DNA of 55,367 nucleotides from Rhodopseudomonas infernalis. GTDB taxonomy: Bacteria; Pseudomonadota; Alphaproteobacteria; Rhizobiales; Xanthobacteraceae. The notes under the pieces were generated by a model. It was given only the letters and a program-made list of their open reading frames with translations, was not told where the DNA came from and searched no databases. Positions 1-55,367 of this stretch are shown one piece after another. The DNA lies in contig NZ_JAJNAL010000035.1 in the NCBI RefSeq assembly GCF_022271405.1, positions 1 through 55,367 on the forward strand. The letters are read 5' to 3'. The first letter of the stretch is position 1; each line of letters begins with the position of its first letter. Both the position numbers and the translations under genes were made by a program.

Positions 1-71
1 ATAAGGTTGTGCTTGTGGCAGCGGGGTCGGATTGCCAGCTCGAACGCGATCAAGAGCGAAACTGCACTAGA

Positions 72-1259
72 CTAGATTGTGCGCCGCTTGCTCATGACTT
101 CGAGCACGATCTCCGCCGCGCGTGCGCTCGGCGTCTGGTCGCCGGTCGACAGAATGTCGTCGATGCTGGCAAACGCATCGAGCTGGCGCTGTCGTGCAGG
201 CGTGTCGGCAAGTAGTTCGCGCAGTGCCGGCGCGAGCTTCTCGGGCACGCAGTCCTGCTGGATGAATTCCGGCACGACGTCTTGCCCGATCACCAGATTG
301 GCGAGGATCACCGTGCCCGGCCGCACCACCCGGCGGGCGATCCAGATCTCGACGCTGCCGGCCCTATAGGCGGTCACCATCGGCACGCCGGCGATCGCCA
401 GTTCCAGCGTCACGGTGCCGGATTTCGCCAGGGCGGCGCGTGCGCGGCGAAACGCGGCCCGCTTCTCCTGCTCGCCGACGACGATACGCGGCTGCACCTC
501 CCAGCCGGCGACGGCGTCGCGCACCAGCGGCTCGAGGTGCGGTGTGGTCGCCAGGACTGGCTCGAACGCCACGCCTTCGCGGCGGAGTTGTGCCAGCGTT
601 GCGCCGAATGCTGCCGCGTGATGGCGGACCTCGCTGCGGCGGCTGCCGGGCAGCACCAGCAGCATCGGCGGCTCGGCCGCGCGCTGCGCCTGCTCATCGT
701 CGTTCGGCCGCAGCGCTCCAATCTGCGCGGTCAGCGGATGACCGACGTAAGTACATGGTGGGCCGTTCAGCCGGAGATACTCCGCTGGCTCGAACGGCAG
801 CAGCGCCAGCACGTGATCGACATAACCGAGCATCGCGCGGGCCCGACCGGGCCGCCACGCCCACACCGTCGGCGACACGTAGTCGACGATCGGAATCGAC
901 GGATCGCGCGCGCGCACCCGCCGTGCGACGCGGTGGGTGAAGTCGGGACTGTCGATGATGACCAGCACGTCGGGTTTGGCGACGAGCGCCGCCTCGGACG
1001 CGCGGCGGATCAACTTCACGATGCTCGGCAGCCGCTGCACGACCGCGGCAAAGCCGATGATCGACAGCTCCTCGATCGGAAACAGCGAGATCAGCCCCTC
1101 GCCCGCCATCGTGTGACCGCCGATGCCTTCGATCCGAACACCATCGCCGAGCCGCGCGCGCAGCTCGCGCATCAGCGCGCCGCCGAGCCGGTCGCCGGAC
1201 TCTTCGGTGGCGATCAGATAGATGGTACGGACTGGCTCCGGACGCGCTGCCGCCGTCAT
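72..1259 (-). CDS. lpxB: Lipid-A-disaccharide synthase
   Basis: Glycosyltransferase (GT19) that condenses UDP-2,3-diacylglucosamine with lipid X to form the tetraacyl disaccharide 1-phosphate of lipid A, at the cytoplasmic face of the inner membrane. The 395-residue product is normal for the family. Visible motifs are EESGDRLGGALMREL near the N-terminus, SPTVWAWRPGRA in the middle and KSGTVTLELAIAGVPMVTAYR-like sequence (first part KSGTVTLELA) near the C-terminus. The ATG at 1259 overlaps the lpxI stop in an ATGA arrangement, which decides the start even though the frame stays open far upstream. It is the last gene of the lpxD-fabZ-lpxA-lpxI-lpxB run. The 71 bases left of its TAG stop hold nothing I can identify. 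Confidence 0.96.
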   Translation of the reverse strand: MTAAARPEPVRTIYLIATEESGDRLGGALMRELRARLGDGVRIEGIGGHTMAGEGLISLFPIEELSIIGFAAVVQRLPSIVKLIRRASEAALVAKPDVLVIIDSPDFTHRVARRVRARDPSIPIVDYVSPTVWAWRPGRARAMLGYVDHVLALLPFEPAEYLRLNGPPCTYVGHPLTAQIGALRPNDDEQAQRAAEPPMLLVLPGSRRSEVRHHAAAFGATLAQLRREGVAFEPVLATTPHLEPLVRDAVAGWEVQPRIVVGEQEKRAAFRRARAALAKSGTVTLELAIAGVPMVTAYRAGSVEIWIARRVVRPGTVILANLVIGQDVVPEFIQQDCVPEKLAPALRELLADTPARQRQLDAFASIDDILSTGDQTPSARAAEIVLEVMSKRRTI

Positions 1260-2113
1260 GGGCGCAGCCCGATCGCGAACAGACCGGCTCTGTCGGCCGC
1301 GGCAATCATCGCCTGCGGCTCGGCCACCACGGTGTGGCCCGCCACCACGGCAACGCCGCCGAGCTGGGCGGCGATCAGGCCCTCGATGGTTTTCGGCCCG
1401 AGCGCAGGCAGATCGAAGCGCAGATCCTGTCCCGCCTTCGGCGCCTTCACAAGAACGCCATGGCCAGGCTTGGCGCTGATCCGCCGCGCGACGCGAAGCT
1501 GCGCAATGCGGCCCAGCAGTTCGTCGGTGCCGCCGGTGTCTTCGACCGCCACGACATGGCCCTCGATCACCACGCAGCCCTGACCGATATCGAACGGGCT
1601 CAGCGCCGCGAGCAGCGCGCGTCCCTTGGCGATATCGGCTTCGACGCTGCTGTCGGGCATCGCACGGGTCAGGCAGCCTTCCGGCATCAGCAGGTCGGGG
1701 GCGACATCTCGCAGGCCGAGCAGCCGGAAACCGTGGCGCTCGAACAGGCTGCCGACGCCGGTGAGCAGATGATCGTCGCCGCCGCGATAGGCGGCGAGCA
1801 GCGCCGGCAATACCCTGAGCGCGCCCCAGTCGAGCCGCAACTCGGTGAGCGACGGGCGGACCAGCGAGCCGATGAACACGAGGTCGCGGCAATTCTCACT
1901 GCGCAACAGCCGCAGCAGCTTGCCGAATGCGCCGAGGCCGAGCCAGTGGTGCCGATACGGCGCCACGCGCGCGTCATCACAGGTGCCCTTCAGCGCGAAC
2001 AGCACCGGCGTGACTCCCCGCGCGGCCAGCGAGTCGGCGACAGCAAACGGCAGCGTGCCGCCGCCGGCGATGATGCCGACCTTGGCGCCGAGTTGTGGAA
2101 GAGAGTCCGTCAT
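1256..2113 (-). CDS. lpxI: UDP-2,3-diacylglucosamine pyrophosphatase LpxI (DUF1009)
   Basis: Hydrolyses UDP-2,3-diacylglucosamine to lipid X, the step before LpxB. LpxI is the alphaproteobacterial substitute for the unrelated LpxH and attacks a different phosphorus atom of the substrate. The 285-residue protein begins with a GIIAGGGTLPFAVADSL segment typical of the DUF1009 N-terminal domain. Further visible conserved stretches are GSLVRPSL, GDDHLLTGV and the C-terminal catalytic domain with KAPKAGQDLRFDLPALGP. Its position between lpxA and lpxB, with a 4-base overlap to lpxB, matches the pathway. No membrane segment or signal peptide is seen. Confidence 0.95.
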   Translation of the reverse strand: MTDSLPQLGAKVGIIAGGGTLPFAVADSLAARGVTPVLFALKGTCDDARVAPYRHHWLGLGAFGKLLRLLRSENCRDLVFIGSLVRPSLTELRLDWGALRVLPALLAAYRGGDDHLLTGVGSLFERHGFRLLGLRDVAPDLLMPEGCLTRAMPDSSVEADIAKGRALLAALSPFDIGQGCVVIEGHVVAVEDTGGTDELLGRIAQLRVARRISAKPGHGVLVKAPKAGQDLRFDLPALGPKTIEGLIAAQLGGVAVVAGHTVVAEPQAMIAAADRAGLFAIGLRP

Positions 2114-2131
2114 GGCCGGAGCGCCGGCCGG

Positions 2132-2974
2132 TCAGGCGTCGTCGTCGTCGTTGACGCTCGCGCCGCCTTCGCGCGCCATGCACAGCGCGACACGCTGACC
2201 GCGGCCGCCGCGGCCCTTGATGTCGTCGATGAAGCCGATGATCTCGGCGATCGCCGGATCGTCAGCCGTGCGCGGGCGCACCCGCTCCAGCCGTTCGGCG
2301 AGCGGGCCTGCGCTGTGAAACAACTCGTCGTAGAACGCGCGCACAATCCGCAGCCGCTCCTTGGTGAATTTGCGCCGGCGCATGCCGACGATATTCAACC
2401 CGGACAGCTTCGCATAGATGCCGTTGGCGAGCGCATAGGGAATGACGTGATTGCGCAGTCCGGTCATGCCGCCGATCATCACCTGCGGGCCGACCCGGGT
2501 GAACTGCTGCAGCACCGTCATGCCGCCTATGAAGGTGAAGTCGCCGATCTCGCAATGGCCGCCGAGCGTCGCCGCGTTGGCGAAGATCACGTCGCTGCCG
2601 ACGATGCAGTCGTGGCCGACATGACTGCCGGCCATGAAGAAGCCGCGGTCGCCGACCCGCGTCGCGCCGCCGCCGCCGACCGTGCCGGTGTTCATGGTGA
2701 CGTTTTCGCGGATGGTGCAGGCGTTGCCGATCGAGAGCGTCGTCGGCTCGCCCTTGTAGCCGGTCGATTGCGGGGCGCCGCCGAGCGAGACGAACGGATG
2801 GATCGTGCAGCCGTCGCCGATCGTGGTGTGACCGGTGACGTTGACATGGCCGATCAGCTTCGTGCCGGCACCGATCGTGACGTTCGGACCGACCGTGCAG
2901 AACGGGCCGATGCTGACCTCGTCACCAAGTATGGCGCCGTCTTCAACTCGTGCGGTGGGATCGATGCTGCTCAT
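2132..2974 (-). CDS. lpxA: Acyl-ACP--UDP-N-acetylglucosamine O-acyltransferase
   Basis: First acyltransferase of lipid A synthesis; adds a hydroxyacyl chain from ACP to the 3-OH of UDP-GlcNAc. The 280-residue product has a left-handed beta-helix seen as about ten hexapeptide repeats (for example VSIGPF, VTIGAG, TIGDGC) over residues 1-190, then a helical C-terminal domain. The segment AGSHVGHDCIVG holds the expected catalytic histidine. The ATG at 2974 is 9 bases downstream of the fabZ stop. The C-terminus ends in an acidic NDDDDA tail, slightly longer than the Escherichia coli protein (262 residues). Confidence 0.97.
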   Translation of the reverse strand: MSSIDPTARVEDGAILGDEVSIGPFCTVGPNVTIGAGTKLIGHVNVTGHTTIGDGCTIHPFVSLGGAPQSTGYKGEPTTLSIGNACTIRENVTMNTGTVGGGGATRVGDRGFFMAGSHVGHDCIVGSDVIFANAATLGGHCEIGDFTFIGGMTVLQQFTRVGPQVMIGGMTGLRNHVIPYALANGIYAKLSGLNIVGMRRRKFTKERLRIVRAFYDELFHSAGPLAERLERVRPRTADDPAIAEIIGFIDDIKGRGGRGQRVALCMAREGGASVNDDDDA

Positions 2975-2983
2975 TCGGTGCGA

Positions 2984-3439
2984 TCAATCGGCCAGCATCG
3001 CGCCGACATCGGCCTCGGCAACGATCTGGCCATTGACCTTTGCCTCACCGTGAAACCACCACATCGTCTTGCGGCGACCGGTGCGGGTCATGTGATACTC
3101 CACCGTATCTCCCGGCAGCACCGGCTTGCGAAACTTGCACTTGTCGATCGTCAGGAAGTACACCGCGCGCGGCTGCTCGGTACCAGTCACCGAGAGAATA
3201 CCGATCACGCCGGCAGTCTGCGCCATGCCCTCGATCATCAGCACGCCCGGATACACCGGCCGCTCCGGGAAATGCCCGAGGAAGGCCGGCTCGTTGTAGC
3301 TGACGTTCTTGACGCCGATGCCGCTGTAGTCTTCGCGGATGTTCTTCACACGATCGATCAGCAGGAACGGAAAGCGGTGCGGCAGGGTCTTGAGGATCGT
3401 GTTGATGTCCACATCCGCGAAACGTATCGGCGATTCCAT
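2984..3439 (-). CDS. fabZ: 3-hydroxyacyl-[acyl-carrier-protein] dehydratase FabZ
   Basis: Dehydrates beta-hydroxyacyl-ACP in fatty acid elongation and so competes with LpxA/LpxD for hydroxyacyl-ACP; the co-location is the classical link between phospholipid and lipid A supply. The 151-residue hot-dog-fold protein shows [13 protein letters not shown] and [16 protein letters not shown], which contain the catalytic His and Glu. Its ATG shares one base with the lpxD stop (TGATG), which points to translational coupling. Confidence 0.97.
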
Positions 3440-4524
3440 CAGCCCCGTCCTTCATCCTTGTCGTGTTCGGGCTGAGACCCGGCCGCGTCCGGGCTGCCGG
3501 CCTCGGCCAGCCGCCGCACCGCGAGCATCTCCCGGAACCAGGTCTTGGTCGGCCGCGCGAACATACCACCCCAGCGTTCGCCGGGCGGCACGCTGTCCTT
3601 GACGCCGGACATCGCGGCCACCTGGGCGCCATCACCGATCACGACGTGGTTGTTGATGCCGACCATGGCGCCCAGCGCGACGTTGTCGCCCAGCGTCAGG
3701 CTGCCGGCAAGGCCGCATTTCGCGGCAATCACACAATGTCGACCAATTGTTACGTTGTGGCCGATCTGCACCTGATTGTCGACCTTGGTGCCCTCGCCGA
3801 TCACCGTATCACGCAAGCTGCCGCGGTCGACGGTGGTGCCGGCGCCGAGCTCGACGTCGTTCTGGATGATCACCCTGCCGGTCTGTGGGACCTTGGTGTG
3901 GCGGCCGGCGAAGATGAAGCCGAAGCCGTCCTGGCCGATGTGGCAGCCGGGATGGATCAGCACGTTGTTGCCAATCAGGGTGTGCTGCAGATGGCTGCCC
4001 GGCCCTATGTTGCAATCGCGGCCGATCTTGACGCCCGAGGCCAGCACGGCGCCCGCCCCGATCACCGTGCCGGAGCCGATCTCGACGTCCGGGCCGATCA
4101 CCGCCAGCGGCTCGACGATCACCTCATCCTCGAGCCTGGCGCTTGGATGGATCACCGCTGTGGGCGCAATTCCGCTCGCGCCGAAATCCGGCTGCGGGCG
4201 CAGCGCGTCCGCGTAGATCTGCCGGCTGTAGGCGACGAAGGCGTGGAACGGCCGCTTGCTGCGCAGCACCGCGACATGCGCGGGGACGCGGCCCTCGAAT
4301 CGCGAGCTGACCAGACACGCGCCAGCACGCGTCGTCGCCAGATCGCTTTCATATCGGAGGTTTTCGAAGAAGCTGAGATGCATCGGCCCCGCCTCGTCGA
4401 GCGAGGCGATGCCATTGATGATGACGTCGGCCCGCGCGGGGTCGACCAGCTCCGCCCCCGTCGCCGCGGCAATCTCTGCCAGCGTCGACGAAGGACGCGA
4501 TTTGAAAAACAAGGTCGAGGTCAT
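3439..4524 (-). CDS. lpxD: UDP-3-O-acylglucosamine N-acyltransferase
   Basis: Third lipid A enzyme; N-acylates UDP-3-O-acyl-glucosamine with a hydroxyacyl chain from ACP. The 361-residue protein has an N-terminal uridine-binding domain (about residues 1-115) followed by a long hexapeptide-repeat beta-helix ([26 protein letters not shown]) and a C-terminal helix. The QIGHNV histidine corresponds to the catalytic base of the family. It starts 28 bases after the bamA stop, and its own stop overlaps fabZ by one base. Confidence 0.96.
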
Positions 4525-4552
4525 CCTGCGGTCGCAGTCCGGACCGCGGGAC

Positions 4553-7087
4553 TTAGAACGAAGTCCCGCCGCCGAATTTGAATTCCTGGACGCGGTCGTA
4601 CTTACCCTTGGTGATCGGAACCGCGTAGTCGAAGCGCAGCGGACCGAACGGCGAGGCCCAGATCAGGCCGACACCCACCGAGGTACGAACCGTATTGGTG
4701 TCGTCGTAGTTCAGGCCGGCACAGGTGCCGAGTGCCGTCTGAGTTGCTTTGACACAACCAGGTGCATTGACCTCGTTGGTGACCGTCCACGACGTCGGGC
4801 CCTTGTAGTCGAACAGTGAGCCGGCGTCGGCATACACGGCGCCCTTGAGCCCGACTTCCTTCGGCAGGAACCAGAACGGCATCTGCAACTCGACCGAAGC
4901 GCCCCAATAGTTGGTGCCGCCGAGCGCGTCGCCGCCGTAGCCGTAGAAGGCATATTGGCCGATGTCGCGCGGACCGATGCCGTTCGGCGCGAAGCCACGG
5001 ACCAGGTTCGGACCCATCTGGAAGTGGTCGAGCATGCGCAGCTGGTTGTCGCCATAGCTGCTCAGATTGCCGGCCTGCAGATGGATGATACCGACGACCT
5101 CTGAGATCAGCGGAGTGTAGTACTTCGCATCGAACGCGGTCTTCAGGAACTTTACGTCGCCGCCCACGCCAGCGAAATCCTGGCGGAAGTCGACGAGCAG
5201 ACCGTCGGTCGGGTTCCGCGTGTTGTCGAGGGTGTTGTAGGTCAGGGTGTAGCCGACCGACGACGTCCAGTACGCACCATTGGCCAAACCAATTCGAACA
5301 GGCAAGGAAGCTTCGCCATCGCTAAAGCAACCAAGCCCGGGGGTTCCGTTCGGATTGTTAGCAAGGAAATTCATGTACTGCGGCGTCGGATTATAAGCAG
5401 CTGTACCGATGTTGTTGTTACAGTTGTTCAAGTACGACGGCAGCGAAATTTCCTGCCGGTACAGCGAGTAGCGCAGCTGCAGCGTCAGGTCTTCGCGCAG
5501 AGCGAAGCCGAGGCGCGGGCTGATGCCGAGCGTCTTGGTACCGTAGGAGATGTAGCTGTTGGCGAGCTGCTCGCGCTGATAGATGTCGAGGCCGAGCGCG
5601 ACGCGGTAGTCGAGCAGATAAGGCTCGACGAACGACAGCGAGTAGCCGCGGGCGTACTGGCCGTACTGCACGGTCGCCTTGGCGAACAGGCCGCGGCCGA
5701 GGAAGTTACGCTCCGAGACGCTGACTTCACCAAGCGCACCGTCGCTGGTCGAGTAACCGCCCGAGACCGAGAAGTCGCCGGTCGATTTCTCTTCGAGATT
5801 GACCACGAGGATGACACGGTCGCTCGACGAGCCGGGCTCGGTGCTGATCTTCACGGACTTGAAGAAGTCGAGGTTCTTCAGCCGGCGCTCGGCACGGTCG
5901 ACCAGGGCGCGGTTGTAGGCGTCGCCTTCGGCGATATCGAACTCGCGACGGATGACGTAATCGCGGGTCCGGGTGTTGCCGACGACGTTGATGCGCTCGA
6001 TGTAAACCCGCGGACCCTCTTCGATCGAGAACACGATCGAGACGGTGTGGGTGTCGAAGTTGCGGTCGCCACGCGGACGAACGGTCGCGAAAGCGTAGCC
6101 ACGCCGCGACATTTCGATCTGCATCTCTTCGACCGACTTCTCCAGCGCCTCGGCGTTGTAGAGCGAGCCGACACTGACGCGGGAATAGCCGCGCATCGAA
6201 TTGGCGTCGAAGTTGGCGATGGTGGACTCGAAGCCGACCGACGCGACACGATACTGCTGGCCTTCTTCGATCTTGAAGGTGACCAGGAAGCCCTTGCGCT
6301 CCGGATCGTATTCGGTCAGCGCGGCAACGACTTGCACGTCGGCATAGCCGTTCTTCAGGTAGAAGCGGCGAATCAGGTCGCGGTCGGCCTCGACGCGGTC
6401 CGGATCGTAGACGTCGCCCGAACCGAGGAAGCTGAGCAGGTTGCTCTCGCGGGTCTTGATGACGTCGCGCAGCCGATAGGCCGAGAACGCGTTGTTGCCG
6501 ATGAACTCGATCGACTTCACGCCGGTCTTGGCACCCTCTTCGACAACGAAGATCAGGTCGACGCGGTTGTTCGGCTGCTCGATGATCTGCGGATCGACGC
6601 GGACGTCGTAGCGGCCCGAGCGGCGATAGATTTCAGCAATGCGCAGCGCATCGGACTGAACCGCCGGGCGGGACAGCGTGCCACGCGGCTTCGACTGGAT
6701 TTCAGCCTGAAGCTGCTCGTCCTTGATCTTCTTGTTGCCCTCGAACGCCAGGCGACCGATCACCGGGCTCTCGACGACGCTGACGACCAGCCGGCCACCG
6801 GCCTGGTTGATCCGGACGTCCTGGAACAGGCCGGTCTCGATCAGCGCCTTGAGGCCGTCGTCGACGCTGCCTTGGTCGAGCCGCCCGCCGGGGCCCGGCT
6901 TGAAATAGGAGCGAATGGTATCGGCTTCGACTCGGCGGTTGCCCTCGACCTGAATCGAGGAAGCTGACTGCGCGGCCGCAGGCGACGCCGTGAGAACAGC
7001 GGTCGCCGTAGTGGCGATCGGTCCGGCGAAAAACACCAGGGCGGCAGCAAGTAGACCCCCCCGCAACACTCGCATTCCAGCATTCAT
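4553..7087 (-). CDS. bamA: Outer membrane protein assembly factor BamA
   Basis: Omp85-family core of the BAM complex, which inserts beta-barrel proteins into the outer membrane. The 844-residue precursor has an N-terminal signal peptide of about 40 residues ending near SPAAAQS, five POTRA repeats over roughly residues 42-420, and a C-terminal 16-strand barrel. The barrel carries the VRGF signature of loop 6 near residue 697 and ends in a terminal Phe, the usual BAM recognition residue. An Asn-rich extracellular loop (around residue 555, NNCNNN) is a local feature of this protein. Upstream are 168 bases containing a TTTGCC/GGCAAA dyad before the rseP stop. Confidence 0.97.
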
Positions 7088-7170
7088 GCGCTACGCGCCC
7101 TTGTCATTCCGTTGCCGACGCGCAGCCCCTGCGCCGACAGAATCCCCAACTTGCCTTGCTTGTAGACAAT

Positions 7171-7187
7171 TTTGCCAAACCGGCAAA
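7171..7187. promoter_or_regulatory. Short dyad upstream of bamA
   Basis: A perfect 6-base inverted repeat (TTTGCC, 5-base spacer, GGCAAA) lies 84-100 bases upstream of the bamA ATG in the rseP-bamA gap. It could be an operator or an RNA hairpin in the bamA leader. No matching regulator is identified. Confidence 0.25.
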
Positions 7188-7255
7188 CGTCCATTCGCAG
7201 TGCGATTTCAATTTCATTCCAATACGTTGCCCATTGGCCACGATGGTCCAAAACG

Positions 7256-8407
7256 TTACGACGATGCCAGATGCAGGATATCGTTGTAGGTCGCAAAAAC
7301 CATTAACATCAGCACCAACCCCAATCCTATCCGGAAACCCATTTCTTGCGCACGCTCCGACAAGGGGCGTCCCCGTACCGCCTCGATCGCATAGAACATC
7401 AGGTGACCGCCATCGAGCAACGGCACCGGAAACAGGTTGAGAAGCCCGATCGAGATCGACAGCACCGCCGCCAGATGCAGCAGCGGCGTGAACCCGATGG
7501 TCGCGACCTGCCCAGAGATCTGTGCGATTCGCAACGGACCGCCGAGCTGGTCGGCCGCCTCGCGGCCGGCGAACAGGCCGCCGATATAGGCGAAGGTCCG
7601 GTCGACGACGAACCAGGTCTCCTTGATTCCCATCACGAACGCCGACGCCGGGTTGACCCGCTCGGTCGTCACCTCGCCCGCCGCGGTCGACCGGCTGATG
7701 CCGAGAATGCCGAGGCGCTGGACGTTGCCGAACCGGTCCTTGATCTCGCGCAGTTCAGGCGTCGCCTTCAAGTCGACCGTCGAGTCGCCGCGCCGCACCG
7801 TGAAGCTCAGCTCCCGGCCCGCCTCCGCGCCGACCGTCCGCTGCATGTCGAGGAACGTCTGAATCTTGCTGCCGTCGATCGACAGGATAACGTCGCCCTG
7901 CTGGAAGCCGGCCTTCTCGGCGGCGCTGCCCGGCTGGATGTTGTCGACCCGCGGAGACGTGCTCGGCACGCCGAACACCGCGAACAGGAAGGTGAACAGC
8001 ACGATCGCCAGAATGAAATTGGCGACCGGACCGGCGACGACGATCGCCGCACGGGGGCCGACCTTCTTGTGATGGAAGCTGACCGACCGCTCCGCCGCCG
8101 TCATCTGCGACAAAGAGTCGGTCGATGGCGTCGAAGCTTCGCTGTCGTCGCCGAAGAACTTGACGTAGCCGCCGAGCGGAATCGCCGAGATCTTCCAGCG
8201 GGTGCCGTGGCGGTCATTGAAGCCGACGATTTCCGGGCCGAAGCCCAGCGAGAAGGTCAGAACTTTCACGCCGTTCCAGCGTGCGACCAGAAAATGCCCA
8301 AGTTCGTGGAAGAACACCACGATCGTCAGGACAAACAGAAAAGGCACCACGTAGCCCACGAGTCCGTGGCTCAACGTGTTGAACCCATTCATAAAAAGAT
8401 CGGCCAT
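7256..8407 (-). CDS. rseP: RIP metalloprotease RseP (site-2 protease, MmpA-like)
   Basis: Intramembrane zinc protease that cuts membrane-bound regulators, such as anti-sigma factors, and remnant signal peptides. The 383-residue product has four predicted membrane segments. The zinc motif HELGH is at residues 34-38 and the third ligand region LLDGGH is near residue 340. A single PDZ domain lies between about residues 130 and 210 (NIQPGSAAEKAGFQQGD), fewer than the two PDZ domains of the E. coli enzyme. A GAGAGGAA Shine-Dalgarno sequence precedes the ATG. It sits between dxr and bamA, as in other alphaproteobacteria. Confidence 0.96.
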   Translation of the reverse strand: MADLFMNGFNTLSHGLVGYVVPFLFVLTIVVFFHELGHFLVARWNGVKVLTFSLGFGPEIVGFNDRHGTRWKISAIPLGGYVKFFGDDSEASTPSTDSLSQMTAAERSVSFHHKKVGPRAAIVVAGPVANFILAIVLFTFLFAVFGVPSTSPRVDNIQPGSAAEKAGFQQGDVILSIDGSKIQTFLDMQRTVGAEAGRELSFTVRRGDSTVDLKATPELREIKDRFGNVQRLGILGISRSTAAGEVTTERVNPASAFVMGIKETWFVVDRTFAYIGGLFAGREAADQLGGPLRIAQISGQVATIGFTPLLHLAAVLSISIGLLNLFPVPLLDGGHLMFYAIEAVRGRPLSERAQEMGFRIGLGLVLMLMVFATYNDILHLASS

Positions 8408-8449
8408 TCATTCCTCTCAAGCAGAACCGACGGCCCTGTTCCCAATCCT

Positions 8450-9673
8450 CTAGGATGCCTTTGCGGCAATTTGAGGCAAGAGGGTGGCAGCCATCTTTCG
8501 CGCGCTATGGTCAACGGCGATGGCGTCGTCGGCACTGCCGAGCGGCGCCAGATTGCCGGCGCGCACCCAGCCGTTCATGGTGTCTTCCACCAGCCGGGCA
8601 ATGGCGCCGAACCGGATTTTCCCGGCGATAAAGGCGGCGACCGCGACTTCGTTCGCCGCATTATAGACGGTGGTTGCGCCGTTTCCGGTGCGAAGCGCGT
8701 CGTAGGCCAGGCGGAGCCCCGGAAAGCGTACGAAGTCGGGCGCTTCAAAGGTCAATTGGCCGATGCTGGCCAGGTCGAGCCGGGCTGCACGGCCCGGAAT
8801 GCGGTCGGGCCAGCCGAGGCAGTGCGCGATCGGGATCCGCATATCCGGCGCGCCGAGCTGCGCTACGACGGAATGGTCGGCGAATTCGACAAGGCCGTGC
8901 ACGATCGACTGCGGATGCACCAGCACGTCGATCTCGTCCGGCGACAGCGCGAACAGATACGAGGCCTCAATGACTTCGAGGCCCTTGTTCATCATCGAGG
9001 CTGAATCGATTGTGATCTTCTGCCCCATGCTCCAGTTCGGATGCTTGAGCGCCTGCGCCAGCGTCGCCTGCTCGATATCCTCGGCCGCCCAGGTCCGGAA
9101 CGGACCACCCGAGGCGGTGATGATGACCCTGAGAAGTTCGTGGCGATTGCCGGAAGCCAGCGCCTGATAGAGCGCGTTGTGCTCGGAATCCGCCGGCAGA
9201 ATGCGGGCGTTCGCCGCGACCGCCCGGCTCATGAAGAAGTCGCCGGCGCAAACCAGGCACTCCTTGTTGGCGAGCGCGACAGTGGCGCCGCGATCCACCG
9301 CCGCCAGCGCCGGCTTCAGCCCGGCGGCACCGGAGATCGCCGCCATCACCCAGTCGGCCGGCCGCGCCGCGGCCTCGATCAGGGCGCTCTCGCCTGCCCC
9401 GCAGCCGATATCGGTGCCGGCCAGAGCCGCACGCAGCTCGCCGAGCCGGGCCGGATCGGCCACCGCGACAAAGCGGGCGTTGAATTCCTTCGCGAGCTTG
9501 GCAAGCCCGGCGATGTTGGCGTTACCGGTCAGCGCTTCGACCCGATATTTGTCGGGCGCGGCCCGGATCAGGTCGAGCGTGCTGTCGCCGATCGAGCCGG
9601 TGGCGCCGAGGACGCTGACGCTGCGCACGCCATCATGGGCGGGCTGATCATTCTTCAAAGGGACTGCACTCAT
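8450..9673 (-). CDS. dxr: 1-deoxy-D-xylulose 5-phosphate reductoisomerase
   Basis: Second enzyme of the MEP isoprenoid pathway; converts DXP to MEP with NADPH and a divalent metal. The 407-residue protein shows the nucleotide-binding [14 protein letters not shown], the NKE motif ([11 protein letters not shown]), metal and substrate residues in [13 protein letters not shown], the flexible-loop region [19 protein letters not shown] and [14 protein letters not shown] chose the ATG at 9673 because it lies 4 bases after the cdsA stop; a longer in-frame start at 9709 would overlap cdsA. It supplies precursors for the undecaprenyl carrier made by uppS in the same operon. Confidence 0.96.
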
Positions 9674-9677
9674 CGGA

Positions 9678-10526
9678 TCACCACACCATAAGACCGCGGC
9701 CAATACCATCCACCGAATCCCGCGCCATCCCGATCAGCGCCGCCAGCGCGACCACTGCGACATAACCGTCGAGCCGGTCGAGCAGCCCGCCATGGCCGGG
9801 AATGATGTGGCTGGAATCCTTGACGCCGAACCTCCGCTTGATCGCGGATTCGAACAGATCGCCGAGCTGGGAAACGGTTGAAAGAACTGCCGCAAGAACA
9901 AGCAGCGGAAGGAGTTTTCCAAATCCGGCAAGCGCGAAGCCGAGCGCCACCGCTAGGCTGAGAACCAAGCCCCCGATCGCCCCAGCCCAGGTCTTCTTCG
10001 GGCTGACGCGCGGCCACAGCTTCGGCCCGCCGATGCCGCGGCCAGCGAAATAGCCGCCGATATCGGTGCCCCAAACGATCAGGAAAATCATCACCAGCGC
10101 GACGAAGCCGTAGTCTGGCTCGCGCCGGATCAGCACCGAGGCGATCAGCGCCACCGCCGCATAGCCGAGCCCGCTCGCCGTCCACTGCCGCGGCTGATCA
10201 TGCAGCACCGCCAGACCGGCAACGCCGAGCACCGCCGCCAACAGCGCCGGCCCCGGCTTGTCGAACATCAGTCCGATCCCGCAAACCGCCAGCGTCAGGC
10301 AGCCGATCACCAGCACGCGGAAATCGCGGGCGGCGCCGACGATCGACAGCCATTCGAGGAACAGGCCGATCGCGACGGCGGTCGCCAGCAAGGCCCATGG
10401 CCAGCCGCCCACATAGGCGATGCCGATGGCCAGCGGCGCCAGCACGACAGCCGCCGCGACGCGCAGCCAAAAATTCCGGGAGCCCTGCTCGGCCGCCGGC
10501 GCCGGCGTCGCCTGATCCTGGCTCAA
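9678..10526 (-). CDS. cdsA: Phosphatidate cytidylyltransferase
   Basis: Makes CDP-diacylglycerol from phosphatidic acid and CTP, the branch point for membrane phospholipids. It is a polytopic membrane protein with about seven helices. The family signature is present near the C-terminus as [20 protein letters not shown]. No ATG fits the start of homology without a long overlap into uppS, so a TTG at 10526, 4 bases after the uppS stop, is the best start (282 residues). The frame is open further upstream but that stretch is antisense-like and overlaps uppS. Confidence 0.93.
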
Positions 10527-10530
10527 CGTG

Positions 10531-11289
10531 TCACGATCCTGTTTTCGCGGCCAAGCCGCCGAACCGGCGCTCGCGCCGGGCATATTCGGCGATCGCGCCT
10601 TCCAGCGCGGCCTTGTCGAAGTCCGGCCAGTGGATCGGCACGAACACGAGCTCACTGTACGCCGCCTGCCACATCAGGAAATTCGACAATCGTTGTTCTC
10701 CGCTGGTGCGGATGATCAGGTCGGGATCCGGGATGTCGGGTGCGTCGAGATAGCGGCCGAGCGTCTCGACATCGATCGTCGCCGGGTCACGCTTGCCTTC
10801 GGCGACCTCGCGGGCGAGCCGCTGCGCGGCGTTGGCGATCTCCTGGCGCGAGCCGTAATTGAAGGCGACCACCAGGTTCAGCTTGGTGTTGTTGCGGGTG
10901 AGTTCCTGCGCTTCGTCGAGCATCGCGCAAAGGTCGCGGTCGAGCCCCTCGCGTTCGCCGATCACCCGGACGCACACGCCGTCACGGTGCAGCGAGGCCA
11001 GATCGTTGCGGATGAACCGGCGCAGCAGCCCGAACAGATCGCCGATCTCGGTGGCGGGCCGGGTCCAGTTTTCGGAACTGAACGAGAAGATGGTCAGATA
11101 CTGGATGCCGATCTCGTTGGCGGCCCGCACCACCCGGCGCAGCGCCTCGACGCCGCGGCGATGCCCTTCAGCCCGCGGCAGTCCGCGTGCCGCCGCCCAG
11201 CGTCCATTGCCGTCCATGATGATGGCGACGTGCGTCGGGATAGTGAGAGGGTCCGATCGGTCGGTCGCGGTAGCGGCAGCTTTCGACAT
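10531..11289 (-). CDS. uppS: Isoprenyl transferase (undecaprenyl diphosphate synthase)
   Basis: Cis-prenyltransferase that elongates farnesyl diphosphate to the C55 lipid carrier used for peptidoglycan and O-antigen. The 252-residue protein contains the catalytic IIMDGNGRWAAARG motif, the FSFSSENW region and the C-terminal RTSGEQRLSNFLMWQ motif. The ATG at 11289 follows GGATTGGACC. It lies 4 bases upstream of the likely TTG start of cdsA. A 269-base gap separates it from frr, so it may have a promoter of its own. Confidence 0.97.
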   Translation of the reverse strand: MSKAAATATDRSDPLTIPTHVAIIMDGNGRWAAARGLPRAEGHRRGVEALRRVVRAANEIGIQYLTIFSFSSENWTRPATEIGDLFGLLRRFIRNDLASLHRDGVCVRVIGEREGLDRDLCAMLDEAQELTRNNTKLNLVVAFNYGSRQEIANAAQRLAREVAEGKRDPATIDVETLGRYLDAPDIPDPDLIIRTSGEQRLSNFLMWQAAYSELVFVPIHWPDFDKAALEGAIAEYARRERRFGGLAAKTGS

Positions 11290-11496
11290 AGGTCCAATCC
11301 CGAAGCGTCATCCCGCGAAGAAGTACCCGTTCACCCGCCAGAACTATTTCGGATCAATAAGTTATGGCACCGGCGACCACAAGGCTCCGATGCTGCAGAA
11401 GGCTCGTGGCAGTCCACCCTGCCGCACTAGGCCTGATTCGCGTTGCGTAGCGAATTGCAAACTCCGCGGCGAGGCGACGCTTCAGTATCCTCATCA

Positions 11497-11519
11497 GCGG
11501 CCGGAACGAGACCGGCCGC
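11497..11519 (-). terminator. Intercistronic GC hairpin after frr
   Basis: Perfect 8-bp stem (GCGGCCGG / CCGGCCGC) with a 7-base loop, 40 bases past the frr stop in the frr-uppS gap. No U-tract follows on the minus strand, so it may be an mRNA-stabilising or pausing hairpin and not a true terminator. The rest of the gap shows nothing recognisable. Confidence 0.35.
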
Positions 11520-11558
11520 CGGTCCATTGCTCGGTGCCGCAACCCGCGGCGCCGAATG

Positions 11559-12122
11559 CTAGACGGTCATGATTTCCTTTTCCTTGTTCGCGAGCAACTG
11601 ATCGATCTCAGCGATCACCGCATCGGTGGCCTTCTGCACTTCCTGATCGAGACGCTTCTGCTCGTCCTCGGAAATCTCGTGAGCCTTCTCGAGCTTCTTG
11701 ATGGTGTCCATGCCGTCGCGGCGGACATGGCGCACGGCAACGCGCGCCGCCTCGGCGTATTTGTGCGCGACCTTCACCAGCTCCTTGCGGCGATCGGCAT
11801 TGAGCTCGGGAATCCTCAGCCGAAGCACCGTGCCTTCGGTTGCCGGGCTGAGGCCCAGATTGGAATCGACGATCGCCTTTTCGACGGCCTTGACCATCGA
11901 CTTGTCCCAGACCTGCACCGACAGCAGCCGCGGCTCCGGCACAGACACGGTGGCGAGTTGGTTGAGCGGCATATGCGTGCCGTAGGCGTCGACCTGCACC
12001 GGCTCCAGCATCGAGGCCGAAGCGCGGCCGGTGCGCAAACCGCCGAGCTCGTGCTGCAGCGACTGCGATGCGCCCAGCATCCGGCGCTTCACTTCATTGA
12101 CGTCGAACTTGTCGGACTGCAT
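11559..12122 (-). CDS. frr: Ribosome recycling factor
   Basis: Splits post-termination ribosomes together with EF-G. The 187-residue product has the normal family length, with the conserved [20 protein letters not shown] segment, [14 protein letters not shown] and the C-terminal helix ending in [16 protein letters not shown]. The ATG at 12122 has a good GGAGAGA Shine-Dalgarno 8 bases upstream, so I prefer it to an in-frame start 27 bases earlier. It follows pyrH by 54 bases in the conserved tsf-pyrH-frr order. Confidence 0.97.
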
Positions 12123-12176
12123 GCCAGTCTCTCCTTCCAGAAATCTCATCTTGCGGCGCCAGCAGAGCGCGCGCGC

Positions 12177-12893
12177 TTAACCTGCCACCACGGTGGCCCT
12201 GCCCGCGCCTTCCAGCACGGTGCCGATCGAACCCGCCTCGGCGATGGAAAACACGATGATAGGCAGCGAAGCCTCGCGGGCAAGCGCGAAAGCCGTCGCA
12301 TCCATGACCTTGTAGTTGCCCGCGAGCGCTTCCGAATGCGTCAGGCTGTCGAACCGCTTGGCATTCGGATCGCGCTTCGGATCGGCGCTGTAGACGCCGT
12401 CCACATTGGTCGCCTTCAGCACCGCGCCGGCACCGATCTCGGCGGCGCGCAGAACCGCGGTGGTATCAGTGGTGAAAAACGGATTGCCGGTGCCGCCCGC
12501 CAGCAGCGCGATGCCGCCATCGGCCAGCGTCTGCATCGCGGCGGCGCGGGTGTAGAGATCGCAGACTTCCGGCATCAGCAGCGCCGAATAGGTCCGGGCC
12601 GGCTGGCCGTGCCGCTGCAGGGCTTCGCCGAGCGCGAGACAGTTCATCACGGTTGCGAGCATGCCCATGGTGTCGCCGGTCGGACGCGACACGCCGCGGG
12701 CGGAAACTTCGACGCCGCGGAAGATGTTGCCGCCGCCGACCACCACGGCGATCTCGACGCCGAGCTCGCGGGCAGCGATCAGGTCGCCGGCGACGCGGTC
12801 GATGGTGGGCTGATCGATGCCGTAACTCTGGGGCCCGGCGAAATATTCGCCCGAGAGCTTGACCACCACACGACGATAGATCGGCTCACCCAT
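12177..12893 (-). CDS. pyrH: Uridylate kinase
   Basis: Bacterial UMP kinase that makes UDP for RNA, DNA and nucleotide sugars such as the UDP-GlcNAc used by LpxA. The 238-residue amino-acid-kinase-fold protein starts [18 protein letters not shown] (phosphate-binding), has [10 protein letters not shown] early, and [13 protein letters not shown] and [10 protein letters not shown] in the nucleotide-binding half. It lies between tsf and frr with intercistronic gaps of 84 and 54 bases. Confidence 0.97.
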
Positions 12894-12920
12894 GATGCGG
12901 TCGCGTCCTCGGCGGGTTTG

Positions 12921-12942
12921 CTCCCGGCCGGGCGGCCGGGAG
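12921..12942 (-). terminator. Intercistronic hairpin between tsf and pyrH
   Basis: Perfect 9-bp stem (CTCCCGGCC / GGCCGGGAG) with a 4-base loop in the 84-base tsf-pyrH gap. There is no U-tract; a processing or attenuating hairpin is as likely as termination. Confidence 0.35.
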
Positions 12943-12977
12943 TCCGTCTCGTGAAAAGCGATTACTTCTGGCCCAAG

Positions 12978-13904
12978 CTACTTCTGGCCCGAGACTGCGG
13001 CGACTTCGGCGGCGAAGTCCGAGGTCTGCTTTTCGATGCCTTCGCCGAGCGCGTAGCGGACGAAGCCGGTGATCTTGATCGGCGCACCGACCTTGCCTTC
13101 GGCTTCCTTGACCGCCTGAGCGACCGCCTTGCCCTTCTCGTCGTGGATGTAGGCCTGCTCGAGCAGGCAGACTTCCTTGTAGTAGGTCTTCAGGCCGTTC
13201 TCGACGATCTTCTCGATCATGTTCTCCGGCTTGCCCTGCTGGCGATACTTGTCGGCCATCACCTCGCGCTCGCGGCGGACCACGTCCGGGTCGAGACCGG
13301 CCGAGTCGAGCGCCTGCGGGTTGGCGGCGGCGACGTGCATCGCAAGCTGGCGGCCGAGCGCGGCGAGCTCGTCGGCCTTGCCGGTCGATTCTAGCGCGAC
13401 GATCACGCCCATCTTGCCGGCGCCGTCGATCACCGCACCGTGGACGTAGCTCGCCACCACGCCCTGCGTCACTTCAAGTGAAGCGGCGCGGCGCAGCGTC
13501 ATGTTCTCGCCGATGGTGGCGATCGCGTCCGAAATCGCGCCGGCGACGGTCGACGAGCCGACCGGGGCGGCGTTGATCGCGTCGACGTCGGCGCCGACCT
13601 TGAGCGCGACCTGGGCGATCATCTTGACCAGGCCCTGGAACTGCTCGTTGCGCGCGACGAAGTCGGTCTCGGAATTGACCTCGATGACGACGCCCTTGAT
13701 GCCGTCGGTCACGGCGCCGATCAGGCCTTCGGCGGCGACGCGGCCGGCCTTCTTGGCGGCTTTCGACAGGCCCTTCTTGCGCAGCCAATCGATCGCGGCT
13801 TCGAGGTTGCCGTCGTTCTCGTTGAGCGCCTGCTTGCAGTCCATCATGCCGACGCCGGTGGTCTCGCGCAGCTCCTTGACCATCGCTGCAGTAATCGTTG
13901 CCAT
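12978..13904 (-). CDS. tsf: Elongation factor Ts
   Basis: Guanine-nucleotide exchange factor for EF-Tu. The product from the ATG at 13904 has 308 residues by coordinates. It has the N-terminal UBA-like domain with [15 protein letters not shown] and the core signature [12 protein letters not shown]. An AAAGGA Shine-Dalgarno is 10 bases upstream, which decides this start over one 54 bases earlier. Just past the stop the last codons are partly duplicated (TACTTCTGGCCC twice on the plus strand near 12962-12990), giving a second stop copy. It lies downstream of rpsB across a 184-base gap. Confidence 0.97.
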
Positions 13905-14054
13905 GCTCGTAGGTCCTTTGCCTGTCAGGGCGCACCGCACGGCGGGAGCCGACGGCACGCGATCAGGAATTCATCACAGATTTCGACGACCGGAGCATTT
14001 CGCGGTGCGCTACTAGGCGCTCCGAATCGAAATGATCGCGATCGATGGATCAGC

Positions 14055-14080
14055 GCTGCGGCCGGTCGACCGGCCGCAGC
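14055..14080 (-). terminator. Perfect 26-base palindrome after rpsB
   Basis: GCTGCGGCCGGTC followed directly by its reverse complement, 8 bases past the rpsB stop. It would form a 13-bp GC stem (minus the turn). No U-tract follows, so it probably attenuates or processes the rpsB-tsf message, giving tsf its own level. Confidence 0.45.
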
Positions 14081-14088
14081 GTCGCGCC

Positions 14089-15081
14089 TTATTCCGCCTC
14101 GGCGGTCATGCCCTTGGCCTGGGTGACCCAGCCATCGGCACGGCCCGGCAGACCGACTTCTTCGCCGATCTGGTGCGCGGTCGGCTGATCGAGCTCGGCC
14201 AGCTGCCAGAAGTGGAAGATGCCGAGGTCGTTGAGCTTCTTCTCAATCGCGCCGGACACGCCGGTGAGCTTCTTGAGATCGTCCGGGGTGCCGCGCGGAC
14301 CGGACAGGCCCTGGAAGCCGCTGGTCTGCGCCGGCAGATCTTCACGCAGCGGCTGCGACGCCGCACCGATGTCGAAACCCGAATCGCCCTGGGCGCGCCC
14401 GATGCCGTCGATCACCGCGCGGGCGATCAGGTCGCAATACAGCGCGATCGCGCGGCCGGCGTCGTCGTTGCCCGGCACCAGATAGGTGATGCCCTTCGGA
14501 TCGCAGTTGGTATCGACGATCGCCGCCACCGGGATGCCCAGACGCTGGGCTTCCTGGATCGCAATGTCTTCCTTGTTGGTGTCGATCACGAAGATCAGAT
14601 CCGGCAGGCCGCCCATGTCCTTGATGCCGCCGAGCGAACGGTCGAGCTTGTCGCGCTCGCGCTGCAGCTCGAGCCGCTCCTTCTTGGTGTAGGCATTGGC
14701 GTCGGCCGAACTCAGCACGTCGTCGAGATGACGCAGCCGCTTGATCGAACCCGAGATCGTCTTCCAGTTGGTCAGCGTGCCGCCGAGCCAGCGCGAGTTG
14801 ACGAAGTACTGAGCCGAGCGCTTGGCCGCATCGGCCACGGCGTCCTGCGCCTGGCGCTTGGTGCCGACGAACAGCACGCGACCACCCTTGGCGACGGTGT
14901 CGCTGATCGCCTGCAGCGCGCGGTGCATCAGCGGCACGGTCTGCGCGAGGTCGATGATGTGGATGTTGTTGCGGGCGCCGAAAATGTACTCGGCCATCTT
15001 CGGATTCCAGCGATGCGACTGGTGGCCGAAATGGACGCCGGCTTCGAGCAGCTGGCGCATGGAAAATTCAGGAAGTGCCAT
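14089..15081 (-). CDS. rpsB: 30S ribosomal protein S2 with C-terminal extension
   Basis: Small-subunit ribosomal protein. The core (about residues 1-230) shows [41 protein letters not shown] and the [16 protein letters not shown] region. The protein is 330 residues against about 240 in E. coli. The extra C-terminal 95 residues include a helix-hairpin-helix-like element ([18 protein letters not shown]), a form known in some alphaproteobacteria. The leader upstream of the ATG contains the Shine-Dalgarno-like CCGGAG twice and a CCGGTG/CACCGG dyad. Confidence 0.97.
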
Positions 15082-15207
15082 AGGTGTATTCTCCGGTTGT
15101 TCCTCCGGAAGCGCGTGAGCAACGAGCGATGGGACAGGACAATCCTGCCTTCCGGCCCGGTGCCACCGGACGGCTATTAAGCCATGCTTCCGTGTGAGAT
15201 GGCGCGC

Positions 15208-15235
15208 GTTATAGCGGGATTCCCCGATAACGCAA
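15208..15235 (-). promoter_or_regulatory. Candidate sigma-70-type promoter of rpsB
   Basis: On the minus strand TTGCGT (-35) and TATAAC (-10) are separated by 16 bases, about 130 bases upstream of the rpsB ATG. The -10 matches 5 of 6 consensus positions, the -35 only 3. This would drive rpsB and perhaps the whole cluster. The remaining bases of the 15082-15367 gap show no gene. Confidence 0.4.
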
Positions 15236-15367
15236 GGTGAACCGGCCAGCCCTACGCGAACGCGGCGCCCGAGCGTTGCGTTGGGAACTCCCCCGGCTTA
15301 ACCCGGGCCGGCTTGATGCCGGCCCTAGGTTCCAATCGTATCCCCGCAACCAAATCGCGGCGGCCGC

Positions 15368-17968
15368 TCAACATTCTTTGGCTCCGGGGGGACACCTTTT
15401 GGGCGGACCGGCCGGCCGCGGCGGCGCGGCGACCCGTGGGGCGACCGGCGGCGGAGCGGCGCGAGGCGGCGCCGGCGGCGCGGCCATCCGCGGCGGAGGT
15501 GGCGGCGCCACGCGAGGCGGCGGCGGTGCTGCCATTCGCGGCGGCGGCGGAGCAGCCATCCGGGCTGGCGGCGCCACTCTCGCCGGCGGCGGGGCCGCAA
15601 TCCGCGGCTCGGGTCGCGGCGGTGGCGCGACACGTGGAGCAACGTGCATGGGCGGCGGAACCGGCCTGGCCACCGTCGGCGGCACCGGACGCGTCACCTG
15701 GGGCGGGACCGGCCGCCGTTCTGCTGTGCCGGCCGGCGGGCCCGGCGGCCGCGCCGGCGACACCACTGCCGGCGTCCGACGCATGGCCCCGGCATCTCCG
15801 GGGGATGGGGCCGGGTTGGCGGGTGCCAAAGCCGCAGCCGGAGGTGCCGGCGGCGTCGGTCCTGGCGGCTTTCCGCCGGGCGGCGGGGCTGCGGGCGTTT
15901 GCGGCGCCCCGGCGCGCGGCGCGGCGGCTGGACCATTGCTGCCCAGCCCCGGCCGAACGGCCGTCGGGCTGGTCGGCGCGCCCGCCGGGGTGCCAACACG
16001 CAATGTTTCGGCTGGTGGAGCGCCAAGTGCGGCACTGGGGACCGGCGGCGCACCTTTGGCTCCCGGAACCGGCAGCGCCTGTGCACCCGGGACCGCGACA
16101 GTCGGAGAGCCCTGCCCCGGGCGCCCCTGATTTGGAAGCTGCGGAGCGCCAGGACCAGTCGGCCGGCCCGGACTGGCGCCGGGCGCGGTCGTCACCGGCG
16201 GCGGCGATGTCACCGGCCCACCCGGCGCTGGCGACGTCTGGGGCGATGCCGGCGGCTGCTGCGCCAGCCGCGGTCCTTGCAACTGCACACCCGGGCGCGC
16301 CGCGAAGCCGCCTTGCGGCGCGGTGTTGACCGAAGCGCTCGGCGGCACCGCCGCCTTGCCTTCCTTGATCAGTGCGGCGCGCTGCATCACCGCGGCCGGC
16401 AGCGCGGCGCCGATCACGCCGCCAGCGAGCGCGGCCGACGCCAGGCCGGCCCGGCTCGGCACGACGGACGGTGCGCCGCCCGGCGCCGCGACGCCCGGCG
16501 GCGTGATCAGCGGCACGGCCGGATTGGCGGCCGGCGGCGGCTGGTTGATCACCTGGTTGATCACCGTGGTGTTGTGGATGTTGGCGAAGATGATGTTGTT
16601 CGGCGGCGGCTGGACATAGACCGGCGGCCGCACATAGGCCGGGATCGGCACGAACAGCGGACGCGGCAGATAGAACAGGCCGATCGGCGGCGGCGGTGGC
16701 GGCAGCACGACGAAATCGGGCGGCGGTGGCGGCAGGAAGTACACCGGCGCCGGCGGTGGCGGCGCGAAGTCGAACACCGGATCGCTGAACATCAGCACCG
16801 GCCGGTCGACATAGACGATCTCGTCCGGCGGCGGCGGCGGTACGTCGTAGTCGATCACCGTGAAGCTCGGCGGCGGCTCCAGCGCCGCGGCGAGGATCGC
16901 CAGCCGGCGCCGCGCGTCGGCAGCGTGTGGGCCGCGCGGATAGCGCCGCAGGTACGACCAATACGCGTCCGGCGTATCGACCCGGTAAGTGCGCCGCCAG
17001 GTGATCGCCTCGCGCCGCGCCGCGACGATCGCCCTCACCCGCTTGGCCAGCGGATCGTCCGGATAGGCGACGAGAAACTCCTCATAGGCCTGCAACGTGT
17101 CGCGATCGAGCGCGGCCGCATAAGCTTCGGACGCGCCGAGATCGCGGATAGGCTTACTCCGCAGCGTCTGATCGACCGCGGCCAGCGGCGGCGCGTCGGG
17201 CGCGCGATCGAAGAACATGAAGTTCGACTCGATCGTCCGCGTATCCCACGGCACCTGGGCGCCCTGGGTCGACTCGTTGACGCGCAGGCGAACGCGGTCG
17301 AACAGCTGCGGCAACGTCAGGCCGCCGGTCCGGATCATCTCGGCCAGCGCCTGCGCGTAAACGCCGTACGCGCCGCGTTCGTCGGGCGCCACGGTGCCGG
17401 GCGCGGCGTTGAAGGCAGTCAGCATCCTGGGATTCGGCTCGACCATCGCCAGCCCCGAAGCGATCGAGCCGGCGGGCACGAACGGCTGCTCGCGCGCCAG
17501 ATCGAGCGCCACCACGCTCGCCTTCAACGGCAGCGACGCGAGCTGGCGCATGTAGTCGCCGATCCGCAGCCCCTCGATCGGAATGTCCGTGTCGCGAGAT
17601 ATTCGGGAGTCGACCGGGATGAAGTAGTTCTCGCCGGCGTACTGTACGCCGTAGCCGGCGAGATAAATCGCCGCGACGGTGTCGGGTCCCGAGTCCTCGG
17701 CCTTCTTCATGAAGTCGCGGAAGGCACCGCGCAGCGTATCGCCGTCGAGGTCGCGGGCGCCGCTGACGTCGAAACCGGCGGCCTGCAGCGTCTGGGCGAT
17801 CAGGCCGCCGTCATTGGCGGCGGTCGAGAGCGGCGCCTTGGCGTAGGCGGCGTTGCCGATCACCAGCGCAATTCGCTTTTCCTGCTGCTGTGCAGAAGCG
17901 CCGTGCGGCGCGGCGATCAGCAAAACGACGAAGGCGGAGAACACCGAGAGGAGCGAAGAACCACGCAT
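15368..17968 (-). CDS. Secreted caspase-fold (C14-like) protein with lost catalytic residues
   Basis: Sequence starting MRGSSLLSVFSAFVVLL is a signal peptide ending at GASA near residue 26, so the product is exported. Residues 30-250 match the bacterial caspase-like p20 fold: KRIALVIGNAAY, a GHG-type loop and GENYFIPVD. Active family members have a GHG His and a DACR Cys. Here these read AGYGVQ (Tyr at residue 106) and LDLARE (Ala at residue 158), so proteolysis is not expected. The remaining 600 residues are Pro/Ala-rich, with PPPP runs near residues 420-470 and a long repetitive tail ending in GAKEC. Numbering uses the ATG at 17968; in-frame starts at 17986 and 18022 are possible. It is not a known member of the rpsB or dnaE clusters. 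Confidence 0.88.
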   Translation of the reverse strand: MRGSSLLSVFSAFVVLLIAAPHGASAQQQEKRIALVIGNAAYAKAPLSTAANDGGLIAQTLQAAGFDVSGARDLDGDTLRGAFRDFMKKAEDSGPDTVAAIYLAGYGVQYAGENYFIPVDSRISRDTDIPIEGLRIGDYMRQLASLPLKASVVALDLAREQPFVPAGSIASGLAMVEPNPRMLTAFNAAPGTVAPDERGAYGVYAQALAEMIRTGGLTLPQLFDRVRLRVNESTQGAQVPWDTRTIESNFMFFDRAPDAPPLAAVDQTLRSKPIRDLGASEAYAAALDRDTLQAYEEFLVAYPDDPLAKRVRAIVAARREAITWRRTYRVDTPDAYWSYLRRYPRGPHAADARRRLAILAAALEPPPSFTVIDYDVPPPPPDEIVYVDRPVLMFSDPVFDFAPPPPAPVYFLPPPPPDFVVLPPPPPPIGLFYLPRPLFVPIPAYVRPPVYVQPPPNNIIFANIHNTTVINQVINQPPPAANPAVPLITPPGVAAPGGAPSVVPSRAGLASAALAGGVIGAALPAAVMQRAALIKEGKAAVPPSASVNTAPQGGFAARPGVQLQGPRLAQQPPASPQTSPAPGGPVTSPPPVTTAPGASPGRPTGPGAPQLPNQGRPGQGSPTVAVPGAQALPVPGAKGAPPVPSAALGAPPAETLRVGTPAGAPTSPTAVRPGLGSNGPAAAPRAGAPQTPAAPPPGGKPPGPTPPAPPAAALAPANPAPSPGDAGAMRRTPAVVSPARPPGPPAGTAERRPVPPQVTRPVPPTVARPVPPPMHVAPRVAPPPRPEPRIAAPPPARVAPPARMAAPPPPRMAAPPPPRVAPPPPPRMAAPPAPPRAAPPPVAPRVAAPPRPAGPPKRCPPGAKEC

Positions 17969-18128
17969 GATCGTGACCTGATGCATGAGCGCCATCCGCA
18001 CCTGCGGATCGCCACGTCGCATAGTTCAGCGCGCCGAAGGATGAATGTCACTTGAACAAAACATGCCCTCACCGCAACGCCAGCGTGCTGCGCCGCACGG
18101 ACTGCGCACGCAAACCCCGGGGAGATCC

Positions 18129-21100
18129 TTACAGCGCCTGCACGTCGACCACGCCGGAGACCGCCTTGATGGCGCCGGCGATCTGCGGCGAGACCTTGTA
18201 GCGGCCGGGCAGCTTCATCTCGACCTCGGTCTCGAGGTCGAGCATCAGCACCAGCGAGACGTCGCCCTCGCCGCTCGATCGGCCCTGCGCCGGACTGGAC
18301 GGCGTGGCGCCTTCCAGACGCTTGGCGACCGAGTCGAGGAATTTGGTGTCGCGCAGGAAGATCCGCAGGCCCTTCTGCGCCTTGGCGGCGGCGGCATCGA
18401 GCGGCTCGGCGTGCAGCACGCGGGCGCGGACGTCCTCGCCTTGCAGCTCGGCGCCGAGCTGCAGCAGCACCGCCGCGCCGGGCTCGAGCACATCGCGATA
18501 TTGCGCCAGTCCCTCCGAGAACAGCACCGCCTCGAAATGCCCGGTCGGATCGGACAGGCCCATGATGCCCATCTTGTTGCCGGTCTTGGTGCGCCGCTCC
18601 ATCCGCGACACTACTGTCGCGGCGACCTTGCCGGCCGTCGCGCCGGATTTCACCGCCTTGCAGAAATCGGCCCACGACTGCACCCGCAGCCGCTTGAGCG
18701 CGGTGGTGTAGTCGTCGAGCGGATGGCCCGACAGGAAGAAGCCGATCGCGTCGTATTCGCGGCGCAGCCGCTCCGACGGCAGCCACGCTTCGATCTGCGG
18801 CAGCACGATCGACGGCGCATCCGGCAAGCTGCCGAACATGTCGTTCTGGCCGCTGGTGACGGCTTCGTTGGCGCGCTGGCAGGCAGCGACGATCGCATCG
18901 GCAGCGGCGGACACGCGCGCGCGGTTCGGATCAATGCAATCGAACGCACCCGCGGCGGCGAGGCATTCGACGACGCGCTTGTTGATGGCGCGCGGGCTGA
19001 CGCGCGCGGCAAAGTCGGCCAGCGAGGCGAACGGCTTGTCGCCGCGCGCTTCGACGATCTGCTGCACCGCCTGCATGCCGACGCCCTTTAGGCCGGCGAG
19101 CGCGTAGTAGATCGTGTTCTCGCCGACCTCGAAGGTTGCGCCCGAGCGGTTGACCGACGGCGCTTCGACCTTGATACCCAGCCGCTGCGCCTCGGCGCGG
19201 AATTCCGACAGCTTGTCGGTGTTGTTGATTTCCAGCGTCATCGACGCGGCGAGGAATTCGACGGGGTAATGCGCCTTCATGTAGGCGGTGTGGTACGACA
19301 CCAGCGCATAAGCGGCCGCATGGCTCTTGTTGAAGCCGTAGTCGGCGAACTTGGCCAACAGATCGAAGATGGTGTCGGCGGCGTCCTTGGCGACGCCGTT
19401 CTTCATCGCACCTTCGACGAAGATCGCGCGCTGCTTCTCCATTTCGGCGCGAATCTTCTTGCCCATCGCGCGGCGCAACAGGTCGGCTTCGCCGAGCGAG
19501 TAGCCGGCCATCACCTGGGCGATCTGCATCACCTGTTCTTGGTAGATGATGACGCCGAACGTTTCCTTGAGGATCGGCTCGAGCATCGGATGCAGATATT
19601 CCGGCTCCTCGTCGCCGTGTTTTCGCGCGCAGTAGGTCGGGATGTTGGCCATCGGGCCCGGACGATACAGCGCCACCAGCGCGATGATGTCCTCGAACCG
19701 GTCCGGCCGCATGTCGACCAGCGCGCGCCGCATGCCCTGGCTTTCAACCTGGAACACGCCGACCACATCGCCGCGCGCCAGCATCTGATAGCTCGGCGCG
19801 TCGTCGATCGGCAGCGTCGGCAGATCGACATGAATGTCGCGCTGCTTCAAGAGCTTCACCGCGACGTCGAGCACCGTCAGCGTCTTCAGGCCGAGGAAGT
19901 CGAATTTGACGAGGCCCGCCGGCTCCACCCACTTCATATTGAACTGGGTGACCGGCATGTCGGATTTCGGATCGCGATACATCGGCACGAGGTCCGACAG
20001 CGGCCGGTCGCCGATCACGATGCCCGCCGCGTGGGTCGAGGCGTGGCGGGTCAGGCCCTCGAGCTTCTGCGCGATGTCGAAGGCACGCGCCACCACCGGG
20101 TCCTCGTCGCGGAACGCCTGCAGCTTCGGCTCGCCCTCGATCGCTTGCTTCAGCGAGATCGGCGCGGCCGGATTCTGCGGCACCAGCTTGGTCAGCTTGT
20201 CGACCTGGCCGTACGGCATCTGCAGCACGCGGCCGACGTCGCGCAGCACGCCGCGCGCCTGCAGCGTGCCGAAGGTGATGATCTGCGCGACCTGATCGCG
20301 GCCGTAGCGCTGCTGCACGTAGTCGATGACTTCGCCGCGGCGGTCCTGGCAGAAGTCGATATCGAAGTCCGGCATCGAGACGCGTTCCGGATTGAGGAAG
20401 CGCTCGAACAGCAGGCCGAAGCGGATCGGATCGAGGTCCGTGATCGTGAGCGAATATGCCACCAGCGAGCCGGCGCCTGAGCCGCGGCCCGGGCCAACCG
20501 GAATACCCTGGGCCTTGGCCCATTTGATAAAGTCCGACACGATCAGGAAGTAGCCCGCGTATTTCATGCGGGTGATGACGTCGAGTTCGAAGGCGAGCCG
20601 CTTGCGGTAATCCTCCTCGGTCATGCCCGGCGACAGGCCGTGGACGCGCAGCCGCATCTCGAGCCCCTGCTCGGCCTGGCGGCGCAGCTCGGCGGCTTCG
20701 GCAGCGGCGGCCTCCTCGGCGTCGCTGACGTCGGCGCCGACGGTGAACAGCGGCAGGATCGGCTTGCGGGTCAGCGGCCGATAGGCGCAGCGCTGCGCGA
20801 TCTCCACCGTGGAAGCCAGCGCCTCGGGCAGATCGGCGAACAGCACGGCCATCTCGGCGCGGGTCTTGAAACGGTGGTCGGGCGTGAACTGGACGCGGTC
20901 GGCCTCGGCGATCAGCTTGCCCGAAGCGATGCACAGCAGCGCGTCGTGCGCCTCGAAATCGTCGGTCGTGGCGAAATGCGGTTCATTGGTCGCGACCAGC
21001 GGCAGGCCGGCGTCGTAAGCCAGATCGATCAGCCCCGCTTCCGCGCGTCGCTCGGAATCAGTGTTGTGGCGTTGCAGCTCGACATAGAGACGGTCGCCGA

Positions 21101-21605
21101 ACGCCTGCGCCAGCCGTTCGCAGCGCAGCCGCGCCAGTGCCGGATCGGACAGCATCGCCAGCGAGATCGGCCCATCCGGCCCGCCGGTCAGCGCGATGAC
21201 GTCCTCAGTCTCGCCGTCCAGCCAGTCGAACTTGATGTGCGGGGCCTGATTGACCGGCGTTTCCAGGAACGCCCGTGAGTTCAGCCGCATCAGGCTGCGA
21301 TAGCCGCGCTCGCGCGTCGCCAGCAGCACGATGCGGGACGGCAACGCCAACGCCGCGTTGCGCGAGGTCGGATCCTGATCGCCGAAATCGATCCCGAGTT
21401 CGAGACCGACGATCGGCTGGATGCCGCTGCCGGACAGCTTGTCGGAGAATTCCAGCGCGCCGAACATGTTGTCGGTGTCTGTCAGCGCCAGCGCCGGCTG
21501 GTGATCGGCCTTGGCGAGTTCCGCCAGCTTGGCGATCTTCATCGAGCCTTTCAGCAGCGAATAAGCCGAGTGAACGTGCAGGTGGACGAATCCGGCTTGG
21601 CTCAT
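18129..21605 (-). CDS. dnaE: DNA polymerase III subunit alpha
   Basis: Catalytic subunit of the replicative polymerase. The 1158-residue protein starts with a PHP domain (HLHVHSAYSLLKGS, residues 8-21). The C-family polymerase core has GPGRGSGAGSLVAYSL and the catalytic PDFDIDF near residue 410, plus FNKSHAAAYALVSYHTAYMK. A helix-hairpin-helix and an OB-fold region follow towards the C-terminus. Its length and motif order are those of the DnaE1 type. The nearest upstream gene is a LexA-box-controlled microprotein 195 bases away, so some SOS read-through into dnaE is possible but not shown. Confidence 0.97.
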   Translation of the reverse strand: MSQAGFVHLHVHSAYSLLKGSMKIAKLAELAKADHQPALALTDTDNMFGALEFSDKLSGSGIQPIVGLELGIDFGDQDPTSRNAALALPSRIVLLATRERGYRSLMRLNSRAFLETPVNQAPHIKFDWLDGETEDVIALTGGPDGPISLAMLSDPALARLRCERLAQAFGDRLYVELQRHNTDSERRAEAGLIDLAYDAGLPLVATNEPHFATTDDFEAHDALLCIASGKLIAEADRVQFTPDHRFKTRAEMAVLFADLPEALASTVEIAQRCAYRPLTRKPILPLFTVGADVSDAEEAAAAEAAELRRQAEQGLEMRLRVHGLSPGMTEEDYRKRLAFELDVITRMKYAGYFLIVSDFIKWAKAQGIPVGPGRGSGAGSLVAYSLTITDLDPIRFGLLFERFLNPERVSMPDFDIDFCQDRRGEVIDYVQQRYGRDQVAQIITFGTLQARGVLRDVGRVLQMPYGQVDKLTKLVPQNPAAPISLKQAIEGEPKLQAFRDEDPVVARAFDIAQKLEGLTRHASTHAAGIVIGDRPLSDLVPMYRDPKSDMPVTQFNMKWVEPAGLVKFDFLGLKTLTVLDVAVKLLKQRDIHVDLPTLPIDDAPSYQMLARGDVVGVFQVESQGMRRALVDMRPDRFEDIIALVALYRPGPMANIPTYCARKHGDEEPEYLHPMLEPILKETFGVIIYQEQVMQIAQVMAGYSLGEADLLRRAMGKKIRAEMEKQRAIFVEGAMKNGVAKDAADTIFDLLAKFADYGFNKSHAAAYALVSYHTAYMKAHYPVEFLAASMTLEINNTDKLSEFRAEAQRLGIKVEAPSVNRSGATFEVGENTIYYALAGLKGVGMQAVQQIVEARGDKPFASLADFAARVSPRAINKRVVECLAAAGAFDCIDPNRARVSAAADAIVAACQRANEAVTSGQNDMFGSLPDAPSIVLPQIEAWLPSERLRREYDAIGFFLSGHPLDDYTTALKRLRVQSWADFCKAVKSGATAGKVAATVVSRMERRTKTGNKMGIMGLSDPTGHFEAVLFSEGLAQYRDVLEPGAAVLLQLGAELQGEDVRARVLHAEPLDAAAAKAQKGLRIFLRDTKFLDSVAKRLEGATPSSPAQGRSSGEGDVSLVLMLDLETEVEMKLPGRYKVSPQIAGAIKAVSGVVDVQAL

Positions 21606-21724
21606 CGCGCGGCGACTCTCGATCAGGAAAGACGGCAGTCCGGGACGGCCGTCTCACAAAGCATGGGGTGAAGGTGCTCAGCCGGCGCGCGCAGCACAGC
21701 CGACTCGGCCTGATGGTGATCCCC

Positions 21725-21755
21725 GGGAGCCGGCCGCGCAAGCCGGTCGCCTCCC
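21725..21755 (-). other. Imperfect hairpin between microprotein and dnaE
   Basis: GGGAG...CTCCC outer pairs and CCGGC/GCCGG inner pairs with a 4-base bulge and 7-base loop lie in the 195-base gap. No U-tract follows. It could limit read-through from the SOS promoter into dnaE. The rest of the gap shows nothing identifiable. Confidence 0.25.
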
Positions 21756-21800
21756 TTGTCCCCGCTATTGCCTCGCCGCCGAGGGTGCGGGTCTGTGCCG

Positions 21801-21899
21801 TCAGAGCTGCGGAAGCACCTGCGCCCACACCGCAACCATGCTGATGAACAGCACGATCGATGTCAGTACCGCAGCTTCCTGAATGAAAATCTTCAGCAT
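21801..21899 (-). CDS. SOS-controlled 32-residue membrane microprotein (SidA-like candidate)
   Basis: A 32-codon gene with a strong AGAGGGAGG Shine-Dalgarno 6 bases before its ATG. The peptide begins MLKIFIQEAAVLTS and is one hydrophobic helix (about residues 9-29) ending in WAQVLPQL. Two LexA-type direct repeats (GTTC-N7-GTTC) overlap its promoter, so it should be induced by DNA damage. Caulobacter SidA is a 29-residue inner-membrane peptide made in the SOS response that blocks division through the FtsW complex; the size, topology and regulation here are the same. Homology is inferred from these features and not from an alignment. Longer in-frame starts lack Shine-Dalgarno sequences and would run through the LexA boxes. 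Confidence 0.82.
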   Translation of the reverse strand: MLKIFIQEAAVLTSIVLFISMVAVWAQVLPQL

Positions 21900-21922
21900 C
21901 GTCCGCCTCCCTCTGACTTCGT

Positions 21923-21937
21923 GAACATATGCAGAAC
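21923..21937 (-). promoter_or_regulatory. LexA (SOS) box 1
   Basis: Plus strand reads GAAC-N7-GAAC, the direct-repeat LexA operator of alphaproteobacteria. It overlaps the last three bases of the predicted -10 (21935-21940) of the microprotein promoter, 24 bases upstream of its ATG. Confidence 0.75.
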
Positions 21938-21964
21938 ATAGTTCTTCTTTTGTTCTTGAGTCAA
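21935..21964 (-). promoter_or_regulatory. Promoter of the SOS microprotein
   Basis: Minus strand TTGACT (-35, 21959-21964, 5 of 6 matches) and TATGTT (-10, 21935-21940, 4 of 6) with an 18-base spacer occupied by LexA box 2. Confidence 0.6.
21941..21955 (-). promoter_or_regulatory. LexA (SOS) box 2
   Basis: Plus strand reads GTTC-TTCTTTT-GTTC, a near-ideal alphaproteobacterial SOS box. It lies wholly between the predicted -35 and -10, so bound LexA would exclude RNA polymerase. It is 3 bases from box 1, which makes a tandem pair. Confidence 0.82.
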
Positions 21965-22133
21965 GCGAACGGATGCGAGCCGCCCTCGAAGCCCTAACAA
22001 CTCGTAAACGCCGAGAGGTTGTCCCCGCTTCCCACCGATTGACGGGAACGGCAACACGGCGCACGGGTTGGCGGTCGGAGCCGGCGAGCCCACCGCCTGC
22101 GCGCCTCAACCGATTTCAGGCTGGAGATCCATC

Positions 22134-22382
22134 ATGCGCGTTCAATCGATGATTTTGCTGGCGGGCCTGGCGTCGCTCGCCCTGCCCTCGGCCGCCTCGG
22201 CGCAGCCGACCGACAACTACCCGGTCTGTCTGCGGGTCTATGGCCCGGTGCGCTACGACGAGTGCCGCTATGTCTCGATCGAGCAGTGCCGGCCCTCGGC
22301 CAGCGGCATTGCCGGCCAATGCGTCACGAATCCCTGGTATCAACCACCGAGCGCCCCCGCCCGGCGCCATCGCGGGCGTTGA
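22134..22382 (+). CDS. Small secreted DUF3551 protein, copy 1
   Basis: 82-residue protein with a signal peptide (MRVQSMILLAGLASLALP, cleavage near ASA-Q). The mature part carries the DUF3551 pattern: YPVCLRVY, then D-E-C-R-Y and E-Q-C with a final GQCVTNPWY, giving four conserved cysteines likely to form disulphides. GGAGAT lies 5 bases upstream of the ATG. The family is common and often multi-copy in Bradyrhizobiaceae; its function is unknown. It runs divergently from the SOS microprotein and is followed 27 bases later by a paralogue. Confidence 0.88.
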   Translation: MRVQSMILLAGLASLALPSAASAQPTDNYPVCLRVYGPVRYDECRYVSIEQCRPSASGIAGQCVTNPWYQPPSAPARRHRGR

Positions 22383-22409
22383 GCCCGCGGCAACTCATTG
22401 GGGTTCGAT

Positions 22410-22673
22410 ATGCGCTTCACCATCCTGAGCGGAATGCTCGTCGGTCTCGCTGCGACGTTCGTCGCAATGCCGGCCGCCCAGGCCCGCGACTATCCGGTCT
22501 GCCTGCGGGTCTACCTGAACTATCACGACTGGTACGACGAGTGCAGCTACGACACCATGGCGCAATGCCGGATGTCCGCCTCCGGCCGCGCCGCCGACTG
22601 CATGACCAACCCGTGGTACAAGGGACCAGAGCCACGCAAGAAGCCGCGGCGGCAACCGCGCAAGAGAGACTGA
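22410..22673 (+). CDS. Small secreted DUF3551 protein, copy 2
   Basis: 87-residue paralogue of the preceding gene, in tandem and co-directional. It has a signal peptide (MRFTILSGMLVGLAATF, cleavage near AQA-R), then YPVCLRVYLNY, W-Y-D-E-C-S-Y, A-Q-C and DCMTNPWYKG. It adds a very basic tail (RKKPRRQPRKRD) missing from copy 1, which may bind nucleic acid, lipopolysaccharide or another polyanion. The ATG at 22410 follows GGGG; a TTG at 22398 is also in frame. Confidence 0.87.
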   Translation: MRFTILSGMLVGLAATFVAMPAAQARDYPVCLRVYLNYHDWYDECSYDTMAQCRMSASGRAADCMTNPWYKGPEPRKKPRRQPRKRD

Positions 22674-22691
22674 GGCGCGCCCCTCTCCAAG

Positions 22692-22790
22692 GTCATCGCC
22701 CGGCTCGACTGGGCGACCCTGTATTCCAGAGCTCCGCGTTAAGTAATAGCCGCTGTGGATACTGGATCACCCGCATTCGCGGGTGATGAC
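22692..22790. repeat. Dispersed palindromic intergenic repeat
   Basis: About 99 bases whose ends are inverted copies: the left arm starts GTCATCGCCCG and continues to GTATTCCA; the reverse complement of the right end starts GTCATCACCCG and continues to AGTATCCA. Inside the right arm a perfect 9-bp hairpin (ATCACCCGC/GCGGGTGAT) spans 22766-22787. Elements of this form are scattered between genes in Rhodopseudomonas and Bradyrhizobium. It lies between convergent genes (DUF3551 and lolD) and probably ends both transcripts. Confidence 0.75.
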
Positions 22791-22806
22791 GGTGATTTGT
22801 AACCGC

Positions 22807-23535
22807 CTATTCCAGCTCCACCACCACGCCGTCTTCAATCGACACGCGGCGGTCCATGCGGCCGGCCAGTTCCATGTTGTGGGTGGCGATCAGCATCGAC
22901 ACCTGGGTGGCGCGGACGAGCTGCATCAGCGCCTGGAAGACATGGTCGGCGGTGTGCGGGTCGAGGTTGCCGGTCGGCTCGTCGGCGAACAGGACACGCG
23001 GCGCGTTGGCCACCGCGCGGGCGATCGCGACGCGCTGCTGCTCGCCGCCCGACAGTTCAGCGGGGCGATGGGTGATGCGGTCGCCGAGGCCGAGATAGGC
23101 CAGGATTTCCTTGGAGCGGCTGATGGTTTCGCTGCGCTTCAGGCCGCGGATCATCTGCGGCATCATCACGTTTTCCAGCGCGGTGAATTCCGGCAGCAGC
23201 CGGTGCGACTGGTAGACGAAGCCGATATCGGTACGGCGGATCTGGGTGCGCTCGGCGTCCGACAGGCCCGACGTCGCGGTGCCGCCGACATAGACCTCGC
23301 CCTCGTCCGGATGTTCGAGCAGGCCGGCGATGTGCAGCAGCGTCGATTTGCCGGAGCCCGACGGCGCCACCAGCGCCACCGACTGCCCGGCCCACAGCGC
23401 CAGCTTGGCGCCGTTGAGGATCGTCAGATGCGCCTCGCCCTGAACGTATTGGCGTTTGATGTCGTGCAGATACACGACCGGGATGTCTTCCGCGCCCTGC
23501 TCCAGATCCTGCGCCATGTCCGCCGCCTCACTCAT
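22807..23535 (-). CDS. lolD: Lipoprotein-releasing ABC transporter ATP-binding protein
   Basis: ATPase of the LolCDE complex that releases outer-membrane lipoproteins from the inner membrane to LolA. The protein (242 residues from this start) shows Walker [10 protein letters not shown] (residues 57-65), with Ala in place of the usual first Gly, the signature [14 protein letters not shown] and Walker [13 protein letters not shown]. The ATG at 23535 overlaps the end of the upstream permease gene by 8 bases; an alternative ATG at 23517 is just after it. Confidence 0.95.
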
Positions 23536-24808
23536 ACCGGAGCGCATCCACGGGATCGAGCCGCGCCGCGCGCCACGACGGATACAGCGTCGCCAGGAAC
23601 GACAGCGTCAGCGCCATGATCACGACCGCGCTGGTCTCGGCGAAATCGACCTCGGCCGGCAGCTTGGACAGGAAGTACAGCTCCGGCGAGAACAGTTCGG
23701 TGTTGGTGACCCAGGACAGGAATTGCCGGATCGACTCGATGTTCATGCAGATCAGCAGGCCGACCGCGAAGCCGGTCAGCGTGCCGACAACGCCGATCGC
23801 CGCCCCGGTGATCAGGAAGATCCGCATGATCGAGCCCTGTGTCGCTCCCATGGTGCGCAGGATGGCGATGTCGCTGCCCTTGTCCTTCACCAGCATGATC
23901 AGGCCGGACACGATGTTGAGCGCCGCCACCAGCACGATCAGCGTCAGGATCAGGAACATCACGTTGCGCTCGACCTGCAGCGCGTTGAAGAAGGTCGAAT
24001 TGCGCTGCCGCCAGTCGACCAGGAACACCGGCCGCCCCGCCGCCTCGGTGACCGCCTTTCGGAAGACGTCGATGCGGTCCGGATTGGTGGTGTAGACCTC
24101 GATCGCGGTCACGTCGTTGTTGCGGTTGAAGTAGGCCTGCGCCTCCTTCAGCGGCATGAACACGAAGGTCGAGTCGTATTCCGACATGCCGATCTCGAAC
24201 ACCGCCGCCACCTTGTAGGGCTTGATCCGAGGCGTGGTGCCCATCGGCGTCACGGCGCCGCGCGGCGCCACCAGCGTGACGCTGTCGCCGGCGTGCAGCG
24301 ACAGCTGATCGGCGAGCCGGCGGCCGATTGCGACGCCCTGCCCATCGTCGAAGCCTTCGAGCGAGCCCTGCTTGATGTGGTTGGCGATCGACGACAAATT
24401 GTTGAGGTCGTCGGCACGGATGCCGCGCACGAACACGCCCGAAGCGTTGAACGGCGATGACGCCAGCGCCTGGCCGTCGACGACCGGCGCCGCCAGCTTG
24501 ATGCCGGACACGCCGCTGATGCGGTCCGCGACGTCCTTCCAGTCGGTCAGCGGGCTCTCCAACGGCTGCACCAGCAGGTGGCCGTTGAGCCCGAGGATCT
24601 TGTCGAGCAGTTCCTTGCGGAAGCCGTTCATCACCGCCATGACGATGATCAGCGTCGCCACGCCCAGCATGATGCCGAGGAACGAGAAGCCGGCGATCAC
24701 CGAGATGAATCCCTCACGGCGGCGCGCACGGAGGTAGCGCCCGGAGAGGAGCCATTCGAATGGCGCGAAGGGGGGAGTTCGAACTGGCTCAGTCATGCTG
24801 TGATCCAT
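23528..24808 (-). CDS. lolC: Lipoprotein-releasing ABC transporter permease (LolC/LolE family)
   Basis: Inner-membrane permease partner of LolD. The 426-residue protein has one membrane helix near residues 38-62, a large periplasmic domain (about 70-290) and three C-terminal helices, ending in [17 protein letters not shown], the usual FtsX/MacB-type end. Alphaproteobacteria generally use a single LolC/E-type permease as a homodimer, which fits the single copy here. An internal ATG at 24796 is an alternative start. It lies 54 bases after proS. Confidence 0.95.
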
Positions 24809-24862
24809 GCTCCGAATTTCACACGATTCGGGCTAATTTCAGCCGAGCCGCCAGTGGATATC

Positions 24863-26182
24863 TTACGGCGCCAGTCGCGCCGCCGCCTCCGCCAGCGCGA
24901 CCGACTCTTTCGATCCGTCACTGCGCCGCTTGAGTTCGATCTTGCCTTCGGCCAGCCCGCGCGGTCCGACATGGACCTGCCACGGAATGCCGATCAGGTC
25001 CGCGGTCGCGAACTTGGCGCCGGCGCGCTGGTCGGTGTCGTCGTACAGCACATCGACGCCCTTGGCGGTCAATTCCTTGTAGAGCTGCTCGCAGGCCGCG
25101 TCCGTCGCCGCATCGCCCTGCTTCAGATTGAGGATGGTGACGCGGAACGGCGCCACCTCCTCCGGCCAGATGATGCCGTTGTCGTCATGGCAGGCCTCGA
25201 TGATCGCGCCGACCAGCCGCGACACGCCGACGCCGTAGGAGCCGCCATGGATCGGCGTATCGGTTCCGTCCGGGCCGGCCACATTGGCCTTCATCGAGTC
25301 GGAATACTTGGTGCCGAAGTAGAAGATCTGGCCGACCTCGATGCCGCGGGTCTGCAGCCGGTTGGCCTCCGGCACTTCGCTCTCGTAGCGCGCGGCCTCG
25401 TGGACGTCCTCGGTCGCCGCATAGACCGAGGTCCACTGCTTGATGATCGGGGTCAGGTCGCCGTCGTAGTCGACGTTCTGGTCCGGCACCGGCAGGTTCA
25501 GCACGTCCTTGTCGCAATACACGCCGGACTCGCCGGTCTCGGCCAGCACGATGAATTCGTGGGAAAGATCGCCGCCGATCGGGCCGGTCTCGGCGCGCAT
25601 CGGGATCGCCTTCAGGCCCATGCGGGCGAAGGTCCGCAAGTAAGCGACGAACATCTTGTTGTAGGATTTGCGCGCTGCCGCTTCGTCGACGTCGAACGAA
25701 TAGGCATCCTTCATCAGGAATTCGCGGCCGCGCATTACGCCGAAGCGCGGGCGCTGCTCGTCGCGGAATTTCCATTGAATATGATAGAGGTTGAGCGGCA
25801 AGCTCTTGTAGGACTTCACATAGGCGCGGAAGATCTCGGTGATCATTTCCTCGTTGGTCGGCCCGTACAGCAGCTCGCGCTTGTGGCGGTCGGCAATGCG
25901 CAGCATCTCAGGACCGTAGGCGTCGTAGCGGCCGCTTTCGCGCCACAAATCGGCGAGCTGCAGCGTCGGCATCAACAGCTCGATCGCGCCGGCGCGGTTC
26001 TGCTCTTCGCGCACAATCTGCTCGATCTTCTTCAGCACCCGATGGCCGAGCGGCAGCCAGGCATAGATGCCGGCGGCTTCCTGCCGCAGCATGCCGGCGC
26101 GCAGCATCAGCCGATGCGAGACGATCTCGGCCTCCTTCGGGTTTTCCTTCAGGATCGGCAGGAAGTAACGCGACAAACGCAT
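24863..26182 (-). CDS. proS: Prolyl-tRNA synthetase, short alphaproteobacterial form
   Basis: Class II synthetase that charges tRNA-Pro. From the ATG at 26182 ([15 protein letters not shown]) the product is 439 residues, about 130 shorter than E. coli ProRS. The catalytic motifs [30 protein letters not shown] and [14 protein letters not shown] are intact, and the anticodon-binding domain follows. The Ala-editing INS domain normally found between motifs 2 and 3 is absent, as is usual in this class. A longer in-frame start at 26263 adds non-conserved residues. The gap of 148 bases to the copper module shows no gene. Confidence 0.96.
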
Positions 26183-26330
26183 GGGATTTGCTCGAGAATC
26201 AGGGGAAGCTGGATTTGCCGTCAGTGAAACCGGATCGGGCCGCAAAACACAAGGGCGCCGCATGCAACTTTGCGAAAACCGCCGGTTTCACGCTGTCGCC
26301 GCAGGCGGACGAAGGATAGCGCCGCCCCCT

Positions 26331-27920
26331 TTACCGGATCACCACCGGCCCCTCGATGCTGACCTTTTCGAAATCCGAGATCAGGATGCCGAGCGTCAGC
26401 GTCCAGTTGCCCGGCAACGGCGCCGACATCCGGACCTGCCACGCCCCATCGGGCTGGCGCCGCGCCTCGGCGCTGGCCGGCTCGATGCCGGCAACCGGGT
26501 TGGCCAACGTTACGGTCAGCCCCTGCGCGGCGAGCGGCGCTTCGTCGGCCGTTTGAAGGACGATGCTAAACTCCACGGGCCCGGCGCGGTCCGGCGTCAA
26601 CGTGACTCCAGCCATCGCCCGCTCGCCGTGAATGTGCACAAACGCACTGTTCGTCACGACCTTGCTGGCGGAGAGGTCGTGGGGCGGAGGCGTGAAGCGC
26701 CACACTCCGACCAGCCCCAGAATTCCCACCACCAGCACAAGCTCCGCCGCGATGGTCCGGCGCAGCGCCGAAGTGGCCTCGGGCGCACCAGCGTATAGTC
26801 GCGGAGTCAGGCGGGCGCGATTCCACAGCGCGATCAGCAACAGCACCGTGACCAGCACGAGCTTGGCGAGCAGCACGCGGCCGTAGTCCGAGCCCCAGAG
26901 CGCTTCGACGCGGCCGAGCTGCAACGCGCTCAGCACGATGCCGCTGATCAGCAAGGCCGCGATGGCCGGCGGGATCGCCCGCGAGAACCGGCGCAATGTT
27001 CGCTGCGCCGCCTCCCCGCGAAGGCTCGCCGCCAGCGGCAGCAACGCGCCGATCCACAGCGCCAGGCTGGCCCCGTGGATCAGCACGGCGGATGCCGCCA
27101 GCGCCCGCGGCTCGGCTGTCGCGGCATGGCCGCTGACGGCCAGCGCAGCGCCGAACGCGGTGACCGCGCCGAGTGACAGCAGTCGCGCCCGCTTTCGAAG
27201 TGACAGCAGCGTCAGTGCGAGCGCGACGGCTGCGAGCAGCGCCGCCGCGCCGAACGATCCGGACATCCCAGCCCGCCACACCGCAAGGCTGGCGAGCCGT
27301 GCGAACGGCACGTCGAGCACGTCGAGGCCTTGCAGGCCGACGGACAGCGCCAACGCAGCCAAGCCTATCATTGATGCAGCCGCGCAGGTCACGACCATGC
27401 CGGTTGTCGCCGCCGAGGCTGTCATCCAGGCGAGGAAGAACGCGCCGCCGGTCGCGATCAGCAGTGCGAACTGCAGCGCCACGCGCGTCACCCAGATCGC
27501 GGTCCGCCGCGCCGGATCGTCGGGCACAATGATCGCTGGCAGCGCCGATCCCGGCGCGCCGACCCAGAACGTCAGCGAGCCGCCGATCGGGTGGCCATCG
27601 GCCGAGATCACCCGCCAGCTCAGCACATGGCCGCCCGCGCCCAGTTTCGCTGGCGGCGCGAAGCGCAGGCTAGCGCCGTCGCGCGTGATATCCGTGATGG
27701 CGTGCGAGCCGCCCTGCGCGTCGATGAGCGCGAGCGCCAACGGCTCGACCGGTTCGTTGAAGGTCAGCGACAGCGTCGCCGGCGCAGTCGGCAGCACTGC
27801 CTCGGCGGCCGGATCGCTGGCGACCAGAGCGGCGTGGGCATGCGCGAGCGCGGGCAGCAGCAGCACGATGGCAAGCGCGGCCAGCCAGCTCCGCCAGTCG
27901 ATGGGACGGGATCGGGCCAT
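26331..27920 (-). CDS. CopC-CopD fusion copper transport protein
   Basis: 529 residues. A signal peptide (ending LPALAHA) exposes an N-terminal HAALVASDPA, the copper-binding start of a CopC domain (to about residue 125, with SADGHPIGGSLTF). Eight or so membrane helices of a CopD domain follow (residues 145-440), with conserved His in SGHAAT and IHGASLALWIGALLPL. A periplasmic C-terminal beta domain (after FVHIHGERAMAG) resembles YtkA/FixH-type domains. Likely role: copper handling or import for cuproenzymes such as cytochrome oxidase, inferred from its neighbours. The ATG at 27920 is chosen because the signal peptide begins there; the frame upstream overlaps the DUF1775 gene. Confidence 0.92.
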   Translation of the reverse strand: MARSRPIDWRSWLAALAIVLLLPALAHAHAALVASDPAAEAVLPTAPATLSLTFNEPVEPLALALIDAQGGSHAITDITRDGASLRFAPPAKLGAGGHVLSWRVISADGHPIGGSLTFWVGAPGSALPAIIVPDDPARRTAIWVTRVALQFALLIATGGAFFLAWMTASAATTGMVVTCAAASMIGLAALALSVGLQGLDVLDVPFARLASLAVWRAGMSGSFGAAALLAAVALALTLLSLRKRARLLSLGAVTAFGAALAVSGHAATAEPRALAASAVLIHGASLALWIGALLPLAASLRGEAAQRTLRRFSRAIPPAIAALLISGIVLSALQLGRVEALWGSDYGRVLLAKLVLVTVLLLIALWNRARLTPRLYAGAPEATSALRRTIAAELVLVVGILGLVGVWRFTPPPHDLSASKVVTNSAFVHIHGERAMAGVTLTPDRAGPVEFSIVLQTADEAPLAAQGLTVTLANPVAGIEPASAEARRQPDGAWQVRMSAPLPGNWTLTLGILISDFEKVSIEGPVVIR

Positions 27921-27958
27921 CCGCCCGATCCCGATCGCTTCGCGCACAGCGCCTGCGT

Positions 27959-28486
27959 TCACGGCGCTTTGGGCTTGAGCCGCAGCCCTGGCGCCGGTTC
28001 CTTCAGCGCGTCGGCGGCCTGCTTGGCCGCCGGCAGTTCGATCCAGCGATGCACGCCCTTCTCGCACTCCTGCACGACCGGGAAGTACAAAGTCTTTCCG
28101 GCCGCGTCCGGCAGCTTCATCACCAGGCCGAAGGTGTCGTAGAGGTTGTCGGGCAGCGGCCCGCCCCGCCACGACACTTCGTCGACGGTTTCGGAGATGG
28201 TCTTGCCGTGCATCTTGGGCTGTTCACCCTCGATCTTGCGGGTCTTGATCTCGACCGTCCAGCCGGGCTTCATCTGCGGCTTGACCGACAGCACGCCGTC
28301 CGGGATCTTGACCCGGACCGCGACCGTAGCGGCGCCGTCGCAGCCGTGCGGCACGCTGAGTGCGGTCTGGAAGTAGTTGCCCGCGACGGCCTCGCTCGGC
28401 TGCAGCGAGACGTGGGCCAGCGACGGCGTGGCGCCGAGCGCAGCGGCCACGCAGGCCGCCGCGCTCCATGCAACATGCGCGCGCAT
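27959..28486 (-). CDS. YcnI-like periplasmic copper protein (DUF1775)
   Basis: 175-residue exported protein with a signal peptide ending SLA and a mature N-terminus HVSLQPSEA. The first His, Glu and a Trp (MKPGWTVEIKT) are the residues used for mononuclear copper binding in YcnI. The VPHGCDGAATVAVRVKIPDG segment is typical of the family. The start is fixed by a TGATG overlap with the preceding PCuAC gene; a GTG one codon earlier is also possible. It probably passes copper to or from the CopC-CopD protein encoded next. Confidence 0.92.
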   Translation of the reverse strand: MRAHVAWSAAACVAAALGATPSLAHVSLQPSEAVAGNYFQTALSVPHGCDGAATVAVRVKIPDGVLSVKPQMKPGWTVEIKTRKIEGEQPKMHGKTISETVDEVSWRGGPLPDNLYDTFGLVMKLPDAAGKTLYFPVVQECEKGVHRWIELPAAKQAADALKEPAPGLRLKPKAP

Positions 28487-29025
28487 CACTTCTTCATCCC
28501 GTGGCCGCCATGATCCATCGTGCCGTGGTCGATCTTCTTCATGCTGCCGCCCGTATCGCCCGCGGCCTTCGCGCCGACGCCCTCGACGTCGAAGGTCACC
28601 TGCACGTTGCCGGCCTTCTCGAACTGCAGCGTCACCGGCAGCTTCTCGCCCTCCTTCAGCGCGCCCTTCAGATCCATGAACATGATGTGGTAGCCGCCCG
28701 GGGCCAGCTTGACGGTCTTGCCGGGCTCGATCGGCAGGCCCTTCTCGAGCATCCGCATCTTCATCACGCCGCCGTCCATCGACATCTCGTGGATCTCGAC
28801 CTTGCCGGAAACGTCGGCGGTGGCCGACACCAGCCGGTCGGCAGCCGTGCCCTTGTTTTCAATGGTGAGATAACCGCCGGCGACTTTGGCGCCGCCCGGC
28901 GTGGCGCGGCTCCAGGCCTGGTCGATCACCAGGTCGCCGGCCTTGACCTCGGCGGCCTGCGCCGTGGCGGCAGACAGCAGACCGATGATGGCGGCGGACG
29001 CGAAGGTGCGGATGAGTTTGGTCAT
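28486..29025 (-). CDS. PCuAC copper chaperone (DUF461)
   Basis: 179-residue periplasmic Cu(I) chaperone. The signal peptide ends ATAQAA. The metal site is visible as HEMSMDGGVMKMRM and GGYHIMFMDLK, the H-M-H-M pattern of the family that delivers copper to the CuA or CuB centre of cytochrome oxidase. A C-terminal His/Met tail (IDHGTMDHGGHGMKK) is a second likely copper site. The ATG at 29025 has AAGGAC upstream. The stop overlaps the DUF1775 gene, so the two are coupled. Confidence 0.94.
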   Translation of the reverse strand: MTKLIRTFASAAIIGLLSAATAQAAEVKAGDLVIDQAWSRATPGGAKVAGGYLTIENKGTAADRLVSATADVSGKVEIHEMSMDGGVMKMRMLEKGLPIEPGKTVKLAPGGYHIMFMDLKGALKEGEKLPVTLQFEKAGNVQVTFDVEGVGAKAAGDTGGSMKKIDHGTMDHGGHGMKK

Positions 29026-29155
29026 GATGTGTAGTCCTTGAATGGGAATCACTGAGAGATAAGCCTCGACCGCGTGGCGCCGTGGGCGCCCTGCGGGGTC
29101 GGTCTGAATGTGTCTGGTAGAGACGATGCAGCGCGGCGGCTGCGAGCGCGTGACT

Positions 29156-29527
29156 TCAGACCACGCCCGGCGGAGCGCGCGGCTGGGCATGCGCGCTGAG
29201 GCGCTGGGCCGGCGGCTCTGGTTCGCGGTGCGGCCATGAGAACGACTGATAGGTCCTCTCGATCGTAGCGTGAGCGGGCGGCGCCGCGGCGGGAGCTGGC
29301 GCACCGCCGAGACCTACGGCGCAGATTGTGCAACAGCCGCCATCATGCGGCAAACCGGAGGCACCCCCGCCGCCCTCGTCGGACGCCATTGCGGAGCACA
29401 GGTGGGCGGTGGCGAGCGGGTCGGCGGCCGCGGCGGCGACGAATCGGATGGCGCCGATCGGCGACAGCAGCTGCACCAGCAGCGCCAGCGCGAAGACTGG
29501 AATCACCTGCCTCACACATCTGCGCAT
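29156..29527 (-). CDS. DUF2946 membrane-anchored protein
   Basis: 123-residue protein, first gene of the copper module. It has an N-terminal hydrophobic helix (VIPVFALALLVQLLSPIG) and then DGGCCTICAVGLGG, the Cys motif of DUF2946, a family found with copper and TonB-dependent receptor genes. The C-terminal part is Pro/Ala-rich. The ATG at 29527 follows a strong GGAGGA at 10 bases. A 130-base gap separates it from the PCuAC gene. The molecular function is unknown. Confidence 0.82.
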   Translation of the reverse strand: MRRCVRQVIPVFALALLVQLLSPIGAIRFVAAAAADPLATAHLCSAMASDEGGGGASGLPHDGGCCTICAVGLGGAPAPAAAPPAHATIERTYQSFSWPHREPEPPAQRLSAHAQPRAPPGVV

Positions 29528-29625
29528 CGCGGCCCGTCCTCCACCCTGGCGAATTATCATGCAGCAATACCGCTGTCGATCGTGGCTCGGAAGGCGTCGC
29601 AGGACGGTTCGCCGGCAAAAAGTGA

Positions 29626-29642
29626 CTGCAAATCAAATGCAG
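29626..29642. promoter_or_regulatory. CTGCA-N7-TGCAG dyad upstream of the copper module
   Basis: Inverted repeat about 100 bases upstream of the DUF2946 ATG in an AT-rich patch. The position suits an operator for the copper genes. The half-sites resemble Fur/Mur-type TGCA elements of Rhizobiales, but the inner bases are not symmetrical. Confidence 0.25.
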
Positions 29643-29738
29643 ACGGTGAGTTTCCGTTCATTTCACCCCGTGCCCGAAATTTGAACATTCGTTGCCGTAA
29701 ATGGTGACAAGTCAAAAAACTTCGGCTACCAATACGAC

Positions 29739-29905
29739 AACAGACTTAGCCGTATGCGAAAGTCTGGGTGGTCCAAGTCTCGGGAGGAACCCTGACGCGC
29801 AACAATGCCGCGTCGCCCGTCAAACAAAACAATAAAACAAAATAATTCGGGATAATATTAGGGTCGACAAGTTTTCAGCAGGGCGGAAGCCCTGCTTTTT
29901 CTTTT
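29739..29905 (+). ncRNA. Candidate small transcript upstream of a strong terminator
   Basis: The 29528-30127 gap has no recognisable long gene. A weak promoter (GTGACA at 29704-29709, 17-base spacer, TACCAA at 29727-29732) would start RNA near 29739, ending at the terminator at 29877-29905, about 165 nt. The RNA contains GGGAGGA (29782-29788) and an A-rich stretch (29820-29850). Short reading frames of 16-17 codons exist after GGGAGGA but lack a well-spaced ATG. It could be a regulatory RNA or a micropeptide mRNA. Confidence 0.3.
29877..29905 (+). terminator. Rho-independent terminator
   Basis: Perfect 8-bp stem AGCAGGGC / GCCCTGCT with a GGAA tetraloop, followed by TTTTCTTTT. It is the clearest intrinsic terminator in the window, yet no plus-strand gene lies upstream of it. 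Confidence 0.85.
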
Positions 29906-30066
29906 CGGGGACATGTACATCGGCGTTCTTCTGGCGAGCGCATCATCGATCCGCGTAGTAGCTCCCGGTTCGGCAGGCAGCGCAGACGGCTCGAGAGCCT
30001 GACTGCTGACTCAGGGCCTGCCCTCTTGCTCATCCTTAGAGTCCGACTCAAAATCCGAACTGAACG

Positions 30067-30091
30067 CTAAGCGACCTTCTAGATCGCTTAG
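30067..30091 (-). terminator. Inverted repeat downstream of pncB
   Basis: CTAAGCGA and TCGCTTAG separated by 9 bases, 37 bases past the pncB stop. A perfect 8-bp stem without a U-tract; probable 3-prime end of the pncB transcript. Confidence 0.4.
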
Positions 30092-30127
30092 TATGCCTAT
30101 CCATTCCGTCATGGCCGGGCTTGTCGA

Positions 30128-31444
30128 TCACACCGTCACGGAGTGATCGGCCATGCCTTCGGTGCCGAAGATTTTCAGATAGCGCTGGACTTCGGAGTCC
30201 GGGCCGGTTGCCTTGGTCGGGTTGTCGGAGAGCTTCACGGCCGGCAGTCCGGCCGCTTCCACCACCTTGCAGACCAGCGAGATCGGATCGAGGGCATTGC
30301 CGCCGTTGGGTGCGCAGCCGCGGAAGTCGTTAGTCAGGTTCGTGCCCCAGCCGAAACTGACGCGGACGCGATCCTTGAAGTGCTGGAAGGATTGTTCGAT
30401 CGAGTCGATATCCATGCCGTCGGACAGGACGAGCAGCTTCTCCTTCGGATCCCGGCCCTTGGCCTTCCACCACGCGACGAATTCATCGCCGCCCTCGATC
30501 GGCAGCTTGCTGTCCGGGCGCGCGCCGGTCCAATCCGCCACCCAGTCGGGCGCGTTGCGCAGGAACGATGTCGTCCCGTAGGTGTCCGGAAGGATCACCA
30601 GCAGATTGCCGTCATACAGGTTACGCCAATCGTCGAGCACCGTGTAGCGTGAGGCCGCGACGAGCTCATCGTCGTCGCCGGCCAGCGCCGCATAGACCAT
30701 CGACAATTCGTGCGCGTTGGTGCCGATCGCCTCCGAGCCGATTTCCATCGCGACGTGGACGTTGCTGGTGCCGATGAAAGCGTCGCCGATGCCTTCCTGC
30801 AACGCCTCGCAGCACCACCTCTGCCACAGATAGCCATGCCGGCGGCGGGTGCCGAAATCGCCGATCTTCAGCCGCCCGTTCTCTTTCAGCCGCTGCAGCC
30901 GCTCGACCTTGCCCCACAGCTTCGCCTTGGCGCGCGCATAGAGCACGTCGAGTTCGAAACGCCCCATGTTGCGCATCGCCTTGCGGGCGCGCAGCTCGTT
31001 GATGATCGACAGAGCCGGAATTTCCCACATGGTGGTCAGCGGCCATGGCCCGGCGAAGCGAAGTTCGTACTGGCCGTCGCGAACGTCCACCTCGTAGTCC
31101 GGAAGCGCGAAGGTCTCGAGCCACGACAGAAATTCGGGCCGGAAGATCTGCTTCTTGCCGTAGAAGGTGTTGCCGGCCAGCCAGATCATTTCCCGCTTCG
31201 AAAGCCGAAGCGTCCGCGCGTGGTCCAGTTGTGCCCGCAGCTCGCCTATGTCGATCTCATCGGCAATCCGGATCGCCTTGGATCGGTTGATCACGCCGAA
31301 CGTCACCGGCGTGTCGCGGTGCTTCATCCAGATCAGCTGCAGCATCAGCAGCTTGTAGAAGTCGGTGTCGAGCAGCGTGCGGACCACCGGGTCCATCCGG
31401 TAGTTGTGGTTGTGGACCCTGGTGGCGATATCGGTGAAACTCAT
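30128..31444 (-). CDS. pncB: Nicotinate phosphoribosyltransferase
   Basis: NAD salvage enzyme joining nicotinate and PRPP with ATP hydrolysis. The 438-residue product shows [13 protein letters not shown] at the N-terminus, the phosphoribosyl-binding [12 protein letters not shown], and [21 protein letters not shown] containing the regulatory/catalytic His, plus [10 protein letters not shown]. The start at 31444 has AAGGG 8 bases upstream and fits the family length; an earlier in-frame start at 31483 does not. It is flanked by the copper module and DUF1467, so it interrupts the usual DUF1467-proS neighbourhood. Confidence 0.96.
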
Positions 31445-31627
31445 CTGGGAAGCCCTTGGTAGTCGGGGCTGGCGCTGCCGCATTGCGCAGATCGAGCCAC
31501 CCCGATCGATCCGCTCCCTTGTCGAGATCCACTCTAGAACCCGAATCTACCAGATTTGAGAACGTGTCAGCGAGTCGGAGATTCGAACCGTTGGTATGAG
31601 AGCGTCGACAGGCGAAACCTCGCGCGC

Positions 31628-31909
31628 CTACAGCGGAATGCCCATCAGCTTGACGAGCCGATCGACGCCGAGCCAGCCGGCCCGATAGGCATACAGCGCG
31701 ACCGCGAAGATCACCGCCGAGACCAGCGTGGTCCACAGCGCCTTCCGCAGCATCAGCGCCGAGACCGGCGCGCCCGGATCGGTGCCGTCGATCTCCTCAC
31801 TGTGCCCGGCTTCGGCGCGATTGCGAACGCCAAACGGCAGGGCCACGAACAGCACGACCCACCACAGCACAAAGTAGATCGCCAGCAGACTGCCGATCTG
31901 ACTGATCAT
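31628..31909 (-). CDS. DUF1467 membrane protein
   Basis: 93-residue protein with two membrane helices (about residues 7-27 and 58-78) and the family stretch FVLWWVVLFVALPFGVR. DUF1467 proteins are conserved across Rhizobiales, nearly always after mce; function unknown. The ATG lies 2 bases after the mce stop, so it is surely in the same operon. Confidence 0.92.
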   Translation of the reverse strand: MISQIGSLLAIYFVLWWVVLFVALPFGVRNRAEAGHSEEIDGTDPGAPVSALMLRKALWTTLVSAVIFAVALYAYRAGWLGVDRLVKLMGIPL

Positions 31910-31911
31910 GC

Positions 31912-32316
31912 TTACGACTGCTCGATCTCGACCAGCGCGCCCGAGAAGTCCTTCGGATGCAGGAACAGCACCGGCTTGCCGTGAGCGCCGATCTTCGGCT
32001 GACCGTCGCCGAGCACGCGGGCGCCCTCCTTGATCAGCGTATCGCGCGCCGCGATGATGTCCGGCACTTCGTAGCAGACGTGATGGATGCCGCCGTCGGC
32101 ATTGCGATCGAGAAACTTGGCGATCGGCGAAGCTTCGCCGAGCGGCTGGATGAACTCGATCTTGGTGTTCGGCAGCGTCACGAACACGGTGATGACGCCG
32201 TGCTCCGGCAGCGGCACCGCGTCGGAGATCTCGGCCTGAAAGGCGCCGCCATAGATCTTGGCGGCCGAAACCGCATCCTTCACCGCAATCGCCACGTGAT
32301 TGAGCCGCCCGAGCAT
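31912..32316 (-). CDS. mce: Methylmalonyl-CoA epimerase
   Basis: Interconverts (S)- and (R)-methylmalonyl-CoA in propionyl-CoA breakdown. The 134-residue vicinal-oxygen-chelate protein starts MLGRLNHVAIAV with the first metal His, has IHHVCYEVPD in the middle and VLFLHPKDFSGALVEIEQ at the end, giving the expected His/Glu metal ligands. GGAGAC lies 7 bases upstream of the ATG at 32316; an earlier in-frame start at 32364 adds unconserved residues. Confidence 0.94.
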   Translation of the reverse strand: MLGRLNHVAIAVKDAVSAAKIYGGAFQAEISDAVPLPEHGVITVFVTLPNTKIEFIQPLGEASPIAKFLDRNADGGIHHVCYEVPDIIAARDTLIKEGARVLGDGQPKIGAHGKPVLFLHPKDFSGALVEIEQS

Positions 32317-32478
32317 CGCACCGTCTCCGTCGTTACTTCTTGTCGTTGAGGTTTCTTGTCGCATTCGCTGCCTTCGGTTCTGATCGAATCAGCCCCGAAA
32401 CTCCAGCCCTTATTTTGTCGCGTAACCGGTGCGGTCGGGACGCTCCCGCAATGCGGAAATCGACAGTCCTCCAGGGGA

Positions 32479-32567
32479 TTCATGGCCGGGCTCGTCCCGG
32501 CCAGCCACGCCTTCTCTTGGAATATCGGCCGGTCGGCGTGGATGCCCGGGACAAGCCCGGGCATGAC
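32479..32567. repeat. Dispersed palindromic repeat with MPGLVPGIH-type frame
   Basis: Two 32-base arms in inverted orientation (CATGGCCGGGCTCGTCCCGG and GGGACAAGCCCGGGCATG regions) separated by about 23 bases, with only a few mismatches between arms. The minus frame reads MPGLVPGIHA and then AGTSPAM, a well-known spurious peptide of alphaproteobacterial intergenic repeats. It starts 9 bases past the ribonuclease J stop and likely forms the 3-prime structure of that mRNA. Confidence 0.8.
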
Positions 32568-32575
32568 GGGCGAAG

Positions 32576-34246
32576 CTAGGCCGTCAGCACGTGGACGACG
32601 CAGAGCGGCTTCTTGCCCCAATGCTGCTGCACGATCGAACGCACGGTGCGGCGGACGGATTCCGCGACCGCCTCCGGATCACGCCGCTTTGCCCGTGGCA
32701 GGCCCTCGACCGTTGCCACGATGGCGTCGAACACGATGTCCTCGAGCGGCTCGCCGGCGCTGGTGTTCTCCGGAACGCCGATCAGATCGACGTCCGGATC
32801 GTCCACCAGCTCGCCCGCCTCGGTCATCGCCAAAGCCACGAAGGCACAGCCGGCGAACGCCAGCTTGCGGCGCTCACCAACCGCGCGCGACTTCTCGTCT
32901 TCGAGGATGTTGCCGTCTTTGTAGAGACGACCGGACGGCAGCTTCTCGACGACCGCGGGCTCGCCCGGGCCGAGCCGGATCAGATCGCCGTTGCGGCAGG
33001 TCATCACCTTCGGCACGCCCATCTGCCGCGCCAGCTTGGCGTGCTCGTTCAGATGCAGCGCTTCGCCGTGCACCGGGATCAGCAGTTCCGGCCGCACCCA
33101 CGAGATCATCTCGCGCAGCTCCTCGCGGCGCGGATGGCCGGACACGTGAACCAGGTGGTCGCGATCGGTGATCACGTCGATGCCCTGATTGACCAGGCCG
33201 TTGATGATGGCGCCGACCGCCTTTTCGTTGCCCGGAATGGTGCGCGAAGAGAAGATCACGCAGTCGCCCTTGTTGAGGGTGACTTCGGGATGGTCATCGC
33301 GCGCGATCCGTGCCAGCGCGGCGCGTTGCTCACCCTGGCTGCCGGTGCACAGCGCCAGCACCTTGTCGGGCGGGAAATGGCCGTAGTACTCGGGCCCGCG
33401 AAAGCTCGGCACGCCATCGAGGTAACCGCACTCGCGGGCGACGTTCGACACCCGGTCCATCGCCCGGCCGACCAGCACCACCTCGCGGCCTGCCGCTTTG
33501 GCGGCATCGGCGACGGCGCGGATGCGGCCGACGTTCGACGCGAAGGTCGTCACCGCGACGCGGCCCTTGGCCGACTTGATCAGGCCGGTGAGCGACACGC
33601 CCACTTCGGATTCCGACGGCGAGCGGCCGTCGCGCACCGCGTTGGTGCTATCGCCGATCAGCGCCAGCACGCCCTCGTCGCCGATCTCGCGCAGCCGCTT
33701 CTCGTCGGTCGGCGGACCGACGACCGGCGTCGGATCGATCTTCCAGTCGCCGGTGTGCAGCACGGTGCCGACCGAGGTGCGGATCGCCAGCGCGTGCGAT
33801 TCCGGGATCGAATGCGCCACCGGAATGAATTCGACGCTGAACGGACCGAGATCGATCCGGCCACCCGACGGCACTTCGGTGATGGGGATCTTCAGCGTGG
33901 TGCGTTCGGCCGCGAGCTTGGCGGCGAACAGCGAGGCGCTGAACTTGGTGGCGTAGATTGGGCATTTCAGCTTCGGCCACAGATCGATGATGGCGCCGAA
34001 ATGATCCTCATGGGCGTGCGTCAGCACCAGCCCGACGAGGTTCTTCTTCTCTTTCTCGAGGAAGCGGATGTCCGGCATGATCAGATCGATGCCGGGCAGA
34101 TGCTCCTCGTCGCCGAACGACACGCCGAGGTCGACGGCGAGCCAGCTGCGCTGCTGGCGATTGCCGAGGCCATAGATCGACAAATTCATGCCGATCTCCC
34201 CGACGCCGCCCAGTGGCGCGAAATAGAGTTCGTCGGGTCGTGCCAT
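32576..34246 (-). CDS. rnj: Ribonuclease J
   Basis: Metallo-beta-lactamase/beta-CASP nuclease with 5-prime exonuclease and endonuclease activity in rRNA and mRNA maturation. The 556-residue protein shows THAHEDHFGAI (zinc motif 2), HTGDWKID, GDSTNA and SGHPRREEL in the beta-CASP part, and IPVHGEALHLNEHA. The ATG shares one base with the birA stop (TAATG). Its position between birA and mce is conserved in Rhizobiales. Confidence 0.95.
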   Translation of the reverse strand: MARPDELYFAPLGGVGEIGMNLSIYGLGNRQQRSWLAVDLGVSFGDEEHLPGIDLIMPDIRFLEKEKKNLVGLVLTHAHEDHFGAIIDLWPKLKCPIYATKFSASLFAAKLAAERTTLKIPITEVPSGGRIDLGPFSVEFIPVAHSIPESHALAIRTSVGTVLHTGDWKIDPTPVVGPPTDEKRLREIGDEGVLALIGDSTNAVRDGRSPSESEVGVSLTGLIKSAKGRVAVTTFASNVGRIRAVADAAKAAGREVVLVGRAMDRVSNVARECGYLDGVPSFRGPEYYGHFPPDKVLALCTGSQGEQRAALARIARDDHPEVTLNKGDCVIFSSRTIPGNEKAVGAIINGLVNQGIDVITDRDHLVHVSGHPRREELREMISWVRPELLIPVHGEALHLNEHAKLARQMGVPKVMTCRNGDLIRLGPGEPAVVEKLPSGRLYKDGNILEDEKSRAVGERRKLAFAGCAFVALAMTEAGELVDDPDVDLIGVPENTSAGEPLEDIVFDAIVATVEGLPRAKRRDPEAVAESVRRTVRSIVQQHWGKKPLCVVHVLTA

Positions 34247-35061
34247 TAATCTGCAGCCTTTGCTGAAGCCGCATCGCCGAAATAGACGTCGCCGGCCGCG
34301 ATCGGAATGCGTCTCCGATCCGACGTTATCAGGACCATGCAGCCTGTTTCATCGATGGTGTCGAATATCCCGGAAACCACCGACGAGCCTGACCGGATGG
34401 AAACCGTCTGACCAAGCCCTGCGGCCCGTTCCAGCCAGAGATCACGGATCTTGGCGAAACCACGTCCGTCATCCCAGATGCCGCGCATCTCGTGCCACGA
34501 ATCCGACAGCGCCGCAAATACGTCTTCCGCGCTAGCCGTCACGCCGAGCTTGCTCAGGCATGTCACCGCGGTTGGAAGCCCCTCGGGGGCAGCGACCACG
34601 TTCGTGCCCATCCCGACCACGACTCCCAGTCGTCCGTCCGGCAATGCCTCGGCTTCGAGGTTCATTCCGACAAGCTTCGATCCGCCTGCCAGGATATCGT
34701 TGGGCCACTTCAGCCGATAGTCGTTCGCGGCCGAGTCGGGTGACCGCATCGCAGCCTCGACACTCACCTCCCGCAGCGCCTTCACGAGCGCGACGCCTGC
34801 AGCAAAGCCGAGCGTGGCCGCAACCGGAGGGGTGACGTTGAAACACTCGAAGACGGAGCTGGCCAAGTTGCCACGAGGAGCCACCCAGGCCCGGTTGCGA
34901 CGACCGCGTCCCGCAGTCTGCATCGTCGTCACGAACCAGCAAGGCGTCCGCCCCCCCGCTCGGGCGTACGCCATCGCGTCGGTGTTGGTGGAGCCGGTCT
35001 CGTCGAACACCTTCAGGCCGAAACCGGCCGCCCGCGCCTTCGGTCCGAGTGCGAACGCCAC
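34246..35061 (-). CDS. birA: Biotin--[acetyl-CoA-carboxylase] ligase
   Basis: Attaches biotin to carboxylase carrier domains. The 271-residue protein is the monofunctional type: it lacks the N-terminal helix-turn-helix DNA-binding domain of E. coli BirA. Visible are GSTNTDAM, TAGRGRRNRAWVAPRGN (adenylate-binding loop) and KWPNDIL with the catalytic Lys. The only suitable start is a GTG at 35061, immediately after the nuoN stop, with no clear Shine-Dalgarno, so it depends on coupling to nuoN. Confidence 0.94.
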   Translation of the reverse strand: MAFALGPKARAAGFGLKVFDETGSTNTDAMAYARAGGRTPCWFVTTMQTAGRGRRNRAWVAPRGNLASSVFECFNVTPPVAATLGFAAGVALVKALREVSVEAAMRSPDSAANDYRLKWPNDILAGGSKLVGMNLEAEALPDGRLGVVVGMGTNVVAAPEGLPTAVTCLSKLGVTASAEDVFAALSDSWHEMRGIWDDGRGFAKIRDLWLERAAGLGQTVSIRSGSSVVSGIFDTIDETGCMVLITSDRRRIPIAAGDVYFGDAASAKAAD

Positions 35062-36498
35062 CTAGAACAGCGACTTGGCTGCCGCCGTCGCTGCATTCAC
35101 CAGCGGCGCGGGATAGATGAAGAACAGCATATTGAACAAGGCGGCCACAGCGAGCACGCCGCGCAGTTCGAGCCGCACCCGGTCGATGCCCGGGGCCGGC
35201 TCGTCGAAATACATCACCTTGATGATCGCCAGATAGTAGTAGGCGCCGACCACGCTGGTGACCACGCCGATCACCGCCAGCGCGAACAACCCGGCCTTGA
35301 TGGCCGCCATGAACACGTAGAATTTGGCGAAGAAGCCGGCGAGCGGCGGGATGCCGGCCATCGAGAACAGCAGCATGGCGAAGAAGAACGCCAGCACCGG
35401 ACTGGTGCGCGACAGGCCGGCGAAGTCGCTGATGTTCTCGACATGCAGCCCGTTGCGGCGCATCGACAGGATCACCGCGAACGCGCCCAGCGTCATCGCC
35501 ACGTAGATCGAGATGTAGACGATCACACCCTGCGCGCCTTCGACCGTGCCGGCCGACAGCCCGACCAGCGCGAAGCCGATGTGGCCGATCGCCGAATAGG
35601 CCATCAGGCGCTTGATGTTCTTCTGGCCGATCGCCGCGAACGAGCCCAGCGCCATCGAGGCGATCGCCACGAACACCACGATCTGCTGCCACTGCGGCAC
35701 GATGCCGGGGAACGCCGTCAGCGTCACGCGGGTGAAGATCGCGAGGCCAGCGACCTTCGGGGCCGAGGCGAAGAACGCGGTGACCGGGGTCGGCGCGCCT
35801 TCGTACACGTCCGGCGTCCACATGTGGAACGGCACGGCCGAAACCTTGAAGCACAGCGCGGCGAGCAGGAACACGAGGCCAAACACCAGCCCGATGTTGC
35901 CGTCCTTGGCCGCCGCGGCGATGCCCGAGAACTGCACCGTGCCGGTGAAGCCGTAGATCAGCGAGGCGCCGTACAGCAGCATGCCGGACGACAGCGCGCC
36001 GAGGATGAAATACTTCATGCCGGCTTCGTTGGACTTGGCGTCCTCGCGATTGCTGGCGGCCACGACGTAGAGCGCCAGGCTCATCAGCTCGAGGCCGAGA
36101 TACAGCATGATCAGGTCGCCGGCCGAGATCAGCAGCATCATGCCGACCGACGACAGCAGCACCAGGATCGCGTATTCGAACATCCGCTTCGACGGATTGG
36201 TCAGGTTCTCGGCCGACAGGATCAGCGTCACCGCGGAGCCGATCAGCGCCAGCACCTTCAGGAAGCGGGCGAAGTCGTCGACGATGAAGCTGCCGCCGAA
36301 GGTGACGAGCTTGCCGGCCGGCAGCATCACGACGAGCGCCCCGGTGACCACCAGCAGCACGACGGCGAGCGTCGCGACCAGCCCTGTGGTGCGCGGGCCG
36401 CGATAGGCGCCGAGCATCAGCAGCAGCATCGCGCCGACCACCAGCACGAGCTCCGGCAGGATCGGGACCAGCGAATAACCGGCGATATCGATATTCAT
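35062..36498 (-). CDS. nuoN: NADH-quinone oxidoreductase subunit N
   Basis: Antiporter-like proton-pumping subunit of the complex I membrane arm. 478 residues with about 14 membrane helices. The conserved antiporter segments FKVSAVPFHMWTPDVYEGAP and the RLMAYSAIGHIGF helix, with buried Lys and His, are present. Last nuo gene, 19 bases after nuoM and directly abutting birA. Confidence 0.97.
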   Translation of the reverse strand: MNIDIAGYSLVPILPELVLVVGAMLLLMLGAYRGPRTTGLVATLAVVLLVVTGALVVMLPAGKLVTFGGSFIVDDFARFLKVLALIGSAVTLILSAENLTNPSKRMFEYAILVLLSSVGMMLLISAGDLIMLYLGLELMSLALYVVAASNREDAKSNEAGMKYFILGALSSGMLLYGASLIYGFTGTVQFSGIAAAAKDGNIGLVFGLVFLLAALCFKVSAVPFHMWTPDVYEGAPTPVTAFFASAPKVAGLAIFTRVTLTAFPGIVPQWQQIVVFVAIASMALGSFAAIGQKNIKRLMAYSAIGHIGFALVGLSAGTVEGAQGVIVYISIYVAMTLGAFAVILSMRRNGLHVENISDFAGLSRTSPVLAFFFAMLLFSMAGIPPLAGFFAKFYVFMAAIKAGLFALAVIGVVTSVVGAYYYLAIIKVMYFDEPAPGIDRVRLELRGVLAVAALFNMLFFIYPAPLVNAATAAAKSLF

Positions 36499-36517
36499 AG
36501 CGTGTAGTCCTTGCCGG

Positions 36518-38035
36518 TTACGGAAGCGCGGCTGCCTTCACGGCAGTCACGGCGGCGGCGTATTGGTTGACGAGGTGTTGGACCGAGGCGGCCGACATAT
36601 CCAGCACCGGCTTCGGATAGAAGCCGAACAGGATGGTCAGCACAACGAACGGCGCGAGGATGACCGACTCGCGGAGCGTCAGGTCCTTGATCGAGGCGAG
36701 CGCCGGCTTGGTCAGCGCGCCGAACACCACCTTGCGATACAGCCACAGCGCATAGGCGGCCGACAGGATCACGCCGAGCGCCGCGAAGGTCGCGGTCGGG
36801 ATGTTGGTCCGGAAGGTGCCCATCAGCGTGAGGAATTCGCCGACAAAACCCGAGGTGCCCGGCAGGCCGACATTGGCCATGGTGAAGACCAGGAACACGA
36901 AGGCGTAGATCGGCATCCGGTTGACGAGGCCGCCATAGGCGGCGATCTCGCGGGTGTGCATCCGGTCGTAGATCACGCCGACGCAGAGGAACAGCGCGCC
37001 CGACACGATGCCGTGCGAGATCATCTGGAACACGCTGCCGGCGACGCCCTGGGTGTTGCCGGCGAAGATGCCCATGGTGACGAAGCCCATATGCGCGACC
37101 GAGGAGTACGCAATCAGCTTCTTGATGTCCTCCTGCATCAGCGCGACCAGCGAGGTGTAGACGATCGCGATGACGGAGAGCGTGTAGACCAGCGGCGCGA
37201 AATACAACGACGCGTCGGGGAACATCGGCAGCGAGAAGCGCAGGAAGCCGTAGCCGCCCATCTTCAGCATGATCGCGGCCAGCACCACGGAGCCTGCCGT
37301 CGGCGCCTCGACGTGCGCGTCGGGGAGCCAGGTGTGCACCGGCCACATCGGCATCTTCACCGCGAACGAGGCGAAGAATGCCAACCACGCCCAGGTCTGC
37401 AGGTTGCGCGGCAGCGCGGTGGTCATCAGCGTCGGGATGTCGGTGGTGCCCGCCGTCCAGTACATCGCCATGATGGCCAGCAGCATCAGCACCGAGCCGA
37501 GCAGCGTGTACAGGAAGAACTTGAACGACGCGTAGACCCGCCGCGGGCCGCCCCAGACGCCGATGATCAGGAACATCGGGATCAGGCCGCCTTCGAAGAA
37601 CAGATAGAACAGCACCAGATCGAGCGCCGAGAAGGTGCCGATCATCAGCGTTTCCAGCACCAGGAACGCCATCATGTATTCGCGGACCCGGAACGTCACC
37701 GACTTCCAGCTCGCGAGGATGCAGAACGGCATGATCGCGGTGGTGAGGATCACGAGCGGCAGCGAAATGCCGTCGAGACCCATGTGGTAGGTGATCGTGT
37801 TGCCGAGCCAGGGCGCCTTTTCGACGAACTGGAAGCCCGGGTTGGACGCATCGAACCGCGCCACAAGGATCAGCGACACCGCGAAGGTGATCAGCGTGGT
37901 CCACAGCGAGATCCAGCGTGCGTTGCGACGCGCGGCCTCGTCGTCGCCGCGGGCCAGATAGACCAGCATCGCGCCGACCAGCGGCAGGAAGGTGACGACC
38001 GACAGGATCGGCCAAGTCATGATTGAAGCCGACAT
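36518..38035 (-). CDS. nuoM: NADH-quinone oxidoreductase subunit M
   Basis: Second antiporter-like subunit of the membrane arm, 505 residues and about 14 helices. Conserved elements include [37 protein letters not shown] and [14 protein letters not shown]. The ATG at 38035 shares one base with the nuoL stop (TAATG), which sets the start despite a frame open to 38239. Confidence 0.97.
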
Positions 38036-40191
38036 TACCGGCCTCCCCCGCCGAGCATGAACCAGGTGATCAGACCGGCCACGCCGATCAGCATCGCGAA
38101 CGCGTAGTGATACAGATAGCCGGTCTGCAGCTTGACGACCCCGCGGGTGACGTCGAGCACGCGGGCCGAAATGCCGTCGGGGCCGAACCCGTCGATCAGC
38201 ATGCCGTCGCCCTTCTTCCAGAGCTGCCGGCCGATCCACTTCGCAGGCCGCACGAAGATGATGTCGTACAGCTCATCGAAGTACCACTTGTTGAGCAGGA
38301 ACCTGTAGAGCAGCGGATGCTGGCTGGCGAGCTCCACCGGCAGATACGGCCGGCGGATGTAGAACAGATACGACACCAGGAAGCCCACCACCATCATCAC
38401 CGTTGGCAGATAGGCGATTCCGGCCGGGATGTGGTGCATCTCCTCGATGATGCCCGGGTGCATCTTCAGCGAGTCGCGGAAGAACTCCTCGATGCCGTGC
38501 CCGGCGAACACTTCCTTGAACGGATAGCCGGCCGCCAGCGCGCCGAAGGCTAGCACGAACAGCGGGATCGTCATCGTCAGCGGGCTCTCGTGCGCGGCTT
38601 CGTAGTGCTTACGATCGGCCGGCTCGCCGTGGAACGTCTTGAAGATCAGACGCCACGAGTAGAACGAGGTCAGCAGCGCCGCGACGACCGTCATCAGGAA
38701 GCCGTAGAACGCCATCGGATTGTGCGAGACGTAGGCCGCCTCGATGATCGCGTCCTTGGAGAAGTAGCCGGCGGTCAGCGGGAAGCCGGTCAGCGCCAGG
38801 GTGCCGATCACCATCACCGCATAGGTGAACGGGATGCGGTCCTTCAGGCCGCCCATGTGGCGGATGTCCTGCTCGTGGTGCATCGCATGGATCACCGAGC
38901 CGGCGCCCAAGAACAGCAGCGCCTTGAAGAAGGCATGCGTGAACAGATGGAACATACCGACCGAATAGGCCCCAGCCCCCAACGCCACGAACATGTAGCC
39001 GAGCTGCGAACAGGTCGAATACGCCACGATCCGCTTGATGTCGTTCTGCACCAGACCGATCGTCGCCGCGAACAACGCGGTGGTGCCGCCGAAGAACATC
39101 ACCACGGCCTGCGCGGTCGGGGCCAGTTCGAACAGCGGCGACATCCGGGCGACCATGAAGACGCCCGCGGTGACCATGGTGGCGGCGTGGATCAGCGCCG
39201 ACACCGGGGTCGGGCCTTCCATCGCGTCCGGCAGCCAGGTGTGCAGCAGGAACTGCGCCGACTTGCCCATCGCGCCCATGAACAGCAGCAGGCAGGCCAG
39301 CGTCAGCGCGTCGGCGTGCCAGCCGAAGAAGTTGATGGTCTTGCCGGTGAGCCCAGGCGCGGCTGCGAAGATGGTGTCGAAATCGGTCGACGCGACCAGC
39401 ACGAAGATCACGAAGATGCCGAGCAGGAAGCCGAAGTCGCCGACGCGGTTGACGACGAAGGCCTTGATGGCGGCGGCGTTGGCCGACGGCTTTTGATACC
39501 AGAAGCCGATCAGCAGATAGCTCGCCAGACCGACGCCTTCCCAGCCGAAGAACAGCTGCAGTAGGTTGTCGGCCGTCACCAGCATCAGCATGGCGAAGGT
39601 GAACAGCGACAGGTAGCCGAAGAACCGCGGACGATGCGGGTCTTCGTGCATGTAGCCGATCGAATACAGATGGACGAGCGACGACACCGTCGTCACCACC
39701 ACCAGCATCACCGCGGTCAGCGTGTCGACGCGCAGCGTCCAGGCCACCTGCAGATCGCCCGAATTGATCCAGGGCATCACCGGAACGCGGATGTCGTGGT
39801 GCATGAAGCCGACGTCGACCAGCGTCACCCAGGACAGCGCTGCCGAGATCAGCAGCAGCGTCGTGGTGACGATCTCGGCCAGACGGGAGCCGGCGGCAGC
39901 CGGTTCGACCGGGCCGTGGGCGTGATCGTCATGAGCGTGGCCCCCATGAGCGTGGTCGTCGTGACCATGCGCCGCGTGCGCGTGGGCGTCGTGGCCGACC
40001 GGCTCGGAATGGGTCTCGTGGATCACCGCGGCGTCGCCGCCGACGGGCGCCGCGTGACCATGACCGTGTCCGTGGTCGTCATGATGTTCGACGGTGTCGC
40101 CGCTCGGGTTGCGGGCGTGCGCACCGACCAGCGCAATGACGGCCGCGATCAGCGCGCCGATCAGCGGCAGGAATACGATAGCCTGGATCAT
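38035..40191 (-). CDS. nuoL: NADH-quinone oxidoreductase subunit L with histidine-rich insertion
   Basis: Distal antiporter-like subunit of complex I with the long lateral helix at its C-terminus. It is 718 residues against about 613 in E. coli. Typical motifs are present: [40 protein letters not shown] and [16 protein letters not shown]. Most of the extra length is an insertion between helix 1 (residues 1-24) and helix 2 (from about 105). Residues 36-92 hold 19 histidines in repeats such as HGHGHGH and [17 protein letters not shown]. The loop faces the periplasm or cytoplasm depending on topology and may bind metal. Confidence 0.96.
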
Positions 40192-40256
40192 GCGCGCGCC
40201 TTCGCCTTGAGCCGGATCGCGTCGCGGGTCAGCGACGGGTGATGGACGATCATGCC

Positions 40257-40568
40257 CTAGCCCTTCATCAGGTTGATATCTTCAACCGCGATCGTGCCGC
40301 GGTTGCGGAAGAACACCACGAGCACCGCGAGGCCGATCGCGGCCTCGGCCGCGGCCACGGTCAGCACCAGAAGTGCGAACACCTGCCCGACGATGTCGTT
40401 GAGAAAGATCGAGAACGCCACCAGGTTGATGTTCACGGCGAGCAGGATCAGCTCGATCGACATCAGGATGATGATGACGTTCTTGCGGTTGAGGAAGATG
40501 CCGAGGATGCCGAGCGTGAACAGGACGGCGGCGACCGACAGGAAGTGACCCAGACCGATCTCGTTCAT
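40257..40568 (-). CDS. nuoK: NADH-quinone oxidoreductase subunit K
   Basis: Three-helix membrane-arm subunit, 103 residues. It has the two conserved buried Glu residues, in [16 protein letters not shown] and in [12 protein letters not shown]. Its ATG at 40568 overlaps the nuoJ stop by 4 bases (ATGA). The 65-base gap to nuoL holds nothing notable. Confidence 0.97.
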
Positions 40569-41203
40569 CGCACCCACTCCGCGGAGTCGCTTTCGGACAG
40601 TCCCTGCCCCGGCTTCACCTGACGGATCGCCATGGCGGTTTCCTTCGACCGGGCGTTCTGCTCGGAGATGACCTGCCGCTTCACCGACTTCTTGTGGCGC
40701 AGCGTCAGCACGATCGCGCCGATCATCGCCACCAGCAGGATCAGACCCGAGATCTGGAAGTAGTGGATGTAGCGGGTGTACAGCACCAGGCCGAGCGCCT
40801 CGGTGTTGGTGACGTCCGTCGGGATCGGCGCCGTGATCGTCTTGGTGACGGTCGGCGTGATCACCCAGCCGCCGGCGAGCAGCAGCAGCTCGGCGAGGAA
40901 GATGAAGCCGATCAGCAGGCCGAACGGCAGATATTCGAGGAAGCCCTCGCGCAGCCGGCTGAAGTCGACGTCCAGCATCATGATCACGAACAGGAACAGC
41001 ACCGCGACGGCGCCGACATAGACCACGATCAGGATCATCGCCAGGAATTCGGCGCCCATCAGCACGAACATGCCGGCGGCGTTGACGAACACCAGGATCA
41101 GGAACAGCGCCGAGTGCACGGGGTTGCGCGCGAACACCACCATGACGGCGGCGGCGATCGCGGCGCCGGCGTAGAGATAGAAGAACAGGACTGGCATGGA
41201 CAT
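40565..41203 (-). CDS. nuoJ: NADH-quinone oxidoreductase subunit J
   Basis: Membrane-arm subunit of 212 residues with five helices, including the conserved [17 protein letters not shown] helix that undergoes the pi-bulge transition in complex I, and [18 protein letters not shown]. The C-terminal 40 residues are a hydrophilic tail. It overlaps nuoK by 4 bases and follows nuoI by 9. Confidence 0.97.
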
Positions 41204-41212
41204 GGCGTCAGC

Positions 41213-41701
41213 TCACCGGTACGGCGCGTCGAGTTCGATGGACTTGGCGATCTCACGCTCCCAGCGATCACCGTTCGCGAGCAGCCTGGCCTTGTCGTAG
41301 TACAGCTCTTCGCGGGTCTCCGTGGAGAACTCGAAGTTCGGCCCTTCGACGATGGCGTCCACCGGGCAGGCCTCCTGGCACAGACCGCAATAGATGCACT
41401 TCACCATATCGATGTCGTAGCGCACGGTGCGGCGAGTGCCGTCGTTGCGCCGCGGACCGGCCTCGATGGTGATCGCCTGCGCCGGGCACACCGCTTCGCA
41501 CAGCTTGCAGGCGATGCAGCGCTCTTCGCCGTTGGGATAGCGGCGCAGCGCGTGCTCGCCGCGGAAGCGGGGCGAGATCGGATTTTTCTCGAAAGGATAA
41601 TTGATCGTCGGCTTCGGCTTGAAGAAATAGCGCATGGCGAGGAAGAACGCCGATACGAATTCCGTCAGCAGCAGCGAGCGCGCGGTTGCGTTGATATTCA
41701 T
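41213..41701 (-). CDS. nuoI: NADH-quinone oxidoreductase subunit I
   Basis: Ferredoxin-like subunit of the Q-module that carries clusters N6a and N6b. The 162-residue protein has two CxxCxxCxxxCP motifs: [12 protein letters not shown] and [12 protein letters not shown]. The ATG at 41701 ([11 protein letters not shown]) lies 7 bases after the nuoH stop; a start 30 bases earlier would overlap nuoH. Confidence 0.97.
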
Positions 41702-41708
41702 CAGGGCC

Positions 41709-42734
41709 TCATTTCGGCGCGAGCCCGCCAAATTGCAGGACGGCGGCGACGATCACCACCATCGCCAGCGACAGCGGCAGGAACACCTTCCAGCCGAGCC
41801 GCATCAGTTGGTCGTAGCGGTAGCGCGGCACGATCGCCTTCGCCATCGCGAACATGAAGAACATGAACAGGACTTTGAGCGCGAACCAGACGATGCCCGG
41901 CACCCAGGTGAACGGGGCGTAAGGCACCGGCGGCAGCCAGCCGCCCAGGAACAGGATCGTGCCCATCGCGCACATCGTGACGATGGCGACGTATTCGCCG
42001 AGCATGAACAGCAGATACGGCGTCGACGAGTATTCGACCATGAAGCCGGCGACCAGTTCCGATTCCGCTTCGACGAGATCGAACGGCGGGCGGTTGGTCT
42101 CGGCCAGCGCCGACACGTAGAACACCACGAACATCGGGAACAGCGGCAGCCAGTACCAGCCGAGCATGCCCCACTTCGAGTTCTGCGCCTCGACCACTGC
42201 GGTCAGGTTCAGCGAACCGACGCACAGCAGCACGCAGATCACCACGAAGCCGATCGAGACCTCGTAGGACACCATCTGCGCGGCCGAGCGGAGCGCCGCG
42301 AGGAACGGATACTTCGAGTTCGACGACCAGCCGGCCATGATGATGCCGTAGACCGACAGCGACGACACCGCGAGGATGAACAGCACGCCGACATTGATGT
42401 CGGCGATCACCCAGCCGGCGCTGACCGGGATGACGGCCCAGGCCGACAGCGCCAGCACGCAGGTGACCAGCGGCGCCAGCAGGAACACGCCCTTGTTGGC
42501 GCTGTCCGGAACCGTCGGCTCCTTCAGCACGAACTTGAGCAAGTCCGCGAAGGATTGCAGCAGGCCCCAGGGGCCGACCACGTTCGGGCCGCGCCGGATC
42601 TGCACCGCCGCCCAGATCTTGCGGTCGGCGAGCAGGATGTAGGCGATCGAGATCAGCAGGATGACCAGCAGCAGCACGCTCTGGCCGATCACGATGATCA
42701 GCGGCCACAGGTTGGTCATGAAGAAATCAGCCAT
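41709..42734 (-). CDS. nuoH: NADH-quinone oxidoreductase subunit H
   Basis: Membrane subunit that forms the quinone chamber with NuoB and NuoD. 341 residues and eight or nine helices. Conserved segments are [59 protein letters not shown] and [17 protein letters not shown]. It starts 9 bases after the nuoG stop. Confidence 0.98.
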
Positions 42735-42743
42735 CGGTCCTGC

Positions 42744-44816
42744 CTATTCCGCCGCCGTCAGCATCTGGCCCGAGGCGAGACGGGAGCATTCCGCCATCAC
42801 CGCGGAGGCCCGCGCGATCGGGTTGGTCATGTAGTAATCCGCAATCGCCGGCTTGAGCGGCGCCTTGTCGATGCTGCCGCCCGCGGCGGCTAGCGTGCGC
42901 ACGGCACCGGCGTCGCCGGCCTCGATCTGGTCGACCCGCATCAGATGCGGCGCGGCGGCGAAGATCGCCTTGCGCAGCGCCGCGAGCGAGTCGAAGGGCA
43001 GCTTGGCGCCGAGCGCCTCGGACAGCGCGCGGATTATCGCCCAGTCCTCGCGCGCGTCACCCGGCGGGAACGACGCGCGATTGGCGATCTGCACCCGCCC
43101 CTCGGTGTTGACGTAGGTGCCCGACTTCTCGGTGTAGGCCGCGCCCGGCAGGATCACGTCGGCGCGGTGCGCGCCGCGGTCACCGTGGGTGCCGATATAG
43201 ACGACGAAGGCGCCGTCCGGCAGCTTCACCTCGTCAGCACCGAGCGAGAACACGACATCCATCGCGTCCTGCGTGGTCATCTGCGCCAGGTCCTTGCCGC
43301 CCTCGCTTGGCACGAAGCCGATGTCGAGCGCGCCGACGCTGGAGGCGGCCGGATGCAGCACGGCGAAACCGTTCCAGCCGTCCTTGAGCGCGCCGATGTC
43401 GGCCGCGAGCTTGGCGGCCGCCGCCAGCAGCGCCGCGCCGTCGCGCCGCGAGGTCGCCGCAGCTCCGATCAGCACGATCGGGTTCTTGGCGTTCTTCAGC
43501 GTCTCGGCGAACGAGTGCTTGCCGGCCGCCAGATCCGCGAGCGTGTCGGCGCCGGCGCCGAGATAGTCGTACGAATAGGTCAGCTCGGACTGCTCGCCGA
43601 TCACGCCGATCGCCAGCTGGCCGGTCCGCCAGCGCTTGCGGATGCGGGCGTTGAGGATCGAGGCTTCCTTGCGCGGGTTGGAGCCGATGATCAGCAGCGC
43701 ATCGGCCTGCTCGATGCCGGCGATGGTCGGATTGAAGATGTAGGACGCCCTGCCCGCCTTCGGGTTGAACGCCGCGACGCTCTCGGCCGCCAGGTTCGAC
43801 GAGCCGAGCTGCGCCAACAGTTGCTTCAGCGCGAACATTTCCTCGACCGCGGCGAGATCGCCGGCGATCGCGCCGATCTTCTTGGCGTCGGCATTGGCGA
43901 TCCTGGCCTTGATCAGGCCGAACGCCTCCGGCCAGCTCGCCGGGCGCAGCTTGCCGCCGCCGCGGACGTAAGGCTGATCGAGTCGCTGCGTGCGCAGGCC
44001 GTCGACGATGTGACGGGTCTTGTCGGAGATCCACTCCTCGTTGATCGCCTCGTTGACGCGCGGAAGGATGCGCATCACTTCGCGGCCGCGCGTATCGACG
44101 CGGATCGCCGAGCCGACGCCGTCCATGACGTCGACCGACTGGGTCTTGCCGAGCTCCCACGGCCGCGCCGCGAAGGCGTAGGGCTTCGAGGTCAGCGCGC
44201 CCACCGGGCAGATGTCGACGAGGTTGCCCTGCAGCTCCGAAGTCAGCGCGCTCTCGAGATAGGAGGTGATCTCCATGTCCTCGCCGCGACCGGTCGCGCC
44301 CATCTCCGGCACGCCGCAGACTTCGGCGGCGAAGCGCACGCAGCGGGTGCACTGGATGCAGCGGTTCATCGAGGTCTTGACCAGCACGCCGAGATACTTG
44401 TCCTCGACCGCGCGCTTGTTCTCGGCGAACCGGCTGGTGTCGACGCCGTAGCCCATCGCCTGGTCCTGCAGGTCGCACTCGCCGCCCTGATCGCAGATCG
44501 GGCAGTCGAGCGGATGGTTGATCAGCAGGAATTCCATCACGCCCTCGCGGGCCTTCTTCACCATCGGAGTCTTGGTGTTGATCTCCGGCGGCTCGCCGTT
44601 CGGGCCCGGACGGCAGTCGCGCACGCCCCAGGCGCAGCTCGCCACCGGCTTCGGCGTGCCCTTCAGCTCGACCAGACACATCCGGCAGTTGCCGGCGATC
44701 GACAGCCGCTCGTGATAACAGAACCGCGGAATCTCCGCGCCGGCCTGTTCGCAGGCCTGCAGCAGCGTGTATTCCGGCGGGACCTCGACTTCCTTGCCGT
44801 CGACGATGAGTTTCAT
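42744..44816 (-). CDS. nuoG: NADH-quinone oxidoreductase subunit G
   Basis: Iron-sulphur subunit of the NADH-oxidising arm, 690 residues. It has the 2Fe-2S ferredoxin domain (CYHERLSIAGNCRMC), the His-ligated cluster region HPLDCPICDQGGECDLQDQ and the 4Fe-4S motif RCIQCTRCVRF with a later ICPVGALTSKP. A molybdopterin-oxidoreductase-like C-terminal domain follows without the cofactor. The start at 44816 (MKLIVDGKEVEV) shares one base with the stop of the accessory gene upstream (TGATG); in-frame ATGs at 44834 and 44843 lie inside that gene. Confidence 0.96.
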   Translation of the reverse strand: MKLIVDGKEVEVPPEYTLLQACEQAGAEIPRFCYHERLSIAGNCRMCLVELKGTPKPVASCAWGVRDCRPGPNGEPPEINTKTPMVKKAREGVMEFLLINHPLDCPICDQGGECDLQDQAMGYGVDTSRFAENKRAVEDKYLGVLVKTSMNRCIQCTRCVRFAAEVCGVPEMGATGRGEDMEITSYLESALTSELQGNLVDICPVGALTSKPYAFAARPWELGKTQSVDVMDGVGSAIRVDTRGREVMRILPRVNEAINEEWISDKTRHIVDGLRTQRLDQPYVRGGGKLRPASWPEAFGLIKARIANADAKKIGAIAGDLAAVEEMFALKQLLAQLGSSNLAAESVAAFNPKAGRASYIFNPTIAGIEQADALLIIGSNPRKEASILNARIRKRWRTGQLAIGVIGEQSELTYSYDYLGAGADTLADLAAGKHSFAETLKNAKNPIVLIGAAATSRRDGAALLAAAAKLAADIGALKDGWNGFAVLHPAASSVGALDIGFVPSEGGKDLAQMTTQDAMDVVFSLGADEVKLPDGAFVVYIGTHGDRGAHRADVILPGAAYTEKSGTYVNTEGRVQIANRASFPPGDAREDWAIIRALSEALGAKLPFDSLAALRKAIFAAAPHLMRVDQIEAGDAGAVRTLAAAGGSIDKAPLKPAIADYYMTNPIARASAVMAECSRLASGQMLTAAE

Positions 44817-45331
44817 CACTTGCTTGTCTTCCATCTTTCGCATTCCGCGAAACGACTACTAGCATCTCGGCGCGTTATCGCGACCAACTCCTGAACCTGT
44901 TCGCCATAAGTAACAAGGTCAACATCCGCAAGCGTTTCGCAAAGATATTGAGAGTGCTCGCCCATCCGAGATTGGCAAGCAGACCTCCAGCCTTGTTCGT
45001 CACCCATCGCAATAAGCACCTCTTCGCAGGTATAGAGGAGATGCGTAACGAATGATGTGTACTGGCCGAAATCAACACCGCCACTTCGCTTCAGATGGCG
45101 ATAATCAGGCTCGGCTAGATTTGGATACTTCAGCTCAATCTCAATATGCGACCGAAACATCTGCCGCGCCGCCGACTCTCGTGCCTTTTGAGCCGAGTCA
45201 CGATTGTTAGTTTTGATCGTCTGCAGTTGCGACCAAACAACCGCAAGAGCAACCCCAGCGATCGCCGCCGAAGCAATCTGCGAATAATTGCCCCTCCGCT
45301 GCCAAGGTTGATCGGGCGACCCCAGAGTCAT
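44816..45331 (-). CDS. Membrane-anchored protein of unknown function inserted between nuoF and nuoG
   Basis: 171 residues. One N-terminal membrane helix (about residues 20-36, IASAAIAGVALAVVWS) is followed by a soluble, mostly helical domain with EIELKYPNLAEPDYR, TSFVTHLLYTCEEVL and QSRMGEHSQYLCETLAD. This pattern occurs in scattered uncharacterised membrane-tethered proteins; I cannot name the family. A GGAG lies 7 bases before the ATG, which is 4 bases after the nuoF stop, and its stop overlaps the nuoG start. So it is expressed as part of the operon. Local GC is near 52% (31 of 60 bases at 44881-44940), well below its neighbours, suggesting acquisition. It is not a standard complex I subunit. 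Confidence 0.85.
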   Translation of the reverse strand: MTLGSPDQPWQRRGNYSQIASAAIAGVALAVVWSQLQTIKTNNRDSAQKARESAARQMFRSHIEIELKYPNLAEPDYRHLKRSGGVDFGQYTSFVTHLLYTCEEVLIAMGDEQGWRSACQSRMGEHSQYLCETLADVDLVTYGEQVQELVAITRRDASSRFAECERWKTSK

Positions 45332-45335
45332 CGCG

Positions 45336-46661
45336 TTACTCCGCCGCCACCATATGCGCCGGATCGAGCACGCCCTGGTCGTCGAGCGTGGCCTTGCGCG
45401 AGAAATCGTCGATGCGGCGCTCGATCTCCGGACGGAAAGCGCGGATCAGGCCCTGGATCGGCCAGGCCGCGGCGTCGCCGAGCGCACAGATGGTGTGACC
45501 TTCGACCTGCTTGGTCACTTCGAGCAGCATGTCGATCTCGCGCTTATGGGCGCGGCCCTCGACCATGCGGCTGAGCACGCGCCACATCCAGCCGGTACCT
45601 TCGCGGCACGGCGTGCACTGGCCGCAGCTCTCATGCTTGAAGAAGTAGCTGATGCGGGCGATCGCGGCGACGACGTCGGTGGACTTGTCCATGACGATGA
45701 CGCCGGCGGTGCCGAAGCTCGACTTCACCGCGCGGGTGCCGTCGAAGTCCATGATCAGCTCTTCGCAATCGGCCGCCGGGATCAGCGGACAGGATGCGCC
45801 GCCGGGAATGATCGCGAGCAGATTGTCCCAGCCGCCGCGAATGCCGCCGCCGTGCTTCTCGATCAGTTCGCGGAACGGAATGCTCATCGCCTCTTCGACG
45901 ACGCACGGCGTGTTGACGTGGCCGGAGATGCCGTAAAGCTTGGTGCCAACGTTGTTCGCCCGGCCGATCGAAGAGAACCACGCTGCGCCGCGGCGCAGAA
46001 TGTCCGGCGCCACCGCGATCGACTCGACGTTGTTCACCGTGGTCGGGCAGCCGTACAGGCCGACGTTCGCCGGGAACGGCGGCTTCAGCCGCGGCTGGCC
46101 CTTTTTGCCTTCGAGGCTTTCCAATAGGGCGGTTTCTTCGCCGCAGATATAAGCGCCTGCACCGTGCGCGACATACAGATCGAACGGATAGCCGTGGACG
46201 TTATCCTTGCCGATCAGCTTGGCCTCGTAGGCCTGATCGATCGCCGCCTGCAGATGCTCGCGCTCGCGGATGAATTCGCCGCGCACGTAGATGTAGCCGG
46301 TGTGCGCGCCCATGGCGCAGCCGGCGATCAGGCAGCCCTCGACCAGCGTATGCGGATCGTGCCGCATGATCTCGCGGTCTTTACAGGTGCCCGGCTCGGA
46401 TTCGTCGGCGTTGACGACGAGGTAGCTCGGACGGCCGTCGGCGTTGTCCTTCGGCATGAAGGACCATTTCAGGCCGGTCGGGAAGCCGGCGCCGCCGCGG
46501 CCGCGCAGTCCCGACGCCTTCATCTCGTTGATGATCCAGTCGCGACCCTTGTCGATGATCGCCTTGGTGCCTTCCCACTGGCCGCGACGGCGCGCGCCCT
46601 TGAGGCCCCAGTCGTCGAGGCCGTACAGGTTCCGGAAGATGCGGTCCTTGTCGTCGAGCAT
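45336..46661 (-). CDS. nuoF: NADH-quinone oxidoreductase subunit F
   Basis: NADH- and FMN-binding subunit, 441 residues. Motifs are [17 protein letters not shown] (NADH), [33 protein letters not shown] (FMN) and the 4Fe-4S motif [15 protein letters not shown]. The C-terminus is a typical NuoF end. It lies after a small membrane-protein gene, and 4 bases before the accessory gene. Confidence 0.98.
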
Positions 46662-46679
46662 GGCTTGCGACGTTCCCTG

Positions 46680-46844
46680 TCAGCGATTCGATTGCATGTA
46701 GGCGAGTCCGGCAGCGCATCCCCCGAAGGTGAGCGCCCAGATCAGGCTCGACTCGAATGTCGCGCTGAGCGCGTAGCGCTGCAGCACGAAGATGAAGACG
46801 GCCGCGATGACGGCGTGCATCGCGATGTAGAGCGGCTTGCTCAT
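46680..46844 (-). CDS. Small two-helix membrane protein between nuoE and nuoF
   Basis: 54 residues from the ATG at 46844, which has a strong GAGGGGAT Shine-Dalgarno. Two hydrophobic helices are visible (HAVIAAVFIFVLQRYAL and ESSLIWALTFGGCAAGLAYM). A start at 46895 giving 71 residues overlaps the nuoE stop by 4 bases (ATGA) but lacks a Shine-Dalgarno. It ends 18 bases before nuoF. Function unknown; its place suggests a role in assembly or stability of complex I or simple genetic hitch-hiking. Confidence 0.78.
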   Translation of the reverse strand: MSKPLYIAMHAVIAAVFIFVLQRYALSATFESSLIWALTFGGCAAGLAYMQSNR

Positions 46845-46891
46845 CGGTACGATCCCCTCGGCCCTGCTCCGGCCGACTCCCATCGGCGTGA

Positions 46892-47659
46892 TCATGGCGG
46901 GTTCTTTTCGGTCGCGTCGGCGGCCGGTGCCTTCGGCGCAGGACGCTCCTGCACGTTGGCAGCTGCGCCGGAGCGCTTCGGCTCATGGTCGGTCAGCGCC
47001 GGCCCATCATTGTTGCCTGGCTCGGAATTGTTGCCTGGCTCGACGTTGATGCCACCGGTCTTCAGCGTCGTCGGGCCGGTGATCGGCGCGGCGTATTGCC
47101 GGCCGTTCTGCGGACCCGGCTTCGGCGGATTGCCGGCAGCGAAGCCGTCGATCACCTTGTTCAGCAGCTCCGGCGTCAGGTCCTCGTAGGTGTCCTTCCA
47201 GATCTGCACCATCGGCGCGTTCACGCAGGCGCCGGCGCACTCGACCTCTTCCCACGAGAAGTCGCCATCGGCGGACAGATGGAAGGGATCGTGATGAATG
47301 CGATTCTTGCAGACTTCGATCAGTTCGCCGGCACCGCGCAGCATGCAGGGCGTCGTGCCGCAGACCTGGACGTGCGCCTTCTTTCCGACCGGATTGAGCT
47401 GGAACATCGTGTAGAAGGTCGCGACTTCCAGCGCGCGGATGTAGGGCATCTCGATCATGTCGGCGATGACACGGATCGCAGCTTCCGGCAGCCAGCCGCC
47501 GCACTGCTCCTGCGCCCGCCACATCATGGCGATCACCGCCGAGAACTGCCGGCCGGGCGGATATTTGGCGATCTCGCGCTGCGCCCAGGCGAGGTTGTCC
47601 TCGGTGAAGGCGAAGCTGGCGGGTTGCTGCTCTTTCGGAGCCAGACGACGGACGGACAT
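46892..47659 (-). CDS. nuoE: NADH-quinone oxidoreductase subunit E with long C-terminal tail
   Basis: Thioredoxin-like 2Fe-2S subunit of the NADH module. The first 175 residues are standard: [13 protein letters not shown] and [15 protein letters not shown] hold the four cluster Cys. A further 80 residues, rich in Pro, Gly, Asn and Lys and containing an [11 protein letters not shown] duplication, look disordered. 255 residues in total, compared with about 166 in E. coli. The ATG lies 2 bases after the stop of the methyltransferase gene. Confidence 0.96.
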
Positions 47660-47661
47660 GA

Positions 47662-48630
47662 TCAGTTTCTCATCGCGCGCTTGGCCGCGCTCGCATTCAG
47701 GTTTTCGATTCGGGCCTGCCAGAACGCGCTCGCAGTGCCGACGACGTTGTAGCCGACATTCGACGCGACCTTGATCCGGTCGAGGATGGCGAGGTCGACG
47801 ACGGCCTCGAACTTGTTGCTGCCGGGGTCGTAGACCACCAGCTTCAACGGCGTATTATCGAGGATGAAGCGCGATACGGTGTGTGCCCGGTCGCTGCCGT
47901 GTTCCTCGCAGAGAATTGCGGTGTCGCCCTGCAGCAGTCGCTCGCCGCCGCGGATCGCGTCGATCTCGACGCCTTCGACGTCGAGCTTGACCAGGTACTT
48001 GCCGCCGACGGCGAGCCGACCGTCGTCGATCAGGTCGTCAAGCCGGATCACCGGCACTTCCTCGCCGCCAGCGTCGTCATGACCGACGATACTCAGCGCC
48101 TCGTGCTTGGTGCCCGACAGCCGCGCCGTGCCGCGCGTCGCCCCGATCGCGCATTTCAGCGTTTCGAAGCGGCTTCCATTGATCTTGGCGTTGTTCGCCA
48201 GCCGCGCGTAATTGGCCCGCGACGGCTCGATCGCGATGGTGCGATGCGCCCCGAACGGACGGCTCGACACCAGCACCGACCAGTAGCCGTAGTTCGCGCC
48301 GCAATCGACGAACGTGTAGTCGACGTCGGACGAATGAGCGAACAGCAGATCGAGCTCGATCTCGTAGCGATACGACCGCTCGAGCAGCTTGCTCCAATAG
48401 CCGTCGCCGTACGGGAACACGAAGGTGGCGTCGGGATTGAGCTTGATCGCAATGTCACGCTCCGGCAACGCTTTGCGCATCAGGTTCGCCGCGGCGTTGT
48501 AGCCGCGATACGAGAACGTCGACGAGACGCGAGCGCCCATCACCAGTGCGCACGCGGCCATGCGCTCGAGGGCGCTTGCCCCCTCGAGAGCGCCGGTCGC
48601 GCGGTCGAACTGGATGGGCGCGGGCGGCAT
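47662..48630 (-). CDS. FkbM-family SAM-dependent methyltransferase inside the nuo operon
   Basis: 322 residues. The Rossmann SAM-binding motif I reads [14 protein letters not shown], followed by [15 protein letters not shown] and the FkbM-type [16 protein letters not shown] (motif with D, E, E). The ATG at 48630 shares one base with the nuoD stop (TGATG) and the gene ends 2 bases before nuoE, so it is fully embedded in the operon. FkbM enzymes usually methylate sugars or polyketides. A target in complex I is possible given the position but is speculative. The frame stays open upstream but only antisense-like sequence lies there. Confidence 0.9.
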
Positions 48631-49835
48631 CACCGATCGACCTCTCCGAACACGATGTCGAGCGAGCCGAGGATGGCCGACACGTCCGCCAGCAGGTGGC
48701 CGCGGTTCATGTAGTCCATCGCCTGGAGATGCGCGAAGCCCGGCGCGCGGACCTTGCACTTGTACGGCTTGTTGGTGCCGTCCGAGACCAGGAACACGCC
48801 GAACTCGCCCTTCGGCGCCTCGACCGCGACGTAAACCTGACCGGCCGGCACGTGGAAGCCTTCGGTGTAGAGCTTGAAGTGATGGATCAGCGATTCCATC
48901 GAGCGCTTCATCTCGGAGCGGCGCGGCGGGAAGATCTTGTTGTCGTCGACCGCGACACGGCCCTGCCCGTCCGGCGCGCGCAGCTTGGCGATGCACTGCT
49001 TCATGATCTTGACCGACTGGCGCATCTCTTCGACGCGGATGCAGTAGCGGTCGTAGCAGTCGCCGTTCTTGCCGATCGGAACGTCGAATTCCATCTCGGC
49101 GTAGCACTCGTAGGGCTGCGCCTTGCGCAGATCCCAGGCGGCGCCCGAGCCGCGCACCATCACGCCGGAGAAGCCCCACTTCCAGGCGTCGTCGAGCGAG
49201 ATCACGCCGATGTCGACGTTGCGCTGCTTGAAGATGCGGTTGTTGGTCAGTAGCGTTTCGAGATCGTCGACGGTCTGCACGAAGTTGTCGCACCAGACGT
49301 CGATGTCGTCGGCCAGCTGCTTCGGCATGTCCTGATGCACGCCGCCGACGCGGAAATACGCCGCGTGCATCCGGCTGCCGGAGACACGCTCGTAGAACAT
49401 CATCAGCTTTTCGCGCTCTTCGAAGCCCCACAGCGGCGGGGTCAGCGCGCCGACGTCCATCGCCTGGGTGGTGACGTTGAGCATGTGCGACAGGATGCGG
49501 CCGATCTCGCAATACAGCACGCGGATCAGCTGGGCCCGGCGCGGCACCTCAATGCCGAGCAGCTTCTCGGTTGCCAGGCAGAACGCGTGTTCCTGATTCA
49601 TCGGCGCGACGTAGTCGAGCCGATCGAAATACGGGATCGCCTGCAGATAGGTCTTGGCTTCGATCAGCTTCTCGGTGCCGCGATGCAGCAGGCCGATATG
49701 CGGATCGACGCGCTCGACGACTTCGCCGTCGAGCTCCAGCACCAGGCGCAACACGCCGTGCGCCGCCGGATGCTGCGGACCGAAATTGATGGTGAAGTTG
49801 CGGAGACCTGCGGCCTCGGTCGCGGCGTCAGCCAT
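48630..49835 (-). CDS. nuoD: NADH-quinone oxidoreductase subunit D
   Basis: 49-kDa-type subunit that forms the quinone-reduction site with NuoB. 401 residues with [20 protein letters not shown] (containing the quinone-site His), [33 protein letters not shown] and the C-terminal DIVFGEVDR. Separate from nuoC, as usual in alphaproteobacteria. The 51-base gap to nuoC contains a heptamer repeat. Confidence 0.98.
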
Positions 49836-49853
49836 GGGGCAAGCTCCGCTTGC

Positions 49854-49885
49854 TGGCGAATAGCGAATGGCGAGTAGCGAATGGC
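49854..49885. repeat. Degenerate heptamer tandem repeat in nuoC-nuoD gap
   Basis: About 4.5 copies of T(A/G)GCGA(A/G) between nuoC and nuoD (TGGCGAA, TAGCGAA, TGGCGAG, TAGCGAA, TGGCG). It overlaps the region 20-50 bases upstream of the nuoD ATG and may vary in copy number between strains. Confidence 0.7.
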
Positions 49886-49886
49886 G

Positions 49887-50501
49887 TCACGGCTTCACCC
49901 CGGCCTTTTCGTCTCCCGGAAGGACCGGATAGTCGGCGCCTTCCCAGGGCGAGAGGAAATCGAACTTGCGGAATTCCTGGTTGAGCCGCACCGGCTCGTA
50001 CACCACCCGCTTCTGGTCGTCGTCGTAGCGCACCTCGACGAAGCCGCTGAGCGGAAAGTCCTTGCGCAACGGATGGCCGTCGAAACCGTAGTCGGTCAGG
50101 ATCCGGCGCATGTCCGGATGGCCGGTGATGACGATGCCGTAGAGGTCATAGACCTCGCGTTCGAACCAGTCGGCGCCCGGGAACTCGGTGATGATCGACG
50201 GCACCATCGTGGTCTCACCGACCTGCCCGACCAGCCGCACCCGTTCGTTCAGCGTCGGCGACAGGAAGTGATATACCATGTCGAACCGCAATTCGCGGCC
50301 CGGATAGTCCACGGCGGTCACGTCGATGACGCTGATGAAGCGGAACCGCGGATCGTCGCGCAGCACCCGCACGATATCCACGACCTTCTGCGGATCGATC
50401 GTGACCTCGAGCTGGCCATGCGCAACCGAGTGACCGATCGCTGCGCCTGGCAAGGCGGCCACGATCGTCTGACCAAGGGTGTCGAGCCCGTTGTCGTCCA
50501 T
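49887..50501 (-). CDS. nuoC: NADH-quinone oxidoreductase subunit C
   Basis: 30-kDa-type subunit of the Q-module, 204 residues. The signature ERE-V-Y-D-L-Y-G is visible ([19 protein letters not shown]), followed by [20 protein letters not shown]. The C-terminus is a typical Pro/Glu/Lys-rich end. It lies 12 bases after nuoB. Confidence 0.97.
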
Positions 50502-50513
50502 GAAGCAGCCTTC

Positions 50514-51131
50514 TCAGCGTTCGATCGTACCGGTCCGGCGGATCTTCTTCTGCAACAGCAGCATGCCGTACAGGAGAGCCTCGGCGGTGGGCGGGCAGCC
50601 CGGCACGTAAATATCGACCGGAACCACGCGATCGCAGCCGCGAACGACTGCATAGGAATAGTGATAATAGCCGCCGCCATTGGCGCACGAGCCCATCGAT
50701 ATGACGTAGCGCGGCTCCGGCATCTGATCGTAGACCTTGCGCAGCGCAGGCGCCATCTTGTTGGTCAGCGTGCCGGCGACGATCATCACGTCGGACTGGC
50801 GCGGCGAAGCGCGCGGCGCGAAGCCGAATCGCTCGGCGTCGTAGCGCGGCATCGACAGCTGCATCATCTCGACCGCGCAGCAGGCGAGACCGAACGTCAT
50901 CCACATCAGCGAGCCGGTGCGCGCCCAGGTGATCAGGTCGTCGGTCGCGGCAACGAAGAAGCCCTTGTCGGACAGCTCGCGATTGACGTTCTGGAAAAAC
51001 GGATCGTCGGCACCGATCGGCTTGCCGGTGTTCGGATCGATGATGCCGCGCGGCGCCGGTGCGATCAGCGGCTGAGCGCCGACCGGGCCGGCCGAAGGCG
51101 TCTGCTGCATCGAGGCTGGCCTCAATCCCAT
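50514..51131 (-). CDS. nuoB: NADH-quinone oxidoreductase subunit B
   Basis: PSST-type subunit that carries cluster N2. It has [19 protein letters not shown] (tandem Cys), [14 protein letters not shown] and [15 protein letters not shown], giving the four cluster ligands. From the ATG at 51131 the product is 205 residues and overlaps the end of nuoA; a GAAGGG lies about 10 bases upstream. An internal ATG at 51110 is an alternative. The 45-residue N-terminal extension before the core is Pro-rich. Confidence 0.96.
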
Positions 51132-51487
51132 TCGAGTGCACCCTTCTTCCACTCATACGCGAAGCCGACGGTGAGCACACCGAGAAACACCATCATCGAC
51201 CAGAAACCGGTCGCTCCGAGCTTCCCGAACGTCACGGCCCAGGGAAACAGAAACGCGACTTCGAGATCGAAGATGATGAAGAGGATCGCGACCAGATAAA
51301 ACCTCACATCGAACTTCATGCGGGCGTCGCCGAAAGCGTTGAACCCGCATTCATAAGCTGAGAGTTTTTCCGGATCAGGCTGCTGATAGGCGACGGCAAA
51401 AGGCGCCACCAGGAGCACGAAGCTCAGACCAGCTGCTACGACGATAAATACCACGATGGGCAGATAGCTCGGCAGAATGCCGCTCAT
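51122..51487 (-). CDS. nuoA: NADH-quinone oxidoreductase subunit A
   Basis: Three-helix membrane subunit, 121 residues, with [21 protein letters not shown] (the conserved loop containing the reactive Cys) and [21 protein letters not shown]. First gene of the nuo operon; it overlaps nuoB. The promoter must lie in the 51488-52032 gap, but I see no convincing -35/-10 pair. Confidence 0.97.
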
Positions 51488-52032
51488 TACCGTTCCCTAT
51501 CCCGCGGTTTGCACCGCCGCAGACTCGTTTGCATTTGAATTGTTCTACCGCTTAGCGCAGTGCAACAGGGGGCGCAAGGCAAGCTGTGTTGACAACGGGG
51601 TTGCGGCCTATCCTGACAAGACATGGGTTCTCCCGGACACATGCACAAACTGCGGTTCACATCTTCACGTCTCTCTCGGCGCTGCGGTTCACCGCACCTC
51701 GGCGTACGCTCGAACTGACTGAACGACCGTCCGCCGTTCAGGCTCCAGAGCCGCCCCGGCAATCCAATGAACACCGCCCCCGCCGCTGCTGGGCAACCAC
51801 TGTCCCAGAGATGACGATCAAGCGCGAGCGCCGCGGAACCTGGATCCCCGCATTTCTGAGTTGATCAGGGAATCGCCGGGCGCTCCACGGCCTTCCGCCC
51901 CGTATACGGGCCGGAAACCATATCCGCAGACCACGAAACCATTTCCAATCCCGGCGAAACTATCCTGAAACACACGTCTCGTAAGACTCCCGCCATCGAA
52001 GCAGCAGCAAGCTCCTTCGTGGGAGGCGGCAG
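51488..52032. other. Divergent intergenic region between nuoA and a microprotein gene
   Basis: 545 bases without a credible gene; the open frames here lack Shine-Dalgarno sequences and conserved-looking protein. It should hold the minus-strand nuo promoter and the plus-strand promoter of the gene at 52033. A TTGACA occurs on the plus strand near 51588 but no good -10 sits at the right distance. A GGAAC at 51835-51839 lacks the partner CGTT expected of an EcfG promoter. Confidence 0.5.
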
Positions 52033-52227
52033 ATGAATCACTCCATTCATTCGGCGGATCGTGCGACGCACCTGAAGATCGTGGTGGTGGCCCTGGTGGC
52101 CGGCATTGCGGTCGCAGCGTTCGGAATTTCCGCGCGGGTCACCTCCGACTACAGCCAGACTGCCCATGTGGTGAAAGCCACCAAGCAGATCACCGTCACC
52201 AGCTCCGAAACCTCGACGGTGAGATAA
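52033..52227 (+). CDS. Conserved-looking 64-residue membrane microprotein
   Basis: Starts MNHSIHSADRATHLK, then one membrane helix (IVVVALVAGIAVAAFGISA, about residues 16-34) and a short Ser/Thr-rich periplasmic-type tail (SDYSQTAHVVKATKQ). A GGGAGG Shine-Dalgarno at 52021-52026 lies 6 bases before the ATG and an intrinsic terminator follows 46 bases past the stop, so it is an independent single-gene unit. Function unknown. Confidence 0.85.
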   Translation: MNHSIHSADRATHLKIVVVALVAGIAVAAFGISARVTSDYSQTAHVVKATKQITVTSSETSTVR

Positions 52228-52273
52228 GCGCGCAGATCGTTCCGCGCATCGCGCCTCACGCAGGGTTGACGGC

Positions 52274-52297
52274 GGCCGCCCAACGGGCGGCCTTTTT
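52274..52297 (+). terminator. Rho-independent terminator of the microprotein gene
   Basis: Perfect 8-bp stem GGCCGCCC / GGGCGGCC with an AAC loop followed by TTTTT. Confidence 0.85.
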
Positions 52298-52609
52298 GTT
52301 GGTTGATTGCGGGCCGAGGAGCACCGCCTGATCGCCTCGGGCCGATTCTGATCGCAACGCGACACATCGGCGTCCCCAACTTCTCCGCAACATGCTGAAC
52401 GAAATGCAAAGACGCCCTCGCGGGCAACACGGGCCGTTGGCGGCATGCGTTCGCGTCCGCGGATCATGCCGATCCTCAGCCAATCACAGCCAGCGCAAGG
52501 CCCAGGACGCAGCACACAATGCAGCGCGGTTCGGCAGCGAAGAATTCAGACGACAGCGATTTCGGTGATTTCTGCGGTTTCGCCAAACGCCTGACTTAAC
52601 AAGGCTGAA
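52298..52609. other. Intergenic stretch before tRNA-Asp
   Basis: 312 bases between the terminator and the tRNA. I see no gene, repeat or clear regulatory site. It would contain only the 3-prime flank of the minus-strand tRNA. Confidence 0.5.
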
Positions 52610-52686
<77 letters not shown>

Positions 52687-52893
52687 GTGGTTTGCGTCCC
52701 GCGCAGGCGGTCGATCTACCGGGGCGCCATCCGCAAGTCAAGCCGATTGCGCGAAGGTTGTGGGTTGATGCGCGATGTATTGCAAATGTCCTTTGCTGCC
52801 GGCGGTTTTTGAACAGCCAATGCGAAAAATGCACTGTTTTCAGGCCAAACAGCGGATGCAGGCGCCACCCGAATCGTTTAAGCCCTGCTACGT

Positions 52894-52907
52894 CTTAGTT
52901 TCCTAAG
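52894..52907 (+). promoter_or_regulatory. Small hairpin in the HU leader
   Basis: CTTAG-TTTC-CTAAG dyad, 27 bases upstream of the HU ATG and just before the Shine-Dalgarno region. It could fold in the mRNA leader. The rest of the 52687-52933 gap shows no certain promoter. Confidence 0.3.
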
Positions 52908-52933
52908 CCGCTAGAAAACCCGGAGGGCTAAAT

Positions 52934-53245
52934 ATGGCGAAGAAAGCAGTCGCGAAAGCCGCGACCCCCACGACCGTTACCCTGAAGCATCTCGCCGCCG
53001 CGCTGGCCGAAGAGCACGAGCTGTCGAAGAAGCAGACCGAAGCGATTCTCGGCGACATGGTCGCCCGCATCACCAAGCACCTGAAGAAGGGCGAGCGCAT
53101 CCGCATCGTCGGCCTCGGCATCCTCCAGGTCCGCAAGCGCGCCGCCCGCACCGGCCGTAACCCGGCCACCGGCGAAACCATCCAGATCAAGGCCAGCAAG
53201 AAGGTCGCGTTCCGCGCCGCCAAGGAACTCAAGGAAGCCGTCTAA
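52934..53245 (+). CDS. HU/IHF-family DNA-binding protein
   Basis: 103-residue histone-like protein with an Ala/Lys-rich N-terminal extension (MAKKAVAKAATPTTVT) before the HU fold. The fold shows KKQTEAILGDMVARITKHLKKG, the beta-arm region LQVRKRAARTGRNPATGETIQ with the Arg-Asn-Pro DNA-intercalating signature, and KASKKVAFRAAKELKEAV. GGAGGG lies 6 bases upstream of the ATG. A strong hairpin follows. It may be HU rather than IHF because of the RNPATGE arm and single-gene setting. Confidence 0.95.
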   Translation: MAKKAVAKAATPTTVTLKHLAAALAEEHELSKKQTEAILGDMVARITKHLKKGERIRIVGLGILQVRKRAARTGRNPATGETIQIKASKKVAFRAAKELKEAV

Positions 53246-53278
53246 GCTTCCGCCTATAGGGTTTCCCTTTACGACCCT

Positions 53279-53316
53279 CGCCATCCCGGGCGGCTCAGCG
53301 GCCGCCCGGGATGGCG
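53279..53316 (+). terminator. 16-bp hairpin after HU
   Basis: Perfect 16-bp GC-rich stem (starts CGCCATCCCGGGCGGC) with a TCAGCG loop, 33 bases past the HU stop. No T-run follows, but the stem is strong enough to end or stabilise the message. Confidence 0.6.
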
Positions 53317-53371
53317 ATCCTAAGCCCGATTGGCGGGCGCAGATGAATGATTAAGTCCGGCGGTCCCCGAC

Positions 53372-54655
53372 GTGAGCGATTCACCGACCCGCACCCCCTT
53401 CTTGAGCAACGACGCCTTCAGCCACGGCGTCATCGAACGCTTCCTGCGCTACGTCGCGATCGACACCCAGTCCGACCCCGCCTCGCCGACCTGCCCCTCG
53501 ACCGACAAGCAGAAGAATCTCGGCGCCCTGCTGGCGCAGGAGCTGCGTGACCTCGGCCTCGCCGATGCGCATCTCGATGAGCACGGCTACGTCTATGCGA
53601 CGATCCCGGCGACCACCGACAAGCCGAACGTCCCGGTGATCTGCTTGTGCTCGCATATGGACACCTCGCCCGATTGTTCAGGCGAAGGCGTCAAGCCTCA
53701 GATCGTGAAGAATTATCAGGGCGGCGACATCGTCCTGCCGGCGGATCCGAACCAGGTCATTCGCTTTGCCGAGCACCCGGCGCTGGCGCAGCAGATCGGC
53801 CACGACATCATCACCACCGACGGCACCACTTTGCTCGGCGCCGACAACAAGGCCGGACTCGCCGAGATCATGGACGCTGCGGCATTCCTGATCGCGCATC
53901 CACAGATCAAGCACGGCCCGCTCAAGATCCTGTTCACGCCCGACGAGGAGATCGGCCGCGGCGTCGACAAGGTCGACCTCAAGAAGCTCGGCGCCGACTT
54001 CGCCTACACGATGGACGGCGAGACTGCCGGCAACATCGAGGACGAGACCTTCTCGGCCGATGGCGCGGTCGTCACCATCACCGGCGTCAGCGCCCATCCG
54101 GGCTTTGCCAAGGGCAAGATCGAACACGCCATCAAGATCGCCGCGGCGATCGTCGAGCGGCTGCCGAAGGATACCTGCTCGCCCGAGACGACCGAAGGCC
54201 GCGAAGGCTTCCTGCATCCGATCGGAATCACCGGCACGCTGGAGCAGGCCACGCTGAGCCTGATCGTCCGCGACTTCGCCGAGGCTGGCCTGCAGGAGAA
54301 GGCAGCGCTGCTGCACCGGATCGTCGACGAGGTGATGCGCGGCTACCCGCACTCCACCGCGACGGTCGAGATCAAGCCGCAGTACCGCAACATGAAAGAG
54401 GTGCTCGACCGCCACCCCGAACTGGTCGAAAACGCCCGCGAAGCGATCCGCCGCGCCGGCCTCGAGCCGGTCACCACCGCGATCCGCGGCGGCACCGATG
54501 GCTCGCGGCTGTCCTTCATGGGCCTGCCCTGCCCCAACATCTTCGCCGGCGAACACGCCTTCCACTCCCGCCTCGAATGGGTCAGCCGCCAGGACATGGA
54601 GGCCGCGGTGCGAACCATCGTGCACCTGGCGATGATCTGGGAAGAGCGGGCGTAG
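53372..54655 (+). CDS. pepT: Peptidase T (tripeptide aminopeptidase, M20B)
   Basis: Cytoplasmic zinc aminopeptidase that trims tripeptides. 427 residues; metal ligands are in CSHMDTSPD, LGADNKAGLAE, TPDEEIGRG and the late EHAFHSRLEW. RGGTDGSRLSFMG is the substrate-binding stretch. The start is a GTG at 53372 (MSDSPTRTPFLSND); no ATG fits the family N-terminus and the Shine-Dalgarno is weak. Stands alone. Confidence 0.95.
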   Translation: MSDSPTRTPFLSNDAFSHGVIERFLRYVAIDTQSDPASPTCPSTDKQKNLGALLAQELRDLGLADAHLDEHGYVYATIPATTDKPNVPVICLCSHMDTSPDCSGEGVKPQIVKNYQGGDIVLPADPNQVIRFAEHPALAQQIGHDIITTDGTTLLGADNKAGLAEIMDAAAFLIAHPQIKHGPLKILFTPDEEIGRGVDKVDLKKLGADFAYTMDGETAGNIEDETFSADGAVVTITGVSAHPGFAKGKIEHAIKIAAAIVERLPKDTCSPETTEGREGFLHPIGITGTLEQATLSLIVRDFAEAGLQEKAALLHRIVDEVMRGYPHSTATVEIKPQYRNMKEVLDRHPELVENAREAIRRAGLEPVTTAIRGGTDGSRLSFMGLPCPNIFAGEHAFHSRLEWVSRQDMEAAVRTIVHLAMIWEERA

Positions 54656-54718
54656 CGGGCACTGTCTCGTCATGCGTGACGTGCTGGGTGACGACCCATC
54701 GACACCAGAAGGCGCACC

Positions 54719-55069
54719 ATGGTTGTGACCCGAATCGTCGCGAACGTTGCTACTACGCAGTTGGATGCAGCCAAGGCGTTCTATGGGGATATCCTTGGCA
54801 TGACGGTCGCGATGGATCACGGCTGGATCGTCACCTTTGTCGGCCACGGCTCCGCGACGCCCCAGATCAGCTTCGCCGCCGAGGGCGGCTCCGGCACGCC
54901 AGTGCCCGACCTGTCGATCGAGGTCGAAGATCTCGCCGACATCCATCGGCGCGTTGTCGCGGCAGGCTACGCGATCGAATATGGCCCCGCCGATGAACCG
55001 TGGGGCGTCCGACGCTTCTACGTGCGCGATCCCTTCGGCCGGCTGCTGAACATCCTCAGCCACGCCTGA
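54719..55069 (+). CDS. VOC-superfamily (glyoxalase/bleomycin-resistance-like) protein
   Basis: 116 residues of the paired beta-alpha-beta-beta-beta fold: AAKAFYGDILGMTVAMD at the start, DLSIEVEDLADIHRRV in the middle, and WGVRRFYVRDPFGRLLNILSH at the end. The usual first metal His is replaced (VANVATTQLD), so it may bind a ligand without metal. Substrate unknown. It lies 63 bases after pepT; co-transcription is possible. Confidence 0.85.
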   Translation: MVVTRIVANVATTQLDAAKAFYGDILGMTVAMDHGWIVTFVGHGSATPQISFAAEGGSGTPVPDLSIEVEDLADIHRRVVAAGYAIEYGPADEPWGVRRFYVRDPFGRLLNILSHA

Positions 55070-55083
55070 GTGGCGTCTGGTGA

Positions 55084-55110
55084 CAGAGCGAGGGTGGCAG
55101 AGCGAGGGTG
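55084..55110. repeat. 14-base tandem repeat
   Basis: CAGAGCGAGGGTG occurs twice, separated by one G, between the VOC gene and tRNA-Val. Confidence 0.7.
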
Positions 55111-55130
55111 CGGCGCTACGGGGCAGCGCG

Positions 55131-55207
55131 TGGTGGGCGGCGAGAGATTCGAACTCCCGACCCTCTCGGTGTAAACGAGATGCTCTAACCAGCTGAGCTA
55201 GCCGCCC
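55131..55207 (-). tRNA. tRNA-Val(TAC)
   Basis: 77 nt with encoded CCA. Acceptor GGGCGGC pairs with GCCGCCC; D arm AGCTCAGCTGGTTAGAGC; anticodon loop TTTACAC with anticodon TAC; T arm GAGTTCGAATCTC. Confidence 0.97.
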
Positions 55208-55324
55208 GCCCCGTCTGTTTACCCTCTCGGCGGGACGCGATGCAAGGTCACCCGCTTGATCGGCGGCCCCGGCTCGGCAACCCTCCGCCGTCCCCTTCCC
55301 CTCGCTTGATGTCGGACCTGACCT

Positions 55325-55367
55325 CCCCCCCCCCCCCCCCCCCCAACCCCCCCCCCCCGGGGGGGGG
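55325..55367. other. Homopolymer end of the sequence
   Basis: Twenty C, AA, twelve C, nine G to the last base. This is unlike any biological context around it and is most likely a sequencing or assembly artefact at a contig end. Confidence 0.8.

Follow-up and report, generated by a model that had tools for sequence, protein, structure and literature searches.

The closest described counterpart of the locus analyzed here is SidA of Caulobacter, reported as a 29-residue inner-membrane SOS inhibitor that acts on FtsW (PMC4211646). Its length of 29 aa, its LexA control and its action on FtsW are taken from this source together with a second one (PMC12700426). FtsW also figures in work on other inhibitors: YneA interacts with it, and SidA, SosA and ChiZ have been modeled on its TM7 (PMC13396833). 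The 2014 paper counts sidA among the 'unrelated genes' of various species (PMC4211646), and our search of the open-licence literature found no SidA-type peptide described for Rhizobiales. Here we describe a candidate SidA counterpart in Rhodopseudomonas infernalis, encoded within a 55,367-nt stretch of DNA (the window).

A 32-codon gene with a putative LexA operator upstream of dnaE

The sidA-like gene lies on the minus strand (21899–21801, with the stop codon TGA at 21803–21801) and encodes a peptide of 32 aa, MLKIFIQEAAVLTSIVLFISMVAVWAQVLPQL, an assignment based on ORF reading, homologs and dN/dS. A strong Shine-Dalgarno sequence, AGAGGGAGG (21914–21906), is read six bases 5′ of the ATG on the same strand. 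The reading frame stays open in the 5′ direction as far as a TTG at 22109, but homologs begin at the ATG behind the Shine-Dalgarno sequence and not at this TTG. Hydropathy leads us to expect a single membrane span (best 19-residue mean 2.26). None of the Pfam or NCBIfam family models matched the peptide at E up to 0.1.

The gene is preceded by a sigma-70-type promoter, TTGACT-18-TATGTT (21964–21935, minus strand), which has 9 of 12 consensus bases and is the sole promoter-like site detected by a promoter scan of 21590–22120. LexA box 1, GAACAAAAGAAGAAC in minus-strand letters (21941–21955), falls within the promoter spacer, and LexA box 2, GTTCTGCATATGTTC (21923–21937, also minus strand), shares three bases with the 3′ end of the −10 hexamer. 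Given this placement, bound LexA should exclude polymerase. The preliminary description had proposed the ORF, its Shine-Dalgarno sequence, the promoter and the two LexA boxes, and the sequence bears out every one of these elements.

Downstream, at a distance of 195 nt, is dnaE (18129–21605, minus strand), which encodes DnaE1, the replicative DNA polymerase III alpha subunit, and matches the NF004226 equivalog above its curated cut-off. Our window scan found no terminator-like site between the two genes, so dnaE may be co-transcribed with the peptide gene. The stretch between the peptide stop and dnaE (21801–21605) contains GANTC sites, at which CcrM methylates DNA; GANTC occurs no more than 150 nt past the peptide stop in 25 of 30 loci, an uncontrolled count that comes mostly from one genus.

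The upstream neighbor is an ABC-transporter ATPase gene (22807–23547, minus strand; Pfam ABC_tran), which we take to be LolD-like from its position. In the interval separating the SidA-like gene from the ABC-transporter genes are two adjacent, divergently oriented genes for small DUF3551 proteins (PF12071; 22134–22382 and 22398–22673, plus strand). On the far side of dnaE, 15368–18022 (minus strand) encodes a protein of 884 residues in which a Peptidase_C14 caspase domain (PF00656) precedes an extended tail rich in proline. Its translation has GYG where a GHG motif would be expected and ALDLAREQP in place of the expected cysteine motif. Judged from its sequence, the protein may be inactive.

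Conservation of the peptide and its operator

Every one of the 16 genus genomes has a homolog of the peptide, as do 31 of 61 relatives. Homologs were also detected in 149 of 198 family genomes (E up to 0.01) and in 32 of 199 order genomes (E up to 0.05), some of the latter matches being spurious. Across the 16 genus genomes, the pooled dN/dS of 0.123 indicates purifying selection, and varying columns number 11, 5 and 23 of 32 at codon positions 1, 2 and 3, respectively. Over the family as a whole the hydrophobic span is retained, and little is conserved besides D/E-x-A-A-L, F and W, which points to fast evolution of the peptide. The narrow family profile (A1), run against 289 class genomes, returned the own genome and three weak matches with no dnaE nearby. 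A tblastn search of plasmid records with one homolog as the query gave no match at E up to 1.

Linkage to dnaE is tight. The polymerase gene is downstream of the peptide in all 30 loci fetched first; of the 47 later loci considered genuine, 45 also have it there. Five more loci, all without dnaE (L061–L063, L111 and L112), were treated as false matches. Among the 77 genuine loci, 55 have the ABC-transporter gene on the upstream side, the tested flank being at most 1.5 kb. All of the first 30 loci have TTGAC 5′ of the peptide, 27 have both exact boxes (L025, L027 and L028 retain one), and 26 preserve the exact N3 arrangement. Lack of conservation of the frame and boxes in sister species had been set beforehand as grounds for rejecting the proposal; both are conserved there, and the same gene again lies upstream of dnaE.

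Single boxes are uninformative within the window, where two exact boxes were counted against 1.63 expected and 49 of 100 shuffles reached two. Since this result was not significant, we relied instead on the double operator. Genome-wide, the single exact GTTC-N7-GTTC occurs 127 times (63+64), compared with 53 (30+23) for the reversed control, and the complete arrangement GAAC-N7-GAAC-N3-GTTC-N7-GTTC occurs at one place in the 5.5-Mb genome, its reversed control at none. In related genomes the double operator was found at 29 places in 28 of 61 genomes, compared with zero for the control. When coordinates were compared with homolog and survey matches, all 29 turned out to precede this dnaE-linked peptide. 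For comparison, about 97% of the SOS promoters of Caulobacter are reported to have a single box (PMC12700426).

Four relatives (G018, G031, G032 and G036) have the peptide and lack the exact double arrangement. Another relative, G019, carries two peptide copies (on C427 and C504), each with a complete double operator, which could represent either a duplication or assembly redundancy.

The chance level of single boxes in the window would fit a fortuitous ORF preceded by fortuitous boxes. However, conservation and purifying selection already refute this explanation and the double operator also opposes it; we dropped it and give it practically no credence. As far as sequence can tell, the putative LexA operator at the peptide promoter is well supported.

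Other LexA boxes in the genome

One LexA gene was detected in the genome, and roughly 100 nt 5′ of its start there is an exact box. Box neighborhoods were inspected at 30 of the 127 genomic box loci. One of these boxes (L037; G000:C1:284723-284737) lies between two divergent genes: one is ImuA-like and scores below its family cut-off, the other is a repair radical-SAM gene (rSAM_link_UDG) that scores above its own. The box is likely a shared SOS operator of the ImuA-like and putative repair radical-SAM genes. Another is near a 3-methyladenine-glycosylase-like gene (below cut-off), and others are intragenic or precede unrelated genes, for example that of a hydrogenase subunit.

A survey of regions upstream of dnaE

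In place of the class-wide A1 search, we surveyed regions anchored on dnaE, extending up to 700 nt 5′ of it, without using the peptide sequence. A candidate was defined as a hydrophobic ORF of 22–50 codons with a Shine-Dalgarno sequence and a LexA-type box at most 130 nt upstream, the box being either exact or having one mismatch together with AAA/TTT at the inner edge. The order sample comprised 97 of 100 dnaE-matching genomes (the own genome, G549 and G522 were excluded), and the rest of the class was represented by the best 80 of 133 genomes by score; two surveyed regions (L263 and L426) ended at contig ends. Candidates were present in 49 of the 97 order genomes and 14 of the 80 best-scoring other class genomes, counts that are uncleaned and include doubtful cases such as L267. 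The opposite strand, serving as control, had a candidate in 1 of the 97 genomes and in none of the 80. About half of the 97 order genomes had no candidate in this dnaE-anchored survey; given the fast evolution of the peptide, such absences may be genuine or may be misses. Candidates are 24 to 47 residues long, and the gap between the peptide and the dnaE match ranges from 34 to 316 nt, with the largest value coming from a doubtful candidate.

Such a fixed position before dnaE could mean that the boxes place dnaE itself under LexA and that the short ORF is a leader tuning dnaE translation or transcription. Read-through into dnaE, with no terminator-like site in between, would be compatible with this role. 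Yet a dN/dS of 0.123 indicates selection on the amino acids, the hydrophobic span is retained while the letters change, and the spacing to dnaE is far from conserved (the 34 to 316 nt above, doubtful maximum included). Because of the selection on amino acids and the variable spacing, we consider a dnaE leader decidedly unlikely.

Relationship to Caulobacter SidA

The peptide had been proposed as a functional counterpart of SidA, and we asked how it relates to peptides in the same position elsewhere in the class. Named genomes were reached via a CcrM search, and dnaE was then sought in the genomes behind 28 of its 80 loci. All 12 Caulobacterales have a membrane peptide of 29–30 residues just 5′ of dnaE. 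The same slot is occupied in both Parvibaculum genomes (by a longer peptide), in both Maricaulis genomes and in one Marinicaulis, bringing the total to 17 of 28. In the other 11 genomes (nine of Rhodobacterales type, Thalassospira and Paramagnetospirillum) no LexA-boxed peptide was seen upstream of dnaE. An exact LexA box accompanies the peptide in seven of the 12 Caulobacterales, C. vibrioides among them, and the other five have near matches as judged by eye.

In C. vibrioides DSM 9893 the peptide upstream of dnaE has 29 residues. Published locus tags for Caulobacter are CC1926 for dnaE and CC1902 for lexA (PMC1839093), CCNA_01979 for LexA (PMC11535069) and CCNA_02004 for sidA (PMC10769358). 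With a constant offset of 77 (CC1902 to CCNA_01979), dnaE would be CCNA_02003 and would adjoin sidA. From this tag arithmetic, as opposed to annotation, we infer that the dnaE-adjacent peptide of C. vibrioides is the published SidA. Neither the letters of SidA nor the tag CCNA_02003 was found in print in the open-licence literature.

In addition to A1, we used profiles of 23 own-order peptides (A2), of the 12 Caulobacterales peptides (A3) and of 50 rows without the named Caulobacterales (A4). The rows of A4 were drawn from survey candidates, earlier homologs, Maricaulis, Parvibaculum and Marinicaulis; they were picked by eye, near-duplicates and odd ones were removed, and four rows were shortened and supplied with Met. 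Compared with A3, A1 reached a probability of 25% and A2 a P of 3.4e-6, a score attained by none of 300 within-block column permutations. For A4, whose freedom from any Caulobacterales rests, for some class rows, on row appearance, P was 1.4e-7 and again none of 300 permutations reached the score. The aligned core, E-x5-S-x3-F-x2-M, corresponds to E8, S14, F18 and M21 of the window peptide and to E7, S13, F17 and M20 of the C. vibrioides peptide.

In genome-wide searches, A2 ranked the dnaE-adjacent ORF first in nine of the 17 genomes having one and matched the Maricaulis peptides at E values of 2.6e-5 and 0.024; the C. vibrioides DSM 9893 peptide was unmatched by A2 at E up to 10. With A4, the dnaE-adjacent peptide was the top match in 11 of 12 Caulobacterales at weak E values of 0.001 to 0.3, including 0.003 for C. 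vibrioides DSM 9893, and the Asticcacaulis peptide was missed even with this profile.

Low sequence identity, and the ease with which short hydrophobic peptides can be aligned, leave room for convergence: the window peptide would be an SOS-induced division inhibitor, but an unrelated small span would have arrived at the slot of SidA. DidA, a second Caulobacter inhibitor that binds FtsN, indicates that unrelated peptides can do this job (PMC4211646). Against convergence, both the slot and the LexA-type boxes are held in common with Caulobacter, the profile similarity twice exceeded 300 permutations, and the own-order profile A2 finds the Maricaulis peptides genome-wide. We therefore regard convergence as very improbable. 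The 29-residue Caulobacter peptide in the same slot suggests that the window peptide is a positional and sequence ortholog, in support of the proposed SidA counterpart, and the 32-residue peptide is most likely a SidA ortholog.

The main rival to this assignment, which we find rather unlikely, is an SOS-induced membrane toxin of the TisB/DinQ type that would depolarize the membrane and slow the cell while leaving the divisome untouched. E. coli does have LexA-controlled single-span peptides with depolarizing action, such as DinQ (PMC3567139), and the size and hydropathy of the window peptide (best 19-residue mean 2.26) are compatible with such a role. However, the opposite strand has no promoter-like site in the 21590–22120 scan, and a comparison of 21500–22200 with Rfam yielded nothing at E values up to 0.5. 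There is thus no sign of an antisense antitoxin, although such scans cannot exclude one. The profile relationship and the slot shared with the Caulobacter peptide also speak against a toxin.

A putative damage checkpoint and its implications

We consider it probable that the locus as a whole comprises a sidA ortholog that is repressed by LexA and induced by damage, and whose product holds the late divisome inactive by analogy with Caulobacter. LexA would sit on the palindromic double operator, within and just past the promoter, and keep the gene silent. Upon DNA damage, RecA-driven cleavage of LexA would free the promoter, and the 32-residue peptide with its single membrane span would be produced. 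In analogy to Caulobacter SidA, the peptide would then keep the late divisome (FtsW/FtsI/FtsN) inactive, and division would wait for repair. LexA binding and damage induction at this locus are predicted from the operator, as are the insertion of the peptide into the membrane and its orientation from its hydrophobic span, and FtsW is the presumed divisome target by analogy.

These results suggest that the damage checkpoint is widespread in alphaproteobacteria and not a Caulobacter oddity. A bolder proposal, on which we are evenly divided, is that SidA represents an ancestral and extremely divergent alphaproteobacterial family before dnaE, with the SOS division brake and the replicative polymerase kept together across much of the class, perhaps as one LexA-controlled transcription unit. 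If this is true, the order of the window, Caulobacterales, relatives of Maricaulis and Parvibaculum use the same hidden checkpoint, which would have been overlooked because its genes have 24 to 47 codons and their letters are barely conserved. Should SidA belong to such a dnaE-linked family, division arrest under DNA damage would become testable in many alphaproteobacterial laboratory strains, LexA boxes near dnaE could be credited to the peptide instead, and natural variants would be at hand by the dozen to map what a 30-residue divisome stopper needs.

Comparison with known systems

YneA, SosA and ChiZ resemble the window peptide, by description, in being damage-induced membrane division inhibitors (PMC13396833), but they belong to Gram-positive species and mycobacteria, and YneA and ChiZ have a LysM domain. 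Caulobacter DidA is likewise a small, damage-induced membrane division inhibitor (PMC4211646); the likeness is one of description, and DidA differs in being SOS-independent and in binding FtsN. TisB and DinQ of E. coli share LexA control and a single span (PMC3567139), but are type I toxin–antitoxin components with an antisense RNA and depolarize the membrane, whereas the promoter and Rfam scans of the window locus gave no such RNA signal.

SidA of Caulobacter crescentus (CCNA_02004) differs in its length of 29 rather than 32 residues. The window has a palindromic double operator, whereas the boxes of Caulobacterales are partly inexact, and the W25-A26 pair close to the end characterizes the window family alone. 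On the other hand, both are single-span peptides of about 30 residues with LexA-type boxes, both precede dnaE (for SidA, as deduced for NA1000 and seen in C. vibrioides DSM 9893), and the E-x5-S-x3-F-x2-M core is common to the window and C. vibrioides peptides.
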